A stretch of 44,589 nt of DNA from positions 1 to 44,589 of the forward strand of contig CACNFT010000006.1 of assembly GCA_902619825.1 (NCBI GenBank), read 5' to 3'. The position numbers were made by a program, and so were the translations under genes. This DNA comes from an uncultured Candidatus Actinomarina sp. Its GTDB lineage: Bacteria; Actinomycetota; Acidimicrobiia; Actinomarinales; Actinomarinaceae. A model generated the notes under the pieces. That model worked only from the letters and a program-made list of their open reading frames with translations, had not been told where the DNA came from and ran no database searches. Below are positions 1 through 44,589 of this stretch, piece after piece. How positions within the stretch are numbered: the first letter of the stretch is position 1; each line of letters starts with the position of its first letter.

Positions 1-2
1 TC

Positions 3-2108
3 ACAGAGGTTGATGAAATTATCACGGAAACAGTAAGTGAGAAAATTGATTGTGATGATGGTGGAAAGATGTGGCATGGAGAAGTTGGAACTTTATGGAA
101 TGCAGCAGGTGAATGGACTACATATAGAGACTGCGATGAACATAAACAATTAAAAAATAGTGGTTTTGATTTTATAGAAAAACCCATCCCAGGAATAACA
201 CCTGGAACTGGTGGAACTGGATCAGGAAATTCTTCTGAGGATAGCTGTAGCAATGGTCCAACAATTACTAATTTAACTACTCCAATAACAATAAATGAAA
301 ATCAAAAATCTATTGATACCATTTCAGCAACGGGATCAGGCACATTGTCTTACTCAATTACTGGAAGTGATTCAAGACTTATGTCGGTTGATTCAAACGG
401 AGTAATAACTTTAAATACAAATGCTGACTATGAGCAAAAGACAAGTTATTCAGCAACAGCAAATGTGACTGACAGTTTGGGAATATCTTGCAAAAATTTT
501 ACAGTTAACGTGACAGATATATCAGAAAAATTTTCCATAGATCTTTTACTTGTTTACCACAATGACACAATTGGATCTGCACCAAGCGATTACGATACTA
601 CCAGTGAATTGCTTTCTTTTGCTCAGGGTCAGTTAGAGACAAATCAAAATGAGATTTTTACGAATAGTCAGATAACTAACTTGGAAATGAATGTTTTGGA
701 TATCCATTCTTGGAATGTGACTTACTCAGACGTAAGTAGCAATATTTTAAACTTTTTACAATATGATCAAGAAGTCCACAAAACTAAAGTTAAAAAAGGT
801 GCTGATATTGTAGGTGCACTCCTTCCTGGAGAGGGAAGTTCTTCATATTTATATAGAGATACAACAAAAGACAGGAGAAATGTTTTCAAAGCTACAAGCT
901 TGGATTACAGATATAATAACAAGCTCTTTCCACATGAGTTAGGACATGCTTTGGGGATAGCACATTCAAGAGAGCAAAGTTCGAATCCTGGATCAACAGG
1001 AGATGGAATTACCGATTATGCACATGCTTATAATCAGACAGGCGACCAACCTTTCTCAACTCTCGTAGGGTATGGAATGGCTTTTTGTGGAATTTATTCA
1101 AATCCAGATTTAACATGTGCTGGATTTCCAGAAGTAAATGATCTTGGCATTCCTTTCCACTATCAAAATGATGGAACACAAGGCACACAAAGTGCTGGAG
1201 TAAATGATCAATCTGATGCTTCGAGAGTAATGCAAGAATATGCACATGAATATGACAGATTTGGGCCATCTACAAATTATGGCGTTGACATCGGAAGTTA
1301 TTCAATAAAATCAAAAGCATATTTTCCATTAATTGATGGTGGTTCATCATCATATAGCTTTACAGAATCAATTTCTGAAACTACTTCTGCAACAAAAACA
1401 ATGTATGTCGAAAAAGGCTCAGATATTGAGGATGGTGGAACTACATACGAAACTTTTTACTGGTGTGATACACAAAATTGTGATATGAATTATGTGAATC
1501 CATTTAATACAGGCGATGTTAACCACAAATTTGGAATATTATTTTATATAAACAATGGTAATTACTTTATAAAGACTGTTGGTTGGGAAAAGATATTTGC
1601 CGGTTCAACACCAAGTGACGGCTCTATTGAAAGAGAATTTGAAAATCCTTGTCTATTCATTGACCATTACATGAAGACAGGTGAATATAATGAATCAGAT
1701 TGTTCTTCAAGATATGAAAATACATCCACTTTTGGCACTACTTATTACGATACTTGGAATTTTACAAATTATGTAAATCAAGAGTTAGTTGTTACACCTC
1801 ACGGTGCATACGATGCATACAAAATTACTCATTCACAAGTTAGTATTGGTGCATCAAGTTCATTTCACCGGTCTTTACAGATACTAAATTTTTGGGTGAA
1901 CCCTGAAGTAGGAATAGTAATGTTTGAAGATGAATTTATGAGAAGATGGAAACTAACTGCTGTTGATACAGATGGAGACGGTATCGATAATTCATCAGAC
2001 ATAGATGATGATGGTGATGGGGTATTAGACTCTTTAGATGCATTTCCTTTAGACCCAAATGCAAGCTCAGATGCTGACACAGATGGAATCGCTGATGGTG
2101 ATGAATAA
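3..2108 (+). CDS. Secreted metzincin-like zinc metalloprotease with calcium-binding repeats, 5' end missing
   Basis: The reading frame is open from base 3, so the gene starts outside the window; the first ATG inside (69) is not its start. The order visible is a short Cys-containing segment, a Gly/Thr linker, a cadherin-like beta domain (about 270-520), and a protease domain with HELGHALGIAH at 933-965. That motif matches the metzincin zinc signature HExxHxxGxxH. A long beta-rich C-terminal part follows. The end (about 1965-2105) is a set of Asp-rich DxDGDGxxD units like thrombospondin type 3 calcium-binding repeats, and the frame stops inside such a unit. Metzincins are secreted or surface zinc endopeptidases; the substrate cannot be told. 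No membrane anchor is seen at the C-terminus. The signal peptide would lie upstream of the window. The family call is firm, the role is unknown. Confidence 0.75.
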   Translation, partial: TEVDEIITETVSEKIDCDDGGKMWHGEVGTLWNAAGEWTTYRDCDEHKQLKNSGFDFIEKPIPGITPGTGGTGSGNSSEDSCSNGPTITNLTTPITINENQKSIDTISATGSGTLSYSITGSDSRLMSVDSNGVITLNTNADYEQKTSYSATANVTDSLGISCKNFTVNVTDISEKFSIDLLLVYHNDTIGSAPSDYDTTSELLSFAQGQLETNQNEIFTNSQITNLEMNVLDIHSWNVTYSDVSSNILNFLQYDQEVHKTKVKKGADIVGALLPGEGSSSYLYRDTTKDRRNVFKATSLDYRYNNKLFPHELGHALGIAHSREQSSNPGSTGDGITDYAHAYNQTGDQPFSTLVGYGMAFCGIYSNPDLTCAGFPEVNDLGIPFHYQNDGTQGTQSAGVNDQSDASRVMQEYAHEYDRFGPSTNYGVDIGSYSIKSKAYFPLIDGGSSSYSFTESISETTSATKTMYVEKGSDIEDGGTTYETFYWCDTQNCDMNYVNPFNTGDVNHKFGILFYINNGNYFIKTVGWEKIFAGSTPSDGSIEREFENPCLFIDHYMKTGEYNESDCSSRYENTSTFGTTYYDTWNFTNYVNQELVVTPHGAYDAYKITHSQVSIGASSSFHRSLQILNFWVNPEVGIVMFEDEFMRRWKLTAVDTDGDGIDNSSDIDDDGDGVLDSLDAFPLDPNASSDADTDGIADGDE

Positions 2109-2151
2109 AAAACTGTTGTTTCAATCTGAATAACATTTATCCTTACTAAAT

Positions 2152-3408
2152 ATGGAAAATAAAACATTTAATGTAGCTGTTATGGGTGCTGGCAATATTG
2201 GTTCAGCTGTTATCTCACGCCTCATGAACTTAGATAAAGGAATAGTTGGATTAAATGTAAAAAGAGTTTTAGTAAAAGATAAAAGTAAAAAAAGAGAAAT
2301 ATCAGATGATATTCTCACTGACAATTTTGATGACATTTTAAATGATGATTCAATTGATCTTGTTATAGAAGTTCTTGGAGGTATTGATCCCGGTAAAGAT
2401 TACATAAAGTCACTCTTGCAAAATGGTAAAGCAGTAATAACAGCAAATAAAGATATCATTGCCGATTCTGGATCTGATCTAATTAATACTGCAAAAGAAA
2501 ATAATGCTTGTTTATATTTTGAGGCAGCAGTCGCTGCAGGTATACCTGTACTTAAACCAATTATTGAAAGTCTTCGAGGAGAGGAATTAACAAAAGTATC
2601 AGGGATTATTAATGGAACAAGTAATTATATGCTTACATCAATGGAAGAAGGAAGCACATATGATGATGCTTTGTCTACTGCTCAAGAACTTGGATACGCA
2701 GAGCCTGATCCTACAAATGACGTTGAAGGTTTAGATGCAAAATACAAAGCAGTTATTTTATCTTTACTTTGTTTTGGAACATCTCCAACCTCTGAAGATC
2801 TATTTACTGATGGTATTTCAGGCATAACAAAAGAAGATTTTGAATGGGCTGCACGACTTGGTAAAACAATCAAGTTAGTTGCACAAATAGATAACAAAAA
2901 CGGACTCAACGCAAGAGTTCACCCTGTATTAATTGATACAAAACATCCTCTCGCAGCAATAAGAGGTGCCTTGAATGCAGTCGTTGTTGAAGGGGATAAT
3001 ATAAATCAGCTTGTATTTTCTGGACCAGGAGCTGGAGCAGAACCAACAGCAAGTGCAATTATTGGAGACGTGTTAAGTGCTTGCCATCAACTAAGCAGTG
3101 ATCAAACAAACTGGTATCCATTAAGAGAATTCAAAGGTGAAATGAAAAATTTTGAAGATGTTGAATCCAGCATGTTTATTCGCTTGTCTGTAAACGATGA
3201 ACCTGGAGTCTTGGCAAATATATCTGGAACTTTTGGAGAGAACAATGTCAGTATTGAAAGCGTTATCCAAGAAGGTAGGGGAGATAAAGCTGAGCTCGTT
3301 CTTGTCACTCATGAAGCACCAGAAAAAGATATTAATAATTCTATTGATCAAATATCTGCATTAGATTCTGTCACTACGGTGACATCAACACTACGCGTTT
3401 ACGTCTAA
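2152..3408 (+). CDS. hom: Homoserine dehydrogenase
   Basis: This enzyme reduces aspartate semialdehyde to homoserine with NAD(P)H, the branch-point step toward threonine and methionine in the cytosol. At 418 residues it has the family's usual length. The N-terminal Rossmann fold shows GAGNIG at residues 12-17. The central catalytic region contains the DVEGLDAKYK stretch expected of the family. The last 75 or so residues form an ACT domain (LSVNDEPGVLANISGTFG), normally the site of threonine feedback. The ATG at 2152 gives a start eight residues before the nucleotide-binding strand, although no clear Shine-Dalgarno precedes it. The stop codon directly abuts the GTG of thrC, so the two are probably translated together. 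Confidence 0.95.
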   Translation: MENKTFNVAVMGAGNIGSAVISRLMNLDKGIVGLNVKRVLVKDKSKKREISDDILTDNFDDILNDDSIDLVIEVLGGIDPGKDYIKSLLQNGKAVITANKDIIADSGSDLINTAKENNACLYFEAAVAAGIPVLKPIIESLRGEELTKVSGIINGTSNYMLTSMEEGSTYDDALSTAQELGYAEPDPTNDVEGLDAKYKAVILSLLCFGTSPTSEDLFTDGISGITKEDFEWAARLGKTIKLVAQIDNKNGLNARVHPVLIDTKHPLAAIRGALNAVVVEGDNINQLVFSGPGAGAEPTASAIIGDVLSACHQLSSDQTNWYPLREFKGEMKNFEDVESSMFIRLSVNDEPGVLANISGTFGENNVSIESVIQEGRGDKAELVLVTHEAPEKDINNSIDQISALDSVTTVTSTLRVYV

Positions 3409-4737
3409 GTGGTACAGTATCAATCAACCAGAGGACATAAAGAGACGCTCTCTTTTCAAGATGTCATACTTTCGGGATTAGCTCCTGATAAAGGATTGTA
3501 TTTACCTGATTCTTTATACATTGAGAATCTGAATCACTTAACAGAAGAGGATTTAAGTTACGAAGATTTTGTAAAGACAATCTTTATTGCCCTTGATAAA
3601 GAAACTGCAAAATATGTTGATGATTTATCTTTATACTCTGGTTTTGAAAACTCTCCAGAACCAGTACTGAAAGACTTAAATGATTCCACTGTTGTCATGG
3701 AATTATTTCATGGTCCTACGAAATCCTTTAAAGACTATGCATTACAACCCCTTGGCGCAATTGCTGATAAAAGACTTAATGAGTTAGGAGAGCGAGGCTT
3801 AGTACTTGTTGCAACAAGTGGAGATACCGGAAGTGCTGCAATTCAGGCCGTTAAAGATTCAGACAATATCGATATCGTTGTCTTGCATCCAGCAGACAAA
3901 ATAAGCGAGTATCAAAGAAAACAAATGACAAGTGTGATCAAGGACAATGTTTTCAATATTGCAGTAGAGGGTTCATATGATGATTGCCAACGAATTGCAA
4001 AAGAGATTTTATCTGAAAATCCATTTGATCGAAGAATAATATCGTTGAACTCCATAAACTGGCTTCGTGTCATGGGTCAAGTATCTTATTACGTCTGGTT
4101 AACAAAACAATTTACTGCACCAATAAATGTAGCTATTCCATCTGGTAATTTTGGTAATGCTTACTCGGCTTGGTTTGGTCGATCACATGGACTAAAAATT
4201 AATCAAATTATGTGTACGACAAACGTTAATGATGTTCTAAAGAGATTTATTGATTCTGGAATACTAGAACCACAGACAACACAACCAACCGTTGCTCCAA
4301 GTATGGATATTCAAATTCCTTCAAGTCTGGAGAGGTTAATATTTGATCTTGATAATAATTCAAGCAACTTTTATGAGAGCCTTAAAGAAAACAACAAAGC
4401 ATCACTAAGTAAGGAGAGTATAGAAAAGCTACAACATGTATTTAGCTCACAAACGTTTGATGATGAAGATATAAAAGATGAGATTAAGTTATTAAACGAA
4501 AAGTTTGAAATTATTTTTGATCCACATACTGTTACATCTTTAAGAATGGCTTTGGATACGAATACAAATTTACCAACTGTTGCCATTGCTACTGCCTCTC
4601 CTGAGAAATTTAGTAATGTTATTTCTCCAATCATTGATGATTTTTCTGAGGTAAATTATGAAAACGATGAAGATTTTATGGTACTAGATGTAAATAAAGA
4701 CAATATCGTTGAATCAATAAAAGCAAAATTTGCGTAA
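3409..4737 (+). CDS. thrC: Threonine synthase
   Basis: This PLP enzyme converts O-phosphohomoserine to threonine. The protein begins with the YQSTRG signature of the family. GPTKSFKDYALQP carries the PLP-binding lysine (K108), and ATSGDTGSAA is the phosphate-cradling loop. At 442 residues it resembles the longer, E. coli-like class of threonine synthases. The start is a GTG immediately after the hom stop codon with no gap, which suggests translational coupling. In many actinobacteria thrB (homoserine kinase) follows thrC. Here no thrB is present in the window and an unrelated surface-protein gene comes next, so the kinase supplying its substrate must be encoded elsewhere. Confidence 0.95.
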   Translation: MVQYQSTRGHKETLSFQDVILSGLAPDKGLYLPDSLYIENLNHLTEEDLSYEDFVKTIFIALDKETAKYVDDLSLYSGFENSPEPVLKDLNDSTVVMELFHGPTKSFKDYALQPLGAIADKRLNELGERGLVLVATSGDTGSAAIQAVKDSDNIDIVVLHPADKISEYQRKQMTSVIKDNVFNIAVEGSYDDCQRIAKEILSENPFDRRIISLNSINWLRVMGQVSYYVWLTKQFTAPINVAIPSGNFGNAYSAWFGRSHGLKINQIMCTTNVNDVLKRFIDSGILEPQTTQPTVAPSMDIQIPSSLERLIFDLDNNSSNFYESLKENNKASLSKESIEKLQHVFSSQTFDDEDIKDEIKLLNEKFEIIFDPHTVTSLRMALDTNTNLPTVAIATASPEKFSNVISPIIDDFSEVNYENDEDFMVLDVNKDNIVESIKAKFA

Positions 4738-4744
4738 AAATCAC

Positions 4745-4771
4745 TTTAATTAGAATCTTTTCTAAGTTAAA
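4745..4771 (+). terminator. Possible weak hairpin after thrC
   Basis: TTTAATTAGAA at 4745-4755 can pair with TTCTAAGTTAAA at 4760-4771 if one G is bulged, with a four-base TCTT loop. The stem is almost all A/T and is not followed by a clean run of T, so it would be a weak intrinsic terminator at best. It lies in the only gap between the hom-thrC pair and the surface-protein gene. Confidence 0.25.
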
Positions 4772-4772
4772 A

Positions 4773-4802
4773 TTACCTTTGTTGTTAAGAGGGGAATATA
4801 AA
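4773..4802 (+). promoter_or_regulatory. Candidate promoter for the repeat/sortase gene
   Basis: TATAAA at 4797-4802 could serve as a -10 box, with a poor -35 candidate TTACCT at 4773-4778 and an 18-base spacer. A purine run AGAGGGG (4788-4794) overlaps this region and looks like a ribosome binding site. It is too far from the GTG at 4828 (33 bases) to serve it well. Both readings are tentative. Confidence 0.2.
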
Positions 4803-4827
4803 AATATTAAATACTCTCAACTTTGTT

Positions 4828-7800
4828 GTGCTTTTGTTTAAAAAGCTATTTTCGTTCGTCTTTAGTAAGAAAACTTTTAACTTAGTTATGTCATTTTTAA
4901 TGATTGTCTCTCTTGCATATGTCACTATTGAGACAATTGATCCTGAACCCGCTTTAGCATCCGGGGAGTTTTCATGTACAAATAGTGATGGTGCAGGATA
5001 CGTTTTTCAAAGTACTTATAGCAGTGGTACCTTAAGTATCTTACGTGGTTCAAATGACTCAAGTAGTTCGTTTTCAACTTCAACAATTGAGACTTTCAGT
5101 TCGTGGTCTCACGGAAATATTGAAGAAGTTAACTCTTTGAGTATCACACCAGATGGAGATATGTATGCAATTTTAAAGAGAACTAACACCAGCCAGGTTT
5201 ATTTTTATAAATTAAATTATAACGGTAGTGGGGCTGGTACTACGACACATATTTCTTCCGTTACAAGTGATTTAGGAACTGGTGATAATAATGCCGCTTC
5301 ATATTATGAAACTACATCTGGTGCCACAACATACAAGTATATTTTTACATCAAAAGGCTTCTTCAAAGGAAACAGTAAAGCAATAAGACTTAATTCTGAT
5401 GGTACCTATAAAGTTATCGATATCACAATCTCTTCAGGTAGTTCATGGGCATCAAACAAAGCAAAAGACTTCGCATTTATACAGGACAGTAGTACACACG
5501 ATTTTATAGCTTTTAACTCAAATACTGACGACCTACTTGCTGCAACTGTCTCACATACCAATATTGGTGCAAGCAATGAGTCTATCAGTGTTGCATTATC
5601 TCAAAGAGCTAGCAGTGTAGGTAGTTCAATGAGTTCAAACTCTGGTGCAGCTATGACCTTGGGAGATGGGATTGTCTATTTCTTAGAAAATGATGATGGA
5701 AGATTATGGAAGTATGACTATGCAAATGATACGTCCACAGGTAATGACACAAACGAATTTGTTTTAACAAGTGATAGTTTTAATTCTTCAAGCAACACTG
5801 ACGGTGCTGGTTGTGGTACTGGTAATGCTGAGCCACCTGCAGGTTCTGTAACTGCGAGTGCTGCATCCCAAGGCTCTTGCTCTAGTGGAGCAGCAACTGC
5901 AAACTTTACGCTATCAGCTACAGGTACCACTATGTATTATGACCTTCAGAGACGTATAGATACTGGATCAGGATTTTCCTCATGGCTTACAACTGTTAAT
6001 GGAGGAAGTATTTCAGCTGGCGGTTCTTTTACGGCTGGAACAGGGACTGCAAGAGATCATGGCACTGTTGTTGAATATCAATACAGAGCGGGATCATCAA
6101 ATCCATCATCAGGCAGTTATATATCTGTAGATTCTAATGGTGATTCATTATCAATAACAATTAATTGCCCATTAACTACATATAATGCAACTCCCTCGCT
6201 TGGATCTTGTTCAACTGGATTTGCACTGCCATCTATTGCAATTGAGAATACGGGTAATACAACTGCATACTTTGATGTGCAATACAAAATTGATAGTGGA
6301 TCTTGGGTAACGTTAGAAAATGGAAATGGTATTACCTCAGGTGCCACGGAAACGTATTCTTTACCCTCATCTCAAGCTCATGGTGTAGTTATTTCCTGGC
6401 AAGTTAGGAATGGAACTTCTAATCCATCTTCAGGAAGCTATACAAGTGCTGGTTCAAGTACAGTTGATTGTCCAACAGGAACTGTATCAGTCTCAGTTAG
6501 TGCAGGATCATGTTCTGCTGGATCTTCTACGCCTCAAATAAGTATTACAAATGGAACTAATGAAACACAAGTTTTTGATGTTCAGTACAAAATAGGTAGT
6601 GGTGGTACATGGCAAGATTTACAAGATGGAAATTCAATTTCAAGTAGTAGTACAGAAACGTACACTTTGTCTTCTGCTCAAACACACAACACCCAAGTCT
6701 ATTTTCAATATAGATACGCTACATCAAACCCATCTTCCGGTTCATATACTTCTACTGATGGCAGTAGCAATACTCTTTTAGCAACTGTAGATTGTGTATA
6801 CATTAACCCGGCAGCATCTCAGTCCTTTACAACTACCTGTTCTGCTGGTGCTAGAACTAATTCTCTTGTATTAACAAACGCTAGCCCTGCAAATTCAACT
6901 GCTTACTTTTTAGTTGAGTATTCTTTGGATGATGAAGCATCATGGACTGTAAAAGAATCAAATCAGGCTGTTGCTGTAGGTGGCTCTGAAACATTAACTC
7001 AATCAGTTGTTGATACAAAATTTATTGTATGGAGATATAAAACGTCTTCTACGAGTGATTCATTTACAGGAGACTACACGACAATGTCTGATAGCTCTAC
7101 CGTAGATTGTGATCCAGATATTACAGTATCCTCATCATTTGGAAGTTGTTCTGGTGGAGCGAAAACATCAACTCTTAGTCTTGAAAACAACGAAAGTTCT
7201 ACAGTGTATGTAAAAGTTGAATACTCAGTTGATGGTGGAACATATCAAACTAAAACAGCAAATCTTTCAATTAGCGGTAGTGCCACAGATACCTCACAAA
7301 CACATTCTGTAACCGATGGTCAGACTATAGCTTGGAGAATTACAGATGCATTTGATAGTGATGGTAATTTTACGAATATGGCAGTGGAAACTCAATCTAC
7401 TTCATCCCCAGTTGATTGTGATCCTGAAACAAATCTCTCTGCATCATTTGGCTCATGTGCGAGTGGTGCTAAGACTTCTACTCTAAGTATTGAAAATACA
7501 GAAAGCTCAACTGCATACTATAAGGTTGAGTATCAAATTGATAGTGGTACCTTTACTACGGCAAACTCTAATTTATCAGTTAGTAATGGTGCTACAGATA
7601 CATCTCAAACCGCCTCTGTCCCAGACGGATCTACAATAACATGGCGAATTACTGACTCTTTTGACAATGATGGCAATTTTACCAACATGGTTACCGAGAC
7701 CTTGGACGCTAGTGATGCTGTAGATTGTGATCCAAGCATCACAGTTGTTAATCCTCCAGCGATTGCTTGTGCAGGCTCACAAGGATCATCAACAATAAGT

Positions 7801-10800
7801 ATTACAAATAATGAAAGTTCAACTATTTATGTAAAGGTTGAATACAAAATAGATGACGGCTCATACCAATCAGCAAACGCAAACTTAACTATTGCTGGTG
7901 GGGCGACTGATACTAGTGTTTCACAAAATGTATCCAATGGTTCAAAAATCACATGGAGGGTGACTGATTCCTTCACAAATAATGACTTTACAAACATGAG
8001 TGCTGAGGTACAGACACAGAGCTCTACTGTTGATTGCTTAGTACCAACAACTTTTTCACACTCATTTGGTAGTTGTGCAAGTGGAGCAATGACAAACACA
8101 GCAAGCATTACAAATGATTCAAGTGCTACTGCTTACTACTTAGTTGAATACAAAATTGATGATGGTTCTTATCAAACTGCAGCAACTAACCTTTCTGTTG
8201 GAGCTGGTGCAACAAATACATCCTTGACTGCTTCTGTGCCTCATGGCTCAACAATTACTTGGAGATTTAAAGACAGCAGCACAGATGGTAATTTTTCTGG
8301 TGCAAGCTATGAAGAACAAGCAGCTAGTTCAACTGTAGATTGTGACCCTGAAGTTACAGCTACGCAAGCTTTTGGAAGTTGTTCAAGCGGTTCTCAAACA
8401 AATACTTTAACGCTAACTAATGCTGAAAGTGCAACTGCTTATGTAAAAGTCGAGTACAAGATTGATAGTGGTTCATATACGACTTTAAATAACAATGTTT
8501 CAGTATCAGCAAGTAGTACCGACACTTCTCAGTCAGTCGCAGTACCACATGGATCTACAATTACATGGAGGGTAACAGACTCATTTACAAGTGCTGACTA
8601 TACCAATATGACCGCAGAATCAGAGGTTACATCATCTGCTGCGGACTGTGATCCTGATTCAACATTTTCTACAGCTTTTGGAAGCTGTGGAAGTGGTGCA
8701 AAGACGTCTACATTGACCATTAATAATACAGAATCATCAGATACAGTCTATTACAAAGTCGAGTACAAAATTGATAGCGGTTCCTATACTACATTGTCTT
8801 CAAACCTCTCAGTGGCCGCAAGTGGAACCAATACAGCATCAACTGTAAGTGTTCCTGATGGATCAACAATTACATGGAAAATTACGGATACCTTTACTTC
8901 AGATGACTTTACTGCAATGTCAGCTGAGCAACAGACTACATCTGATGCAGTAGATTGTGATCCAGAAATTACAGTATCATCATCTTTTGGAAGTTGTTCT
9001 GGAACATCTAAAACCTCAACCTTATCAATTACAAGTGGAGAGGGATCACCAATTTATGTAAAAGTTGAATATTCTATAGATGGTGGTGCCTATCAGACAT
9101 CTTCAGCTAATTTAACTGTCTCCTCTTTCGCAACAGATACATCGCAAAGTGTCTCAGTTTCAGAAGGATCATCAATTACATGGAGAGTAACAGATTCATT
9201 TGATAGTGCTGATTTCACGAACATGAGTGCTGAAACTCAGTCTGCTAGTGAGGCTGGAACATGCACAACAACTACTACTACAACTACAACTACAACAACA
9301 ACTACTACAACAACTACTACTACAACAACAACAACGACTACAATTGCCCCAACTACAACAGCTCCACCTGAGGTATTTGACCCATTCTTCATAAACAATC
9401 GCCAATGTTCAGGTTCTGGAGCAAACTACTCATTTTATGTTGACAACACCTTTTCTTCAGTTGGAATGAGGTTGATTGTTCGAATTTGGGTAGATGGTAA
9501 TTTGTTAAGTAAGACAGAATATACTGTTGGCTCAGGCCAATTCTTTGGGGTAAATACTGTTTATAACGCTAGTGAGGGTTCAAGCTATAGAATTAAATTT
9601 AAAGTAAGGGACTTAAAATCCAATGAGTTAAAGGTAACAGGAAGATTTAAGAACAAAGTTAATTGTGATTTATTAACAGGAACTTCAACTACAACGACAA
9701 CATTACCAATAATTTCAACTACAACTATAACTACAATGCCGTTAGATGACGGCCTAGATTTCAGTGGTTTAGATATAGATTTTGGTGAATTAGAGGTCGG
9801 TCCAAAAAAGGAAAATCCAGATGATAATGAAGAAACAAACGAGGATGAGAATACAAGTGAAGATTCAAATAACCCTAATGGATCAAATGAAATAAATAGT
9901 GGAACTGATCCAGAAGACGGTGGAAACGATACTAATAATGAAGATGAATTTGATGGAGATGGTGACGAAGATTTCACAGAGTTAGTAGATAACAAACTAG
10001 TTGTTTGGGATGATTTTGAAGAAAATATATTTTTTACAGATGGTAGCTACAGAGTGAGATATAGATTTTCTGAGGATGCAATTCAGCTTGCTGATACAGG
10101 AATTGATTTAGACTATGTAGCAATCGGGGGATTGTCCTTTTTTGTTCTAGGCATTGTACTCTTCACAAGTTCAAGAAAAAGAAAATTGATGGATAGTGAA
10201 ACATCCCTTGAAGATATATATAAAAATGCATACAAATTAAAAATAAAAATTGAAAAACTTATAAAAGAAAAAGTTGAAATAAATATCGACATTAATAAGT
10301 TTGCTCCATATGCAAAAAATTTCAATTCTTATGAAAATGATATTCAAGATTTGAACAGTGAACTTCAATACACATTAGTTGCGATTAAAAATATTAAAAC
10401 TATTTGTGAGAAAAACAATGAAGAATTTACAAAAGATCTATTACAAGAAAGATTAAAGCTAATCTCTAAAAATTTTGAAATCAATTACACAGGAAATAAT
10501 TTAGAACAATCTGAATCTGTAAAAATTACTGAACAAAAAGATACAAAAAAAATTAAAAGAAAGTTTTTCGAGAGAAAACAATTGAGAAGACCTGTCATGG
10601 GGTTAGCTGTTTTATCTATTTTAATGGGAATGAGTTTTGGGATTTATGCAACTCAACAAATGTATTTATCAAATATCCAACAAGATAACGCACAAGATTA
10701 TCTAGAAAAACTTTATTTAGGTGAAGAAACTATTAATACAGAAAAACCAAACAACCTATATAAACCACTTAGAATTTTTCAGTCTGATAATCCTGTTTTT

Positions 10801-11265
10801 GACATATTTGAAGATTTCACCTCAATAGACCAAAGTTCAAAAATTGAAGAATATCAACCATCTGTTTTAGGTTTATTAGAAATCCCAAATACAAACATTA
10901 GTCAATATGTTGTCTCTGGAACAGATGATCAAAGTCTTCAATTTGGTCCAGGGCATTATCTTGGAACTAGTTTGCCAGGTTCAGGAGGAAATGTTGGTAT
11001 AGCTGGTCACAGAACTACCTACGGTGCACCATTTAGTAGACTTGATTCAGTTCAAATAGGTGACGAAATGTACCTTACAGTTGGCTCTAATAAATATCAT
11101 TATGTAGTTGATGAAATAGAAATCGTTGATCCTGTTACAGGAGATTATGTACTTTATGATAGAGGAGATGACAGACTTACTTTAACAACATGCCATCCAA
11201 GATATTCAGCTAGGCAGAGATTAGTAGTCTCAGGATTCCTTACAAAAATTGAAAGTGGTAATTAG
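4828..11265 (+). CDS. Giant surface repeat protein with internal LADTG sorting signal and fused C-terminal sortase domain
   Basis: The single frame encodes 2145 residues. (1) A Lys-rich, hydrophobic signal peptide ends with ALA-SG near residue 46. (2) A Ser/Thr-rich, propeller-like domain runs to about residue 335. (3) Eleven Ig-like repeats of about 100 residues follow, each bounded by two cysteines. (4) Then come 26 consecutive threonines, a twelfth related domain, a second Thr linker and a Glu/Asp/Asn-rich stretch. (5) LADTG at 1754-1758 is followed by a hydrophobic span and SRKRK, the layout of a sortase substrate. (6) A charged, coiled-coil-like cytoplasmic segment reaches about residue 1920. 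(7) A second span covers about 1923-1943. (8) The last 135 or so residues are a sortase domain with H2061, TLTTC ending at C2122 and R2131, resembling class E. The topology is consistent: repeats outside, linker inside, sortase outside. The start is GTG with no good Shine-Dalgarno. An internal ATG at 10189 could alternatively begin a separate 358-residue sortase. Confidence 0.85.
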   Translation: MLLFKKLFSFVFSKKTFNLVMSFLMIVSLAYVTIETIDPEPALASGEFSCTNSDGAGYVFQSTYSSGTLSILRGSNDSSSSFSTSTIETFSSWSHGNIEEVNSLSITPDGDMYAILKRTNTSQVYFYKLNYNGSGAGTTTHISSVTSDLGTGDNNAASYYETTSGATTYKYIFTSKGFFKGNSKAIRLNSDGTYKVIDITISSGSSWASNKAKDFAFIQDSSTHDFIAFNSNTDDLLAATVSHTNIGASNESISVALSQRASSVGSSMSSNSGAAMTLGDGIVYFLENDDGRLWKYDYANDTSTGNDTNEFVLTSDSFNSSSNTDGAGCGTGNAEPPAGSVTASAASQGSCSSGAATANFTLSATGTTMYYDLQRRIDTGSGFSSWLTTVNGGSISAGGSFTAGTGTARDHGTVVEYQYRAGSSNPSSGSYISVDSNGDSLSITINCPLTTYNATPSLGSCSTGFALPSIAIENTGNTTAYFDVQYKIDSGSWVTLENGNGITSGATETYSLPSSQAHGVVISWQVRNGTSNPSSGSYTSAGSSTVDCPTGTVSVSVSAGSCSAGSSTPQISITNGTNETQVFDVQYKIGSGGTWQDLQDGNSISSSSTETYTLSSAQTHNTQVYFQYRYATSNPSSGSYTSTDGSSNTLLATVDCVYINPAASQSFTTTCSAGARTNSLVLTNASPANSTAYFLVEYSLDDEASWTVKESNQAVAVGGSETLTQSVVDTKFIVWRYKTSSTSDSFTGDYTTMSDSSTVDCDPDITVSSSFGSCSGGAKTSTLSLENNESSTVYVKVEYSVDGGTYQTKTANLSISGSATDTSQTHSVTDGQTIAWRITDAFDSDGNFTNMAVETQSTSSPVDCDPETNLSASFGSCASGAKTSTLSIENTESSTAYYKVEYQIDSGTFTTANSNLSVSNGATDTSQTASVPDGSTITWRITDSFDNDGNFTNMVTETLDASDAVDCDPSITVVNPPAIACAGSQGSSTISITNNESSTIYVKVEYKIDDGSYQSANANLTIAGGATDTSVSQNVSNGSKITWRVTDSFTNNDFTNMSAEVQTQSSTVDCLVPTTFSHSFGSCASGAMTNTASITNDSSATAYYLVEYKIDDGSYQTAATNLSVGAGATNTSLTASVPHGSTITWRFKDSSTDGNFSGASYEEQAASSTVDCDPEVTATQAFGSCSSGSQTNTLTLTNAESATAYVKVEYKIDSGSYTTLNNNVSVSASSTDTSQSVAVPHGSTITWRVTDSFTSADYTNMTAESEVTSSAADCDPDSTFSTAFGSCGSGAKTSTLTINNTESSDTVYYKVEYKIDSGSYTTLSSNLSVAASGTNTASTVSVPDGSTITWKITDTFTSDDFTAMSAEQQTTSDAVDCDPEITVSSSFGSCSGTSKTSTLSITSGEGSPIYVKVEYSIDGGAYQTSSANLTVSSFATDTSQSVSVSEGSSITWRVTDSFDSADFTNMSAETQSASEAGTCTTTTTTTTTTTTTTTTTTTTTTTTTTIAPTTTAPPEVFDPFFINNRQCSGSGANYSFYVDNTFSSVGMRLIVRIWVDGNLLSKTEYTVGSGQFFGVNTVYNASEGSSYRIKFKVRDLKSNELKVTGRFKNKVNCDLLTGTSTTTTTLPIISTTTITTMPLDDGLDFSGLDIDFGELEVGPKKENPDDNEETNEDENTSEDSNNPNGSNEINSGTDPEDGGNDTNNEDEFDGDGDEDFTELVDNKLVVWDDFEENIFFTDGSYRVRYRFSEDAIQLADTGIDLDYVAIGGLSFFVLGIVLFTSSRKRKLMDSETSLEDIYKNAYKLKIKIEKLIKEKVEINIDINKFAPYAKNFNSYENDIQDLNSELQYTLVAIKNIKTICEKNNEEFTKDLLQERLKLISKNFEINYTGNNLEQSESVKITEQKDTKKIKRKFFERKQLRRPVMGLAVLSILMGMSFGIYATQQMYLSNIQQDNAQDYLEKLYLGEETINTEKPNNLYKPLRIFQSDNPVFDIFEDFTSIDQSSKIEEYQPSVLGLLEIPNTNISQYVVSGTDDQSLQFGPGHYLGTSLPGSGGNVGIAGHRTTYGAPFSRLDSVQIGDEMYLTVGSNKYHYVVDEIEIVDPVTGDYVLYDRGDDRLTLTTCHPRYSARQRLVVSGFLTKIESGN
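5842..9264 (+). repeat. Eleven tandem Ig-like domain repeats, about 100 codons each
   Basis: Each unit starts near a GSC or similar cysteine motif, continues through a YYKVEYKIDSGSY-like strand and a GSTITWRVTDSF-like strand, and closes with VDC. Between units 5 and 6 the first cysteine recurs after 309 bases (7147 to 7456). Units 1-4 are more divergent (NPSSGSY type), and units 5-11 are closely alike (FTNM type). The first paired cysteine is at 5878 and the last at 9262. A twelfth, degenerate copy follows the Thr stalk (RQCSGSG to KVNC). One disulfide per domain is likely. Confidence 0.85.
9265..9342 (+). repeat. ACN triplet microsatellite encoding 26 threonines
   Basis: Twenty-six consecutive ACA/ACT/ACG codons directly follow the last cysteine of repeat 11. 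Because the array is built of triplets, length change would lengthen or shorten the stalk without shifting the frame. Such Thr runs are typical of flexible, possibly glycosylated stalks on surface proteins. Confidence 0.9.
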
Positions 11266-11892
11266 ATGGTAACAGAACCTTTAAAGAAAGATGGTAGAAG
11301 TGTCAGAGGTAAAAAAACTTTTGATGATGTACATAAAAAGCTAATCGATAGCGCTGTTCAACTTTTTAACAACCCAATACTTTCACCAGATCGAGTAACT
11401 GTCACAGAAATTGCAAAACATGCTGGTGTATCGGTAGCTACTGCCTATAATCATTTTCCTGAAAATAAACTAGATGTTTACGGATCACTATTTCAATTGG
11501 GTTTTCAGGATGTATCTGTAGAATTTAATAAATTTTTAGAATCATCTCCTGATGCAGATGAAGCAATTAAAGTTTTTTTAGATACGATAGTTTTAAAATG
11601 CGTTGAATTGGGTAATGCTATAAGATTTGCATGGTTTGAGGTCAGAGAAATACTTGCTTCTGGTAAGTGGATACAAGGTGAGCCTTATGATGTCTTACAC
11701 AAACTATGCACAAATTATGATTCAAAAAATGCAGACAATTTGTGTGACGATATTTTTCAAATGTTTAATGGTGCAACATTACTCTGGTTAAGATACGATC
11801 CTGATTACTCAGTTTGGTCAAAATATACAGATGAATGGTATATGGAAAATGTTAACCAGATTTTTGATAAGGTAACTAAAATTCACGAGTAG
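11266..11892 (+). CDS. TetR/AcrR-family transcriptional regulator
   Basis: The 208-residue protein has an N-terminal helix-turn-helix of the TetR type around residues 44-64 (VTEIAKHAGVSVATAYNHFP), where the YNHF segment is the usual end of the recognition helix. The remaining helical part would bind a ligand or form the dimer; it is rich in Trp and Asp near the end and I recognise no specific subfamily. The ATG directly follows the stop of the sortase-fusion gene, so it is likely co-transcribed with it. It could control this surface-protein island, but no operator could be identified with confidence. Confidence 0.85.
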   Translation: MVTEPLKKDGRSVRGKKTFDDVHKKLIDSAVQLFNNPILSPDRVTVTEIAKHAGVSVATAYNHFPENKLDVYGSLFQLGFQDVSVEFNKFLESSPDADEAIKVFLDTIVLKCVELGNAIRFAWFEVREILASGKWIQGEPYDVLHKLCTNYDSKNADNLCDDIFQMFNGATLLWLRYDPDYSVWSKYTDEWYMENVNQIFDKVTKIHE

Positions 11893-11895
11893 CTC

Positions 11896-13338
11896 ATGAA
11901 AAAAATCTTAATATTTCTGTCATTTTTTTTATTTTTTAATGCCTCATTTTTTAATCCAATTTTAGATACAAATAATATTGAGATTGAAATAAATCGTCTT
12001 GTAGGTGAGGATATTTCAATCACCTGGTCCGTTAATTATGACACTTATGATTACATAGTCATGGAGATCTCTCATAGAAATAATGATGAAAAATATGAGC
12101 TATCAAGCTCTGAAGGAGAAGTCAAATTATGTTGTTACCCAGACTATGTTCGAGTAACGATTACAGTTTTTGTGACAAAAATTGAGGACGTTACCGGTTC
12201 AGATTGTGCAGTAGGAGAGTGCAAAAAATTTACAAAGGAAGAATATGTCAATCAAGAATTACTTCAAATAATTCCACCACCCACCACTACTTCAACAACG
12301 ACTACAACAACTACAACAACTACACTTCCCCCATCAATAATTGAGGAAACAGATTTTTTAAATATTGAAATTACTAATGAACTCATAACTACGATTCCAT
12401 TGTTTGAAGATGTCGATCTTACTGATCAAGAAAAAAATAGCATTGCTGTCATAGTTTCCACTGGAATAATCATATTATTTTATATTGTTTTGCTTTTACA
12501 AGAATGGTTTAACAAAATTATTTCAACAAACAACATTAAATGGTTTTCAAAGGAAAAAACGTTTAAAGGCTCTCGGAAATTAGTTAATTTTATCAAGGTA
12601 GTTTTTGTTCTTTTATCAACAGCATTTTTAATTGGATATGTTGAAGAAGGAGCTGATTTATCCCTTGATCTTGAAAATCTTGCAATATTCATTAGTGCTT
12701 TGGTTGGTTTGATTGTAGTAACTTTATTTTACGAGGGAACAGAGGGTTTTATTGAGAGGAAAATATTCAAACAAAACGTAAATATCAAATGGGCTCCTCA
12801 GGCAGTATTCTTTGCTGGTATTTCAACACTAGCTTTTATTTATTTTGAAATGCCTATTGGCTTTATTTTCGGATTCTTCGCAACTGCATATATTGCAGGT
12901 AATAGAAACACAGCGAAATTATCTCCAAAATTTTACTCAATGATGATTTTAAGCTTAGGCGGATTTGGGTTTTTCTATCTTACTTCGGTTCCATTGATAA
13001 AAGAATCATCAGTTTTTACAGCTATTGCTGCTTTGAGTTATTTAATGTGTTTAGAAGGTGTTTTATTTAAGTCTCTGCCAGGAGGTGGTAATGAACTATT
13101 TGAATCACTTCGTGACTCCAAAGGTATTTATAAAGTTTTTCCCCTAATAAGTTTTCTTTTAGGTGTTTGGTTATTCATTAGAGTTTTAATTATTCAACCA
13201 GACAGTGAATTCGCTAATATGCAACAAGAACTCTTAAGCATGGGATCATTTTCTTATACATTAGGATTAGGTTTGTTAGGCTATATATCTGTAATCCTTT
13301 TCTTAGGATTATTCATAAAAGTTTCAAATAAAAAATGA
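11896..13338 (+). CDS. Membrane protein: secreted beta domain, Thr stalk and 8-9 transmembrane helices
   Basis: I do not recognise this 480-residue protein. It begins with a signal peptide (MKKILIFLSFFLFFNAS). An extracellular domain of about 100 residues with four cysteines follows (two adjacent at 79-80, then 104 and 109), and then a Pro/Thr stalk (about 127-146). The rest is a polytopic membrane region with hydrophobic spans near residues 183-202, 232-249, 261-279, 300-335 (probably two), 347-365, 371-391, 413-433 and 452-475. The ATG lies three bases after the TetR stop, and its own stop overlaps the next gene in ATGA, so it belongs to the same transcription unit. The sensor-on-a-stalk layout suggests a surface receptor or transporter partner, but no function can be assigned. 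Confidence 0.75.
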   Translation: MKKILIFLSFFLFFNASFFNPILDTNNIEIEINRLVGEDISITWSVNYDTYDYIVMEISHRNNDEKYELSSSEGEVKLCCYPDYVRVTITVFVTKIEDVTGSDCAVGECKKFTKEEYVNQELLQIIPPPTTTSTTTTTTTTTTLPPSIIEETDFLNIEITNELITTIPLFEDVDLTDQEKNSIAVIVSTGIIILFYIVLLLQEWFNKIISTNNIKWFSKEKTFKGSRKLVNFIKVVFVLLSTAFLIGYVEEGADLSLDLENLAIFISALVGLIVVTLFYEGTEGFIERKIFKQNVNIKWAPQAVFFAGISTLAFIYFEMPIGFIFGFFATAYIAGNRNTAKLSPKFYSMMILSLGGFGFFYLTSVPLIKESSVFTAIAALSYLMCLEGVLFKSLPGGGNELFESLRDSKGIYKVFPLISFLLGVWLFIRVLIIQPDSEFANMQQELLSMGSFSYTLGLGLLGYISVILFLGLFIKVSNKK

Positions 13339-14144
13339 CAAACCGATATATAAATTCATTTATTGTTGGTCTACTGATAATTTCACTTATCGTAATCAAT
13401 TCAAACCAAAATGAAATATCAACAGAAAGTGAAGATGATACAGATGAAATTATACAAACTACCCAAGCAACTACTACTTCTTTCACAACTTCAACATCAA
13501 CTTCAACGACTACCTCTTCTACAACCTCCACATCAACTTCAACGACTACTTCCACATCAACTTCAACATCAACTTCTTCTACAACCTCCACATCAACTTC
13601 AACGACTACTTTCACATCAACTACTGTTTACTCTGGTCCATTTAGTAAATATGCGGGGTTTGAAGGTTCTAATCAGTCCCAATTAGAAGAGTTATCAACT
13701 CAACTACCCGAGCTTATGTTGAAAATTATAAATGTAAATAATATTTCCGTAATTAATGGATGTCATCAATACGGAAAATCACTTGTTGATAGATGTCCAT
13801 ATGGAGTGTGGGATCAACCAGGTACTAGTCCCGATGGAACAAAAAATGCTGAATGGAGTTTCTCTATTTGGATATCAAACCGTGCTTTTGCAGCAGGTGT
13901 TGCATACGACGTTCTACTTCATGAATCATTACATGCATTTTCATATTCAACGAGAAATTGTCCTACTGAGACCAATACAAATTACAGACAAGAAGCAAGA
14001 AATTTTTTTGGAGGAGAAGAATATTTAGTTGATGCTTTAGTTCTTTACTATGGCGGAACTTATAATCATTATCGTACAACAGGGAAACTCGATGAGGGTG
14101 AAATTAATTATCTAACAAAATACATCAACACTTGTTCAATTTAA
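13335..14144 (+). CDS. Putative secreted or anchored HExxH metalloprotease with Ser/Thr stalk
   Basis: The 269-residue protein has an N-terminal hydrophobic signal or anchor (about residues 7-22). A Ser/Thr-only stalk spans about residues 43-96, and a C-terminal domain carries HESLH at 196-200. A GGEEYLVDAL segment at about 226-235 could give the third zinc ligand (E228 or E229), as in gluzincin-type peptidases. There are four cysteines in the domain. It overlaps the preceding membrane-protein gene by four bases (ATGA), so the two are translationally coupled. No family assignment beyond the zinc motif is possible. It may act on, or mature, other proteins of this island; that is inference from position only. 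Confidence 0.75.
   Translation: MTNRYINSFIVGLLIISLIVINSNQNEISTESEDDTDEIIQTTQATTTSFTTSTSTSTTTSSTTSTSTSTTTSTSTSTSTSSTTSTSTSTTTFTSTTVYSGPFSKYAGFEGSNQSQLEELSTQLPELMLKIINVNNISVINGCHQYGKSLVDRCPYGVWDQPGTSPDGTKNAEWSFSIWISNRAFAAGVAYDVLLHESLHAFSYSTRNCPTETNTNYRQEARNFFGGEEYLVDALVLYYGGTYNHYRTTGKLDEGEINYLTKYINTCSI
13515..13622 (+). repeat. Direct repeat inside the Ser/Thr stalk
   Basis: Bases 13515-13562 recur at 13575-13622 with a single mismatch (48 bases, period 60). They encode the Ser/Thr stalk of the metalloprotease. The period is a multiple of three, so copy-number change would keep the frame. Confidence 0.85.
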
Positions 14145-14158
14145 AAAAAATTTAAATA

Positions 14159-14188
14159 TTGTTTATTTAAAAATGGTATGTATATAAT
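14159..14188 (+). promoter_or_regulatory. Promoter of the rho operon
   Basis: TTGTTT at 14159-14164 and TATAAT at 14183-14188 are separated by 18 bases, a good match to the main vegetative sigma factor consensus. The site lies about 70 bases before the rho start. An all-A/T inverted repeat (14151-14158 with 14164-14171) surrounds the -35 box and may be chance. Confidence 0.55.
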
Positions 14189-14257
14189 AAGAATGTCTTT
14201 CAGACAAATAATTCGCAAATCATTCCAAACCATGAATGTTTTGAAATTAGGAGAAAT

Positions 14258-15607
14258 ATGTCCGCAAGGTCACAATTACAATCAAAACCAGTAGCAGATC
14301 TTCGTGAAATTGCTGATGATCTTGGTCTTGAACATAAGGGACTACAAAAAGCAAAGTTAATTGATCTTTTATTGGAGCAAGGCGATGCAATTAATGAAAT
14401 CGCTGATACACCTGAAGAAGAAGTAGCTGTTATAGCTACAGACAACGATATGCCATCCGTCGTCAATTCTGGTGATAGTCAAATCAAAGAGGGTGAAACC
14501 AGAGAAGGCATTCTTGACATCCTTCCAGAGGGTTACGGATTTTTAAGATGTAGCGGTTATAAACCAAGTGAGATGGATGTTTATGTCCCTGCAGGAGCAA
14601 TCAAAAAATTTAGAATGAGAAAAGGAGATCTCGTTGCAGGTCCAATTCGTTCACCACGTGTAAAAGAAAAATATCCTGCATTAGTTGAACCCAAGACTGT
14701 AAATGGCGCTGACCCAGAACTACTAGCTCGTAGAGTAGACTTTGATAAACTTACACCCCTTTTTCCTGATGAAAGATTAAAACTTGAAATTGATGGTGAA
14801 CCAGAACGACTTGTTGGAAGAATCGTAGACCTTATTGCACCTATTGGAAAAGGTCAGAGAGGATTGATTGTTTCTCCACCGAAAGCAGGTAAAACTACAA
14901 TTCTTAAAGAAATTGCAAATTCTATTACTGCTAACAATCCGGAAGTTTATTTAATGGTTGTCCTAGTTGATGAAAGACCAGAAGAGGTAACCGACATGCA
15001 ACGTTCAGTAGATGGAGAAGTTGTATTTTCAACCTTTGATAGACCACCAGATGAGCACACCCAAGTCTCTAAATTAGCTATTGAAAGAGCAAAAAGACTT
15101 GTTGAAGAAGGTAAGGACGTTGTAATTTTATTGGATTCAATTACAAGACTTGCGAGAGCTCATAACTTAGCTACTCCAGCTAGTGGAAGAATTTTGTCAG
15201 GTGGTGTTGATTCGACTGCTTTAACTCCTCCTAAACAATTCTTTGGTGCAGCTAGAAACATAGAAGGTGGAGGAAGCCTAACAATTCTTGGTACTGCACT
15301 TGTTGAGACTGGATCAAAAATGGATGAAGTTATCTTCGAAGAGTTTAAGGGAACTGGAAACATGGAACTTCGTTTAGATAGACAACTTGCAGACAAGAGA
15401 GTCTTTCCTGCCATCGATGTTACTCCATCTGGAACTCGTGAAGAGCAACGACTAGTTTCACAAAAAGAACTTGAGTCATTATGGACTCTAAGAAGAGTTC
15501 TTGTCGGCCTTGAGGGTGGAGCAGCAACAGAATTATTAATAGATAGGCTTAAGACTCTGAAAAGTAATGACGCATTCTTAAAGGATGTCGCAAAAACCAA
15601 TAAATAA
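14258..15607 (+). CDS. rho: Transcription termination factor Rho
   Basis: Rho is a hexameric RNA-dependent ATPase that ends transcription. The 449 residues show a SAP-like Rho_N domain (about 12-42), a cold-shock-type RNA-binding domain (about 82-145, with EGYGFLR), Walker A PPKAGKTT at 207-214 and Walker B DVVILLD at 287-293. Many actinobacterial Rho proteins carry a long charged insertion after the Rho_N domain; here that region is only about 40 residues, so this is a compact form. The start is decided by AGGAG at 14249-14253, four bases before the ATG. It has its own promoter and heads the translation-factor group. Confidence 0.96.
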   Translation: MSARSQLQSKPVADLREIADDLGLEHKGLQKAKLIDLLLEQGDAINEIADTPEEEVAVIATDNDMPSVVNSGDSQIKEGETREGILDILPEGYGFLRCSGYKPSEMDVYVPAGAIKKFRMRKGDLVAGPIRSPRVKEKYPALVEPKTVNGADPELLARRVDFDKLTPLFPDERLKLEIDGEPERLVGRIVDLIAPIGKGQRGLIVSPPKAGKTTILKEIANSITANNPEVYLMVVLVDERPEEVTDMQRSVDGEVVFSTFDRPPDEHTQVSKLAIERAKRLVEEGKDVVILLDSITRLARAHNLATPASGRILSGGVDSTALTPPKQFFGAARNIEGGGSLTILGTALVETGSKMDEVIFEEFKGTGNMELRLDRQLADKRVFPAIDVTPSGTREEQRLVSQKELESLWTLRRVLVGLEGGAATELLIDRLKTLKSNDAFLKDVAKTNK

Positions 15608-15622
15608 AGTAAAGTAGACACT

Positions 15623-15916
15623 GTGAAAAAAGATATACATCCCGAATATAAAGAAGTTGTTTTCAGAGATGAAGATGCTGATTTTGCATTTCTTACAAGA
15701 TCAACCATTAAAACATCTGAAACAATTACTTGGGAAGATGGAAAAGAATATCCACTTGTAAAACTAGAAATCTCTAGTGCAAGCCATCCTTTTTTTACTG
15801 GAAAACAAAAACTTGTTGACTCTACAGGTAGAGTTGAAAGATTCAAACAACGATACGGTTCAACAAGTACAAGACAAGCACCTAAGCAAGAAGTTTCTTC
15901 TCAAGAAGAAGAATAA
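15623..15916 (+). CDS. rpmE2: 50S ribosomal protein L31, zinc-independent type B
   Basis: The sequence begins [13 protein letters not shown] and has the [13 protein letters not shown] core of L31. It contains no cysteine at all, so it is the zinc-free (C-minus) type rather than the CxxC type. At 97 residues it has an extra acidic Glu/Gln tail of about 17 residues. The start is GTG at 15623, 15 bases after the rho stop. L31 sits at the 50S-30S bridge. This position, between rho and prfA, is the usual place of rpmE in actinobacteria. Confidence 0.93.
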
Positions 15917-15937
15917 CTTCTTTAATCCCTTTTTCTC

Positions 15938-16849
15938 ATGTCTGAAAATGATATTTCTTATGGTGGACAAGCTGTAATAAGTGGTGTCCTAATTCAAAGC
16001 CCAAAGGGTTGGTCAGTTGCTGTAAGAAATCAAAATAATGAAATTGTAAAGTTCTTTAAAGAGAGAACGCCTTTGGTTAGAAGGCCTGGTATTTTTAAAC
16101 TTCCATTAATGCGTGGTATTGGAGCACTCATTGATTCTTTATATGTTGGTTATCAAGGTTTAACGATGTCTGATGAAATATATTATGAGGATGAGCCAGA
16201 ACCAACACTTATTAATAAAATCTTTAACTACGTTTTTATTATTGTGTTTCTCTCGCTCCTTATTGCAGGACCAAGATTACTGATCGATTTGATTGAAACA
16301 GATCAGACATCGAAAGGATTATATGAGGGACTTTTACGTGGTGTAATCGTTGTTCTTTATATTTATCTCATTGGAAAAACAAAAGATGCACAAGAGCTAT
16401 TCGAATTTCACGGTGCAGAGCACATGACCATTGCAGCTTTTGAAAATAACAGAGATCTTAATCTTGATCACATCAAAACTTTCCCTAAAGAACACATTCG
16501 ATGTGGAACCGCATTCATATTCTTGATAGTTTTTGTTAGCTTGTTAACGCTTCCATTTATTCCAACATTGAGTATTTTCATGACACTTGTAACACGTATT
16601 CTTCATGTGTTTGTCGTTGCAATGCTTTCATACGAGATACTTAAATTAAATTTTCAATACTCAGGCTCACTTTTTTCAAGACTTTTTAGTACTCCTGGAA
16701 TATGGATGCAGAAAATGACAACAAAACCTCCATCTGATGACCAAATTGAAGTCGCAAGAGTTGCTATGGCAAACTGTATAAAACATAGTGAAAAAACTGA
16801 TGAACTTGATACTTTTCTTGAAAATACAAAAGAGGTAAATCATGGATGA
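15938..16849 (+). CDS. DUF1385 (YqhQ-like) membrane protein
   Basis: The 303-residue protein has the family's N-terminal GGQAVISGV motif (residues 9-17). It also has the conserved HGAEHMTI motif (H158, H161) and ICGTAF-type region (RCGTAFIFL), between hydrophobic spans near residues 90-115, 130-148, 185-210 and 215-235. The biochemical role of the family is not established. It is commonly found beside rpmE and prfA, as here. It overlaps prfA by eight bases, indicating coupled translation. Confidence 0.88.
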   Translation: MSENDISYGGQAVISGVLIQSPKGWSVAVRNQNNEIVKFFKERTPLVRRPGIFKLPLMRGIGALIDSLYVGYQGLTMSDEIYYEDEPEPTLINKIFNYVFIIVFLSLLIAGPRLLIDLIETDQTSKGLYEGLLRGVIVVLYIYLIGKTKDAQELFEFHGAEHMTIAAFENNRDLNLDHIKTFPKEHIRCGTAFIFLIVFVSLLTLPFIPTLSIFMTLVTRILHVFVVAMLSYEILKLNFQYSGSLFSRLFSTPGIWMQKMTTKPPSDDQIEVARVAMANCIKHSEKTDELDTFLENTKEVNHG

Positions 16850-17924
16850 AACTTTAATTAAAAAACTTACAGCAATAGTTGAGTCACAAAAACAATTAGA
16901 AGATGATCTATCAAAAGTTGATATCTCTAGCGACCCAAACAAATACGCAGAGATGGCAAAAAAACACAGTGATATGTCTTCAATTGTTGAGCTTTTCAGA
17001 CAATGGGAAACACTAACTTCCGATATATCGGATGCTGAAGAGTTGCTTAATGAGGAAACCGACGAAGAGATGAAGAGTGAATATGAGGACATCATTAAAA
17101 ACTCAACTGCTGAGATTGAAAACATTGTTACAAAAATAAAAGTTGGTTTACTACCAAAAGACCCATCTGATGAGAAAGATGTTCTTGTAGAGATCCGACC
17201 TGGAGCAGGTGGTGAGGAAGCATCCATTTGGGTTGGGGATCTATTCAAAATGTATTCACGTTTTGCGGAACGTAACTCATGGAATGTTGAAAAGATAGAG
17301 ATGACTGATTCTGATATGGGTGGATATAGCAAGGTTATCTTTGCTATAAAATCTAAAGGTGTTTATTCAAAACTTAAATTTGAAGCTGGTGCACACAGAG
17401 TACAGAGAATTCCTAAAACAGAGTCACAAGGAAGGGTCCATACTTCTATTGCAACGGTAGCTGTCTTACCGGAAGCAGAGGAAGTAGATATAGATATTGA
17501 TCAAAATGATTTAAAAGTAGATGTCTACAGATCAAGTGGACCAGGTGGCCAAAGTGTGAACACAACAGACTCAGCCGTAAGAATTACTCACGTACCTACT
17601 GGACTTGTTGTCTCCTGCCAAGATGAAAAGTCACAACTACAAAATAAAGAAAAAGCTATGAGAATTTTAAGAGCAAGATTGCTCAAAGCACGTCAAGACG
17701 AAGCTGAAGCTGAACGAGCAAAGAATAGAAAAGAACAAGTAGGTTCTGGTGAGCGATCTGACAAAATTAGAACTTACAATTATAAAGACAACAGGGTATC
17801 TGATCACCGAATCAACTTAACCCTGAAGAAACTAGATCAGGTACTAGATGGTGACTTAAGTGATTTTATTGACGCTCTGATAGCAGATAATGAAACAACA
17901 AGACTCGCAACTTTAGAGGAATAA
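16842..17924 (+). CDS. prfA: Peptide chain release factor 1
   Basis: RF1 recognises UAA and UAG stop codons and triggers release of the finished chain. The 360-residue protein has the catalytic GGQ at 235-237 within SSGPGGQSVNTTDSAVR. The stop-codon recognition tripeptide is PKT (191-193) in the RIPKTESQGRVHTS context, where PAT or PVT is more usual in bacteria. The SQGRVHTS context identifies RF1 rather than RF2. The ATG overlaps the end of the DUF1385 gene. The next gene encodes the methyltransferase that modifies the GGQ glutamine. Confidence 0.96.
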   Translation: MDETLIKKLTAIVESQKQLEDDLSKVDISSDPNKYAEMAKKHSDMSSIVELFRQWETLTSDISDAEELLNEETDEEMKSEYEDIIKNSTAEIENIVTKIKVGLLPKDPSDEKDVLVEIRPGAGGEEASIWVGDLFKMYSRFAERNSWNVEKIEMTDSDMGGYSKVIFAIKSKGVYSKLKFEAGAHRVQRIPKTESQGRVHTSIATVAVLPEAEEVDIDIDQNDLKVDVYRSSGPGGQSVNTTDSAVRITHVPTGLVVSCQDEKSQLQNKEKAMRILRARLLKARQDEAEAERAKNRKEQVGSGERSDKIRTYNYKDNRVSDHRINLTLKKLDQVLDGDLSDFIDALIADNETTRLATLEE

Positions 17925-18677
17925 TTGGATATAAAATCTATACCAAATCATGAACTTGAGAGGTTAAAACAAAAAGCTCAAGAAATCTCTGGTAGTAAAA
18001 CAGAATATCAAAATGAATATTCAACACTACTAACACGTAGGTTAAATCATGAACCAATTCAATATATTGAAGAATTCATGCCTTTTTATACAGTCCAGTT
18101 AAGAGTAGATGAACGTGCATTAATTCCTAGACCTGAAACAGAGTATTTGATCGAGATAATTAAAAATAAGGTTGTAAATCCAAAAAGCATATTAGATGTT
18201 GGTACTGGTTCTGGTTGTATAAGTCTGATGATGAAACATTTATATCCAGAAGCTGAAGTAAAAGGGATCGATATTTCACCTTTTGCTATTCAATTAGCTA
18301 CTGAAAACGCAACTCTCAATGGAATGAATATTGAATTCATCCAATCAGATTTACTTAATGAAATAAGTAGTAGTGATTTTGACTTAATAATTGCGAACCT
18401 GCCATATATACCAAGCAGTGAAATTGATAATCTTGATTTGGAAGTGCTAAATTACGAACCCTTAAATGCACTTGATGGTGGAGATAATGATGGGATTAAC
18501 ATTATTCAAAACCTCATAAAACAAATTGAAGATAAAAAATACAAAGACTTTGAAATATTTCTTGAGATAGATGAGAGATTTGGCAAGAAAGTAATTGAAT
18601 TATTGAATAACTATGACGATGTAGAATTAATTAAAGACTTGGCAGACAAAGATAGGTATGTTTATGCAAGGCGATAA
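17925..18677 (+). CDS. prmC: Release factor glutamine N5-methyltransferase
   Basis: PrmC methylates the glutamine of the GGQ motif in release factors using S-adenosylmethionine. The 250 residues show an N-terminal helical substrate-binding part, RPETEYL at about 69-75, the SAM motif DVGTGSG at 91-97 and NLPY at 158-161 in place of the more usual NPPY. The start is a TTG at 17925 directly after the prfA stop. GAGGA within the last prfA codons would be its ribosome binding site. It overlaps tsaC by 20 bases. Confidence 0.93.
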   Translation: MDIKSIPNHELERLKQKAQEISGSKTEYQNEYSTLLTRRLNHEPIQYIEEFMPFYTVQLRVDERALIPRPETEYLIEIIKNKVVNPKSILDVGTGSGCISLMMKHLYPEAEVKGIDISPFAIQLATENATLNGMNIEFIQSDLLNEISSSDFDLIIANLPYIPSSEIDNLDLEVLNYEPLNALDGGDNDGINIIQNLIKQIEDKKYKDFEIFLEIDERFGKKVIELLNNYDDVELIKDLADKDRYVYARR

Positions 18678-19245
18678 TATCTCACAAGCAATAGATGCAA
18701 TTAATAAAAATGAAGTTGTTGGTATTCCCACAGAAACCGTTTACGGTATAGGCGTCAATCCAAACTCAAAAGAAGCTGTAGAAAAATTATTCGAATTAAA
18801 AGAAAGGGATGACTCAAAACCTATCTCATTACTCATTCCCTCATACACATATTTGCAACAACTAAATCTTGTTACACAAGTGCCTGAAATTGTAGATCTC
18901 TATTGGCCAGGACCCCTGACTGCAGTTGTTGAAACCAATGAAGAATATGTTGATGGAGTCGGTACAAAAAATCCAAATACAATTGGATTAAGAGTTCCTG
19001 ATAATGAACTAACTATACAACTATTAAATGAAATTGGTCCACTGGCAGTTACAAGTGCAAATACCTCTGGCGATGAAGAAGCTAAGAACGACAGTGAGGC
19101 ATATGAAATGTTTACAGACAATATTGGATATTATTTAGAGGGAACATCAATCCATGGAGATGGATCTACAGTCGTCGATTTTAGAGTTACAGGTGGGGAA
19201 ATTTTAAGGCAAGGGCCACTTAAATGGCCTCCAAGTTACTGTTAA
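18658..19245 (+). CDS. tsaC: Threonylcarbamoyl-AMP synthase (Sua5/YrdC family)
   Basis: This enzyme makes threonylcarbamoyl-AMP from threonine, bicarbonate and ATP, the first step of t6A formation at position 37 of ANN-decoding tRNAs. The GIPTETVYGIG motif near residue 22 and KERDDSKPISLL near residue 48 are typical. At 195 residues it is the short YrdC form without a Sua5 extension. Two ATGs (18658 and 18664) could start it; both overlap prmC. It is part of the rho-to-glyA run of genes. Confidence 0.92.
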   Translation: MFMQGDNISQAIDAINKNEVVGIPTETVYGIGVNPNSKEAVEKLFELKERDDSKPISLLIPSYTYLQQLNLVTQVPEIVDLYWPGPLTAVVETNEEYVDGVGTKNPNTIGLRVPDNELTIQLLNEIGPLAVTSANTSGDEEAKNDSEAYEMFTDNIGYYLEGTSIHGDGSTVVDFRVTGGEILRQGPLKWPPSYC

Positions 19246-19254
19246 AGTGTAGAT

Positions 19255-20517
19255 ATGGAAAATACTGGCGCATTAAATACTGAGTTATTTGAAACAGATA
19301 ATGAGATAGCATCATTAATTGATAATGATTTAGCACGTCAAAACTCACATATACATTTAATTGCTTCAGAGAACTTTGCATCAAAAGCAGTAATGCAGGC
19401 GTCAGGTTCTATTCTTACAAACAAATATTCAGAAGGTTTTCCAGGAAGAAGATATTACGAGGGTTGTGAGACTGTTGATGAGATAGAACAACTCGCAATT
19501 GACAGAGCATGTGAATTATTTGAAGCAGATCATGCAAACGTCCAGCCTCATTCAGGATCATCAGCAAACATGGCAGTTTACTTAAACCTCCTAGAAGCTG
19601 GTGACACCGTTATGGGCATGTCTCTTGACCAAGGTGGACATTTAACACACGGTTCTCCTGTTAACTTTTCTGGAAGAATGTATAACTTTGTTGGTTATGG
19701 ATTAGATAAAGAAACTGAACTGATCAATATGGATGATGTTGCAAAATTAGCACAGGAAACAAAACCAAAACTACTAATTGCAGGTTATTCATCCTACTCT
19801 CAGGAGCTTGATTACAAGGCATTTAGAGAGATTGCTGATTCAGTTGGAGCTTATTTTATGGTTGATGCCGCACATTTTATTGGCCTTGTCGCCGGTAAAG
19901 TTGTTGAGAATCCCATGAAATATGCTGATGTTGTGACTGCAACAACTCATAAAGCACTTAGAGGGCCAAGAGGTGGAATGATTTTATCAACAGAGGAATT
20001 TGCAAAAGGAGTAGATAAAAATATATTCCCAGGAGCACAAGGTGGGGCATTAAATAATCAGATTGCAGCAAAGGCTGTTTGCTTTAAAGAAGCACTATCA
20101 AAAGATTTTCAAGATTATACAGCTCAAATTTTAAAGAATGCCTCAGCTCTTTCTGACTCTTTCATAAATGAAGGTCTAAGAGTTGTGAGCGGGGGAACTA
20201 CTAATCACATTGTATTAGTTGATACAAACAGCGTGGACGAAGAATTAACCGGTAAAGATGCTGGTATTTTACTCAATGAAACGGGAATTACGCTTAATCG
20301 AAATGCCATTCCATTCGATGAGAGATCACCATTCATCACATCAGGAATAAGAATGGGTACACCAGCTGCAACAACATGTGGAATGAAGGAAAGTGAATTA
20401 ACAAAAGTAGGATACTTAATTTCAGAAATTCTAAAAAATAGATCAGATTCAAACAAGCTTGATGAATTAAAAGATGAAGTAAAAGAGTTAGCTTCACAGT
20501 ACAAGCCATATGTCTAG
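19255..20517 (+). CDS. glyA: Serine hydroxymethyltransferase
   Basis: This PLP enzyme interconverts serine and glycine and feeds one-carbon units to tetrahydrofolate. The 420 residues carry [10 protein letters not shown], the YYEGCETVD substrate region and the PLP lysine in [14 protein letters not shown]. The segment before it reads [13 protein letters not shown], a mild variant of the usual DxAHxxGL. It lies nine bases after tsaC, and its end overlaps the following ATP-synthase accessory gene by eight bases. Confidence 0.96.
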
Positions 20518-20722
20518 CAATCGAAGAAAATTAAATTTAGAAGACTACGGTCCAGTAAGTTCTTTTTCAACTTCAATAATTAGTGGTCTGTTAGTTGGTT
20601 TACTAGTCCAAAATTTCATCGGGTTTGAGCCCTACACAGTAATCATTTTTGTGTTTGTTGGAATTTATGATGGTTTCAGAAGAATGTGGAAAATCTCAAA
20701 AAAACTTGAACAAGATCAATGA
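20510..20722 (+). CDS. AtpZ-like small membrane protein of the ATP synthase operon
   Basis: The 70-residue protein has a basic N-terminus and two hydrophobic spans (about residues 20-37 and 42-57). A charged tail ([14 protein letters not shown]) follows. The size, topology and place at the head of the atp operon fit the AtpZ (ATP synthase gene 1-like) family, whose members are thought to help Fo assembly. The match is by layout more than by a diagnostic motif. It overlaps both glyA and the following atpI-like gene. Confidence 0.65.
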
Positions 20723-21123
20723 ATGTTGAATTAGTACTAGCTACAAGAATGCTTAAAAGAGCGTCAATAATTTATATTCTTTGTCCACTTCTTTTTTTAA
20801 TTAGATCACAAAATGCATTTGTTACATCTTTAGCGTCTTCAATAATTGTTGCAGTTGGATTTTATTTGGGTGCAGTCATCATGTCGTATGCTGCAAAAAT
20901 CTCATTAAATTTTTATTACTTCGCTGCGATTTTTGGATATTTATTCAGATTAATTTTCATTTTTGGACTTCTCTTATTACTGAGAAGCTTATATTCTATT
21001 GATGAATTGGCAATGTCTTCGACAGTGCCAATCGTCTTTTTAAGTATGTTATTCTTAGAAATGGCTATGGTAATTAAGAGAAAAGACACTGACTTAGATT
21101 GGGCAAATGATAACAGCAGCTGA
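20719..21123 (+). CDS. atpI: AtpI-like ATP synthase assembly protein
   Basis: The 134-residue protein has four predicted membrane spans (about residues 13-31, 36-57, 66-90 and 100-118) and lies directly upstream of atpB, the usual location of atpI. AtpI helps assemble the c-ring. The sequence itself is poorly conserved in this family, so position and topology carry the call. It overlaps its neighbours by four bases upstream (ATGA) and 17 bases downstream. Confidence 0.65.
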   Translation: MNVELVLATRMLKRASIIYILCPLLFLIRSQNAFVTSLASSIIVAVGFYLGAVIMSYAAKISLNFYYFAAIFGYLFRLIFIFGLLLLLRSLYSIDELAMSSTVPIVFLSMLFLEMAMVIKRKDTDLDWANDNSS

Positions 21124-21913
21124 GACTTGTGATTTTATAAACAACGTTGTTTGCAAACCTGAAAATGTAAACTCATTGTTCGAATTTGGGAACTTTGGTT
21201 CTTCAGACATCTCCCGGACAGAAATTCTTATACTTTTAGCTGCGATTATCCCAGTAGTTTTGATGTTTTTTGGGCTTAGAAAAAAATCAGTTATTCCTGG
21301 AAGACTTCAATCTGTAGTTGAAAGCATCTTTACTTTCGTGAAAGATGAAATAGCTCTCGGTGTAATTGGCCGAGGTGGAGAAAAATTTACACCATATCTA
21401 ATTTCAGTTTTTATGTTTATCTTGGTTGGTAACTTATTTGAAGTCACTCCACTTATAAATTTCCCAGTTACATCTCGCATGGCACTCCCTCTCTTCTTAA
21501 GCCTTGTCACCTACGTAATATTTCTTTTTGTTGGAATCAAAACAGAGGGAATAAAATACTTTACGAACTTACTATGGCCACCGGGAGTCCCTGTAGCCTT
21601 AAAACCTCTAGTTGGTGCAATCGAGTTGGTTTCAGTTCTACTTGTAAGACCATTCAGTTTAGCTGTTCGATTATTTGCTAACCTTGTAGCAGGTCACGTA
21701 ATGTTAAGCCTTCTCTTAGCTTCAGCATATTTCTTTGTTGTACAACCTGGAGTAGGCGAATATATCGTATCAAAAGCACCTGTTGGTCTCGCATGGTTCA
21801 CATTAGGTCTTGCAATATATGGTTTTGAATTAATAGTTTCTATTCTGCAGGCATACATATTTACTTTGTTGTCAGCAGTTTATATACAGACGTCTCTGCA
21901 TCCAGAGCATTAA
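21107..21913 (+). CDS. atpB: ATP synthase Fo subunit a
   Basis: Subunit a forms the proton half-channels against the c-ring. The 268-residue protein has five or six membrane spans, and the essential arginine is R188 within SLAVRLFANLVAGH. NLFEVTP and the C-terminal ELIVSILQAYIFTLL helix are also typical. The ATG at 21107 lies inside the end of the atpI-like gene and no better start is visible. Confidence 0.95.
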   Translation: MITAAETCDFINNVVCKPENVNSLFEFGNFGSSDISRTEILILLAAIIPVVLMFFGLRKKSVIPGRLQSVVESIFTFVKDEIALGVIGRGGEKFTPYLISVFMFILVGNLFEVTPLINFPVTSRMALPLFLSLVTYVIFLFVGIKTEGIKYFTNLLWPPGVPVALKPLVGAIELVSVLLVRPFSLAVRLFANLVAGHVMLSLLLASAYFFVVQPGVGEYIVSKAPVGLAWFTLGLAIYGFELIVSILQAYIFTLLSAVYIQTSLHPEH

Positions 21914-21915
21914 TT

Positions 21916-22133
<218 letters not shown>

Positions 22134-22135
22134 AA

Positions 22136-22672
22136 ATGATGTTTTATTTGGATACATTTTTAGCGGAAGCAGAAGAGTCAAGCTCAGGTGTTGACTTATT
22201 ACTGCCTGCAACTTCAGAATTGGTAGCTGGAGTAGTAGCTTTTGCAGTAGTATTTTTCTTCGTTTGGAAGTGGGCTTTACCTGCAATGAACGAAACACTT
22301 GATAAAAGATCCGCTGAAATAGAAGGACAGATTAAGGAAGCTGAAAGTACTAAATCAGAGGCTGAGAAATCAAAGCAAGAATATGATGCTTTAGTTTCCA
22401 ATGCTGACGCAGAAGTTCAAAAAATTATTGATGAAGGTAAGCAAGCAGCAGAAAAACTTAAAGAAGATGTTTTAACTGAAGCAAGAGCTGAAGCAGAAGC
22501 AATAGTTGAAAAAGCAAAGTCAGATTCAGACGCTGAAAAAGAAAGAGTCTCAACTGAGCTCAAAAGCGAGGTTGCTGATCTATCTCTTGAGATTTCTCAA
22601 AAAGTAGCTTCTTCAATGTCAAAAACTGACCAAAAAAAATTAATTGAAAAGTTTATTAAGGAGTTGAATTAA
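22136..22672 (+). CDS. atpF: ATP synthase Fo subunit b
   Basis: Subunit b is the peripheral stalk. The 178 residues show a short N-terminal part, one membrane helix (about 31-48, with VVFFFVWKWALP) and a long Ala/Glu/Lys-rich coiled coil to the C-terminus. Two ATGs in tandem (22136 and 22139) could be used. The gene starts two bases after atpE. Confidence 0.94.
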   Translation: MMFYLDTFLAEAEESSSGVDLLLPATSELVAGVVAFAVVFFFVWKWALPAMNETLDKRSAEIEGQIKEAESTKSEAEKSKQEYDALVSNADAEVQKIIDEGKQAAEKLKEDVLTEARAEAEAIVEKAKSDSDAEKERVSTELKSEVADLSLEISQKVASSMSKTDQKKLIEKFIKELN

Positions 22673-22676
22673 GTAA

Positions 22677-23204
22677 ATGTCTGTTGATTCTTTCTCAAAA
22701 GGAATTGTAGAAATTATTTCTTCATCTAAAGATGCTGAAAGAGTTGAAAATGAAATCCTCCAAGTTTTCAATGCACTTTCAAAAAGCTCTGAAGCCTTAG
22801 ATGTGTTTAGAAATTTTGGTATTCCTGTTGAAAAGAAGATAGAGGCAGTTAATTCATTACTCGACAAAAGAGTCTTACCACTTACTCTCGATTTAATAAC
22901 CTTGACAATATCTCAAGGTTTCGGAGATAACCTCTCTGATATCGAAAGTTCGGTTGCAAATTACATTGCTGAAAAAAGAGGGGCATCAGTTGCAAAAGTC
23001 GTTTCAGCAGTTGAATTAGATGCAAAAACTGAAAAAAGTTTGATAAGTGCCCTCAAGAAAAAATTAGGCACCGATGTGGAAATAAAAGTTGAAGTCAATC
23101 CAGATGTATTGGGTGGACTTAGTGTAAGTGTTGGTGAGAGAACATTTGATGGATTGATTTCCTCAAAAATCTCAGAGATAAAAACAGTTTTAGAAAGTAG
23201 GTAA
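22677..23204 (+). CDS. atpH: ATP synthase F1 subunit delta
   Basis: Delta links the peripheral stalk to the top of F1. The 175-residue protein has the usual length and ends with the conserved [19 protein letters not shown] region. It does not carry the b-delta fusion known from mycobacteria; here b and delta are separate. It lies four bases after atpF. Confidence 0.94.
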
Positions 23205-23205
23205 A

Positions 23206-24723
23206 TTGAGCGAATTTAATATTGATGCAAAACAAATATCAGATTCATTAAAAGAGACTCTAGGTGATTGGCAGGATTCTGTAAAAGACGATCTTGTTGG
23301 TTACGTTTCTGCAGTCGCTGATGGAGTAGCAAGAGTTAAAGGCTTAGAAAATGTTATGGCATCAGAGCTTCTTGAATTCCCAGGGGGACTTGTTGGAGTA
23401 GCACTTAACCTTGAAGAGGATTCTATCGGTGTTGTTTTGATGGGTGACTCAAATCACATAGAAGAGGGCATGCCTGTAAAACAAACTGGAGAGGTGTTGT
23501 CAATTGGTGTTGGTGATGGCTTTTTAGGAAGAGTTATTGATCCCCTAGGAAATCCAATTGATGGCAAAGGACCTATTGAATTTACTGAACGAAGACGATT
23601 AGAACTTCAAGCCCCATCTGTTGTTGAAAGACAACCCGTTGGGGAGCCACTACAAACTGGTATTAAAGCTATTGACTCAATGATTCCAATTGGTCGTGGA
23701 CAAAGAGAATTAATTATTGGTGATAGACAGATTGGAAAAACTGCTGTTGCAGTTGATACAATAATCAATCAAAAAGACACAGATGTTAAATGTATCTATG
23801 TTGCTATTGGTCAAAAATCATCAACTGTTGCAGAAGTAGTAGAGAGATTTGAGCAAGAGGGTGTTCTAGATAAAGTAGTAATTGTAAACGCACCTGCCTC
23901 AGCTGCAGCTGCATTGCAGATGTATGCTCCTTATGCTGGGTCAGCAATTGGCCAACATTGGATGTATAACGGTGAGCATGGATTAATTGTTTTTGACGAT
24001 CTATCAAAACAAGCCATCGCCTATCGTCAGATATCACTTCTACTAAGAAGACCTCCTGGAAGAGAGGCTTATCCTGGTGACGTTTTCTATCTTCACTCAA
24101 GGCTATTAGAGCGTTGTGCAAAAGTTAGTGAAGAGTTAGGTGGCGGTTCACTTACAGGACTACCAATCATAGAAACAAAAGCTGGAGACGTATCGGCATT
24201 CATCCCAACAAATGTTATTTCCATTACAGATGGACAGATTTATTTGGAATCAGAACTCTTTTATTCTGGTGTTAGACCTGCTGTAAACCCAGGTACATCA
24301 GTATCAAGAGTGGGTGGTGCTGCACAAACTAAAGCTATGAAGAAAGTTTCAGGACCTTTAAGAATTAACCTTGCACAGTTCAGAGAGTTAGAGGCCTTTG
24401 CAGAGTTTGGATCAGACTTGGATGCTGCATCACAAGCACAGCTTGATAGAGGAAGAAGAGTTGTCGAATTATTAAAGCAGCCACAATATCAACCAGTGCC
24501 AATGGAAGAGCAAGTCATCTCACTCTATGCAGTAACAGAGGGATTTTTAGATGTAGTTGATCCTGCTGACATCCCTCAAACCGAATTAGATTTGATTGAT
24601 TTTGTTAAAACAAGACATTCAGATGTTATTAATTCAATAAAAACAACAGGTGAATTACCTGAAGAGGAATTAAAAACAGCTGTTGAAGCCTTTGTAAGTA
24701 CATTGGAGAAAAAAGAAGAATAA
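23206..24723 (+). CDS. atpA: ATP synthase F1 subunit alpha
   Basis: Alpha is the non-catalytic nucleotide-binding subunit. The 505 residues have the family's length. The P-loop reads GDRQIGKT (172-179), with isoleucine where GDRQTGKT is usual. [30 protein letters not shown] and [14 protein letters not shown] are typical. The start is a TTG at 23206, one base after the atpH stop, with AGTAGG as a modest ribosome binding site. No upstream ATG is in frame close by. Confidence 0.96.
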
Positions 24724-24726
24724 ACC

Positions 24727-25596
24727 ATGGCAAGTGCTGAATTACGAATAATAAATAGAAGAATAAAGAGTGTTAAATCCACTAAGAAAATAACACGTGC
24801 AATGGAACTTATTGCATCTTCAAGAATCGTAAAAGCACAACAAAGACTTACATCATCAAATAATTACACAAATCTACTCTCACAAATTGTTGAGGAATTA
24901 ACAGGAAGTGGAGAGATGCCAAGTTCACCACCGGTTGAAGGAACAAAAAAAATAACATTAGTTGTCATTACTTCAGATCGAGGACTTGCTGGTGCATATA
25001 ACACCAATATTTTAAAACTTGCTGAGGTAAGAAAAGCTGAATATGAAAACTTGAATAGTAAAGTTGAGATTGTGACCGTTGGAAAAAAAGCAAATGGTTA
25101 CTTTAAGTACAGAAATATTGAACCTAAACAAAACTATGAGGGCATTACTGATGAACCAAATTTCGAGAATGCACTAGAGATTATGACACCTCTTGTACAA
25201 GAATTCTATGATGGAAAAACAAATCAAATTGAAATTGTCTACACAGAATATAAATCTGCAATGACTCAAACGGCGTTGTATAAGACAGTACTTCCTTTCG
25301 AAGTAGAACAGATAGCGAAAGAAATAGAGTCAGTTGGTGGGTATACATTTGAACCTTCAGCAAGTCAGGTTCTCAGCAACATCATTCCAAAATATACAAA
25401 TGCAACAATCTTCTCTTCATTACTGAATGCTTCAACATCAGAGCATGCGTCACGAATGAGAGCGATGAAAGCTGCTACCGAGAACGCAGAAGAGTTAATC
25501 AAGATTTTATCAAGACAAAGTAATCAAGCTAGACAAGCTGAGATTACAACAGAGATTTCAGAAATTGTTGGTGGAGCGGAAGCTTTAGCCGGGTAA
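24727..25596 (+). CDS. atpG: ATP synthase F1 subunit gamma
   Basis: Gamma is the central rotor shaft. The 289 residues begin with RIINRRIKSVKSTKKITRAM and end with a long helix (SEHASRMRAMKAATENAEELI), both conserved. ITSDRGLAGAYN marks the globular part. The gene starts three bases after atpA. Confidence 0.95.
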   Translation: MASAELRIINRRIKSVKSTKKITRAMELIASSRIVKAQQRLTSSNNYTNLLSQIVEELTGSGEMPSSPPVEGTKKITLVVITSDRGLAGAYNTNILKLAEVRKAEYENLNSKVEIVTVGKKANGYFKYRNIEPKQNYEGITDEPNFENALEIMTPLVQEFYDGKTNQIEIVYTEYKSAMTQTALYKTVLPFEVEQIAKEIESVGGYTFEPSASQVLSNIIPKYTNATIFSSLLNASTSEHASRMRAMKAATENAEELIKILSRQSNQARQAEITTEISEIVGGAEALAG

Positions 25597-25607
25597 GGAG
25601 AAACTAA

Positions 25608-27026
<1,419 letters not shown>

Positions 27027-27344
27027 ATGTATGTAGAGGTCGTTTCTCCTGAGGAGAGTTGCTTTACAGGGGATGCAACAATGGTCATATCAAGAACTCC
27101 AAACGGAGAGATTGGTATATTAGAAGGCCATGAACCAACCGTAGCTACATTAGTTCCAGGTGGGTTAACCATAGAGCATGATAATCAGAGAACATCTTTT
27201 GCAATTTCTGGCGGAATACTTCAAATTACTGGTGAAAAAGTAATTGTTCTTGGTGAGTTAGTTGAAAAAATTGACGGTGATCATGATAAAGCCATCGAAC
27301 TCGGGCAAGAGTTAGCAAAGAAGACATTTACCTCAGACGAATAA
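27027..27344 (+). CDS. atpC: ATP synthase F1 subunit epsilon, short form
   Basis: The protein has the N-terminal beta-sandwich of epsilon (MYVEVVSPEES, PNGEIGILEGHEP, AISGGILQI). It ends at residue 105, after one short helix (about DHDKAIELGQELAKK). Typical epsilon subunits have about 120-140 residues with two C-terminal helices that can inhibit the enzyme; the second helix is absent here. The start ATG directly follows the atpD stop. Its stop overlaps the next gene by one base. Confidence 0.93.
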   Translation: MYVEVVSPEESCFTGDATMVISRTPNGEIGILEGHEPTVATLVPGGLTIEHDNQRTSFAISGGILQITGEKVIVLGELVEKIDGDHDKAIELGQELAKKTFTSDE

Positions 27345-28174
27345 TGGCAACAATTCTTGCTTTTCACGCACATCCTGACGATGAAAGCGTATCAACAGGT
27401 GTTACCTTAGCTAAATATGCAGATGAAGGTCATCGAGTTGTTGTTGTTACAGCAACTGATGGATCAGCTGGTGAAATTCATAACTATGAAAACCCAGAAG
27501 AGTTATTTCCAAAATTGGCTGAAATGCGAAAAGAGGAACTTGAAAAAAGTTTAGATGCTCTCGGTGTAAAAGAATATGAGTGGCTTGGATATAAAGACTC
27601 TGGAATGATGGGCACAGAGGAAAACAATGATCCTGATTGTTTTTGGAGACAAGATTATTTTGGACCTGTGGGCAAGCTTGTGACAGAAATAAGAAAATAT
27701 AAACCTGATGTTTTAATAACCTATGATCCATTTGGGGGATATGGGCATCCTGATCATATTCAAACACATAGAGTTGGAACAGCTGCGTTTTTTGCAGCTG
27801 GTGATATAGATAAGTTTCCATTAAAAGATGAAGAAGACATATGGATTCCAGAAAGACTTTATTTTAATGCGTGGTCAAAATCGAGAATTCAAGCAAGACG
27901 AACTCAAATGTATGAGGCTGGAATATTAACTGAAGATGAGTTTAATGCATTTAATCCTATCGGAAGTGATAATGAGGATATTGATGTCGAAATAGATGGA
28001 ACAAAGTATATTGAAAATAAAATCAATTCTATGAAGGCTCATCGATCACAATTTAAAACAGATTGGTGGGGATTCAATATCCCTGAAGAATATCAAAAAG
28101 ACTTTCTTGGATACGAAAGTTATATCCTAGCATTTAATAGAGGAAATTGGTTTTCACCTACTGAGTTAATTTGA
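27344..28174 (+). CDS. PIG-L/LmbE-family zinc deacetylase (MshB- or Mca-like)
   Basis: These zinc hydrolases remove acyl groups from N-acetylglucosaminyl substrates. In actinobacteria the known members are MshB (mycothiol synthesis) and Mca (mycothiol S-conjugate amidase). The 276 residues show AHPDDE at 9-14 and GHPDHIQTH near residue 132, which supply the zinc ligands. DGSAGEIHN and SQFKTDWW also look like this group. Sequence alone does not decide between MshB and Mca. The ATG overlaps the atpC stop, so it is transcribed as the tail of the ATP synthase operon. Confidence 0.85.
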   Translation: MATILAFHAHPDDESVSTGVTLAKYADEGHRVVVVTATDGSAGEIHNYENPEELFPKLAEMRKEELEKSLDALGVKEYEWLGYKDSGMMGTEENNDPDCFWRQDYFGPVGKLVTEIRKYKPDVLITYDPFGGYGHPDHIQTHRVGTAAFFAAGDIDKFPLKDEEDIWIPERLYFNAWSKSRIQARRTQMYEAGILTEDEFNAFNPIGSDNEDIDVEIDGTKYIENKINSMKAHRSQFKTDWWGFNIPEEYQKDFLGYESYILAFNRGNWFSPTELI

Positions 28175-28197
28175 AACTTAAACATATTTAAGCTTAA

Positions 28198-28218
28198 CGT
28201 TTACTTTGCGTTTACTTT
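28198..28218 (+). promoter_or_regulatory. PHO-box-like direct repeat upstream of pstS
   Basis: CGTTTACTTT occurs at 28198-28207 and again at 28209-28218, a perfect 10-base direct repeat with an 11-base period. That period is the spacing of PhoB/PhoP-type binding half-sites. It lies 53-73 bases before the pstS start. AT-rich sequence downstream (such as TAATTT at 28241-28246) could act as -10. AAGGAAA at 28261-28267 is the ribosome binding site of pstS. Confidence 0.6.
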
Positions 28219-28270
28219 TACAAAATACTCTGACCATTGTTAATTTAATTAAATTAAAGAAAGGAAATCC

Positions 28271-30127
28271 ATGATTAGATCAAGATCTAAGTTTTGGTCT
28301 TTACTTCTTGTGATGGTTCTCGTTCTTGCTGCCTGTGGTGGTGGAGATGATGATACCTCTTCAGAAGAAAGTGAAGAATCAACAACATCGGAGGAAACAG
28401 CCAGTAGTCAAACAACTGTAGCTTCTGATAGTGGTAGTAGTGATGCAGGCTTAACTGGATCAATACTTATCGACGGATCTTCAACTGTTTTCCCTATTAC
28501 ACAAGCTGTAGCAGAAGAATTTACTGCAGTTAACCCAGGTGTAGAAATATCTGTAGGTGTGTCAGGAACCGGTGGAGGATTCAAGAAATTTTGTCCTGGA
28601 GAAACAGATATATCTGATGCTTCAAGACCAATCAAAGATAAAGAAAGAAATCTCTGTTATGAAGGTGGCACAGAGTTCACTGAACTACAAGTCGGTGTAG
28701 ATGCACTTTCTGTTGTTGTTCCAACATCAAATAACTGGGCAACATGTTTAACAGTTGAAGAATTAGGAAAAATCTGGGGTGCAGATAGCACAATAACAAA
28801 CTGGAAAGATGTTAGAGCAGGTTTCCCTGATGTTGCACTAGACCTATATGGTCCAGGTACAGACTCAGGTACATTTGACTTCTTCAATGAAGAAATAACT
28901 GAAGATTTGGGTGGAAGTCGATCAGACTATACAGCATCTGAAGATGACAACGTTCTCGTAAACGGTGTCTCTGGATCAGCTGGTGGATTAGGATACTTTG
29001 GACTCGCATATTATGAAGAGAACAAAGATAAACTAACTGCTGTTGAAGTAGATGCAGGAAAAGGATGTATAGGTCCTGAAGGAGCTTTCTCAGGAACTTA
29101 TGGATTAGCAAGACCATTATTTATATATGTAAATGATGCAAAAGCGAAAGATCCTGTAATCAAAGCTTTCGTTGACTTTTACTTTGACTCACTTGATCCA
29201 ATTGTTGAAGCTGTTGGCTACATACCAATGTTGCCAGATGCAGCTGATAGACAATTAGAATACTGGCAGGTTATATCTGGCGATTCAACCCTCAGTGGAG
29301 AAATTCTTATTGATGGTTCATCGACAGTGTTCCCTGTAACACAAGCCGTTGCTGAAGAGTTTACAGCTATTCATTCAGATGTAGCTATATCAGTCGGTGT
29401 TTCAGGAACTGGTGGAGGATTCAAGAAATTCTGTCCAGGTGAGACAATGATTTCAGACGCGTCACGTCCAATTAAAGATAAAGAAAAAGCACTTTGTGAA
29501 GAAAATGGTGTTGGATACCTTGAAATTCAAGTAGGTATCGATGCACTTTCTGTTGTTGTTCCAACATCAAATAACTGGGCAACATGTTTAACAACTGCTG
29601 AATTAACATCAATCTGGGGTGCAGATAGCACAATAACAAACTGGAAAGATGTTAGAGCAGGTTTCCCTGATGTTGCACTAGACCTATATGGTCCAGGTAC
29701 AGACTCAGGTACATTTGACTTCTTCAATGAAGAGCTTACAGAAGACGCAGGTGGAAGTCGATCAGACTATACAGCATCTGAAGATGACAACGTTCTCGTA
29801 AACGGTGTCGCAGGATCAGCTGGTGGATTAGGATACTTTGGACTCGCATATTATGAAGAGAACAAAGATAAACTAACTGCTGTTGAAGTTGATGCAGGTG
29901 ATGGTTGTCAACCACCAGAAGCAGCTTTTGAAGGAAATTACTTCCTTGCACGTCCGCTATTCATTTATGTAGCTGAAGCTGCAAAAGGAATGTCTCAAGT
30001 TCGTCAATTTGTTGACTTTTATTTCGTAGCAATGGATGCAATTGTCCCAGCAGTGGGATATGTTCCAATGCTTCCAGAACAAAAGATGGCATCATTGATG
30101 GGCTGGTCCGCATTCAGTCGAGGATAA
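28271..30127 (+). CDS. pstS: Phosphate-binding lipoprotein with two tandem PstS domains
   Basis: PstS captures phosphate outside the membrane for the PstCAB transporter. The signal peptide ends in a lipobox LAAC (C22), followed by an acidic Ser/Thr linker to about residue 58. Two complete PstS domains then follow, from [11 protein letters not shown] near residue 63 and again near residue 343, with a period of 280 residues. Each has the phosphate-binding segments [25 protein letters not shown] and [12 protein letters not shown]. Ordinary PstS has a single domain; this 618-residue double form is unusual. The linker between domains is only a few residues ([11 protein letters not shown]). Several stretches of the two halves are identical in DNA. 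A PHO-box-like repeat precedes the gene, and pstCAB follows after a hairpin. Confidence 0.93.
28700..29889 (+). repeat. Near-identical 840-base-period duplication within pstS
   Basis: Identical blocks shared by the two halves are 28700-28753 with 29540-29593 (54 bases), 28771-28893 with 29611-29733 (123), 28910-28969 with 29750-29809 (60) and 28973-29049 with 29813-29889 (77). Between and outside these blocks the halves differ clearly, also in protein sequence. Confidence 0.9.
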
Positions 30128-30148
30128 AACTCCTCAATTATTTGTAAA

Positions 30149-30177
30149 TTTGTGAGGGCCTAATTGGCCCTCACAAA
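30149..30177 (+). terminator. Strong hairpin between pstS and pstC
   Basis: TTTGTGAGGGCC (30149-30160) is perfectly complementary to GGCCCTCACAAA (30166-30177) around a TAATT loop, giving a 12-bp stem. No T run follows, so full intrinsic termination is doubtful. It could be a partial terminator or an RNA-stabilising element that raises pstS over pstCAB. Confidence 0.6.
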
Positions 30178-30220
30178 CTACAATTAAAGAAGAATTTAAA
30201 GAAAGAATAAAAAGCAAAAT

Positions 30221-31138
30221 ATGAGTCTACTATCTGAATTATCTCAAACCTCAATGAAACCTTTTGAAAAAGTAGTAAAATTTTTTATAACTGTCTCTGC
30301 TTTTGCAGCAATACTAATATCAATTTCAATTGTTTTTACCTTACTAACTGAAGCCATTAACTTTTTTCAAGATCCAGCTGTAACTTTAAAGGGCTATTTT
30401 ACTGCAACTAGGTGGACACCTACGTTTCAAAATCCTGAGTACGGTGTTATTGTTTTAATCTCTTCAACTCTTTATATTGCGGTTATTGCCTGTCTTATTT
30501 CTTTTCCATTAGGTTTGTTTTCTGCAATTTACCTATCTGAGTTTGCGACAAAAAGAACAAGAAAAGTTATCAAACCAGTTTTAGAAGTTTTGGCTGGAGT
30601 TCCTACAGTGGTATTTGGTTATTTTGCACTTAACTGGATTACGCCAAATATAATTCAAAGATTTATTCCAGGTACCGGTGTATTCAATGCTCTGTCCGCA
30701 GGTATTGCAGTAGGAATAATGATAATACCTACAATTGCCTCAATCTCTGATGATGCCCTTAATGCAGTACCAAACTCTCTAAGGAATGGATCCTTAGCTC
30801 TTGGCTCTACCAGGAGGATCACAGCACTTAAAATTATGTTCCCTGCAGCAATATCTGGAATTATTGCTTCATTTATATTAGGTTTTTCAAGAGCCATAGG
30901 TGAAACAATGATTGTGACTATTGCAGGTGGGCAGTATCCTGAATTAAATTTAGATCCTAGGAGTGCAATGTATACGATCACTTCCTCAATAGTAAACGTA
31001 TCCCTTGGTGATACACCTCATGGCACCACTGCTTATAATGCTTTATTCGCACTTGGAATAACTTTATTTATTATGACTTTTATTTTGAATATAGCTTCTG
31101 ATTATGTCGCTAGAAAGTACAGAAAAGAATATGAGTAA
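30221..31138 (+). CDS. pstC: Phosphate ABC transporter permease PstC
   Basis: PstC is one of the two membrane subunits of the high-affinity phosphate importer. The 305 residues have six predicted spans. The EAA-type loop includes NAVPNSLRNGSLALGSTRRITALKIMFPAA, which contacts PstB, and GFSRAIGETMIVTIAGG. The gene follows the hairpin after pstS, and its end overlaps pstA. Confidence 0.95.
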   Translation: MSLLSELSQTSMKPFEKVVKFFITVSAFAAILISISIVFTLLTEAINFFQDPAVTLKGYFTATRWTPTFQNPEYGVIVLISSTLYIAVIACLISFPLGLFSAIYLSEFATKRTRKVIKPVLEVLAGVPTVVFGYFALNWITPNIIQRFIPGTGVFNALSAGIAVGIMIIPTIASISDDALNAVPNSLRNGSLALGSTRRITALKIMFPAAISGIIASFILGFSRAIGETMIVTIAGGQYPELNLDPRSAMYTITSSIVNVSLGDTPHGTTAYNALFALGITLFIMTFILNIASDYVARKYRKEYE

Positions 31139-32051
31139 CGAAACAATTATAACCGGCAAGAAAGCTGAAAATGCAATAAAGGAGAGTTTGTTTCTGTTCA
31201 CTCTTTATATTTGTGTAACGATTGCTATTTTAACTTTGATGACCTTAATCTATGATGTTCTTTCTACTGGGACTACAAGATTGACATCAGACTACGAGGT
31301 TGGCCTCATTACAAAAATACAAATTGATAACCCGAGAGATTTTTTAACAACTTTAGACTCAAGATATCCAGATAGAGCTGGTATTGGACCTGCTTTTGCT
31401 GGAACATTATGGTTAATGATAATAGTTATTTCTGCAACATTTCCTTTTGGTGCAGGAGCAGCAATATATCTTCAAGAATTTGCTCCAAAAAATAGGCTTA
31501 CAAGATTTATTGAATTAAATCTAACAAACTTGGCTGGAGTTCCATCAGTTATTTATGGTTTACTAGGATTAGCTGTTTTTGTTCGTTTAGCTGGATTTGG
31601 AAGGTCAGTACTTTCAGGAGGTTTAACATTAACGTTATTAATTCTTCCAGTTGTAATCGTAGCATCTAGGGAGGCTCTTAAAGCTGTTCCAGATACAATA
31701 CGCCAGGGTGCATTAGCGCTAGGTTCCACTAAATTTCAAGCAGTTTTTAGGCAGGTTGTTCCCTCTGCAATACCAGGAATGGTTACTGGAATGGTCCTTG
31801 GGCTCTCAAGAGCAATTGGAGAGACCGCACCATTAATTTTTATGGGTGCATTGACTTATGTTAATTATTTTCCAGACACTCCATTAAGTGGGTTTACCGC
31901 TATTCCAATTCAAGTTTATAACTGGGTTGGTTATCCTCAAGCTGAGTGGAAGGAGACAGCTTCCGCTGGAATCATTTTACTTCTAGGTTTATTATTATTT
32001 ATGAATTCAATAGCAATATTTATAAGAAACAGATATGAGAAAGATTTTTAG
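31131..32051 (+). CDS. pstA: Phosphate ABC transporter permease PstA
   Basis: PstA pairs with PstC. It has six predicted spans, NLAGVPSVIYG and the coupling loop KAVPDTIRQGALALGSTKFQAV, followed by GLSRAIGETAPLIFMGA. I prefer the ATG at 31131 (MSNETIIT), which overlaps pstC by eight bases as elsewhere in this operon. An in-frame ATG at 31104 would add nine residues and a longer overlap. Neither has a strong ribosome binding site. Confidence 0.94.
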   Translation: MSNETIITGKKAENAIKESLFLFTLYICVTIAILTLMTLIYDVLSTGTTRLTSDYEVGLITKIQIDNPRDFLTTLDSRYPDRAGIGPAFAGTLWLMIIVISATFPFGAGAAIYLQEFAPKNRLTRFIELNLTNLAGVPSVIYGLLGLAVFVRLAGFGRSVLSGGLTLTLLILPVVIVASREALKAVPDTIRQGALALGSTKFQAVFRQVVPSAIPGMVTGMVLGLSRAIGETAPLIFMGALTYVNYFPDTPLSGFTAIPIQVYNWVGYPQAEWKETASAGIILLLGLLLFMNSIAIFIRNRYEKDF

Positions 32052-32075
32052 TGAAAATCATAAAGGAGAATGAGA

Positions 32076-32885
32076 ATGGAAACTAAAGAAACAGTTCATG
32101 TAAACAATGCAAATGTATTCAATGTAAAAGATGTCTCAGTAAGCTACGGAGAATTCGTAGCTATCAAAAATGTAAATATGGATATCTCTAAAAATAAAAT
32201 TACAGCTTTTATTGGCCCATCTGGTTGTGGAAAGAGTACTTTGATAAGAACATTTAATAGAATGAATGATCTTATATTGGGTGCAAAAGTTAATGGAACA
32301 ATAAATTATCAAGGTGTTGATTTATACGACAAAATGGTTGATCCAGTGCAAGTGAGAAGAAGAATCGGAATGGTTTTTCAAAAACCAAATCCTTTCCCAA
32401 AAACTATCAAAGAAAATATTACCTTTGGGCTTAAAGTCAACAACATGACTGACAATATGGATGAAAGAGTAGAGAGGGCATTAACTCAAGCAGCGTTATG
32501 GGATGAAGTAAAAGATGATTTAAACAAAAATGCATTAGAGCTATCAGGTGGTCAGCAACAAAGATTGTGTATTGCTAGAACAATTGCAGTTGAGCCAGAT
32601 ACAATTTTAATGGATGAGCCTTGCTCTGCATTAGACCCTGTAGCAACAAAAAAAATAGAAGACCTTATGCAAGAGTTAGTGAAAGAGTTTTCAATTCTTA
32701 TTGTTACGCACAATATGCAGCAAGCCTCAAGAGCCTCTGATTATTGTGCATTTTTTACAACTAAAACCTCCGATGATGGCAAAAGAAGAACTGGAGAATT
32801 AGTTGAGTTCAATGAAACGAATACCATGTTTACAAATCCTGATGAGGAATTAACTGAACAATATATATCTGGAAGGTTTGGATGA
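32076..32885 (+). CDS. pstB: Phosphate ABC transporter ATPase PstB
   Basis: PstB powers phosphate import by ATP hydrolysis. Walker A is GPSGCGKST, the signature is LSGGQQQR and Walker B is ILMDEP. The full-length match to PstB includes [15 protein letters not shown]. The start is set by AAAGGAG at 32062-32068: the ATG at 32076 (METKET) is seven bases away, while the in-frame ATG at 32070 is only one base away and unlikely. It ends in an ATGA overlap with phoU. Confidence 0.95.
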
Positions 32886-33523
32886 GTTTACAAGACAAGA
32901 TTGACAATCTTGAGACAGATTTACATTTAATGGCAAGACTTGTACTAGATTCTTTAGTAGATGGCGTAAGAGCTTTAGAGGATAAAGATGTCAATAGAGC
33001 TATAGAAACAATAGAAAAAGATGATGAAATTGATAAATCTTACCTAAATATTGATCAGGACTGGATTGAACTTATGGCCACTGAGCAACTTGTTGCCACT
33101 GACTTAAGACTTTCTACATCTATTTTACAAGCCAGTTTACATTTAGAGCGTCTTGGTGATTTAGCTGTCTATCTTGGAAAAACGACGCAAGAGATTTTTG
33201 ATTCACCTGTACCAGAGTCTATCCATGCAACAGTTGTTGAAATGGGAGATATAGTAATAGACATGGCATCATCAGCTATGGAAAGCTTAAAAACCAGAGA
33301 TAAAGACTTAGCTCTAGTAACGTCTGAAAAAGATAGTCAAGTAAATAGATTATACAACTCAATGCTAGAAGAAGCCCCAAAAATTGCTGGCAATGAAGAT
33401 TTGTATAATGGATTATTTAGACTTGTTACCTGTATGCGAACACTAGAAAGAGGTGGAGATCACGCAGTTGATATTTGTGAGCTCACACACTTTTTGGTTA
33501 CCGGAGAGTTTAAAGAATTTTAA
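32882..33523 (+). CDS. phoU: Phosphate-specific transport regulator PhoU
   Basis: PhoU links the Pst transporter to the histidine kinase and restrains the phosphate response when phosphate is plentiful. The 213 residues form two similar three-helix halves. Each half has the acidic metal-binding type motif ([25 protein letters not shown]). It overlaps pstB by four bases and the response-regulator gene by one base. Confidence 0.94.
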
Positions 33524-34215
33524 TGAAGCAAAAAATCCTTTTAGTAGAGGATGAGCATAGTATTGCTGACTCAATATCATACAACTTAAAACAAGAGGGT
33601 TTTTCTGTAACTCATGTTGATGAAGGACCTATTGCGTTAGAGTTATTCCAGGAAGAAGAGTTTAGTTTAATTATTCTTGATTTGATGCTTCCAGAAATTT
33701 CTGGTTTAGATATATGTAGATCGGTTCGTAAAACATCAGATATACCAATAATTATGGTTACTGCTAAAGATAGTGAAGCTGATAGAGTTGCTGGACTTGA
33801 AATCGGTGCTGATGATTATGTTATAAAGCCATTTTCTGTAAGAGAATTATTAAGCAGAGTCAGGGCAGTGCTACGAAGGACAGATATGTCTAAGAATGAA
33901 AAATCATCACAGGTAATAAAAGTTGGAAATATTGAGATAGACATTGGTAAATATGAAGCAAAAGTTAATGATAAACAAATTAATTTGAGACCTCGAGAAT
34001 TTGAACTTCTTTATGCTCTCTGTGAGAATAAAGGTAATTTAATGTCTAGAGAACAAATATTTGATGAAATATGGGGATATACGTTTATAGGTAATTCAAA
34101 AACACTTGATGTACATATACAAAGAATTCGCGAAAAAATTGAGAAAAATCCAAAAGATCCTAAAAAATTAATAACTGTTAGAGGAGTAGGATATAAACTT
34201 GTAGAAGATGAATGA
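33523..34215 (+). CDS. PhoB/RegX3-like response regulator
   Basis: The 230-residue OmpR-family regulator has a receiver domain with the phospho-acceptor D53 (IILDLMLP) and KPFS near residue 102. A winged-helix DNA-binding domain (about 130-228) ends in SKTLDVHIQRIREKI and VRGVGYKL. Its place after phoU and before a kinase gene makes it the likely activator of the phosphate regulon, and the PHO-box-like repeat before pstS its likely target. Start and stop overlap both neighbours. Confidence 0.92.
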   Translation: MKQKILLVEDEHSIADSISYNLKQEGFSVTHVDEGPIALELFQEEEFSLIILDLMLPEISGLDICRSVRKTSDIPIIMVTAKDSEADRVAGLEIGADDYVIKPFSVRELLSRVRAVLRRTDMSKNEKSSQVIKVGNIEIDIGKYEAKVNDKQINLRPREFELLYALCENKGNLMSREQIFDEIWGYTFIGNSKTLDVHIQRIREKIEKNPKDPKKLITVRGVGYKLVEDE

Positions 34216-34903
34216 AAATCAAGAACAAAATATTGAAAAAATAAGAGAAGATTTTGTTGCAAATGCATCTCATGAGTTGAAAACTCCGATAACGTCCATC
34301 CAACTAGCAGCAGAGACAGCATTAAATGCTATAAATGATGGAAATACAGAGGATGGATTAAAGTTTATTAAACAAATTCTTAGAAACAGTGAACGAATGT
34401 CACTCCTTATCAGTGATTTACTTGATTTATCTAAAATTGAGCAAAATGAACCAAATTTAGAAATTTCTGATCTTGAAAATATAGTAAATATGGAAATTTC
34501 ATACTTAAAAGAAAACGATCAAGCCAGACTTAATGCAAACATTGAAAATATTCATATAAATGTTGACCAAGAAGATTTTGCATTAATCGTTCGAAATATA
34601 TTACGTAACGCAGTTACTTATTCTGACCCAGACACTCCTATTGAAGTTCATTTGAAGAAGGATGATGAAGATGTTTTATTCAAAGTAATAGATAAAGGTA
34701 AGGGAATCTCTCAACAAGATCAAGAAAGAATCTTTGAACGATTCTATAGAATTGATAAAGGCAGGTCTAGAAACTTAGGTGGAACAGGAATCGGTCTTTC
34801 AATAGTAAAACATGCAGTTGATAGGAATAACGGGACAATTGAACTAGACAGTTTGCTAGGTGAGGGCACTACTTTTTCAATTAAATTTAAACAAAATGTA
34901 TGA
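34208..34903 (+). CDS. Soluble PhoR-like histidine kinase lacking a sensor domain
   Basis: The 231 residues hold only the kinase core. The HisKA helix has H22 in ANASHELKTPITS. The HATPase domain has RNILRNAVTYSDP, DKGKGIS, ERFYRIDKGRS and GGTGIGLSIVKH. There is no membrane span, PAS or HAMP domain, whereas PhoR/SenX3-type kinases normally have membrane and PAS parts. A stop codon (34202-34204) in the same frame just before the ATG rules out a longer N-terminus. It overlaps the response-regulator gene by eight bases and ppk by four, so it is a coupled partner of that regulator. Input probably comes through PhoU or PstB, which is inference. Confidence 0.9.
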   Translation: MNENQEQNIEKIREDFVANASHELKTPITSIQLAAETALNAINDGNTEDGLKFIKQILRNSERMSLLISDLLDLSKIEQNEPNLEISDLENIVNMEISYLKENDQARLNANIENIHINVDQEDFALIVRNILRNAVTYSDPDTPIEVHLKKDDEDVLFKVIDKGKGISQQDQERIFERFYRIDKGRSRNLGGTGIGLSIVKHAVDRNNGTIELDSLLGEGTTFSIKFKQNV

Positions 34904-36876
34904 CAGATATAGATCTTCTTGATCGTGAATCATCCTGGTTAGAGTTCAACAAAAGAGTATTAACTTTATCAAAAGATAGCAGTGTTCCTTTCAAGGATCG
35001 TTTATTTTTATTCGGTATAACACATTCTAATTTAGATGAGTTTTTTCAGATTCGAATTTCTGGATTGCTTGAAAAAGTTTACGAGACTATTAACCAAAAG
35101 CTGGATGTTTCAATTTCGAAAGAAACATTTGTATATTTTAAAGATATTCTTGAAGAAGCTAAAAAGGAGATGATAAATAGAAACACAGTTTGGAAAGAAT
35201 ATTTTGTAAAAGATCTAGAAAAGCATGGTGTAAATTTTAAGAGGATGAAAGACCTCACTGAATCTGAGCTTGATATATTAGAAGATTATTTTGATAACAA
35301 TATAAAACCCCTCCTTACTCCCTTGGCTGCAGACCCTACACATCCATTTCCATACATTTCTGATTTATCATTGTCTATCGGCGTAGTCATCAAAAACGAA
35401 TTTGAAGATAATCAATTTATACGTATAAAAATCCCAGCAAGTTTAGGTTCATTTGTAAATTTAAATAAGGAACAACTTGTATGGATACATGAATTGATTC
35501 TTCACTATATTGATAAACTGTTTTTTCCACACACAGTTATTGAAAAGTTTTGGTTTAGAACAACTCGTGATGCAGATTTAGAATTTAGAGCAAGTTTAAA
35601 GCGAAATTTTCTGGAAGTTGTAAAAGAGGGATTAGAAAATAGAAAATTAGGAAAAATTGTAAGATTAGAAATCCAAGAGGGAGTTTCAGTAACAACTCAA
35701 AAATACTTAAAAAATAATTTAGAAATAGATTATGACCTTCAAGTTGAATTAAAGGACCCACTTACTAGATTTCAAATTAATTCTTTGATAGACCATATCG
35801 AATTTTCTACAAGTTGGAAATTACATGAGACTGAATTTGAATTTAGCAATGATATGTTTGAAATTATTAAAAATAATGATGTGATGGTACATCATCCTTA
35901 TGATTCATTTGAGAAAACAGTTTTGCGATTTTTAGAAAAAGCATGTTTTGATCCATATGTACGTGCCATAAAAATGACACAATATAGAACTGGTTTAACT
36001 GCTGAAAACGATAAGATAACATCCCTATTAGCAAGTGCAGCGAGAGGAGGTAAACAAGTTGCTGTTTTAGTTGAATTGAGAGCACGGTTCGATGAAGAGC
36101 AAAACATCTCGAATGCTGAATACTTAGAAGAATCAGGTGTTCATGTTACGTATGGAGATCCAAGATATAAAGCTCATACCAAAATGATTTTAGTTGTTCG
36201 TGAAGAAAATAATGAATTAGTACCATATATGCACTTTGGAACAGGTAATTACAATGTTTTAACATCAAAGGGATATGAGGATATTGGCATTTTCACATCT
36301 GATAAAAGTATTGGTAATGATTGTGGAATAGTTTTTAATTCGTTAACTGCTTATGCTGATAGAGAAAATCTTGATGAGTTGCTAGTAGCCCCTGAGTCTT
36401 TAGAGAAAAATATTAACTCATTAATTGAAGAACAAATAGATTTAGGAGAAGAAGGAAAAATTGTTTTAAAATTGAATAATCTTACTGATCCATTAATCAT
36501 ACAAAAATTATATGATGCGGCTAATGCAGGTAATCAGATAAATATTATAGTAAGGGGAATTTGTTGTCTCATACCAATTAAAAATATAAATGTTATTTCT
36601 ATACTTGGTCCTTTTTTAGAACACTCAAGAATATATAAATTTGGAAGATCAGATATAGAAAAAATATATATAGGGTCTGCAGATTTAATGCAAAGAAACT
36701 TAAGACATAGAATTGAAGTATTAGTACCTATAAAAAGCCCGATAATAAAAAAGAAACTCAGTAGTCTCTTAGAAAAATATATAAAGTCTGACAAGTATTC
36801 ATGGACGTTAAAAAATGATGGAACATGGAAAAAATTAGATGGAAACTACAATATCCAAGAGAAGTTAAACAAATAA
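34900..36876 (+). CDS. ppk1: Polyphosphate kinase 1
   Basis: PPK1 reversibly polymerises the gamma phosphate of ATP into polyphosphate. The 658-residue protein has the four-domain layout. The N-terminus reads RESSWLEFNKRVL, THPFPYISDLSLS follows, and the phospholipase-D-like catalytic part has H426 in KAHTKMILV and HFGTGNYN. RNLRHRIEVLVPI supplies the second conserved histidine. It begins in an ATGA overlap with the kinase gene, so polyphosphate synthesis is tied to the phosphate-response genes. Confidence 0.95.
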   Translation: MTDIDLLDRESSWLEFNKRVLTLSKDSSVPFKDRLFLFGITHSNLDEFFQIRISGLLEKVYETINQKLDVSISKETFVYFKDILEEAKKEMINRNTVWKEYFVKDLEKHGVNFKRMKDLTESELDILEDYFDNNIKPLLTPLAADPTHPFPYISDLSLSIGVVIKNEFEDNQFIRIKIPASLGSFVNLNKEQLVWIHELILHYIDKLFFPHTVIEKFWFRTTRDADLEFRASLKRNFLEVVKEGLENRKLGKIVRLEIQEGVSVTTQKYLKNNLEIDYDLQVELKDPLTRFQINSLIDHIEFSTSWKLHETEFEFSNDMFEIIKNNDVMVHHPYDSFEKTVLRFLEKACFDPYVRAIKMTQYRTGLTAENDKITSLLASAARGGKQVAVLVELRARFDEEQNISNAEYLEESGVHVTYGDPRYKAHTKMILVVREENNELVPYMHFGTGNYNVLTSKGYEDIGIFTSDKSIGNDCGIVFNSLTAYADRENLDELLVAPESLEKNINSLIEEQIDLGEEGKIVLKLNNLTDPLIIQKLYDAANAGNQINIIVRGICCLIPIKNINVISILGPFLEHSRIYKFGRSDIEKIYIGSADLMQRNLRHRIEVLVPIKSPIIKKKLSSLLEKYIKSDKYSWTLKNDGTWKKLDGNYNIQEKLNK

Positions 36877-36877
36877 T

Positions 36878-37348
36878 ATGGAATTAGAAAACATAATATT
36901 TATAAGACACGCACATGCCGGGAAAAGGGAAAGATGGTTTGGTGACGATTCTCTAAGACCGCTAAGTGCTAAGGGAAATCTTCAAGCAAATAAAATTGGA
37001 AAAAAATTTAAAGATGTTGCTCCATTATTAATTTTTTCTTCTCCTAAAACTAGATGCACTGAAACAGTAGGAGTATTAAGTCAAAACTCTTCTCAACCAA
37101 TTAACATTTTAGATTCACTCAATGAAAACGGTTCGTTTGAATCCTCCCTAAAGTTTGCACTTGAGCAGAAGATAAAAACTGTAATCCTTTCAACTCATGG
37201 AGATACAATGTACGATTTGTCAAAATATTTAAATAAAAATAAATTAAGCAAAAAAGAAGTTAAAAATTTTGAGGTTCCAAAAGCTGGGTATTGGTGGATA
37301 AAAATAAAAAAAGGAAAATTAAAATCTGCAAAGCTATTTAAAATTTAA
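36878..37348 (+). CDS. SixA-like histidine phosphatase
   Basis: The 156-residue protein is a histidine phosphatase superfamily member with IRHAHAGKRERW (catalytic H11) and STHGDTM with the second histidine. Members include SixA, which dephosphorylates phosphohistidine in phosphotransfer proteins. In other actinobacteria such a domain is fused to a MutT Nudix domain next to ppk; here it stands alone. The substrate is not determined. It begins one base after ppk1. Confidence 0.85.
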   Translation: MELENIIFIRHAHAGKRERWFGDDSLRPLSAKGNLQANKIGKKFKDVAPLLIFSSPKTRCTETVGVLSQNSSQPINILDSLNENGSFESSLKFALEQKIKTVILSTHGDTMYDLSKYLNKNKLSKKEVKNFEVPKAGYWWIKIKKGKLKSAKLFKI

Positions 37349-37359
37349 AAGGATAAATT

Positions 37360-38238
37360 ATTATTGATGGAGTAATTGATATTGGTGGGAACTCAGCAAG
37401 GTTCGCTATTTATGAGAATGAGGAATTAATATTTTCTGACAAATTATGGCCTTTGCTTGGACGTGAAATTACAAAGCATGGATTGTTAAGAGAAAAGAAG
37501 ATAACAAAATTATCAAGAGAGTTAAAAGCTGTTCTTGATCTTTTAAATAAGAAATTTAACCAGTCTATCGAGTGGAATATATTAGGTACAAGTCCTTTTA
37601 GAAGAGCTGAAAATGGATTAAATGCCTTTAATGATTTAAAATCTGAATTGAATCTTTATGGCAAAATTTTAACACCTGAACAAGAAGGTACCTTTTCGTA
37701 TAAAGCTGTTCATAGATTAATCGATGATTCTGAAAAACTTGTTATCGATATTGGTGGTGGAAGTACTGAATTTACCGTAAGAAATGATAATGCTTACAAT
37801 GTGAAAAGTTTTAAATTTGGTACGTCAGATATTAGAAATATAATTGGAGGCCCTCCTTACTTTGATGATGAAAAAAAGAGTGCAAAAAAATTTATAGAAA
37901 AACAATTTGCCAATTTAGAAAGTACGTACTTTAAAAATAATGTTATTTTTTGTGGAGGTTCTGCTAGAAATTTATACCAGGTTTTTACAAATGGAAATAA
38001 TCTAGATAGAGAATATCTTTATGAATTAAATCGTGAAAATATTATTCATTCTTTAAACAAAATTGAAATGATGTCTTTAGATGAATTAATTAATCTGGGG
38101 TACATTAATAAATATAGAGCAGAAGTTTTATATTCAGGAATATATGTTATTTATGTTATCTTGGAGATTTTAAGTTTAGAAAGAATTAAGATCTCACCAT
38201 TAGGAATTAGAGATGGATTTATACTAAGTTTAAGATAA
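37360..38238 (+). CDS. ppx: Exopolyphosphatase (Ppx/GppA family) with probable ATT start
   Basis: Ppx/GppA enzymes remove terminal phosphates from polyphosphate or pppGpp. The family's N-terminal nucleotide-binding motif is visible as VIDIGGNSAR (37375-37404), and the second as VIDIGGGSTEF. The C-terminal SPLGIRDGF is also typical. The first ATG/GTG/TTG in frame is a TTG at 37453, downstream of the essential first motif. Upstream, the frame is open back to a stop at 37354-37356 with only ATT ATT ATT GAT before the motif. AAAAGGAT (37347-37354) is a good ribosome binding site, so an ATT codon (37357, 37360 or 37363) is the probable start. I chose 37360 for spacing. The protein is then about 292 residues. 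Confidence 0.85.
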   Translation: MIDGVIDIGGNSARFAIYENEELIFSDKLWPLLGREITKHGLLREKKITKLSRELKAVLDLLNKKFNQSIEWNILGTSPFRRAENGLNAFNDLKSELNLYGKILTPEQEGTFSYKAVHRLIDDSEKLVIDIGGGSTEFTVRNDNAYNVKSFKFGTSDIRNIIGGPPYFDDEKKSAKKFIEKQFANLESTYFKNNVIFCGGSARNLYQVFTNGNNLDREYLYELNRENIIHSLNKIEMMSLDELINLGYINKYRAEVLYSGIYVIYVILEILSLERIKISPLGIRDGFILSLR

Positions 38239-38239
38239 A

Positions 38240-38272
38240 TTTACTTTTTGCATTCTTTATTTTACTTTTTCA
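38240..38272 (+). promoter_or_regulatory. Possible PHO-box-like repeats before the phosphatase gene
   Basis: TTTACTTTTT occurs at 38240-38249 and again at 38261-38270, 21 bases (about two helical turns) apart. The core TTTACTTT equals that of the repeats before pstS. The region is very T-rich, so chance is possible. Confidence 0.25.
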
Positions 38273-38298
38273 CTTGGTTTTGACTTTAAAATTAATTT

Positions 38299-39093
38299 AT
38301 GTATAGTTTTAAATTTGATAATTTTGTTGATGAATTAGTAAAAAAGGTAAATGAAACCTCACTCAATGGCTTTTACAAACCATATAATATTCGCATTAAA
38401 GATGATGGTTCTATTGTTACAGATGTAGATATATTAGTTGAAAAGAATATAAGAGAAATTTTAAGCAATTATTTTCCAGAGGACTCAATATTTGGTGAAG
38501 AGTTGGGTTTTACAAAAGGAAATAGTTCAAGAGTTTGGATTATAGACCCAATTGATGGAACAACCGCTTTTTCTCAGAGAAGGCCAGAATGGGGGACTTT
38601 AATTGCCTCATACGAAAATACTATTTTGGACACAGGAATTGTTATCTGTCCAATTCAAGATATCTATGTTGCCGTAATGAAAAATAAATTAATTAGAGCA
38701 ACGTTTGATCATACTTTAGATATTTCTTCATCAAAGAAAATTTCAGTAATGATAGAAAAAAATATAAATGTTGAAAAATCAATTTCTAATTTTGATTTTT
38801 CTAAATTACATACCCACATTACTAAACAACAATTTTGTAAAGATATCATTTCCCTTGGATTTTCAGATTTTGATGCAATAGTTTTCTATGCACCATTTCC
38901 TCATGATAGGTTACCTTATGAACCAATCCTTAAAGAGATTGGAGGAACAATAAGTGACTTAGAAGGCAATGAAATTGATTTAATTAAAGAAGATGTAGTT
39001 TGTCTAGCAACAAAATCTGAAGAAGTAAAAAGAATCATAGTAAAAAATCAAAATTTTCAAAAGGAAGAAATCAAAGATAGATTAACTACCTAA
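38299..39093 (+). CDS. Inositol monophosphatase-family phosphatase
   Basis: The 264-residue protein has the metal-binding motifs of the family: TDVD (about 41-44), GEE (66-68) and IIDPIDGTT (81-89, with D83 and D86). The usual C-terminal WDxAAG becomes HDRLPYEPILKEIGG, with the catalytic Asp kept. Members hydrolyse inositol-1-phosphate, fructose-1,6-bisphosphate, PAP or histidinol phosphate; in actinobacteria HisN is a common member. The substrate cannot be decided. It stands after a 60-base gap that holds repeats resembling those before pstS, and it converges with the channel gene two bases away. Confidence 0.82.
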   Translation: MYSFKFDNFVDELVKKVNETSLNGFYKPYNIRIKDDGSIVTDVDILVEKNIREILSNYFPEDSIFGEELGFTKGNSSRVWIIDPIDGTTAFSQRRPEWGTLIASYENTILDTGIVICPIQDIYVAVMKNKLIRATFDHTLDISSSKKISVMIEKNINVEKSISNFDFSKLHTHITKQQFCKDIISLGFSDFDAIVFYAPFPHDRLPYEPILKEIGGTISDLEGNEIDLIKEDVVCLATKSEEVKRIIVKNQNFQKEEIKDRLTT

Positions 39094-39095
39094 TA

Positions 39096-39755
39096 TTAGT
39101 TTTTAATTAGTTGCTCAATAAATTTTTTAATAAGTGAAGCTAAGGATGCTCCAACTATTGGTCCAAGTATATATAAATCTAAACTTAAAAAATTTCCTTT
39201 TACAATCATTGGTCCAAGACTACGTGCTGGATTTAATGAACCACCAGTAAGATCTCCAATCAAGAATGCACTTATTGCAACAATCCCACCAATTGCTATT
39301 CCATCATAAAAATTTTGTTTTTTTGTAACAAGAAAAATTACGGTCATCAGTAAGAATGTAAAGAAGATTTCTAACAAGTAAGCATTTAAATCAGAAGTAT
39401 TTTTAATAGTTAAACCCAATGAGTTGTTAAGGCCAAACATTAATAAGTGAATGTATGATGCAATTAAGGCTCCAAATAATTGTATTGAAATATATAAAAA
39501 AGCGTCAGTTAATTTAATTTTTTTATCAATCAAAAATCCTATTGTTACACCTGGATTAAAATGGGCCCCCGAATATTTACCGAATATATAAACCATACAT
39601 GCAATTGATCCTCCAAAAGATATAGGGATAAATATTTTATTGAATTCCATAATTTCTGAAAGGATAATAGAACCACACCCAATAAAAACTAAAACAAATG
39701 TACCTAAAAATTCTGCTATTAAAGCATACCGGATTTTATAAATGTTAGATTCCAT
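39096..39755 (-). CDS. Aquaporin/MIP-family channel
   Basis: The 219-residue protein has six membrane spans and the two half-helix loops of the family. The first reads SGAHFNPGVT, with NPG instead of NPA; the second is the regular GGSLNPARSLGP. This layout suits water or small neutral solutes; aquaporin and glycerol-facilitator types cannot be separated by eye. The gene converges on the phosphatase gene and is divergent from the NAMPT gene, with which it shares an 83-base AT-rich upstream region. Confidence 0.9.
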   Translation of the reverse strand: MESNIYKIRYALIAEFLGTFVLVFIGCGSIILSEIMEFNKIFIPISFGGSIACMVYIFGKYSGAHFNPGVTIGFLIDKKIKLTDAFLYISIQLFGALIASYIHLLMFGLNNSLGLTIKNTSDLNAYLLEIFFTFLLMTVIFLVTKKQNFYDGIAIGGIVAISAFLIGDLTGGSLNPARSLGPMIVKGNFLSLDLYILGPIVGASLASLIKKFIEQLIKN

Positions 39756-39785
39756 TTATATTTTTATAATTTTTTTCATATAGTT

Positions 39786-39803
39786 ATTCTAAAAAAATAG
39801 AAT
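39786..39803. promoter_or_regulatory. Small inverted repeat in the divergent intergenic region
   Basis: ATTCTA (39786-39791) and TAGAAT (39798-39803) flank six A residues. It lies between two divergent genes and could be an operator, but a six-base A/T arm is weak evidence. Confidence 0.2.
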
Positions 39804-39838
39804 TAAACATACGGTAAAAATCAAAAATTAGCTTATGC

Positions 39839-41233
39839 ATGAATACAAAAAAATATAATTTTATACTTGATGTAGATTCTTATAAAGTTTCACATTTTAA
39901 ACAATACCCAAAAAGTACTCAGAATTTATCAGCATATATTGAAGCAAGGGATTTAAATAATCAAGAACTTGTATTTTTTGGCCTCCAAGCCTTTATTAAG
40001 AAGTATCTGTTAAATCCTATAACCATGGAAGATATTAATGAAGCAGAACAGTTTTATATGGATCATATAGGGATATTTAATCGTCAAGACTGGGAGTACA
40101 TTTTAAATCAGCATAATGGATTTCTTCCGTTAGAAATTCAATCAATTGATGAAGGAAGTATAGTTGATAACCCTATTCCACTAGTTCAGATAGTGAATAC
40201 TGATATTAAAGTTCCATGGCTTGTTTCATATATTGAAACAGCTCTTTTAAGGGCTATTTGGTATCCAACTACTGTATCGACAATTTCCAGAGAAATAAAA
40301 AAAATAATAAATCATTATTTATCTATAACTTCAACTAAGTATGAAGAAGATTTACCATTTAAGCTTCATGATTTTGGCGCAAGAGGAGTATCTAGTTTAG
40401 AATCATCACAAATTGGAGGAGCAGCACACCTTATAAATTTTCTTGGCTCTGATACTGTTGAGGGAGCAATATTTTTAAGAGATTATTATTCGGGAGAAGA
40501 CATATCTTACTCAATTCCTGCCTCGGAACATTCAACAATTACTTCCTGGGGAGAAGAAAATGAATTAGAAGCTCATGAAAATGTTATTGATATTTTCTTG
40601 AAAGAAGATGGTAAAGTTGCTGCTTCGGTTATTGATTCATACAATACTTTTGATACAGCAACAAATATTATCTCTAATGAACTCAAATCAAAAATTATTA
40701 ATTCTGGTGGAAGGCTTGTAGTTAGGCCAGACTCAGGAGATTTACCTGAAACGATTATTAAGTTATTAGATATATTATCAAATGAAAAAAACTTTGGATT
40801 TTTATGGAATGATAAAGGGTATAAAGAGCTACCTGATTACATAAGAGTCATTCAAGGTGATGGAGTAGACAAAGATGTTATTAATGAAATTCTTTTATCA
40901 ATGCAGAAGAACAAGTATTCAGCAAATAACATTACTTTCGGTATGGGAGGTTCATTGTTGCAAAAAGTCGATAGAGATACTTTTTCATTTGCCATGAAAG
41001 TTTCTGCATTACATGACGGTGTGGCGTGGAGAGATGTTTACAAAAAACCGATAACAGACAAATCAAAAAATTCTAGAGGAGGGCGTTTTGCAATAATGAA
41101 GAATCAAAAAATTAAGATTATTTCAGAAGATAAAGAAATTCAAAATAATTTGTTAAAAAAAAGATATGAAAACGGCAAATTGTTTAATGAAATATTCTTA
41201 GATGAGATAAGATTAAACGCTGCCCTTAGTTAA
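39839..41233 (+). CDS. nadV: Nicotinamide phosphoribosyltransferase
   Basis: NAMPT/NadV makes nicotinamide mononucleotide from nicotinamide and PRPP for NAD salvage. The 464-residue protein starts with the family's DVDSYKVSHFKQYP. It contains HDFGARGVSSLES, the IPASEHST loop, VVRPDSGD, IQGDGVD and FGMGGSLLQKVDRDT, all typical. The C-terminal end overlaps korB by eight bases on the opposite strand. This one-step salvage route is patchily distributed in bacteria. Confidence 0.95.
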   Translation: MNTKKYNFILDVDSYKVSHFKQYPKSTQNLSAYIEARDLNNQELVFFGLQAFIKKYLLNPITMEDINEAEQFYMDHIGIFNRQDWEYILNQHNGFLPLEIQSIDEGSIVDNPIPLVQIVNTDIKVPWLVSYIETALLRAIWYPTTVSTISREIKKIINHYLSITSTKYEEDLPFKLHDFGARGVSSLESSQIGGAAHLINFLGSDTVEGAIFLRDYYSGEDISYSIPASEHSTITSWGEENELEAHENVIDIFLKEDGKVAASVIDSYNTFDTATNIISNELKSKIINSGGRLVVRPDSGDLPETIIKLLDILSNEKNFGFLWNDKGYKELPDYIRVIQGDGVDKDVINEILLSMQKNKYSANNITFGMGGSLLQKVDRDTFSFAMKVSALHDGVAWRDVYKKPITDKSKNSRGGRFAIMKNQKIKIISEDKEIQNNLLKKRYENGKLFNEIFLDEIRLNAALS

Positions 41234-42242
41234 CTTCCCAAGTTCCTAAAGAACGAATAAGCTTATCAAGTTCTCCTTCACCTTTTTGTTCAATAGATGA
41301 GTCAATTTGTTCTCTGACTTCATCATTGTAAGTATCTCTTTCAACTTGTCTAAAGATACCTACTGGTGTTGGCCCATAAGGCCCATGAGACAATCTTGAT
41401 AATGAAAAAGCAATTGAAGGGTTATCTTTTGTAATGTCATGAACATAAATCTCACTATCATCTATTTCTGATCTTTTGACAATGACTGCTTCTCCATCAC
41501 GAATTGTTACAGCATTCTCATCTTCTGCCCCAAAGATAACTTTCTCACCATGTTTAAGATTTATACGATTTGCTATTTTTCCTTCCTTTGAAGTTAACTG
41601 CTCAAAAGCTTTGTCATTAAACACATTACAGTTTTGATAAATCTCAACATAAGCTGAACCCTCATGTTCAGATGCTGCTCGTAGTACCTCTGCTGTAAGA
41701 TCTCTATCCATATCAATTGACCTTGCAACAAATGATGCCTCAGCTCCTAAGGCTAAACTCATTGGGTTTAGTGGAAGCTCTACAGAACCAAAGGGAGAAG
41801 ATTTTGTTTTCTTTCCTTCTTCACTGGTAGGGGAATACTGTCCTTTGGTAAGTCCATATATTTGATTATTGAACATTAAAATCTTCATATTTACATTTCT
41901 TCTTAGTGCATGAATTAAGTGGTTTCCTCCAATAGATAGTGCGTCACCATCTCCAGATACTACCCAAACTGAAAGATCTGGGTTAGATGCACTTACTCCA
42001 GTAGCTACTGCAGGAGCACGACCATGGATAGAATGTAAACCGTATGTGTTCATGTAGTAAGGAAATCTTGCTGCACAACCAATGCCAGATACAAACACAA
42101 TATTTTCTTTTCTGATACCTAATTCAGTCATAAAGTTTTGCACTGAAGCAAGAATTGTATAATCACCACACCCAGGGCACCATTTAACCTCTTGGTCACT
42201 AGCAAAGTCAGCTCTTTTATATGAGAGAGGAATTTTACTCAT
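41226..42242 (-). CDS. korB: 2-oxoacid:ferredoxin oxidoreductase beta subunit
   Basis: KorB binds thiamine diphosphate and a 4Fe-4S cluster and, with KorA, oxidises a 2-oxoacid (probably 2-oxoglutarate) to the acyl-CoA, passing electrons to ferredoxin. The 338 residues carry CPGCGDY (C22, C25) and GDGDALSIGGNH for thiamine diphosphate. The FPYYMNTYGLHSIHGRAPAVATG segment matches the family. It begins inside the end of korA (eight-base overlap). Confidence 0.94.
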   Translation of the reverse strand: MSKIPLSYKRADFASDQEVKWCPGCGDYTILASVQNFMTELGIRKENIVFVSGIGCAARFPYYMNTYGLHSIHGRAPAVATGVSASNPDLSVWVVSGDGDALSIGGNHLIHALRRNVNMKILMFNNQIYGLTKGQYSPTSEEGKKTKSSPFGSVELPLNPMSLALGAEASFVARSIDMDRDLTAEVLRAASEHEGSAYVEIYQNCNVFNDKAFEQLTSKEGKIANRINLKHGEKVIFGAEDENAVTIRDGEAVIVKRSEIDDSEIYVHDITKDNPSIAFSLSRLSHGPYGPTPVGIFRQVERDTYNDEVREQIDSSIEQKGEGELDKLIRSLGTWEVN

Positions 42243-44589
42243 CAGTCTTTACTTCCTCTTTTTTCTCTTCCTCTACCTTGTTTCTTTCTTCATCAATGTC
42301 TTGAACAAGTTCTTTATTCTCAGGCATATTCTCATCAACTTTTTCAATAATTCTCTCAGTCACTCTTTCAGTGACCCTTTCGACAACTCTCTCTACTACA
42401 GGTTCTTGAGCTTCTGCTGCTGGTTCTTCAGATGTATCTGATTTTACTTCTTCAACAACTGGCTCTTCTTCAACAACTGGCTCTTCTTCAAGAACTGGTT
42501 CTTGTTCAACAACTGGTTCTTGGGTTTCTGCTGCTGGTTTATCTGCACTCATTTCTTCTAAAACTTGCTCAACAGGTATACCTAATGCTTTTGCACGTGC
42601 TTCAGCAGATCTCATTATGAGGTGTTCTGGTATTCCAACCTCTTCAACTACAGGTTCTTCCTCAGCTACAACCTCTTCAACTACAGGTTCTTCCTCAGCT
42701 ACAACTTCTTCTACGATAGGCTCGAGTTTTGTACCAAAAGAGTTTATGAGAGATTCGATTTTTTCTTCTAATTCTTGAGCTGTAAAAGGTAAACCTTCAA
42801 CTTTATTGATTCCGACAGTATCGACAAGATAACGTGCACGTAAAAGTTTTGACAATTGGCCAGTGTTTAATTCAGGGACAATGATGTTTTTAAATTGACT
42901 CAAAACTTCAGCTGTGTTGTCTGGGAAAGGATTGATGTGTGTGAAGTGTGCACTTGCTACCTTTACACCTTTTGAATTGAGTCTGTTTACAGCTTGTGTG
43001 ATACCACCAAAAGTTGATCCCCAACCCAAAATGAGAGTATCTGATGATATGTCTCCATTTATTTCAAGTGGGTCAATATCATTTGCTATATTTTCAATTT
43101 TCCATGCTCTCATATCTGTCATGTATTGGTGATTATCAGTGTCATAAGAAACATTTCCAGTTCCATCTTCTTTTTCTAATCCACCTACACGATGCTCTAA
43201 TCCTGGTACTCCAGGAATAGCCCATGGTCGAGCATTAGTTTCGTAATCTCTAAAAAATGGTAAAAACCCATCTTCAGTGTTGTAAGTCGTGGTTAAATTT
43301 GTTCCCAATTCATCAAGGTTTTCAATCTCAGGTAGTTTCCAAGGCTCAGAACCTGTAGCAACATAGTTGTCTGACAATAAAATAACGGGTGTCATATATT
43401 TAAGAGCAATACGTGTTGCCTCAAACGCTGCATAGAAAGCATGAGATGGGGATTTAGCTGCAACTACTGGTAAAGGAGCCTCTCCATGGCGTCCATACAT
43501 TGCAAACATTAGATCAGACTGTTCTGGTTTTGTAGGTAGTCCCGTTGATGGCCCACCCCTTTGAACATTAACTACTACTAAAGGCAATTCTGCAGAAAGG
43601 GCTAAAGATATGGTTTCACTTTTTAGAGCAAGACCTGGTCCACTGGTTCCTGTAACTGCAAGCTTTCCTGTAAAGGAAGCACCTACTGCTGCTGCAGCAG
43701 CTGCAATTTCATCTTCAGCTTGGAAAGTCAACACATTGAAATTTTTGTGTTTTGATAACTCATGCAATATATCTGATGCAGGAGTAATAGGATAACTTCC
43801 GTAAAACAGATCGAGATTAGCTTTTTTAGCACCCGCAATAAGACCCCAACTTAAACCGATATTTCCATTTATATTGGTATACTCTCCAGCTGGTAATGAG
43901 GCCTTATCTACTTTATAAGTATGGTGAAATGCCTCAACTGTAATACCAAAGTTGTATCCAGTCTTGAGTGCTTTTATGTTTGCTTTTGCGACTTCTGGTA
44001 GATTTTTGAATTTCTCGTTTATCCAATTTTCAGTATCTTTTAGATCTCTGTTAAAAGTCCATGAAATTAAACCAAGAGCTATCATATTTTTAGAACGTAA
44101 AACTGCTCTTCCAGGTAAATCAAATTCCTCCAAAGCTTCCTTTGTTAGTTTTTCCATTGGGACTTGAAAAATTCTATATCCATCAAGTTCCTCAGATTCT
44201 CTAGGATCTATCTCATAACCTGCTTTTTTAATATTTTTTTCATCAAAAGCATCTTCGTTTAATATCAACATTCCGTTTGGTGTTAAATCTTGTAGGTGAG
44301 CTTTCAAAGCAGCAGGGTTCATAGCAACTAAAACATCAGGGGCATCTCCTGGTGTCAAAATATCAAAGTCAGCAATTTGAACTTGGAAGGAAGATACACC
44401 TGCAACTGTTCCTTGAGGAGCCCTAATTTCAGCAGGAAACGCTGGCAAAGTAGCAAGATCGTTTCCAAATAAAGCAGAAGTGTCTGTGAATCTAGTACCA
44501 ACTAATTGCATACCATCACCTGAATCACCAGCAAAACGAATGGTAACGGCTGGTATAGACTCAACAGTTTTATTTTCTATGCTTACTTC
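42235..44589 (-). CDS. korA: 2-oxoacid:ferredoxin oxidoreductase alpha subunit, gamma-alpha fusion, with long acidic tail; 5' end missing
   Basis: The frame is open to the right edge: AGDSGDGMQ, the start of the gamma domain, begins at 44532, upstream of the first internal ATG (44511). The true start therefore lies at or beyond the edge. The order is the gamma domain (to about residue 190 from 44511), the alpha domain with YPITPASDILHEL, TSGPGLALKSE and the C-terminal transketolase-like part to about residue 580. A tail of about 180 residues follows, made of EEPVVEE repeats, with a short helix-like insert (IPEHLIMRSAEARAKALG) and a charged end (VERVTERVTERIIEKV). The tail is not part of the usual enzyme. 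It overlaps korB by eight bases. Confidence 0.92.
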   Translation of the reverse strand, partial: EVSIENKTVESIPAVTIRFAGDSGDGMQLVGTRFTDTSALFGNDLATLPAFPAEIRAPQGTVAGVSSFQVQIADFDILTPGDAPDVLVAMNPAALKAHLQDLTPNGMLILNEDAFDEKNIKKAGYEIDPRESEELDGYRIFQVPMEKLTKEALEEFDLPGRAVLRSKNMIALGLISWTFNRDLKDTENWINEKFKNLPEVAKANIKALKTGYNFGITVEAFHHTYKVDKASLPAGEYTNINGNIGLSWGLIAGAKKANLDLFYGSYPITPASDILHELSKHKNFNVLTFQAEDEIAAAAAAVGASFTGKLAVTGTSGPGLALKSETISLALSAELPLVVVNVQRGGPSTGLPTKPEQSDLMFAMYGRHGEAPLPVVAAKSPSHAFYAAFEATRIALKYMTPVILLSDNYVATGSEPWKLPEIENLDELGTNLTTTYNTEDGFLPFFRDYETNARPWAIPGVPGLEHRVGGLEKEDGTGNVSYDTDNHQYMTDMRAWKIENIANDIDPLEINGDISSDTLILGWGSTFGGITQAVNRLNSKGVKVASAHFTHINPFPDNTAEVLSQFKNIIVPELNTGQLSKLLRARYLVDTVGINKVEGLPFTAQELEEKIESLINSFGTKLEPIVEEVVAEEEPVVEEVVAEEEPVVEEVGIPEHLIMRSAEARAKALGIPVEQVLEEMSADKPAAETQEPVVEQEPVLEEEPVVEEEPVVEEVKSDTSEEPAAEAQEPVVERVVERVTERVTERIIEKVDENMPENKELVQDIDEERNKVEEEKKEEVKTDE
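42448..42702 (-). repeat. Short tandem repeats coding the acidic tail of korA
   Basis: An exact 33-base unit occurs twice in tandem at 42637-42669 and 42670-42702 (encoding VVAEEEPVVEE-type units). Degenerate 18-base units (TTCTTCAACAACTGGCTC type) run from about 42448 to 42522. Both periods are multiples of three. Confidence 0.85.

Follow-up and report, generated by a model that had tools for sequence, protein, structure and literature searches.

The closest described relatives of the enzyme considered here are the class E sortases, namely SrtE1 and SrtE2 of Streptomyces coelicolor and the SrtE of Thermobifida fusca. They share with the Candidatus Actinomarina protein described below the sortase fold, the His-Cys-Arg catalytic residues, an LAXTG-type signal and the S3-subsite tyrosine, as well as a cytoplasmic N-terminal extension ahead of a membrane span (PMC5148588). 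The SrtE enzymes, however, are free and act in trans, whereas the Actinomarina enzyme has its substrate on the same chain and a folded domain lying between two spans. A second point of comparison is provided by the AbpA-SrtB locus of oral streptococci (PMC4974636) and by pilus islands, where a dedicated sortase adjoins its substrate, as it does in a sister lineage of Actinomarina; but such pairs are two genes, whereas in the lineage of interest there is one polypeptide. The third is man-made: in Mao's method and BISOP the sortase and its recognition site lie on one chain, and such engineered fusions cut themselves (PMC2901362). These constructs are soluble and have the sortase before its target, while the Actinomarina protein is natural, membrane-bound and has the substrate first. 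In the open-access literature we found neither natural sortase-substrate fusions nor any account of Actinomarina sortases. What is new is the conserved natural fusion, the chemistry of sortases and their sorting signals being already known.

The window (the whole stretch of DNA analysed, 44,589 nucleotides from an uncultured Candidatus Actinomarina sp.; GCA_902619825.1, CACNFT010000006.1:1-44589) has a GC content of 35%. Translation of its + strand gives a single uninterrupted frame of 2145 codons at 4828-11265, with the following features:

4828..11265, +, whole fused gene, surface protein plus sortase (open frame; present in 20 genomes; start codon uncertain)
4828..4962, +, signal peptide, a hydrophobic stretch followed by ...PEPALASG (sequence; N-termini homologous in fused relatives)
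4963..9264, +, extracellular N-terminal domain and Cys-containing repeats, each of ~80-90 residues (sequence)
9265..9343, +, poly-threonine spacer (tandem repeat)
9361..10086, +, small extracellular domain, acidic stretch and conserved stretch preceding the sorting signal (homologous in fused and unfused surface proteins)
10087..10101, +, LADTG sorting motif, residues 1754-1758 (A, T and G invariant in 19 fused loci)
10117..10164, +, first membrane span, that of the sorting signal (hydropathy of homologues, sequence)
10174..10185, +, RKRK stop-transfer tail, residues 1783-1786 (sequence; basic in nearly all fused loci)
10204..10509, +, folded cytoplasmic domain, common to the unfused sortases (alignment; model pLDDT 89.7)
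10594..10653, +, second membrane span (hydropathy of homologues, sequence)
10867..11262, +, sortase catalytic domain (Pfam E = 6.6e-30, NCBIfam, fold match)
10957-10959, 11008-11010, 11191-11193 and 11218-11220, +, Y2044, H2061, C2122 and R2131, respectively, within the sortase catalytic domain

A continuous frame with these elements at these residues (LADTG, both spans, SRKRK and the catalytic His, Cys and Arg) was what the original prediction had read from the DNA, and the translation bears it out. The true start codon is uncertain, as a ribosome-site-like GAGGGG lies ~33 nt upstream of the GTG at 4828. Downstream of the signal peptide, LADTG, a hydrophobic span and RKRK follow one another in the pattern of a sorting signal on an exported protein; this signal is not C-terminal, 387 more residues coming after it. 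Such an order would place the repeats outside, the linker inside and the sortase outside the cell. The extracellular domain and repeats span ~1430 residues, for which the Pfam search gave no convincing family in 4963..9264; the repeats match no adhesin family, and calling the surface part an adhesin, as had been done, is a guess. What had been described as a cytoplasmic linker does lie between the two spans, but it contains a compact folded domain (pLDDT 89.7 when modelled alone) that has no convincing Pfam match and no PDB fold match. No Actinomarina genome searched had a PF00746 match above the cut-off, and this search is uninformative, with matches at E <= 1 also occurring in 13 of 14 control genomes.

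With respect to the enzyme, the Pfam Sortase profile (PF04203) covers residues 2017-2136 with E = 6.6e-30 and 103.9 bits, against a curated cut-off of 26.6, and H2061, C2122 and R2131 are invariant across the fused and unfused sortases. By profile and catalytic residues the protein belongs to the sortase superfamily, and transpeptidase activity is predicted. The best NCBIfam class is E (NF033747; E = 1.6e-31), but its 109.8 bits fall below the curated cut-off of 160, and we call the enzyme class-E-like rather than file it as a class E member. Its Tyr2044, in GPGHY, occupies the position of the S3-subsite tyrosine (Tyr229 of SrtE1, Y128 of T. fusca SrtE). Its His-Cys spacing is 62, against 69 in SrtE1, and its beta6/beta7 region is ~9 residues shorter than that of S. 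avermitilis SrtE; in SrtE1 a 21 aa insertion in the beta6/beta7 loop, relative to class A, is a class E trait. The structure prediction suggested for this protein agrees with the profile: in a fold search the model of the C-terminal 445 residues matched solved sortases, SrtE enzymes among them. The same affinities bear on whether this could be a polymerising, pilus-type sortase, one that after cleaving LAxTG would link the surface part to a lysine of the following surface protein, so that a fibre forms ahead of, or in place of, attachment to the wall. Pilus systems typically do have a sortase dedicated to a single repeat-rich substrate, and class C is the second-best NCBIfam class; but class E is the best, SrtE enzymes are among the fold neighbours and no second pilin gene adjoins, so that we consider such a fibre-building role improbable.

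The fusion is not peculiar to the window. When relatives were searched with the sortase, a linker-plus-sortase profile was run over the genus (42 genomes) and the loci were fetched, the fusion was recovered in 20 Candidatus Actinomarina genomes, the window's and 19 others, which answers the question of recurrence in independent assemblies that had been posed at the outset. Single-cell assemblies, with AG-... names, make up many of these records. An assembly or sequencing error that joined two genes might be imagined, given that relatives with a two-gene form exist, but we give it practically no credence and have rejected it: the identical join recurs in 20 genomes from independent assemblies, and with so many of them derived from single cells a shared misassembly is not credible. 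Complete fused frames reach 2892 aa, the others running off contig ends or being incomplete upstream, and every fused locus has [LM]A[ADEN]TG ahead of the first span. Among the ten no-hit genomes that were checked, thrC, the upstream neighbour of the locus, is present in five and is missing along with the fusion from the other five. In three of the five that have thrC the contig ends within the giant frame, in one the frame stops at 742 codons, and G061 alone has a real empty site. Most of the missing hits in these genomes come down to a contig that breaks within the giant gene or to an absent region. Outside Actinomarina, a search of 120 Acidimicrobiia genomes for sortases gave, among the matches listed, only frames of <=849 aa, as against >1700 aa for the complete fused frames.

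Across the signal and first span, dN/dS in close fused pairs is 0.00-0.31 where computable, values that indicate purifying selection spanning the junction, the joined protein being what selection appears to see. The continuity of the frame also bears on whether two proteins might arise by another route, either because translation also begins internally, ahead of the sortase half, or because a different protease cuts the linker. An in-frame ATG does follow RKRK (at 10190) in the window and its nearest relatives, but the remaining fused genomes do not conserve this Met, and it lacks a clear ribosome site; moreover, even with an internal start selection would still require a continuous frame, which all 20 genomes keep. 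We regard this route as very unlikely.

The most informative comparison is with a sister lineage in which the same locus carries two genes (seven genomes, with copies in four other, misnamed bins). Its surface protein, 3660-3760 aa where complete, ends in a classical sorting signal (IPFTG, LPVTG, FPRTG, YA[IV]TG, FADTG or YGPTG), a span and a basic tail. Directly 3' of this gene lies that of a sortase of 542-560 aa with two spans, consisting in order of its own first span, a RecA C-terminal domain (PF21096, E ~1e-18, an extra copy beside recA itself), the linker domain, the second span and the sortase. The C-terminal parts of the fused and unfused substrates are homologous, while the fused proteins have neither the unfused sortase's first span nor its RecA_C domain; the span of the sorting signal occupies the place of that first span. 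Simple loss of a stop codon was rejected as the way in which the genes were joined, because both this extra span and the RecA_C domain are missing from the fused sortase.

Fused and unfused loci also share a neighbourhood, with thrC upstream and, in addition, a TetR-type regulator, a multi-span secreted protein, a secreted protein with a Thr-rich spacer, and rho. The regulator is upstream of the pair in the unfused genomes and downstream of the fused gene in the window, where three of these neighbours are placed as follows:

11266..11892, +, TetR-type regulator (Pfam TetR_N; a neighbour outside the mechanism)
11896..13338, +, secreted multi-span protein (same place in fused and unfused loci; no Pfam family matched)
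13335..14144, +, secreted protein with an HExxH-like HESLHAF motif after a Thr-rich spacer (sequence; same place in unfused loci)

In the sortase tree the unfused proteins form one well-supported clade, and in the best tree the fused proteins also form one (72/96), which makes a single fusion event likely. It seems most likely from these comparisons that a substrate gene and the sortase gene beside it were merged into a single protein, probably once, although the reverse event, a fission in the sister lineage, may also be entertained. A Rho tree, meant as a species tree, was poorly resolved and conflicts with the sortase tree, and we have left the vertical history undrawn; polyphosphate kinase, a prospective second marker, was absent from the other Actinomarina searched. 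Two-gene relatives had been named in advance as what would speak against a fusion. They do exist, but only in this separate sister lineage, where they reveal the probable origin of the fusion and do not refute it.

Is the enzyme matched to the signal that it carries? Across 19 fused loci LAxTG never departs from its A, T and G, while x varies and the residue just before the motif is the most variable of the stretch. For class E sortases, it has been proposed that a preference for Ala rather than Pro as the second residue of the motif is set by the S3-subsite tyrosine (Kattke et al. 2016, PMC5148588). We mapped this site, via T. fusca SrtE, to the last residue of GPGxY: the GPGWY tyrosine of that enzyme is 94 residues ahead of the catalytic Cys, the same distance as that of Y128 to C222 in the PDB mutant names, and in SrtE1 Tyr229 and Cys320 are 91 residues apart. 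All the fused enzymes have Tyr at this site and all their signals have Ala. The unfused enzymes with Ala or Gly signals (FADTG, YA[IV]TG, YGPTG) likewise have Tyr, whereas those with Pro signals (IPFTG, LPVTG, FPRTG) have Ile. Going by the sequences, the switch is the change that the published S3-tyrosine rule predicts; the covariation is suggestive of a tie between each enzyme and its own signal, although one switch in one clade is not statistical proof. Together with the conserved fusion, the unfused sister pair at the same locus and the invariant LAxTG, it lends strong support to the central claim of the original prediction, that of a sortase fused to its own substrate.

These results also weigh on another reading, that the chain stays uncut as a membrane-tethered surface protein whose sortase acts on others in trans, its own LAxTG being a leftover. 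Sortases do normally act in trans. However, a leftover would decay, and this motif keeps its A, T and G unchanged throughout the fused clade; the specificity residue of the enzyme tracks the neighbouring signal; and the genome yielded no further sorting signal. The genome to which the window belongs (~91% complete) has one sortase that we could find, and an L[AP]xTG scan of it gave 40 pattern hits, as against 33 for a reversed-pattern control, among which (all but the fused gene's own were inspected) there was no convincing second sorting signal at a C-terminus. The suggestion that the enzyme also processes other LAxTG proteins in trans thus gained nothing from this genome, and an uncut chain of this kind seems to us a poor prospect.

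We consider it likely that the gene encodes a self-processing, class-E-like sortase-substrate polyprotein, born of an adjacent gene pair and predicted to be cleaved. The architecture, its conservation, the unfused pair at the same locus, the catalytic residues, the motif and the enzyme-signal covariation are directly established; the topology, cleavage, its cis or trans character and wall attachment are what we infer from them. The chain would be exported through Sec, so that the repeats end up outside; the first span and RKRK would halt transfer, with the small domain remaining inside, and the second span would place the sortase outside, beside LAxTG. The ~70 residues that separate the second span from the catalytic core would let the enzyme reach the motif, ~5 residues above the membrane. 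The sortase Cys would then attack LAxTG between Thr and Gly, either on the same chain or on a neighbouring copy, handing the surface part to a cell-wall amine (lipid II or peptidoglycan). The Actinomarina cell wall is uncharacterised (PMC7771536), but peptidoglycan transpeptidases are present in the window's genome, which makes a wall acceptor likely. Left in the membrane would be Gly, span 1, the domain, span 2 and the sortase, that is, the two-span layout of the sister lineage's free sortase. Such self-release, with the sortase kept in the membrane, would be the most economical mechanism. The full C-terminal model is of low confidence (pTM 0.34) and can neither place the motif in the active site nor tell cis from trans. 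That this is a natural cis-acting polyprotein, in which each surface protein brings its own releasing and anchoring enzyme and the sortase remains as a two-span membrane protein, is in our judgment an evenly balanced proposition. As to why the genes were fused, the provision of exactly one enzyme per substrate and economy in a streamlined genome are both guesses.

In a broader perspective, the fused gene is nature's equivalent of the self-cleaving sortase fusions built in the laboratory, and the before-and-after pair at one locus offers a model for how, in streamlined genomes, two adjacent genes turn into a polyprotein. The Tyr/Ile switch alongside the Ala/Pro switch provides a natural experiment on the proposed S3-tyrosine rule for the recognition of LAxTG, whose published mutational test failed because the mutants were unstable (PMC5148588). 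Finally, the locus offers an initial way into the uncharacterised cell surface of a tiny and abundant marine group, Candidatus Actinomarina, in which, if the proposed mechanism is true, surface display would be a one-enzyme-per-substrate reaction.

The folded part between the two membrane spans of the fused chain (10204-10509) gave a confident predicted structure (pLDDT 89.7), and neither a PDB fold search nor a Pfam search with it returned a match, making this small cytoplasmic domain, as modelled, a candidate for one so far undescribed. PF21096, the RecA C-terminal domain, is present in the cytoplasmic loop of the unfused Actinomarina sortases (E about 1e-18); it is a second copy, the other lying within recA.

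RecA C-terminal domain, residues about 83-138 of the unfused sortases in two related-genome stretches:
L052:12999-14657
L049:13277-14902

Several other proteins of the window deserve mention.

69-2108: secreted reprolysin-like metallopeptidase, immediately before hom
34900-36876: polyphosphate kinase, adjoining a pst/pho-like phosphate cluster
42235-44511, minus strand: look-alike of a 2-oxoacid:acceptor oxidoreductase alpha subunit

The metallopeptidase has a weak cadherin-like match. The polyphosphate kinase turned up in none of 24 further Actinomarina genomes that were searched; the gene may have been acquired recently. A long tail of acidic repeats (EEPVVEEVVAEEEPVVEE...) closes the oxidoreductase-like protein, an unusual feature in an enzyme of this kind.

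In the related genome G061 (L199, G061:C7:1-2200) the gene order is thrC, a TetR-type regulator and rho, with nothing between them. The surface protein, the sortase and both conserved neighbour genes (for a multi-span secreted protein and a secreted protein with a Thr-rich spacer) are jointly absent, as if all four constituted a single cassette.

rho: 14258-15607, and its relatives

The fused/unfused grouping conflicts strongly with the (poorly resolved) Rho tree, a hint that recombination at the flanks of the cassette may carry it from one lineage to another.

Follow-up and report, generated by a model that had tools for sequence, protein, structure and literature searches.

A Predicted PHO Box Upstream of the pst Operon in an Uncultured Candidatus Actinomarina

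Introduction

The locus described here raises the question of whether a short direct repeat ahead of the phosphate-transport gene pstS is the operator of the pst operon, which regulator would read it, and whether its core represents a new motif or a form of a known one. The window, i.e. the whole stretch of DNA analysed (44,589 nucleotides), belongs to a genome of an uncultured Candidatus Actinomarina sp. of 1.08 Mb in 13 contigs (90.6% complete). The genus set consisted of 42 genomes, including that of the window, and genomes of the surrounding class were used for wider comparison. Searches of an open-licence library, which covers part of the literature, turned up no previous description of a PHO box in Actinomarina. 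A genome survey notes that no two-component systems are identifiable in this order (PMC7771536). The regulator and kinase encoded at this locus contradict that survey as far as the regulator-bearing half of the genus is concerned.

The Repeat and the Downstream Genes

Two copies of CGTTTACTTT are located at 28198-28207 and 28209-28218, with a start-to-start distance of 11 bp. The pstS ATG is at 28271, and 52 bases separate it from the second CGTTTACTTT copy. A perfect direct repeat with an 11-base period, ahead of a two-domain pstS, had been claimed in the initial annotation of this DNA and is borne out on direct reading. The repeated unit is GTTTAC, stepping every 11 bp (Table 1). A PHO box contains at least two direct 11-bp units, each with seven conserved and four less conserved positions, and such an arrangement is found here.

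Both half-sites and their spacing are conserved in all 11 orthologous pstS promoters compared, despite alteration of much of the flank. The sole change of its kind is found in G015, where half-site 2 reads GTTTAA (final C to A). Within the predicted -10 hexamer, T28226, A28227 and T28231 are invariant across the same 11 promoters. A possible third, more degenerate unit can be made out in relatives (GTATAT..., GTTTTA..., GTTTAT...), 11 bp further upstream. In the promoter of the window this position reads TTAAGC, and no such unit is discernible.

Within the 44.6-kb window, the pattern CGTTTACN4CGTTTAC with up to two mismatches has one match. Dinucleotide shuffles of the window gave a mean of 0.13 matches, with at least one match in 11 of 100 shuffles. 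The window on its own is only mildly significant support for the repeat.

The genes that follow are arranged in the order pstSCAB-phoU-regulator-kinase-ppk, with overlapping ends from pstB through ppk. A two-component pair linked to pst and phoU is found in the window and also in relatives such as G012, G015 and G025. Two-domain PstS frames, of 702 residues, are present in two other genomes of the class (G063 and G151), and matches long enough for two PstS domains occur in Methylophilaceae/Methylotenera records (L288, L299 and L305). Within the same genus, G027 has a single-domain pstS downstream of the same promoter.

Table 1. Coordinates of the putative promoter elements and of the genes of the pst locus within the window.
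Feature	Position	Strand	Basis
PHO-box half-site 1, GTTTAC (11-bp unit 28199-28209)	28199..28204	+	identical in 11/11 pstS promoters with the window's gene order
PHO-box half-site 2, GTTTAC (11-bp unit 28210-28220)	28210..28215	+	GTTTA invariant in 11/11 promoters
Possible third, degenerate upstream unit position	28188..28198	+	weak, suggested by relatives
Predicted -10 hexamer TACTCT	28226..28231	+	begins exactly 10 bp past half-site 2
pstS, 618-aa lipoprotein, two PstS domains	28271..30127	+	TIGR02136 in 2 stretches, 513 bits (cut-off 206.6)
pstC	30221..31138	+	TIGR02138, 254.2 bits (cut-off 196.45)
pstA	31104..32051	+	TIGR00974, 256 bits (cut-off 193.45)
pstB	32070..32885	+	TIGR00972, 371.5 bits (cut-off 343.2)
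phoU	32882..33523	+	TIGR02135, 138 bits (cut-off 130.25)
RegX3/PhoP-like OmpR-family response regulator, proposed box binder	33523..34215	+	best solved relative RegX3 2oqr, E 6.7e-71
Histidine kinase, 231 aa, HisKA and HATPase_c only	34208..34903	+	Pfam; dN/dS well below 1
ppk1, polyphosphate kinase	34900..36876	+	TIGR03705, 613.8 bits (cut-off 465.85)

Distribution of the Motif in the Genome and Genus

The exact pattern GTTTACN5GTTTAC occurs at two sites in the window's genome, ahead of the pst operon and ahead of a phnD-like gene (Phosphonate-bd family). The second of these lies approximately 40 bp ahead of its gene; the next gene downstream encodes an ABC-type ATPase, as judged by eye. When one mismatch was allowed, seven sites were found against nine for the reversed control, and the five one-mismatch sites are all within coding sequence. 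Similarly, TTTACN6TTTAC gave 33 matches and its reversed control 24 across four genomes, with no strong excess. As the one-mismatch counts are not in excess, the case for the motif rests on location and not on number.

Across the 42 genomes, which as members of one genus are not independent samples, 25 exact sites were found, compared with 14 for the reversed pattern. Phosphate- or phosphonate-transport genes lie behind 22 of the 25 (pstS 10, nptA 11 with the site in reverse orientation, phnD 1), with the other three in coding sequence. All 10 pstS sites are on the same strand as the gene and in the window's gene order; the genes behind them comprise six complete two-domain forms, three cut by contig ends and one single-domain form (G027). 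None of the 14 reversed-control sites is ahead of a recognisable phosphate gene, nine being coding and five intergenic. The concentration upstream of phosphate-acquisition genes that is characteristic of a PHO box is thus seen at both exact sites of the window's own genome and at 22 of 25 in the genus.

The genome-wide search had been set as a test in the initial annotation, with a lack of enrichment as the refuting outcome. That outcome was not obtained for the exact motif, which is concentrated by location ahead of pst, nptA and phnD genes; the bare counts with one mismatch carry no such excess.

With a pyrimidine permitted at the fourth base, GTTYACN5GTTYAC has 31 sites in the genus, 25 of the T/T and six of the T/C form, and none of the 31 begins with GTTCAC. 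Five T/C sites are coding and one is intergenic (G034); none precedes a recognisable phosphate gene. The genes neighbouring the T/C and reversed-control sites were judged from their first residues by eye. Two of the five intergenic reversed-control sites lie 23 bp ahead of a 151-aa gene.

The rare phnD operon with a box was observed in two genomes, that of the window (L001, contig C4) and G005 (L071). A second, widespread phnD-like gene, approximately 50% identical, has no exact box in any of the 42 genomes; the upstream regions of 23 of these widespread (group-2) genes were also read by eye.

Promoter Architecture

The forward boxes compared number 22, from 16 pstS, four pstC and two phnD promoters, and represent 16 distinct sequences. 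TAnnnT starts exactly 10 bp past the last half-site in 20 of the 22 (14 of 16 distinct). The remaining two boxes, both of phnD, read CATTAT and CATAAT at this offset, and nAnnnT is found here in all 16 distinct sequences. At the other offsets examined (3 to 16), TAnnnT reaches at most 4 of 22 and nAnnnT at most 6 of 16. Omitted from the 22 are a forward one-mismatch site ahead of nptA in G014 (L127, 2508), which has no TAnnnT at 10 bp, and a relic box in G018, which has one.

The 10-bp layout is common to three different promoters, those of pstS, pstC and phnD; G005 has a degenerate phnD box that stays in register. Because the box ends 10 bp before the predicted -10, it sits at the place of the -35. 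The overlap with the -35 position that is typical of PHO boxes is predicted at the forward boxes from this fixed spacing.

The pst operon is split in a second group of the genus, for example in G012, G025 and G032. In these genomes, forward boxes that retain the 10-bp layout precede both pstS and pstC, and nptA, a Na/Pi symporter gene (one member scanned, PF02690), is located behind the kinase gene and preceded by a reversed box. The nptA -10 (TATAAT or TATACT) starts 55 bp past the start of the reversed box in 10 of 11 genomes, G014 being the one that differs. As this box is reversed and starts 55 bp before the -10, an ‘activator at the -35’ does not describe the arrangement predicted for nptA.

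The reversed nptA box lies at 9393-9420 of the reversed locus L123 (G012) and occurs in 10 further genomes; most of these boxes have three units. The box was also considered as an antisense promoter directed toward the kinase gene; this was rejected, as there is no steady TAnnnT at 10 bp in that direction (by eye). One further locus (L132 of G011, 8614-11855) contains the regulator, kinase, reversed box, nptA and a PhoU-like gene (by eye), and the pst genes are absent from it.

Relation to Known PHO Boxes

Outside the genus, 52 genomes of the class have a pstS match, and the upstream regions of 27 of them were read as 400-base stretches. The gene start is not fixed in several of these loci and the stretches include some coding sequence. 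On the coding strand, GTTYACN5GTTYAC is present exactly in 11 of 27 loci, with up to one mismatch in 18 and with up to two in 23; the other four have at least three mismatches. At these three levels (exact, up to one, up to two), the reversed pattern has no match at all, the opposite strand has 1, 3 and 6, and shuffles give 0.02, 0.08 and 0.77. The class sites are mostly GTTCACC, with GTTTACC in both units in G061. By eye, the 10-bp layout to the -10 is not common to them.

The window's half-site GTTTAC matches the actinobacterial GTTCAC(C) form at five of six bases. The PolR site of Microlunatus phosphovorus is reported to be GTTCACnnnnnGTTCaC, a motif identified with MEME and shown by footprinting at genes for phosphate and poly-P (PMC6754071), and the PHO-box core of Streptomyces is given as GTTCACC (PMC4415409). 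Shared with these PolR and PhoP boxes are the 6-bp direct repeats in an 11-bp frame, the location upstream of pstS and other phosphate genes, an OmpR-family reader and the G-T-T-x-A-C core. The Actinomarina box differs from them in that both half-sites have T in place of C as their fourth base, in the exact 10 bp to the -10, and in a degenerate third unit in relatives. Overlap of PHO-box units with the -35 is described for the glpQ promoters of S. coelicolor (PMC7866108).

Other systems differ in core. For mycobacterial RegX3, the reported consensus is GT/GTCAcc-n4-cG (PMC7884335). RegX3 is the closest solved regulator and has the same recognition-helix core, KTLDVH(I/V).R; the differences lie in the site core, in residue 200 of the regulator and in the linked kinase, which in Actinomarina is without PAS and membrane parts. 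In Corynebacterium glutamicum, the PhoR site lies ahead of both pstSCAB and phoRS, the latter providing autoregulation, and its best core is given as CCTGTGAA with a 3-bp linker (PMC3353115). A tandem 11-bp frame ahead of pstSCAB is common to both; this core and linker are the difference.

Tandem 11-bp units are also a feature of the pho box bound by PhoB in E. coli. That box overlies the -35 next to the -10, as is predicted for the Actinomarina box. The core is CTGTCAT in E. coli (PMC4415409), in contrast to GTTTAC in Actinomarina.

Since pstS in the class is usually preceded by GTTYACN5GTTYAC, mostly as GTTCACC, and the recognition helix of the regulator is close to that of RegX3, the box is best read, by sequence, as the PHO box already described from actinobacteria, with C replaced by T at one base. 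It is to be regarded as an AT-rich variant and not as a new class of motif. The initial annotation had noted that the TTTAC core differs from published boxes and may define a lineage-specific motif. That the core sets the motif apart is not supported, as GTTTAC is GTTCAC with a single C-to-T change in the same 6+5 frame. Nor is the T confined to the lineage, since it also occurs outside the genus (G061), in a class that otherwise mostly has GTTCACC. The GTTTAC variant prevails in this AT-rich genus.

The Response Regulator and the Histidine Kinase

The regulator gene is in frame and intact, and the closest solved structure to its product is RegX3 of M. tuberculosis (Table 1). No NCBIfam equivalog was above its cut-off among the 25 matches listed. 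The recognition helix reads KTLDVHIQR in all 10 genus loci compared, and also in G014. The KTLDVH portion is conserved in 41 of 44 class loci, the exceptions being G137 (RTLDVH) and both G062 and G128 (RTLDQH).

At residue 200, the regulators of the genus loci read carry Q, and those of all 44 class loci carry K, R or M. By position, this residue presumably corresponds to Ser219 of M. tuberculosis PhoP (a hand mapping). Ser219 is described as contacting phosphate and not a base (PMC4832192). As the presumed equivalent contacts phosphate, and as a class member with K at this position (G061) has GTTTACC boxes, it is doubtful that residue 200 reads the changed base.

The assembly, 90.6% complete, yielded two OmpR-type DNA-binding domains: that of the RegX3-like regulator and that of a protein encoded beside glnA. 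The latter (L268 of the window's genome, contig C3, 1670-2329) adjoins glnA and is GlnR-like by eye.

The linked kinase is reduced to its core. Only 20-32 residues precede the phospho-histidine box in all 14 genus kinases, and the open frame cannot be longer. In the four scanned with Pfam, kinase-core families were the only ones found. The PAS domain and membrane segments that characterize a SenX3/PhoR-type kinase were not found in these 14 loci, four of them covered by Pfam. Kinases of the class have 127-414 residues before this box (24 frames near 26 regulators), three of the 24 lengths being lower bounds at the edge of the locus. The kinase of G110, the nearest by regulator identity, has a PAS domain and no clear membrane segment. 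The catalytic boxes of the genus kinase are intact by eye in the seven genomes compared. Of 21 pairs, 16 allowed dS to be estimated, and for these the kinase dN/dS lies at 0.12-0.34; most dS values exceed 1, and the ratios are rough. Regulator, kinase and PhoU all have a dN/dS well below 1.

In E. coli PhoR and mycobacterial SenX3, PhoU acts through the PAS domain, which the Actinomarina kinase does not have. The experiments reported for M. smegmatis indicate that SenX3 continues to respond to Pi after removal of its membrane part, but that both pstS and phoA are on at high Pi once PAS is missing (PMC12301784). The bare-core kinase of Actinomarina resembles this artificial PAS-less truncation, which is stuck on in M. 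smegmatis, and may be regarded as its natural counterpart. Because PAS loss has this effect in M. smegmatis, either PhoU or another input acts on the bare core in the genus, or the system is always on. It is possible, if somewhat short of an even chance, that the phosphate signal reaches the DHp+CA core directly, most simply via the PhoU encoded next door. If true, the box would show that a stripped-down kinase system still has live targets.

Proposed Mechanism and Alternatives

It is very probable that the repeat serves as the PHO box, or operator, of pst and is bound by the RegX3/PhoP-like regulator encoded as the sixth gene of the same run. The initial annotation's suggestion of a PHO-box-like operator, bound in tandem by an OmpR-family regulator such as that at 33523-34215, gains support from the location of the sites, the binding being predicted. 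On phosphate shortage, the linked kinase would phosphorylate the regulator, two copies of which would then bind the GTTTAC half-sites head to tail, with three units probably bound in relatives. The 11-bp spacing would place both half-sites on one face of the DNA. The bound regulator would cover the place of the -35 and recruit RNA polymerase in lieu of a good -35. As the regulator and kinase genes lie in the same run as the box, positive autoregulation through this box would follow if the run is one transcript. The same regulator may switch on phnD in the window's genome and pstC in the split-operon relatives, and may act on nptA in a second group, in which the box is reversed and farther upstream. 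From the DNA we infer binding, phosphorylation, activation and Pi dependence of the box and its regulator; for the pst operator, dependence on Pi is likely.

A small regulon (pst, phnD and nptA) would in this way be readable from DNA alone, with the box as a candidate Pho marker for ocean metatranscriptomes of this uncultured group. What is new in the predicted system is the host group, the base that prevails in the box and a kinase lacking its sensor; the kind of operator is already known.

GlnR sites are likewise repeats with an 11-bp period, and the site could belong instead to the GlnR-like OmpR-type regulator beside glnA, tying phosphate uptake to nitrogen. In favour of this, only two OmpR-type DNA-binding domains were found in the assembly and the second adjoins a glutamine synthetase gene (both named by eye). 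This assignment is nonetheless highly improbable. GTTYACN5GTTYAC is absent from the 5 kb around glnA and the GlnR-like regulator, and the box co-occurs with the RegX3-like regulator (18 genomes with both, 18 with neither, three exceptions on each side), an association that is partly shared deletion. Moreover, the GTTCAC form is the published site of PhoP and PolR (PMC6754071, PMC4415409). Even less credible is a chance or structural repeat of the AT-rich intergenic region with no regulatory role. The modest significance within the window alone and the lack of a count excess with mismatches are what such a repeat would give; it is at odds with the register kept in 11 of 11 orthologous promoters despite the altered flank, and with the box at further phosphate-transport promoters, the fixed spacing to the -10 and the class-wide GTTYAC repeats before pstS.

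A different objection grants the binding and disputes the switch. The regulator may occupy the box as a fixed, Pi-independent activator (or repressor), leaving the system permanently on, and this is unlikely without being far-fetched. It would agree with the bare-core kinase seen at all 14 genus loci and with the reported derepression of pstS and phoA at high Pi by the equivalent SenX3 truncation in M. smegmatis (PMC12301784). The conservation of regulator, kinase and PhoU alongside the box, with dN/dS well below 1, is hard to explain without switching. Against the repressor version, the fixed distance of 10 bp between forward boxes and the -10 favours activation at these boxes. A PHO box read by a switchable RegX3/PhoP-like regulator is the preferred reading.

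Co-occurrence and Loss Across the Genus

The regulator in its close form is found in 21 of the 42 genomes; a 22nd, G016, has only a 36% relative. The counts of co-occurrence with the box are drawn from incomplete genomes. The regulator is found alone in three, namely G015, which has the one-base box variant, and G024 and G028, in which the contig ends before pstS. The box is found alone in G009, G016 and G022, in each case at a contig end. The association is considered to be partly shared deletion because the box and the regulator genes are linked.

Five genomes have neither a regulator nor a pstS match (G019, G031, G033, G037 and G039). A deletion scar is found in these: approximately 20 codons from the start of the regulator gene persist, flanked by the upstream deacetylase gene on one side and nptA on the other. 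Missing are the remainder of the regulator, the kinase, the box and the pst genes of the locus; the -10 of nptA is retained. Regulator, transporter and box have vanished together, and the short scar that remains is a record of the loss of the regulon. In G018, the pstS box region is fused to the nptA -10. The scars are located at L102 (G031), L111 (G033), L114 (G039), L115 (G019) and L116 (G037).
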